The translations under genes and the position numbers were made by a program. Positions 1 through 10,081 of a DNA stretch of 10,081 nucleotides are shown in pieces; the stretch's first letter is position 1, and each line of letters starts with the position of its first letter. The notes under the pieces are model-generated. The model was not told where the DNA came from and did not search any database. It saw only the letters and a program-made list of their open reading frames with translations. Source of the DNA: Chloroflexota bacterium (lineage in GTDB: Bacteria; Chloroflexota; Limnocylindria; Limnocylindrales; CSP1-4); NCBI GenBank assembly GCA_021812735.1, contig JAKAMV010000283.1, positions 1-10,081 of the forward strand, given 5' to 3'.

Positions 1-1
1 C

Positions 2-1555
2 GACGGGCTGCTCGTGATCCTCACCCCGCAGGCGATGACGGACCCGACGGCCACGGCCCGGGCGCTGCTCAAGCACGCCCACATCGAGGGCAAGCCCGTG
101 CTGGCGTCCTGGATGGGCGGTGCCGACGTGGAGGAGGGCGCCCGGATCCTGCGCGAGGCCGGCATCCCCACGTTCGGCTACCCGGACACCGCGTGCGTCC
201 TGTTCAACCACCTGTGGCGCTACGCGGAGAACCTGCGCTCCCTGTACGAGACGCCGCGCCTGCCGGTGGCGCCCGAGCGGGGCGAGTTCCGCGAGGAGGC
301 GGACAGGATCGTCGCCGGCGTGGCGGCCGAGGGCCGGACGCTCCTCACCGAGTACGAGAGCAAGAAGGTGCTCGCCGCGTACGGGATCCCCATCACCGAC
401 ACGGAGATCGCCACCACGCCCGACGAGGCGGTCACGGCCGCGGCGTCGATCGGCTACCCGGTGGTGGCTAAGCTGCTCAGCCGGACGATCACCCACAAGA
501 CCGATGTCGGCGGCGTCGCGCTCAACCTGCGCAACGCGGACGCGGTCCGCGAGGCGTTCGACCGGATCCAGGCGTCGGTGGCCGAGCAGGCCGGCGCCGA
601 GCACTTCGAGGGCGTCACGATCCAGCCGATGATCAACTGGTCCGGCTACGAGCTGATCGTGGGCTCCTCGCCCGACCCGCAGTTCGGCCCCGTGCTGCTG
701 TTCGGTATGGGCGGGCAGCTGGTGGAGGTGTTCAAGGATCGCGCGCTGGCCCTGCCGCCGCTCAACACCAACCTCGCCCGCAAGCTGATCCACGAGACCA
801 AGATCAGTCACGCCCTCAAGGGCGTCCGGGGTCGCAAGCCCATCGACGAGGATGTCCTGGCCGCGCTCCTCGTGCGGTTCAGCGAGCTCGTCGCCGAGCA
901 GCCGCGGATCGCCGAGATCGACATCAACCCGCTGCTCGCCTCGCCCGAGCGGGTGATCGCGCTCGACGCGCGCGTGGTGCTGCACCCGGCCTCGCTGGCC
1001 GACGCCGAGCTGCCGCGGCTGGCGATCCGCCCGTACCCCTACGAGTACGGCCGCCAGGTCACCACCGACGACGGCGCCGTCATCACGATCCGCCCGATCC
1101 GGCCCGAGGACGAGCCGGCGATGGCGGCGTTCCACACCCGCCTCTCGGACCGGACCGTTCGGGCCCGGTACGGCAAGGACCGCTCGCTCGCCGAGCGGAC
1201 CGCCCACGAGCGGCTGGCCCGGATCTGCTTTGTGGACTACGACCGCCAGTTCGCGCTGGTCGCGGAGGCGGAGCTGCTGGGCGGCAGCCGGGAGATCGCG
1301 GGCGTCGCCCGCCTGTCGCGGATGCACGCGAGCAACGATCGCCAGCTCACCGTGACGGTCGCCGACGCGTGGCAGCGCCAGGGGATCGGCGCGCAGCTCG
1401 TGCGCTGCGCCGTCCGCGTGGCCACCACCGAGGGCGTGGAGCGCCTGATCGCCGAGCTGGCTCCGGACAACCGGGGCATGCGCGAGCTGCTCGCCGACGA
1501 GGGGTTCGGTTTCGAGGACCGCGGCGACACGCTCGTCGCGACGCTCGCGATCTAG
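2..1555 (+). CDS. NDP-forming acyl-CoA synthetase / GNAT acetyltransferase fusion (PatZ/Pat-like), 5'-truncated by window
   Basis: The reading frame is open to the left edge (codons from base 2 read DGLLVILTPQAMTDPT), so the true start and the N-terminal CoA-binding domain lie outside. The GTG at 14 falls inside the conserved ILTPQAMTDPT stretch and is not the start. Counting from that GTG, residues 1-80 end the succinyl-CoA-ligase-like domain. Residues 109-327 are an ATP-grasp domain, with ITHKTDVGGV (H161), the glycine-rich LLFGMGG and the EIDINPLL signature at 301-308. Residues 354-513 are a GNAT domain with acetyl-CoA-binding motif A, RQGIGA (455-460). This C-terminal GNAT order is that of Salmonella Pat and E. 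coli PatZ, which acetylate lysines of metabolic enzymes such as acetyl-CoA synthetase; there the synthetase part is thought to sense acyl-CoA. Whether this copy still ligates an acid to CoA cannot be read from the sequence. It ends 43 bp before the convergent kinase gene. Family is sure, substrate is not. Confidence 0.9.
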   Translation, partial: DGLLVILTPQAMTDPTATARALLKHAHIEGKPVLASWMGGADVEEGARILREAGIPTFGYPDTACVLFNHLWRYAENLRSLYETPRLPVAPERGEFREEADRIVAGVAAEGRTLLTEYESKKVLAAYGIPITDTEIATTPDEAVTAAASIGYPVVAKLLSRTITHKTDVGGVALNLRNADAVREAFDRIQASVAEQAGAEHFEGVTIQPMINWSGYELIVGSSPDPQFGPVLLFGMGGQLVEVFKDRALALPPLNTNLARKLIHETKISHALKGVRGRKPIDEDVLAALLVRFSELVAEQPRIAEIDINPLLASPERVIALDARVVLHPASLADAELPRLAIRPYPYEYGRQVTTDDGAVITIRPIRPEDEPAMAAFHTRLSDRTVRARYGKDRSLAERTAHERLARICFVDYDRQFALVAEAELLGGSREIAGVARLSRMHASNDRQLTVTVADAWQRQGIGAQLVRCAVRVATTEGVERLIAELAPDNRGMRELLADEGFGFEDRGDTLVATLAI

Positions 1556-1598
1556 CGGCGGCGACCCGCGGCACGCGGCGCCGGCGGGGCCCCGGGCG

Positions 1599-4500
1599 TC
1601 ACCTCGGGGCGGCTGCCCCGTCGCTCCCGTCGCCCTCGTCGCCCGACGCCTCGAGCAGCTCGGCGACCGTCGCCGCCAGCATCGAGGGCGTGTACGGCTT
1701 GGGCAGGAAGGCGTCCGCGGTGGACTCGATGCCCCGCCGCCCGATCGCGTCCTCGGCGTACCCGGACGTGAGCAGGACCCGCATGTCCGGGCGCGTGCCC
1801 ATCAGGGCGGCAGCCAGCCCGGGCCCCCGCAGCCCCGGCATCACGACGTCGGTGAACAGCAGGTCGATGCGACCCTCATGGGCTGCGGCCACGCGGAGCG
1901 CCTCCTCGCCCGAGCCGGCGAGCAGCACGGTGTAGCCGCGACCGGCCAGGGCGCGCTGGGCCACCTGGCGGAGCACCGGCTCGTCATCGACGACCAGGAT
2001 CGTCGCGGGGCCCACCCGGTCGGGCTGGCGGGGTGCGGCGGGCCGGCCCCGGCGCTCGTCCGGCGGCGTGAGCGGCAGCAGGATGCGGAACGTGGTCCCT
2101 CGGCCGGGCACCGAGCTCGCGGACATGCGCCCGCCCGACTGCTGCACGAAGCCGTGCGCCATCGCCAGGCCCAGCCCGGTGGCGTCGTCCGCGCCGGTCG
2201 CGAAGGGCTCGAACAGCCGGTCGAGCGCCTCCGGCGAGATTCCCGGGCCGGAGTCGGCAATGACCAGGACGGCCGTCCCGGCGCCGGGCAGCGCCTCGTC
2301 GGAGCGCGGCGCCTCCACGCCGATCCGCAGCGTTCCGCCGTCGGGCATGGCCTCGCGAGCGTGGACCGCGATTGCGAGCAGAGCCTGCTCGAACAGGTTC
2401 GGGTCCAGGCTCACCGGCATCGGCTGGGGACCCGGCGAGACCGCGAGCGCCACCCGACCGCCCACCGCGCGCGACAGGATAGGCCCGGACTCGCTCACCA
2501 GGTCGCGCAGGTCGGCCCGGCGCGGCCGGAGGAAGGACCGCCGGCCGAACGCGAGCAGGCGCAGGGTCAGGGTCTCGGCCTGGCCGGCGGCGGCGGTGAT
2601 GGCCCGCGCCCCCTCCGCGATGTCGGCCGGGGTGGAGGTCAGCGGGTCCAGCAGCGCGGCGTGCCCGACGATCATGGTCAGCACGTTGTTGAGGTCGTGC
2701 GCCACGCCTCCCGCGAGCTGGGCGACCGCGTCGATCCGGGCCGTCTGGGCGAGGCGGGCGTCCTGCTCGCGCTCGAGGCTGATGTCGCGCGACATCGTTA
2801 CGCGCCCGCTCACGCGCCCGGCGGGATCGCGCAGGGCCACGACCCGCGACGAGACGCGGAACCGAGTCCCGTCCTTGGCCCGGTGCGTCACCTCGCCCGC
2901 CCAGGCCCCGCTGGCCGCGAGGGAGGCCGCGATCTCCGCCTCGAGGGCGGCGCACTCCGGCCCGAGGTGGACGCCCGGGGCCTGCCCCACCACCTCCTCG
3001 CGCAGGTACCCGTTCATCCGCTCATAGGCGCGATTGACGTACACGATCGCGCCTGCCGCGTCCGTGATGAAGATGGCGTCCGACGCCTGCTCCGACGCCT
3101 GTGCCAGTCGGTCCCGCTCCGCCTCGAGGGCCTTGCGCGCGGTCACGTCGCGCGCAATCAGCTCCACGCGGCCGTCCGCGAGCCGACTGCCGGTCACCTC
3201 CAGGGTCAGCGCGGCCCCGTCGCCGCGGACGGCTGCATATTCCACCGCCATCGCCCTGCCGCCGGCCATGGCGACGAGGTCGGCGCCAATCCTGGTCCGG
3301 TGCTCAGGCGCCACGAGGTCGGCGAACGGGCGTCCGACGAGCGAGCCCCGGGGCGCCAGCGCGATCGCCTCCGCGGCCGGGTTCGCGTAGGAGATCAGGC
3401 CAGCCTCGTCGAGGACGAAGACGCCGTCGAAGGCGCCGTCCACCAGCGCCTGGGCCCGATCCTCGGACGCCTCGGCGCGGGCGAGCGCCTCGCGGAGCTC
3501 GGTGACGTCGGCAAAGGACACCACGATCCCGGACGGCCTGCCGGTCGCGTCGAGCCCGGTGGGGACCGCGTTCGAGGAGACCCAGCGGATCTCGCCGTCC
3601 GCCTGCGGCATGCCGATCAGGACCCGCTCGGTCTTGCGCCCGGTCCGGAAGGCGATCTGGGTGGGCAGCTCCTCGGGCGGCAGGGGCGAGCCGTCCTCGC
3701 GCAGGAAGGCTGTCGCGATGGCCCGCGCGTCGCGCCCGGTCAGGTCCCCGGCGCCCGGGCCGTGGAGGCGGCGCGCGGCCTCGTTCATCATCGTGACCCG
3801 GCCGTCCGCGTCGTAGGTGATGATCCCCTCCTGGAGGATGGACACCAGATCGCGGTAGCGGGCCTCGCTGGCGCGGAGCGCCTCCTGGGCCCGGCGCTCG
3901 GCAGTCACGTCCTGGACCACCGCCTCCACGCTGCCGTCCTCGCGCAGCTGCCCGTGGAACGCGACCGTGATGACCTCGCCATCGGCCTTCCGGAAGCGGC
4001 GGTCCACCCACACCGCGGACCCGGACAGCAGCAGGTCCCGCATGCCGGCTTCCTCGGCCGCGGAGAGGTCGTGCACGGTGATCTCGGGACCCACGGCGCG
4101 CAGGTCCTCGAGCGCGTAGCCCAGCATGGCGCACGCGGCCGGGTTCGCGTCGAGGACCCAGCCGCGCTGGTCGAACACCATGATCCCGGCCGACGCCTGC
4201 TCCACGATCGAGCGGTGGCGCGCCTCGGAGGCGCGCAGGCGCTCGGCGGTCCGCAGGAGCGAGCGGGCGACGCTGAGGTCGGCGGCCAGCCGTTCCAGCA
4301 GGGCCAGCCGCTCGGCAGGCAGGGCCGCCGGGCGGCCATCCAGCACCACGAGGGCGCCGAACGCCGGCTGGTCGCCCTCGCGCATCGGCACCGAGGCGCC
4401 CGACCGGAACCCGAGCCGGTGCGCCTGCAGCCCGTACGGGCCTGCGTCCTGGGTGGCGAGATCGTCGTTGACGAAGGGCCGGCCCTCCGCGATCGCGCGG

Positions 4501-5117
4501 GCGACCGGGGTGGGGTTGGCGGCCGTGAGGTCGTCCACGCGACCGGCCAGGCAGGCGACATCGCCCGCCGCCGCCGCGACCGACGCGAACCTGCGGTCCG
4601 GGTCCGCGAGCGACACCCAGGCCAGCCGGAAGCCGGCCACATCGACCATGATCCGCGCCGCCTCCGACCAGAGCTCGGTCTCGGTGCCGGCCCGGGCGAT
4701 CGCCCGGTGGATGTCGGCGGTCGCTTCGTACAGGAGGTTCAGGTTGGCCTGGGCGTCGGGCCGCTCGCCCCGCTCCGTGAAGGCGGCCAGGACGAGGCGC
4801 CGTCCGTCGAGGTCCACGGAGGAGACGGTCGCGGTCATCGGGAGCACGTTGCCGCCGGCGGTCGCCGTGCTCACCGCGAAGGCCCGGGTTGGACCGTCCG
4901 CGACCGAGGCCATCGCGTCGCGGAGCCGACTGAGCGAGGACTGGGTGACGAGGGTGGGCGACCTGCCGATCAGCTCCTCGCGCGTCCGGCCGTAGAGGCG
5001 GCAGAGGGCCTCGTTGGCGTCCTCGACCAGCCCGCTGGACGGGTCCACGAGGAGCATGGGCAACCCGACGGCGCGGAACAGGCGGTGCGCGTCGGAGGCT
5101 GCGTCAGGATCGGTCAT
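1599..5117 (-). CDS. Soluble multi-PAS/GAF hybrid sensor histidine kinase with C-terminal receiver domain
   Basis: 1172 residues from ATG 5117; an ATG at 5156 would add 13. Neither has a clear Shine-Dalgarno site and both precede the first PAS domain, so the start is uncertain. Approximate domains: PAS 11-115, GAF 130-290, PAS 297-410, PAS 417-545, PAS 551-663, PAS 669-790, HisKA about 795-860 with H-box H807 (GGVAHDLNN), HATPase 900-1015 with DSGPGI (955-960) and GLGL (981-984), receiver 1037-1155 with D1044/D1045, phospho-acceptor D1090 (LFTDVVMPG), T1117 and K1140. No membrane segment is visible, so it should sense cytoplasmic signals: GAF and PAS domains bind small ligands, haem or flavin, unspecified here. 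Phosphate would pass from H807 to D1090 or to an external partner. No DNA-binding regulator lies nearby. Oddity: where this kinase type has NARDAMP in the N-box, this protein has HAREAMP, so the Mg-ATP asparagine is H919. Downstream is a 43-bp convergent gap without a T-rich terminator. Confidence 0.9.
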   Translation of the reverse strand: MTDPDAASDAHRLFRAVGLPMLLVDPSSGLVEDANEALCRLYGRTREELIGRSPTLVTQSSLSRLRDAMASVADGPTRAFAVSTATAGGNVLPMTATVSSVDLDGRRLVLAAFTERGERPDAQANLNLLYEATADIHRAIARAGTETELWSEAARIMVDVAGFRLAWVSLADPDRRFASVAAAAGDVACLAGRVDDLTAANPTPVARAIAEGRPFVNDDLATQDAGPYGLQAHRLGFRSGASVPMREGDQPAFGALVVLDGRPAALPAERLALLERLAADLSVARSLLRTAERLRASEARHRSIVEQASAGIMVFDQRGWVLDANPAACAMLGYALEDLRAVGPEITVHDLSAAEEAGMRDLLLSGSAVWVDRRFRKADGEVITVAFHGQLREDGSVEAVVQDVTAERRAQEALRASEARYRDLVSILQEGIITYDADGRVTMMNEAARRLHGPGAGDLTGRDARAIATAFLREDGSPLPPEELPTQIAFRTGRKTERVLIGMPQADGEIRWVSSNAVPTGLDATGRPSGIVVSFADVTELREALARAEASEDRAQALVDGAFDGVFVLDEAGLISYANPAAEAIALAPRGSLVGRPFADLVAPEHRTRIGADLVAMAGGRAMAVEYAAVRGDGAALTLEVTGSRLADGRVELIARDVTARKALEAERDRLAQASEQASDAIFITDAAGAIVYVNRAYERMNGYLREEVVGQAPGVHLGPECAALEAEIAASLAASGAWAGEVTHRAKDGTRFRVSSRVVALRDPAGRVSGRVTMSRDISLEREQDARLAQTARIDAVAQLAGGVAHDLNNVLTMIVGHAALLDPLTSTPADIAEGARAITAAAGQAETLTLRLLAFGRRSFLRPRRADLRDLVSESGPILSRAVGGRVALAVSPGPQPMPVSLDPNLFEQALLAIAVHAREAMPDGGTLRIGVEAPRSDEALPGAGTAVLVIADSGPGISPEALDRLFEPFATGADDATGLGLAMAHGFVQQSGGRMSASSVPGRGTTFRILLPLTPPDERRGRPAAPRQPDRVGPATILVVDDEPVLRQVAQRALAGRGYTVLLAGSGEEALRVAAAHEGRIDLLFTDVVMPGLRGPGLAAALMGTRPDMRVLLTSGYAEDAIGRRGIESTADAFLPKPYTPSMLAATVAELLEASGDEGDGSDGAAAPR

Positions 5118-5190
5118 CCCGGATGAGGAGTTGTCAGGCGACGAGGCTCGGGGCATGGCGCATACGAGGACGCGGACGTGGTTTCGGCCG

Positions 5191-5207
5191 CACCGCGAAT
5201 CACGGTG
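5191..5207. promoter_or_regulatory. 17-bp inverted repeat upstream of the hybrid kinase gene
   Basis: CACCGCGAATCACGGTG pairs with its own reverse complement at 7 of 8 arm positions around a central A. It lies 35 bp upstream of the ATG at 5156 and 74 bp upstream of the ATG at 5117, inside the 154-bp gap between the kinase and the small acidic gene. Size and symmetry suit a dimeric regulator. No convincing -35/-10 pair was found beside it, so an operator role is inference. Confidence 0.3.
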
Positions 5208-5252
5208 GCGTTGGCGTGCGGATATGGTCAGCCCTGTGGCGCCGCGCCGCCA

Positions 5253-5269
5253 CCCCCCCGTGCAGGGGG
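5253..5269 (-). terminator. GC hairpin just past the small acidic gene, possible terminator
   Basis: A CCCCC run at 5255-5259 and a GGGGG run at 5265-5269 form a 5-bp stem with loop GTGCA, 3 bp past the stop codon of the 88-residue gene on its downstream side. There is no T tract in either direction, so intrinsic termination is uncertain. It could be a transcript 3'-end hairpin or chance in GC-rich DNA. Confidence 0.25.
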
Positions 5270-5271
5270 CG

Positions 5272-5538
5272 TCAGGCCGCGAAGGCGACTCGCCAGCTCG
5301 CTCCCGCGCCTGCCGCGGCCGCGTCGAGACGGCCCCGCAGCGCCTCCGCCAACACCCGGACGGGACCGGGGGAGTCGGGGTCGCCGATCGCCGCATCCAG
5401 GAGCTCGCGGTCGTCGTCGGTCAGCTCGCCCTCGAACCCGCCGGCCGCGTCCGTGAAGTCCACGCCGATCCAGTCCAGCGCGGACTCGGCCTCGTCGAGG
5501 GTGGGGAACGTCATCAGCGGAGGCAGGGGCGTGTCCAT
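5272..5538 (-). CDS. Small acidic hypothetical protein (88 aa)
   Basis: The family is not recognised. From ATG 5538 the product starts MDTPLPPLMTF and is acidic in its middle (TLDEAESALDWIG, then GELTDDDRELLDAA), followed by a predicted amphipathic helix (VRVLAEALRGRLDAAAAG) and a short hydrophobic end, VAFAA. No signal peptide, membrane segment or metal-binding cysteines are seen. A second ATG at 5514 would give 80 residues; neither start has a Shine-Dalgarno site. The frame stays open upstream to 5676, but that extension only reads through the tRNA-Pro gene and is rejected. It starts 69 bp downstream of the 3' end of tRNA-Pro on the same strand, so it could share the tRNA transcript. Acidic composition and compact helical content support a real gene, but evidence is thin without homologues. 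Confidence 0.55.
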   Translation of the reverse strand: MDTPLPPLMTFPTLDEAESALDWIGVDFTDAAGGFEGELTDDDRELLDAAIGDPDSPGPVRVLAEALRGRLDAAAAGAGASWRVAFAA

Positions 5539-5607
5539 GGCGCCATGGTAGGACGCGCCGGCCGACGGCTCCGGCCGAACCCGGCAGGCGGCGAGCGTCA
5601 TCGGTGG

Positions 5608-5682
5608 TGGTCGGGGCGGTGGGATTCGGACCCACAACCTCGTGCTCCCAAAGCACGTGCGCCACCGTTGCGCCACGCCCCG
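5608..5682 (-). tRNA. trnP: tRNA-Pro(UGG), CCA encoded
   Basis: The minus strand folds as a full cloverleaf. The acceptor stem is CGGGGCG/CGCCCCG (7 of 7 pairs), then U8 G9, D-arm GCGC-AACGGTG-GCGC, A26, anticodon arm CGTGC-TTTGGGA-GCACG (anticodon TGG), variable loop AGGTT, T-arm GTGGG-TCCGAAT-CCCAC, discriminator A and encoded CCA. The first base C and A73 are normal for bacterial tRNA-Pro. Two positions are odd: the T-loop has C at position 55, where almost all tRNAs have U (pseudouridine), and the D-loop ends in G at position 21 instead of A. The genome continues after CCA with a second CCA. The 5' half, from the 3' side of the anticodon loop outwards, lies inside the left 105-bp repeat. 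The tRNA identity is firm; whether it is fully functional is open because of C55. Confidence 0.93.
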
Positions 5683-5748
5683 ACCGGATCGCCGCCCGGA
5701 AGCCCGAGGGCTTCGGTGGCCCGGGCAGCGGATCAGAGCCTACACCGG
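5644..5748. repeat. Left copy of the 105-bp direct repeat (5' half of tRNA-Pro plus 66 bp upstream)
   Basis: Identical to 7415-7519 at 104 of 105 positions, the single difference being C at 5734 against G at 7505; the offset is 1771 bp. The left border lies two bases into the 3' strand of the anticodon stem, so the repeat covers the anticodon loop, D-arm, 5' acceptor strand and 66 bp beyond the tRNA 5' end. It contains a perfect inverted repeat, GAAGCCC-GA-GGGCTTC, at 5699-5714. Flanking bases on both sides differ between copies, so the borders are sharp. This copy is part of the intact tRNA gene. Confidence 0.95.
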
Positions 5749-5764
5749 GCGACCCGGGTATCGA
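5737..5764 (-). promoter_or_regulatory. Candidate promoter of tRNA-Pro
   Basis: On the minus strand TCGATA (5764-5759, 4 of 6 to the -35 consensus) is 16 bp from TAGGCT (5742-5737, TAnnnT). Transcription would begin near 5730, giving a leader of about 48 nt that holds the 5699-5714 hairpin. The -10 is inside the 105-bp repeat and the -35 is outside it, so the right copy keeps the same -10 but has CGATCT at the -35 position. Weak by sequence alone. Confidence 0.25.
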
Positions 5765-5898
5765 GGGGCCGTGATCCCTGACGGTCGCAACCTGTTCGGA
5801 GACTGCTATCCCGGCACAGGGGTGTCAACGGAAGGTGTGGACGTCCAGGGACGAGGCGTACGCGACGCACGCGACGGGCCATCGCGGGTCTGACCGGC

Positions 5899-7131
5899 TC
5901 ACCCTCCCCAGAGCGCGGAGATCGGAACGGCGGCCAGCCTCTCCCCGAGCCCGTACGCCCGCGGCCCTGTGTGCAGGACCACGCCGGCCACGAACGTGTC
6001 CGGGTAGCGGTCCCGCAGGCCGGCGAGGTGGCGCGCGTCGGCGGGCCCGGGCGCAGCTGTCGCCTTGACCTCCATGCCGACCAGCCCGCCACCGGCAAGC
6101 TCGGCGATCAAGTCGACCTCGAAGCGGCCCTGCTGCTGGCGGACGTGATAGAGACGGGGCCGGGCGGCCGTGACCGGGAGCTCTGCCCGCAGCTGGGCCA
6201 GGACGAAGGTGTCGAGGAGCCGGCCCAGCAGGTCCCCGTCCCTGAGCACGGCGTCGGCGTCGAGGCGGAGGACGCCGCCCGCGATCGCGGGGTCGACGAG
6301 GTGCCGCTTCGGCGTCAGGACGAGGCGCTTGAGCCGGTTCGACGTCCAGGCCGGGAGCGACTCGACCACGAGCAGGTTGCCCAGCAGCCGCTCGTACGCC
6401 TGCGCGGTCTTGCGGTTGATGCCCGCCGCCTCGAGCAGCGTCTTCTCCTCGACGACGCCCGCGGTGTTGAGCGAGTAGGCCTCGAGGAATCGGCGCAGGC
6501 GGACGGGGTCACGGCCGCCCTCGAGCTGCTCGGCGTCGCGTGTGACGAGGTGGTCGACGTAGCTGTCGAGCCAGTGGCGCCTGGCCGCAGTCCCCATGCG
6601 GAGGGCCGGCTCAGGAAAGCCGCCCCGGAGCAGGAGCTCAACGTAGCCTCGGAGGTCGGGGGAGTCGGCTGCTGGAGCGAGGTCCGCCCCGGCGGCAACG
6701 CGGTCGATGAACGGCACGGCGGGCCCGAGCTCGGCCTGCTCGCGCACGGTCATCCCCACCATCGGCACCCGGGTGAGGCGGCCGGTCCCCGGCCAGAGAT
6801 CGCCGTCGAGATCGCTCCGCGCGGAGCCTGTGACGATGAACCGGCCTGCCCTCGGGTCGGCGTCCACGGCGCGCTTCACGGCACCCAAGACGCCCGGCAC
6901 GACCTGCCACTCGTCGAGCAGCACGGGCTCGGGCAGGCCCCGCAGCGCCGCGTCGGGGTCGGCTCGGAACGCCGCCGCCTCCGCCTCGCTGTCTAGGCGG
7001 ACGACCGTGGCGGCGCGGCGGGCGGCGGTGGTGGTCTTGCCCGTCGCGCGGGGTCCGGTGACGAAGATGGCCGGCAGCTCGCCGATCAGCTCGTCGATCA
7101 GCGGGTCGACGGCGCGAGGGAGGTAGTCCAC
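5899..7131 (-). CDS. AAA_14 / DUF4143 family ATPase (410 aa)
   Basis: Starts at GTG 7131 (VDYLPRAVDPLIDEL). Residues 20-135 are the AAA_14 ATPase, with Walker A GPRATGKT (26-33), Walker B VLLDEWQ (D73, E74) and a sensor stretch FIVTGSARSDL (98-108). GGFPEP (170-175) is typical of these proteins. Residues 205-280 resemble the winged-helix part, and the C-terminal DUF4143 region carries EVDLIAEL and MEVKAT, giving D340 and E354-x-K356, which match a PD-(D/E)xK nuclease-like pattern; catalysis is not shown for the family. Length is normal and no frameshift is seen. The cellular role of this widespread family is poorly known. No Shine-Dalgarno site precedes the GTG; TAGTCT (7143-7138) lies 6 bp before it, so a leaderless transcript is possible. 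Three 23-bp repeats end 9 bp upstream, which suggests autoregulation. It is the only gene between the tRNA-Pro half repeats. Confidence 0.9.
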   Translation of the reverse strand: MDYLPRAVDPLIDELIGELPAIFVTGPRATGKTTTAARRAATVVRLDSEAEAAAFRADPDAALRGLPEPVLLDEWQVVPGVLGAVKRAVDADPRAGRFIVTGSARSDLDGDLWPGTGRLTRVPMVGMTVREQAELGPAVPFIDRVAAGADLAPAADSPDLRGYVELLLRGGFPEPALRMGTAARRHWLDSYVDHLVTRDAEQLEGGRDPVRLRRFLEAYSLNTAGVVEEKTLLEAAGINRKTAQAYERLLGNLLVVESLPAWTSNRLKRLVLTPKRHLVDPAIAGGVLRLDADAVLRDGDLLGRLLDTFVLAQLRAELPVTAARPRLYHVRQQQGRFEVDLIAELAGGGLVGMEVKATAAPGPADARHLAGLRDRYPDTFVAGVVLHTGPRAYGLGERLAAVPISALWGG

Positions 7132-7140
7132 GAGTCTAGA

Positions 7141-7202
7141 CTACCACTCTGCCGCATCTTGGAGTACCACTTTGCCGCACGATAGGGTGCCACTCTGCCG
7201 CG
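7141..7202. repeat. Three 23-bp-period direct repeats in front of the ATPase gene (iteron-like)
   Basis: Units at 7141-7156, 7164-7179 and 7187-7202 share the 16-bp core STRCCACTYTGCCGCR, where unit 2 reads GTACCACTTTGCCGCA. Pairwise identities are 14/16, 13/16 and 13/16, with unrelated 7-bp spacers and exact 23-bp spacing. The array ends 9 bp from the GTG start and its first unit overlaps a 10-bp palindrome, AGTCTAGACT (7133-7142), and the putative -10. Conserved cores with variable spacers suggest binding sites for a protein on one DNA face, roughly two helical turns apart: an operator array, an origin-like iteron set or a recombinase site. No fourth unit was seen on either side. Confidence 0.85.
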
Positions 7203-7414
7203 GCCTGGCCGCCTGACCGTTAGGTAGCCCAGGGTCGGCACCGAAGGACGTGCTGGAGGCGCCCGGGCTCAGCTCCCATCGGTCGCGCGAGGCGCCCCAC
7301 ATCACCGGGCACGGGAAGACCCGCCCCGATCGCGAAGCGCACGATAACGGGAACCTTCACCGCTCGCGGGTCCGTGCTCAGAAGGGCTGCGGCTCCACCG
7401 TTCCGGCCCCGGCG
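7203..7414. other. Gene-free stretch between the 23-bp repeats and the right 105-bp repeat
   Basis: No reading frame with a plausible start and protein-like composition was found in these 212 bp; frames crossing it run on into the repeat in a frame shared with the tRNA shadow. No strong hairpin or promoter was seen. On the minus strand the 30 bp next to the right repeat contain GGGGCCGGAACGGTGGAGCC, which loosely resembles the tRNA-Pro 5' region but does not align well enough to call. Confidence 0.5.
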
Positions 7415-7453
7415 GCTCCCAAAGCACGTGCGCCACCGTTGCGCCACGCCCCG
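7415..7453 (-). pseudogene. Truncated 5' half of tRNA-Pro
   Basis: Reads CGGGGCG-TG-GCGC-AACGGTG-GCGC-A-CGTGC-TTTGGGA-GC on the minus strand, identical to the intact gene from the first base to two bases past the anticodon loop. Beyond that the sequence (CGCCGGGGCC...) has no T-arm or 3' acceptor strand, so no cloverleaf can form. The sequence is undecayed, which points to a recent duplication or to selection for the site, for example as a recombination site. Confidence 0.85.
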
Positions 7454-7519
7454 ACCGGATCGCCGCCCGGAAGCCCGAGGGCTTCGGTGGCCCGGGCAGC
7501 GGATGAGAGCCTACACCGG
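7415..7519. repeat. Right copy of the 105-bp direct repeat
   Basis: Matches 5644-5748 at 104 of 105 bases in direct orientation. The inverted repeat GAAGCCC-GA-GGGCTTC recurs at 7470-7485. The right border is next to the leader of the zinc-ribbon gene. If the unit integrated here, this copy and the DNA to its right would be the original upstream flank of tRNA-Pro. Confidence 0.95.
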
Positions 7520-7734
7520 TGGCGGCGGAGATCGAGTGCGCGGCGGGGCGAGTGGCGGCCGGGATGAGCTGCCGCGGACACCGGCGTGGAGTCTTGTTGC
7601 GCCGGGCGACGCAACGGCGCGGTGCCCGCACAACGGTGGGACGGGGCGCCGTCGGTCGAGCGACGGCCCCGATCGGGCCATGGTGGCGGTACCCTCACGC
7701 AGGGACGCTTGGGTCCGGGGGCCCGGAGGTCTTG
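7520..7734 (+). other. Leader region of the zinc-ribbon gene with a small stem-loop
   Basis: These 215 bp hold no credible gene; the plus frame is open back to 7519 but the start at 7735 has the ribosome site. A 6-bp inverted repeat GTTGCG/CGCAAC with an 8-base loop is at 7596-7615. TACCCT at 7690-7695 could be a -10 but has no matching -35. No known riboswitch was recognised. Confidence 0.4.
7725..7730 (+). promoter_or_regulatory. Shine-Dalgarno site that decides the zinc-ribbon gene start
   Basis: GGAGGT is 4 bp before the GTG at 7735 and is the clearest ribosome site in the window. It favours this start over the in-frame GTG at 7519, which falls at the edge of the 105-bp repeat and would add 72 arginine-rich residues of low plausibility. 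Confidence 0.75.
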
Positions 7735-8754
7735 GTGAATCTGCTGCGCCGCATGCTCGGGCGAGGTCGCCCCGGTGACGGGGTTCCTGCGCCGCTGGAT
7801 GACGCTGCCGTTCTCTCGTCGGAACTGTCGGTCGCGCCCGCCGAGCCCGGGGCTGGCCCGTCCGAGGCGGCTGGGATGACGTTCCGGCTCGCCGACGCGG
7901 CGCCAGGCGTTGACGCGGCCGAGCCCCGCCCCGACCCGATCGCCTGTCCCTATTGCGCCGCCCTGATCGACCCGCCGCCGCGCTCGCGCCGCTGCCCGTC
8001 CTGCCGGCAGCCGGTGATCGTCCGGCGCTGGGACGGATCCGCCCGCTACCTCACGGAGTCGGCGGCGGCCGTGGTCGCCGCCCAGAGGAACCGCCGAGCG
8101 GACGAGCGACGCTGGTTCGCGGACCGGGCGCGCTGGCTGGCGCTGGCCCGATCGGTGCACGCGCCCGAGGATCTGCGCCGCCAGGTTGTCGCGATGCCGC
8201 TCTCGGATCGCGCCGTCGAGGCGGCCCGGGAGATGTACCGGGCAGCGGCTGACCAGACGGCCCGCGAGGCGCGCAAGGCCGAGCAGTGGGTGCAGCTGAG
8301 TCGCGTTCGGTCCGCCCAGGCGACGGCGCTCTACGCCGATCGGGGCTCCCCGCTGCCGCCGCCGGACGACATCCTGGCGCTGTACCGCGAGGGGCGGGCG
8401 GCCGTGCTTCGGTCCCTCGCGTCGCACTCGACGGTCGCGGAGCTGGCGGGCTCGGCCTGCTGCAAGGCGTGTCGCGCTGCCGATGGCGAGCTGGTGTCGA
8501 TCGCCGCCGAGCTGCGCAAGTCGCGGCTTCCCCACGCGGGCTGCCCGCGCGGCCTGTGCGACTGCGACTGGTTCATCGCGGTGCCGGAGGCCAAGCCACT
8601 CAAGCGCCGACGCCCCCGACCCGCAGCCTCGCCGCTGGGGACCGGGTTCGCCGCGACCTCCCGCGCGGCCGGGCCCGATCCCGTTGCGGCAGGTCCCTAC
8701 GAGCCGAGCTTGGGCAGCGCCGCGGCCAGCTCCGAGGCGAGCCCCGAGGCGTAG
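7735..8754 (+). CDS. Zinc-ribbon protein of unknown function with C-terminal Cys/His cluster (339 aa)
   Basis: Starts VNLLRRMLGRGRPGDG after a good ribosome site. Residues 1-68 are low-complexity Pro/Ala/Asp. Residues 71-90 form a zinc ribbon, CPYC-x12-CPSC. Residues 100-240 are charged and helical (ERRWFADRARWLALAR; AADQTAREARKAEQWVQ). Residues 242-277 form a second cluster: C242, C243, C246, then D250-G251, H267, C270, C275 and C277, ending LPHAGCPRGLCDCDWF. The tail after 285 is basic and Ala/Pro-rich. No signal peptide or membrane segment is visible, so it is probably cytoplasmic. The CxxC...DG...LPHxxC layout faintly recalls C-terminal ends of Mu gpF-like phage head proteins, but this is pattern resemblance only and no phage genes are near. 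No function is assigned. The last 58 bp overlap the convergent acyltransferase gene. Confidence 0.75.
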   Translation: MNLLRRMLGRGRPGDGVPAPLDDAAVLSSELSVAPAEPGAGPSEAAGMTFRLADAAPGVDAAEPRPDPIACPYCAALIDPPPRSRRCPSCRQPVIVRRWDGSARYLTESAAAVVAAQRNRRADERRWFADRARWLALARSVHAPEDLRRQVVAMPLSDRAVEAAREMYRAAADQTAREARKAEQWVQLSRVRSAQATALYADRGSPLPPPDDILALYREGRAAVLRSLASHSTVAELAGSACCKACRAADGELVSIAAELRKSRLPHAGCPRGLCDCDWFIAVPEAKPLKRRRPRPAASPLGTGFAATSRAAGPDPVAAGPYEPSLGSAAASSEASPEA

Positions 8755-10081
8755 GTCCGCGTGAGGTGGCCCTGGTCGCGGTAGATCAGGAAGCGGCCGT
8801 AGACCGGCGTGCAGGGGTCCGTCCGGCAGACCCACGGCGTGGGGTCGATGAACGCCGCGCCAGCGGCGGCCGCGGCCTGCGATTCCAGCGCCACCTGCCC
8901 TGCGTCCACGGCCTGCGCGAAGGGGACGGCGCAGGCGGTGATGCTGCCCAGGTGCTGCGACAGGCAGGCGACGGGGTCGGCGAGCGACCGCGGCGTGTCG
9001 CCGATCAGGGCCACGCGGGCTGCGCTCGCGGCGAGGGCGGTCAGCGTGGTCGTCAGGCCCTTGGCCCACAGGTCCGTCCGAGCCGCGACGGCCACCGGCT
9101 TGCCGCCGACGACGAACTCGTAGGCGCGCGAGGTGGACACGATGACGAGCGCCGGTCGCTCGGCCGCGAGATGGGCGAGGACGCCGGCGCGCCACTGGTC
9201 GCACTCGGTGTAGGGACGGTTGTAGGTCGGGTTCCACACGGTCACGGAAGCCGGGGTACAGCCCGACTTGGTCAGCGTCTCAAGGCGCCAGCCCTGCTTG
9301 CTGGCGAGCCGCTGCAGGGCCGGAAACCACTGCGCCGCGTGCGAATCCCCGAACAGCGCCACGGTGGTGGCGCTTGAGGTGGCGCCGAAGACGCAGTTGG
9401 GCGGCAGCCTCACGGTCGCGAAGTCGAGGTGGCAGCCGTCAGAGTAGATGACCGGCAGGTCGTTGGCCGCGTTGAGCAGCGAGGGGACGAGATCGGCCGG
9501 GACCGGGCCGGGCGCGGGCGCGGGCAGGGAAGGGGCCGCCGTGGCAGCCGACGACGAGCCGGCGGCACTCGACGCTGTCGGCGCGGATGCCGTGGCGGGC
9601 GACGTGGCGAGCGACGCTGACGCGCCGGGCAGCCCGGACGCCACCGGCATGCCCGACGGGAGCGTCACGTCCGTGGTGGACCCACCCACGTCCGGGCCGT
9701 TGGCGGCCAGACGGGCCGTGGCGAGTGCGTTGGCCGAGACCGACGTCAGCGCCACCGCGAGCGAGAGCGTCCCGGCCAGCGCCAGCGAGCGCCGCGAGGC
9801 CAGGCCCACGAACCGGCCGTGCCGGATGGGGTCCTCCACGAACCTCTGGCTCAGCGCCGCCACGCCGACCGCCGCTGCGGCGAGGAGCAGACGGATCGGC
9901 AGCGGCAGCTCGTCCACGCCGGCGAACGCCGCGGGGATGACGAGGAGCGGCCAGTGCCACAGGTACAGCGAGTACGAGATGCGGCCGAGATAGCGCATCG
10001 GCCCCGCGGAGAGCGCGCGGGCCGGCCCGGAGATTCCGGTCGCCACGTCCGCCGTGGAAGTCGCGCGCCGGGCGGCCTCCG
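8697..10081 (-). CDS. Acyltransferase-3 / SGNH-domain protein (OafA-like O-acetyltransferase), N-terminus cut by window
   Basis: The frame is open to the right edge (codons before GTG 10046 read EAARRATSTAD), so the start and most of the membrane domain are missing. Numbering from that GTG, 17-75 hold the last conserved part of the acyltransferase-3 domain: RYLGRISYSLYLWHWPLLV, two hydrophobic segments, then FVEDPIR (69-75). A further membrane helix (87-108) leads to a Ser/Thr/Ala/Pro-rich linker (about 120-185) and an SGNH domain at 195-449, with block I GDSHA (233-237) and the catalytic pair D424-x-x-H427 in RDQGHLT. Proteins of this build, such as OafA, move acetyl groups across the membrane and attach them to surface polysaccharide or cell-wall sugars; the acceptor here is unknown. 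Cysteines C205, C218, C263, C282, C361, C372, C407 and C412 suggest disulfides in an extracytoplasmic domain. Confidence 0.92.
   Translation of the reverse strand, partial: EAARRATSTADVATGISGPARALSAGPMRYLGRISYSLYLWHWPLLVIPAAFAGVDELPLPIRLLLAAAAVGVAALSQRFVEDPIRHGRFVGLASRRSLALAGTLSLAVALTSVSANALATARLAANGPDVGGSTTDVTLPSGMPVASGLPGASASLATSPATASAPTASSAAGSSSAATAAPSLPAPAPGPVPADLVPSLLNAANDLPVIYSDGCHLDFATVRLPPNCVFGATSSATTVALFGDSHAAQWFPALQRLASKQGWRLETLTKSGCTPASVTVWNPTYNRPYTECDQWRAGVLAHLAAERPALVIVSTSRAYEFVVGGKPVAVAARTDLWAKGLTTTLTALAASAARVALIGDTPRSLADPVACLSQHLGSITACAVPFAQAVDAGQVALESQAAAAAGAAFIDPTPWVCRTDPCTPVYGRFLIYRDQGHLTRTYASGLASELAAALPKLGS

Follow-up and report, generated by a model that had tools for sequence, protein, structure and literature searches.

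Islander, the most widely known tRNA-island survey, as its authors describe it, counts 159 islands with a 5' fragment of the tRNA gene against 3760 with a 3' fragment; an integrase is required in each candidate, candidates smaller than 2 kb are rejected, and Xer proteins are excluded by strict cut-offs (PMC4383910). Targeting of the 5' half is reported as unique to pTN3-like integrases in archaea and as seldom met in bacteria (PMC8371274). Integrons and CALINs are described as holding small cassettes, often of one gene, at a fixed platform, with the enzyme supplied from elsewhere (PMC11389934). According to its abstract, the microcin H47 island is small, has no recombinase of its own and is excised and integrated in trans (PMC3191183); since islands moved in trans are known from this example, the kind of element treated below is already known. 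Additive flexible islands of Methylophilaceae are reported to consist of modules of 330 bp to 42 kb with 1 to 63 genes (PMC10872708).

The window, i.e., the entire stretch of 10,081 nucleotides analyzed here from a Limnocylindria bacterium (contig JAKAMV010000283.1), contains a single tRNA gene, an intact tRNA-Pro(UGG) on the minus strand at 5608-5682 (Pro(tgg) by ARAGORN; Rfam tRNA 64.2 bits). The homologues of its genes bear names which point to Chloroflexota, Limnocylindrales. A unit of 1771 bp lies in this gene, bracketed by tRNA 5' halves which end at the anticodon loop. Repeat comparison confirmed the two near-identical 105-bp copies of the original prediction as direct repeats at 5644-5748 and 7415-7519, spaced 1771 bp apart and differing only at position 5734 (104/105 identical); in a repeat search the copies stretched to 122 bp at 93%, and comparison of the flanks gave E = 2e-54, far above chance. 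The left copy (minus strand) is, as predicted, the 5' half of the intact tRNA with 66 bp of upstream leader, the tRNA part comprising 39 nt, which start at the 5' end and run 2 nt beyond the anticodon loop. The right copy (minus strand), which joins the right flank, was likewise confirmed by comparison with the intact tRNA as a stranded half-tRNA (7415-7453) without its 3' half; an Rfam search gave no match at this copy nor at the half in locus L155 (L and G numbers denote compared loci and genomes). The anticodon loop TTTGGGA, the proposed crossover region, is found at 5646-5652 and again at 7417-7423 on the minus strand.

The sole gene detected between the copies (5899-7131, minus strand) encodes a 410-aa ATPase with AAA_14 and DUF4143 domains, assigned by PADLOC to PDC-S01 (E 4.7e-104), a candidate single-gene defence family. 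A repeat search additionally found a 23-nt sequence present three times just upstream of the ATPase gene (7137-7208), reading TGCGGCARAGTGG on the minus strand. The bracketed unit also has a conserved element end which adjoins the half-tRNA (7321-7414, minus strand). The conservation of this end is not visible from one sequence and requires other genomes. The motif conserved best within this end reads GTTATCGTGCGC in the window (7337-7348, minus strand) and is a possible arm-type integrase site. Because only the ATPase was found between the repeats and no homologue of the XerC-like integrase described below was found in the window, the unit was filed as non-autonomous and not as an autonomous island, in line with the predicted one-gene unit without integrase.

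The window thus shows a tRNA restored at one end and a displaced fragment at the other, on the same strand and on the correct side. This matches the 5'-fragment islands of Islander, described as having an intact tRNA at one end, a displaced 5' fragment upstream on the same strand and a crossover near the anticodon loop (PMC4383910). As that survey needs an integrase and at least 2 kb, it misses integrase-less and smaller candidates by its published rules; the window's unit would go uncounted, like other one-gene units, and the XerC-like integrases treated below may well escape its exclusion of Xer proteins. With pTN3-like integrases the locus would share a rebuilt tRNA expressed from the element side, but those elements are archaeal and are described as carrying the integrase on board (PMC8371274). 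Small, often one-gene cassettes at a fixed platform are common to integrons and this system, whereas the site here is a half-tRNA with a conserved end of double-stranded appearance, distinct from the sites described for integrons (PMC11389934). The integron integrase model scored 52.6-54.7 bits against integrases of relatives, with a cut-off of 265, so these are not of the IntI type. The microcin H47 island differs in being 13 kb long and a single system, and its abstract mentions neither a tRNA half nor arrays (PMC3191183). The Methylophilaceae modules resemble the present units in that they are preceded by 20-nt tRNA-Lys repeats, but these are described as the last 20 nt of tRNA-Lys, and the description of the islands mentions no link to an integrase and no shared element end (PMC10872708); the reverse complement of the published 20-mer looks like the 5' end of a tRNA. 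One-gene, integrase-less units with a 5' tRNA half and a shared end, arranged in part as arrays and spread over many genomes of a single class, were not found in the literature searched.

The original prediction had proposed to look for an empty site in relatives, and such a site was found in the syntenic genome G024 (L205). This genome is 94% identical to the window in DNA over 1-1563, 74% over the SGNH gene (8727-10001) and 73% over a small ORF, tRNA-Pro and its leader (5267-5747). Window 7415-7518 and the left copy aligned to one and the same stretch of G024, and 5748-7414 had no counterpart; hence, G024 possesses a single tRNA-Pro with leader and neither the half nor the ATPase. The neighborhood varies in other ways besides the presence or absence of the unit. 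The G024 gene between tRNA-Pro and the SGNH gene is unlike the window's 7735-8754, which shows that changes extend to the right flank; the window's right-flank protein was matched only distantly, in 15 of 177 genomes of the class, and none of 80 candidates was confirmed in a search of genome contigs. A sensor-kinase gene on the left is also absent from G024. The genes rph, rdgB, and tRNA-Pro repeatedly follow one another in this order within the class; in L290, L291, L294, and L295 the distance between rdgB and the 5' end of the tRNA is 74-160 bp, as measured to the start of the tblastn match and not to the start codon. In L194 an integrase element and its half-site sit between rdgB and tRNA-Pro, and other genomes have gaps of up to about 8 kb in which no half-site was detected.

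Stranded tRNA-Pro 5' halves were searched in 177 Limnocylindria-class genomes with a sequence pattern, counting only matches which end in GAGCCG with 0-1 mismatch. Sixteen halves were found in 12 genomes, and a reversed control pattern gave no match in the same 177 genomes. Allowing 2 mismatches added G054 and G064 and resulted in 18 halves in 14 genomes; the complete tally of the pattern search, 40 of 177 genomes, consists mostly of intact tRNAs at 2 mismatches. A DNA search of the 177 genomes furthermore revealed half-tRNA-Pro matches in G023, G033, and G074 which stop at precisely the edge seen in the window. The half was located upstream of the intact tRNA and on the same strand at all eight loci having both on the fetched stretch (10 halves, window included); nine loci had half-sites but no intact tRNA within the fetched stretch. 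Twenty tRNA-Pro regions were chosen from genomes with long contigs and without a half-site match, so their lack of half-sites does not give a frequency. The genomes are draft contigs, and the recurrence of half-sites among them may reflect shared descent as well as repeated insertion.

Beyond the tRNA edge a conserved end of about 95 bp is common to 19 sites; besides the window, these are 18 half-sites spread over 13 further genomes. It reads roughly GGGAG|CCGC..GGGC....GCGG.GTAG....CTGAGC....GAGCGG.GAAGGCGCCGATTATTGTGCG. In a leave-one-out analysis, in which the tRNA part and CCG were removed and each profile was built from the other 18 sites, all 19 sites scored 15.9-69.9 bits as compared to at most 6.2 bits for shuffles (order-1 Markov samples, 200 per site); the window's end reached 39.3 bits and its shuffles at most 1.3. 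Profile sites with fewer than 100 bases (L153) had been dropped to leave these 19. A folded attC-like site was considered as well and found unsupported: an alignment of 18 ends, from which the truncated second L188 site was also dropped, gave a covariation term of only -0.43 with 4 of 21 pairs compensatory. The half-site pattern had no match in IMG/VR, and window 7300-7540 had none among PLSDB plasmids. Half-tRNAs upstream of tRNA-Pro do occur in genomes without the ATPase, a finding which the original prediction had named as speaking against it; yet these halves bracket other genes and adjoin the same conserved end, and they therefore support a family of insertions.

Ten integrase-less units of 1.2-3.9 kb could be delimited on both sides, and the search for other cargo thus showed the same half-tRNA edge around different genes. 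The window's unit (1771 bp) carries the DUF4143 ATPase, L154 (1559 bp) and one of the two L197 units (1523 and 1690 bp) an MFS transporter, L189 (1671 bp) and L195 (1700 bp) Fic proteins matching SoFic, and L188 (1427 bp) an HTH_17 protein with a DUF6036 nucleotidyltransferase. The L186 units (1408 and 3913 bp) encode a PIN protein together with a MazE-like one, whose score of 24.0 bits falls slightly short of the cut-off, and a Polbeta-type nucleotidyltransferase with other genes; the cargo of L155 (1230 bp) and of the second L197 unit gave no identification. Integrase homologues were not found in the integrase-less units by tblastn at E ≤ 1e-12. Additionally, L188 has a SoFic-like gene and a nucleotidyltransferase gene between a degenerate site and a half-site, and a glyoxalase gene adjoins the half-site of L191. 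Degenerate extra sites in L186 (8347-8446 and 12416-12475) and L188 (3373-3449) lengthen the arrays at these loci and divide the 3913-bp unit. Related modules are reordered across L186-L190, with identities of 93-97% for Fic, 83-88% for the nucleotidyltransferase, 93% for DUF6036, and 88-90% for PIN proteins. Arrays of small cassettes at one platform occur in the relatives L186, L188, L197, and L256, and the window holds one unit. In many cases the cargo amounts to a single defence-like gene or to a toxin-antitoxin-like pair. Toxin-antitoxin cargo is also known from integron cassettes. A comparison of the ATPase with viral contigs gave 13 candidates, none of which was confirmed.

Integrase-bearing relatives at tRNA-Pro, which the original prediction had also suggested to search for, exist in L194 (G077) and L203 (G108). 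A tyrosine recombinase of 314-316 aa adjoins the tRNA gene in both; it has Phage_integrase and SAM-like N domains and is nearest to the XerC, XerD, and XerA models, yet remains under their cut-offs. TGARRAE, GKG, HPHEFRH, GW, and RYA are readable in its sequence and are taken here as the catalytic boxes. Relatives at E ≤ 1e-40 were found in 51 of 177 genomes (78 rows), of which 48 rows were examined (30 given as loci and 18 more), refetched loci (L236-L255, L274, L275) being counted once and second integrases 3' of tRNA-Gly in L224/L240 and L229/L241 being excluded. The integrase gene lay divergently at the 5' side of a tRNA gene in 37 of the 48, 32 of these at a distance of 108-151 bp; six lay at the 3' side, and five had no tRNA nearby. 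The 5'-side tRNAs were Pro, Val, Ala, Thr, Arg, Lys, Met, Gly, and His, and the best three rows for the G108 protein, itself included, were all at tRNA-Pro. The 5' half was duplicated in nine 5'-side elements with a mapped end (L236, L238, L240, L242, L244, L251, L256, L269, and L194), whereas two 3'-side integrase elements (L273 and L275) had duplicated the 3' half; this contrast ties the side of the integrase to the tRNA half that is duplicated. L273 also had a weak 5'-half match with 8/37 mismatches, which was taken as noise. Only 5' halves were recorded in 12 rows, drawn from 235 loci fetched for tRNA-Pro, ATPase, or integrase; these loci overlap and were preselected, so the figure is not unbiased.

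The 9.6-kb element of L194 encodes a primase/helicase-like protein and a weakly regulator-like protein; in a comparison with phage satellites, which have their satellite genes beside the integrase, the window's unit had neither. At tRNA-Gly in L256, an integrase unit beside the tRNA is followed by a half-site, then by a unit which lacks an integrase but has a metallo-beta-lactamase-fold gene, and finally by another half-site, an arrangement that use of the enzyme in trans would produce. Members of the XerC-like family are also encoded on two IMG/VR contigs, so phages use it as well. The relative in L299 (65%) adjoins tRNA-Val on the 5' side and is accompanied by a terminase; the one in L300 (55%) occurs together with tape-measure and head proteins, on a stretch that lacks a tRNA. 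In several elements at other tRNAs, a CAGTTATACGCTGT-like motif is present in the leader and again in the far end. In the tRNA-Pro units, the far end contains CGATTATTGTGCG and some leaders hold a related motif, although none was evident in the window's leader. We read the CAGTTATACGCTGT/CGATTATTGTGCG repeats, on their sequence, as putative arm-type integrase sites.

Taken together, the data are best explained, with a probability of about 0.83, by a non-autonomous integrative cassette which would have been moved in trans by a tyrosine recombinase targeting the tRNA 5' half and acting in the anticodon loop. The empty site and the family of related units support the very small, 5'-half-carrying element of the original prediction, and its own tRNA leader, also predicted, falls inside the repeat. 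We infer the following course. A circle consisting of leader, tRNA-Pro 5' half, conserved end, and one gene would have recombined with the host tRNA inside the 7-bp anticodon loop. Its leader and 5' half would have been joined to the native 3' half (5608-5645), yielding the intact tRNA of today; the original 5' half of the host tRNA would have been stranded beyond the gene. The enzyme would be a tyrosine recombinase provided in trans, most likely from the XerC-like family located divergently beside tRNA 5' ends. More insertions at the rebuilt tRNA would yield arrays as seen in relatives.

Alternatively, the unit could be a decayed island which originally encoded an integrase and of which only the ATPase is left, with no mobilization in trans. 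Larger integrase-bearing elements at tRNA-Pro with the same end do exist, as L194 scored 84.3 bits (37.2 leave-one-out), and the XerC-like family was not found at E ≤ 1e-40 in the cassette-bearing genomes G029, G004, and G033, which encode 2-4 other PF00589 proteins each. However, ten similarly small units with different complete genes and reordered shared modules are unexpected from independent decay, and the window's repeats still differ at just one of 105 positions; we consider this origin unlikely. Duplication by homologous or illegitimate recombination, without any site-specific event, would account for the 66 bp of non-tRNA leader inside the repeat, and the near-identical leaders of the window, as sequences, could also reflect local duplication or gene conversion. 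Such an origin is nevertheless very improbable, since the edge recurs in many genomes beside a conserved non-tRNA end, the half-site ends proved to be related to one another in the leave-one-out profile, and whether the 5' or the 3' half is duplicated corresponds to the side on which the integrase lies.

The ATPase itself was also considered as the mobile agent, driving insertion and generating long target duplications that vary in length. Flanking direct repeats (E ≤ 1e-4, at most 600 bp away) were indeed enriched at ATPase loci (7/72, window included, as compared to 3/143 control ORFs), for example a 36-bp repeat at 100% in L011. The tRNA-Pro end, however, accompanies many other cargoes and its profile matched none of L001-L080, so this candidate was rejected as exceedingly improbable. 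To our knowledge, DUF4143 proteins are not known as recombinases. An assembly chimera at a repeated tRNA, favored by the seemingly metagenome-type record and by the tendency of repeats to cause misjoins, is practically negligible because the structure recurs in other genomes and contigs and members of the ATPase protein cluster are present on two contigs.

For the non-autonomous cassette moved in trans, a wider reading may be put forward tentatively, at somewhat less than even odds: Limnocylindria may possess an integron-like form of gene capture with a tRNA as platform, in which one-gene cassettes for defence or toxin-antitoxin functions, with sites made of a half-tRNA and a conserved arm, insert at the anticodon loop and become aligned next to the tRNA, exchange its leader and 5' half, and are moved in trans by tyrosine recombinases of phages and satellite-like elements. 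The platforms proposed are tRNA-Pro and also tRNA-Gly, tRNA-Arg, and others. As one integrase family occupies both sides of tRNA genes, it offers a natural test of which half is rebuilt. If movement in trans is true, individual genes for defence or toxin-antitoxin functions would use tRNA genes as their platforms, and each insertion would replace the tRNA leader and 5' half, thereby coupling gene capture to tRNA expression.

Direct repeats within 600 bp were found to flank the DUF4143 ATPase gene at 7 of 72 ATPase loci, with the window counted, as compared to 3 of 143 control ORFs. Repeats of 20–180 bp surround the ATPases of loci L011, L017, L042, L043, L055, and L059 within this distance; these repeats showed no tie to tRNAs. 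Repeats of another kind, TGCGGCAGAGTGGTA, often spaced by about 23 nt, were located immediately 5' of the ATPase start in the window (7137–7208) and at 11 of the 80 ATPase loci (L001, L003, L004, L006, L007, L008, L010–L013, and L018). In appearance, these TGCGGCAGAGTGGTA repeats resemble an operator or some other self-recognised site.

Examination of tRNA-Arg(CCG) in two genomes revealed a duplication of its 5' half at a distance of 3.4–3.6 kb. The unit at locus L014 (1924–5555) harbors a PIN protein, and an ATPase lies just beyond it; the unit at locus L079 (2414–5931) contains a truncated DUF4143 ATPase.

At tRNA-Pro, the gene order rph-rdgB-tRNA-Pro was recurrent (L290, L291, L294, L295, and other tRNA-Pro loci). 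The gap between rdgB and tRNA-Pro at these loci can be as short as 74 bp or as long as about 8 kb, and no half-site (stranded tRNA half) was detectable in it. A sensor-kinase gene (window 1564–5266) is missing in the syntenic relative G024; flanks on both sides otherwise match, and no half-tRNA was found at the ends of this segment.

Two integrases of the same XerC-like family bracket tRNA-Gly(CCC), one on its 5' side and one on its 3' side (L241, 3778–6003; L240, 191–2416). Downstream of tRNA-Gly(TCC) at locus L273 (8586–9292), the 3' half of this tRNA is present in two copies separated by 664 bp; this pair is possibly a mini-unit in the usual 3'-half orientation.
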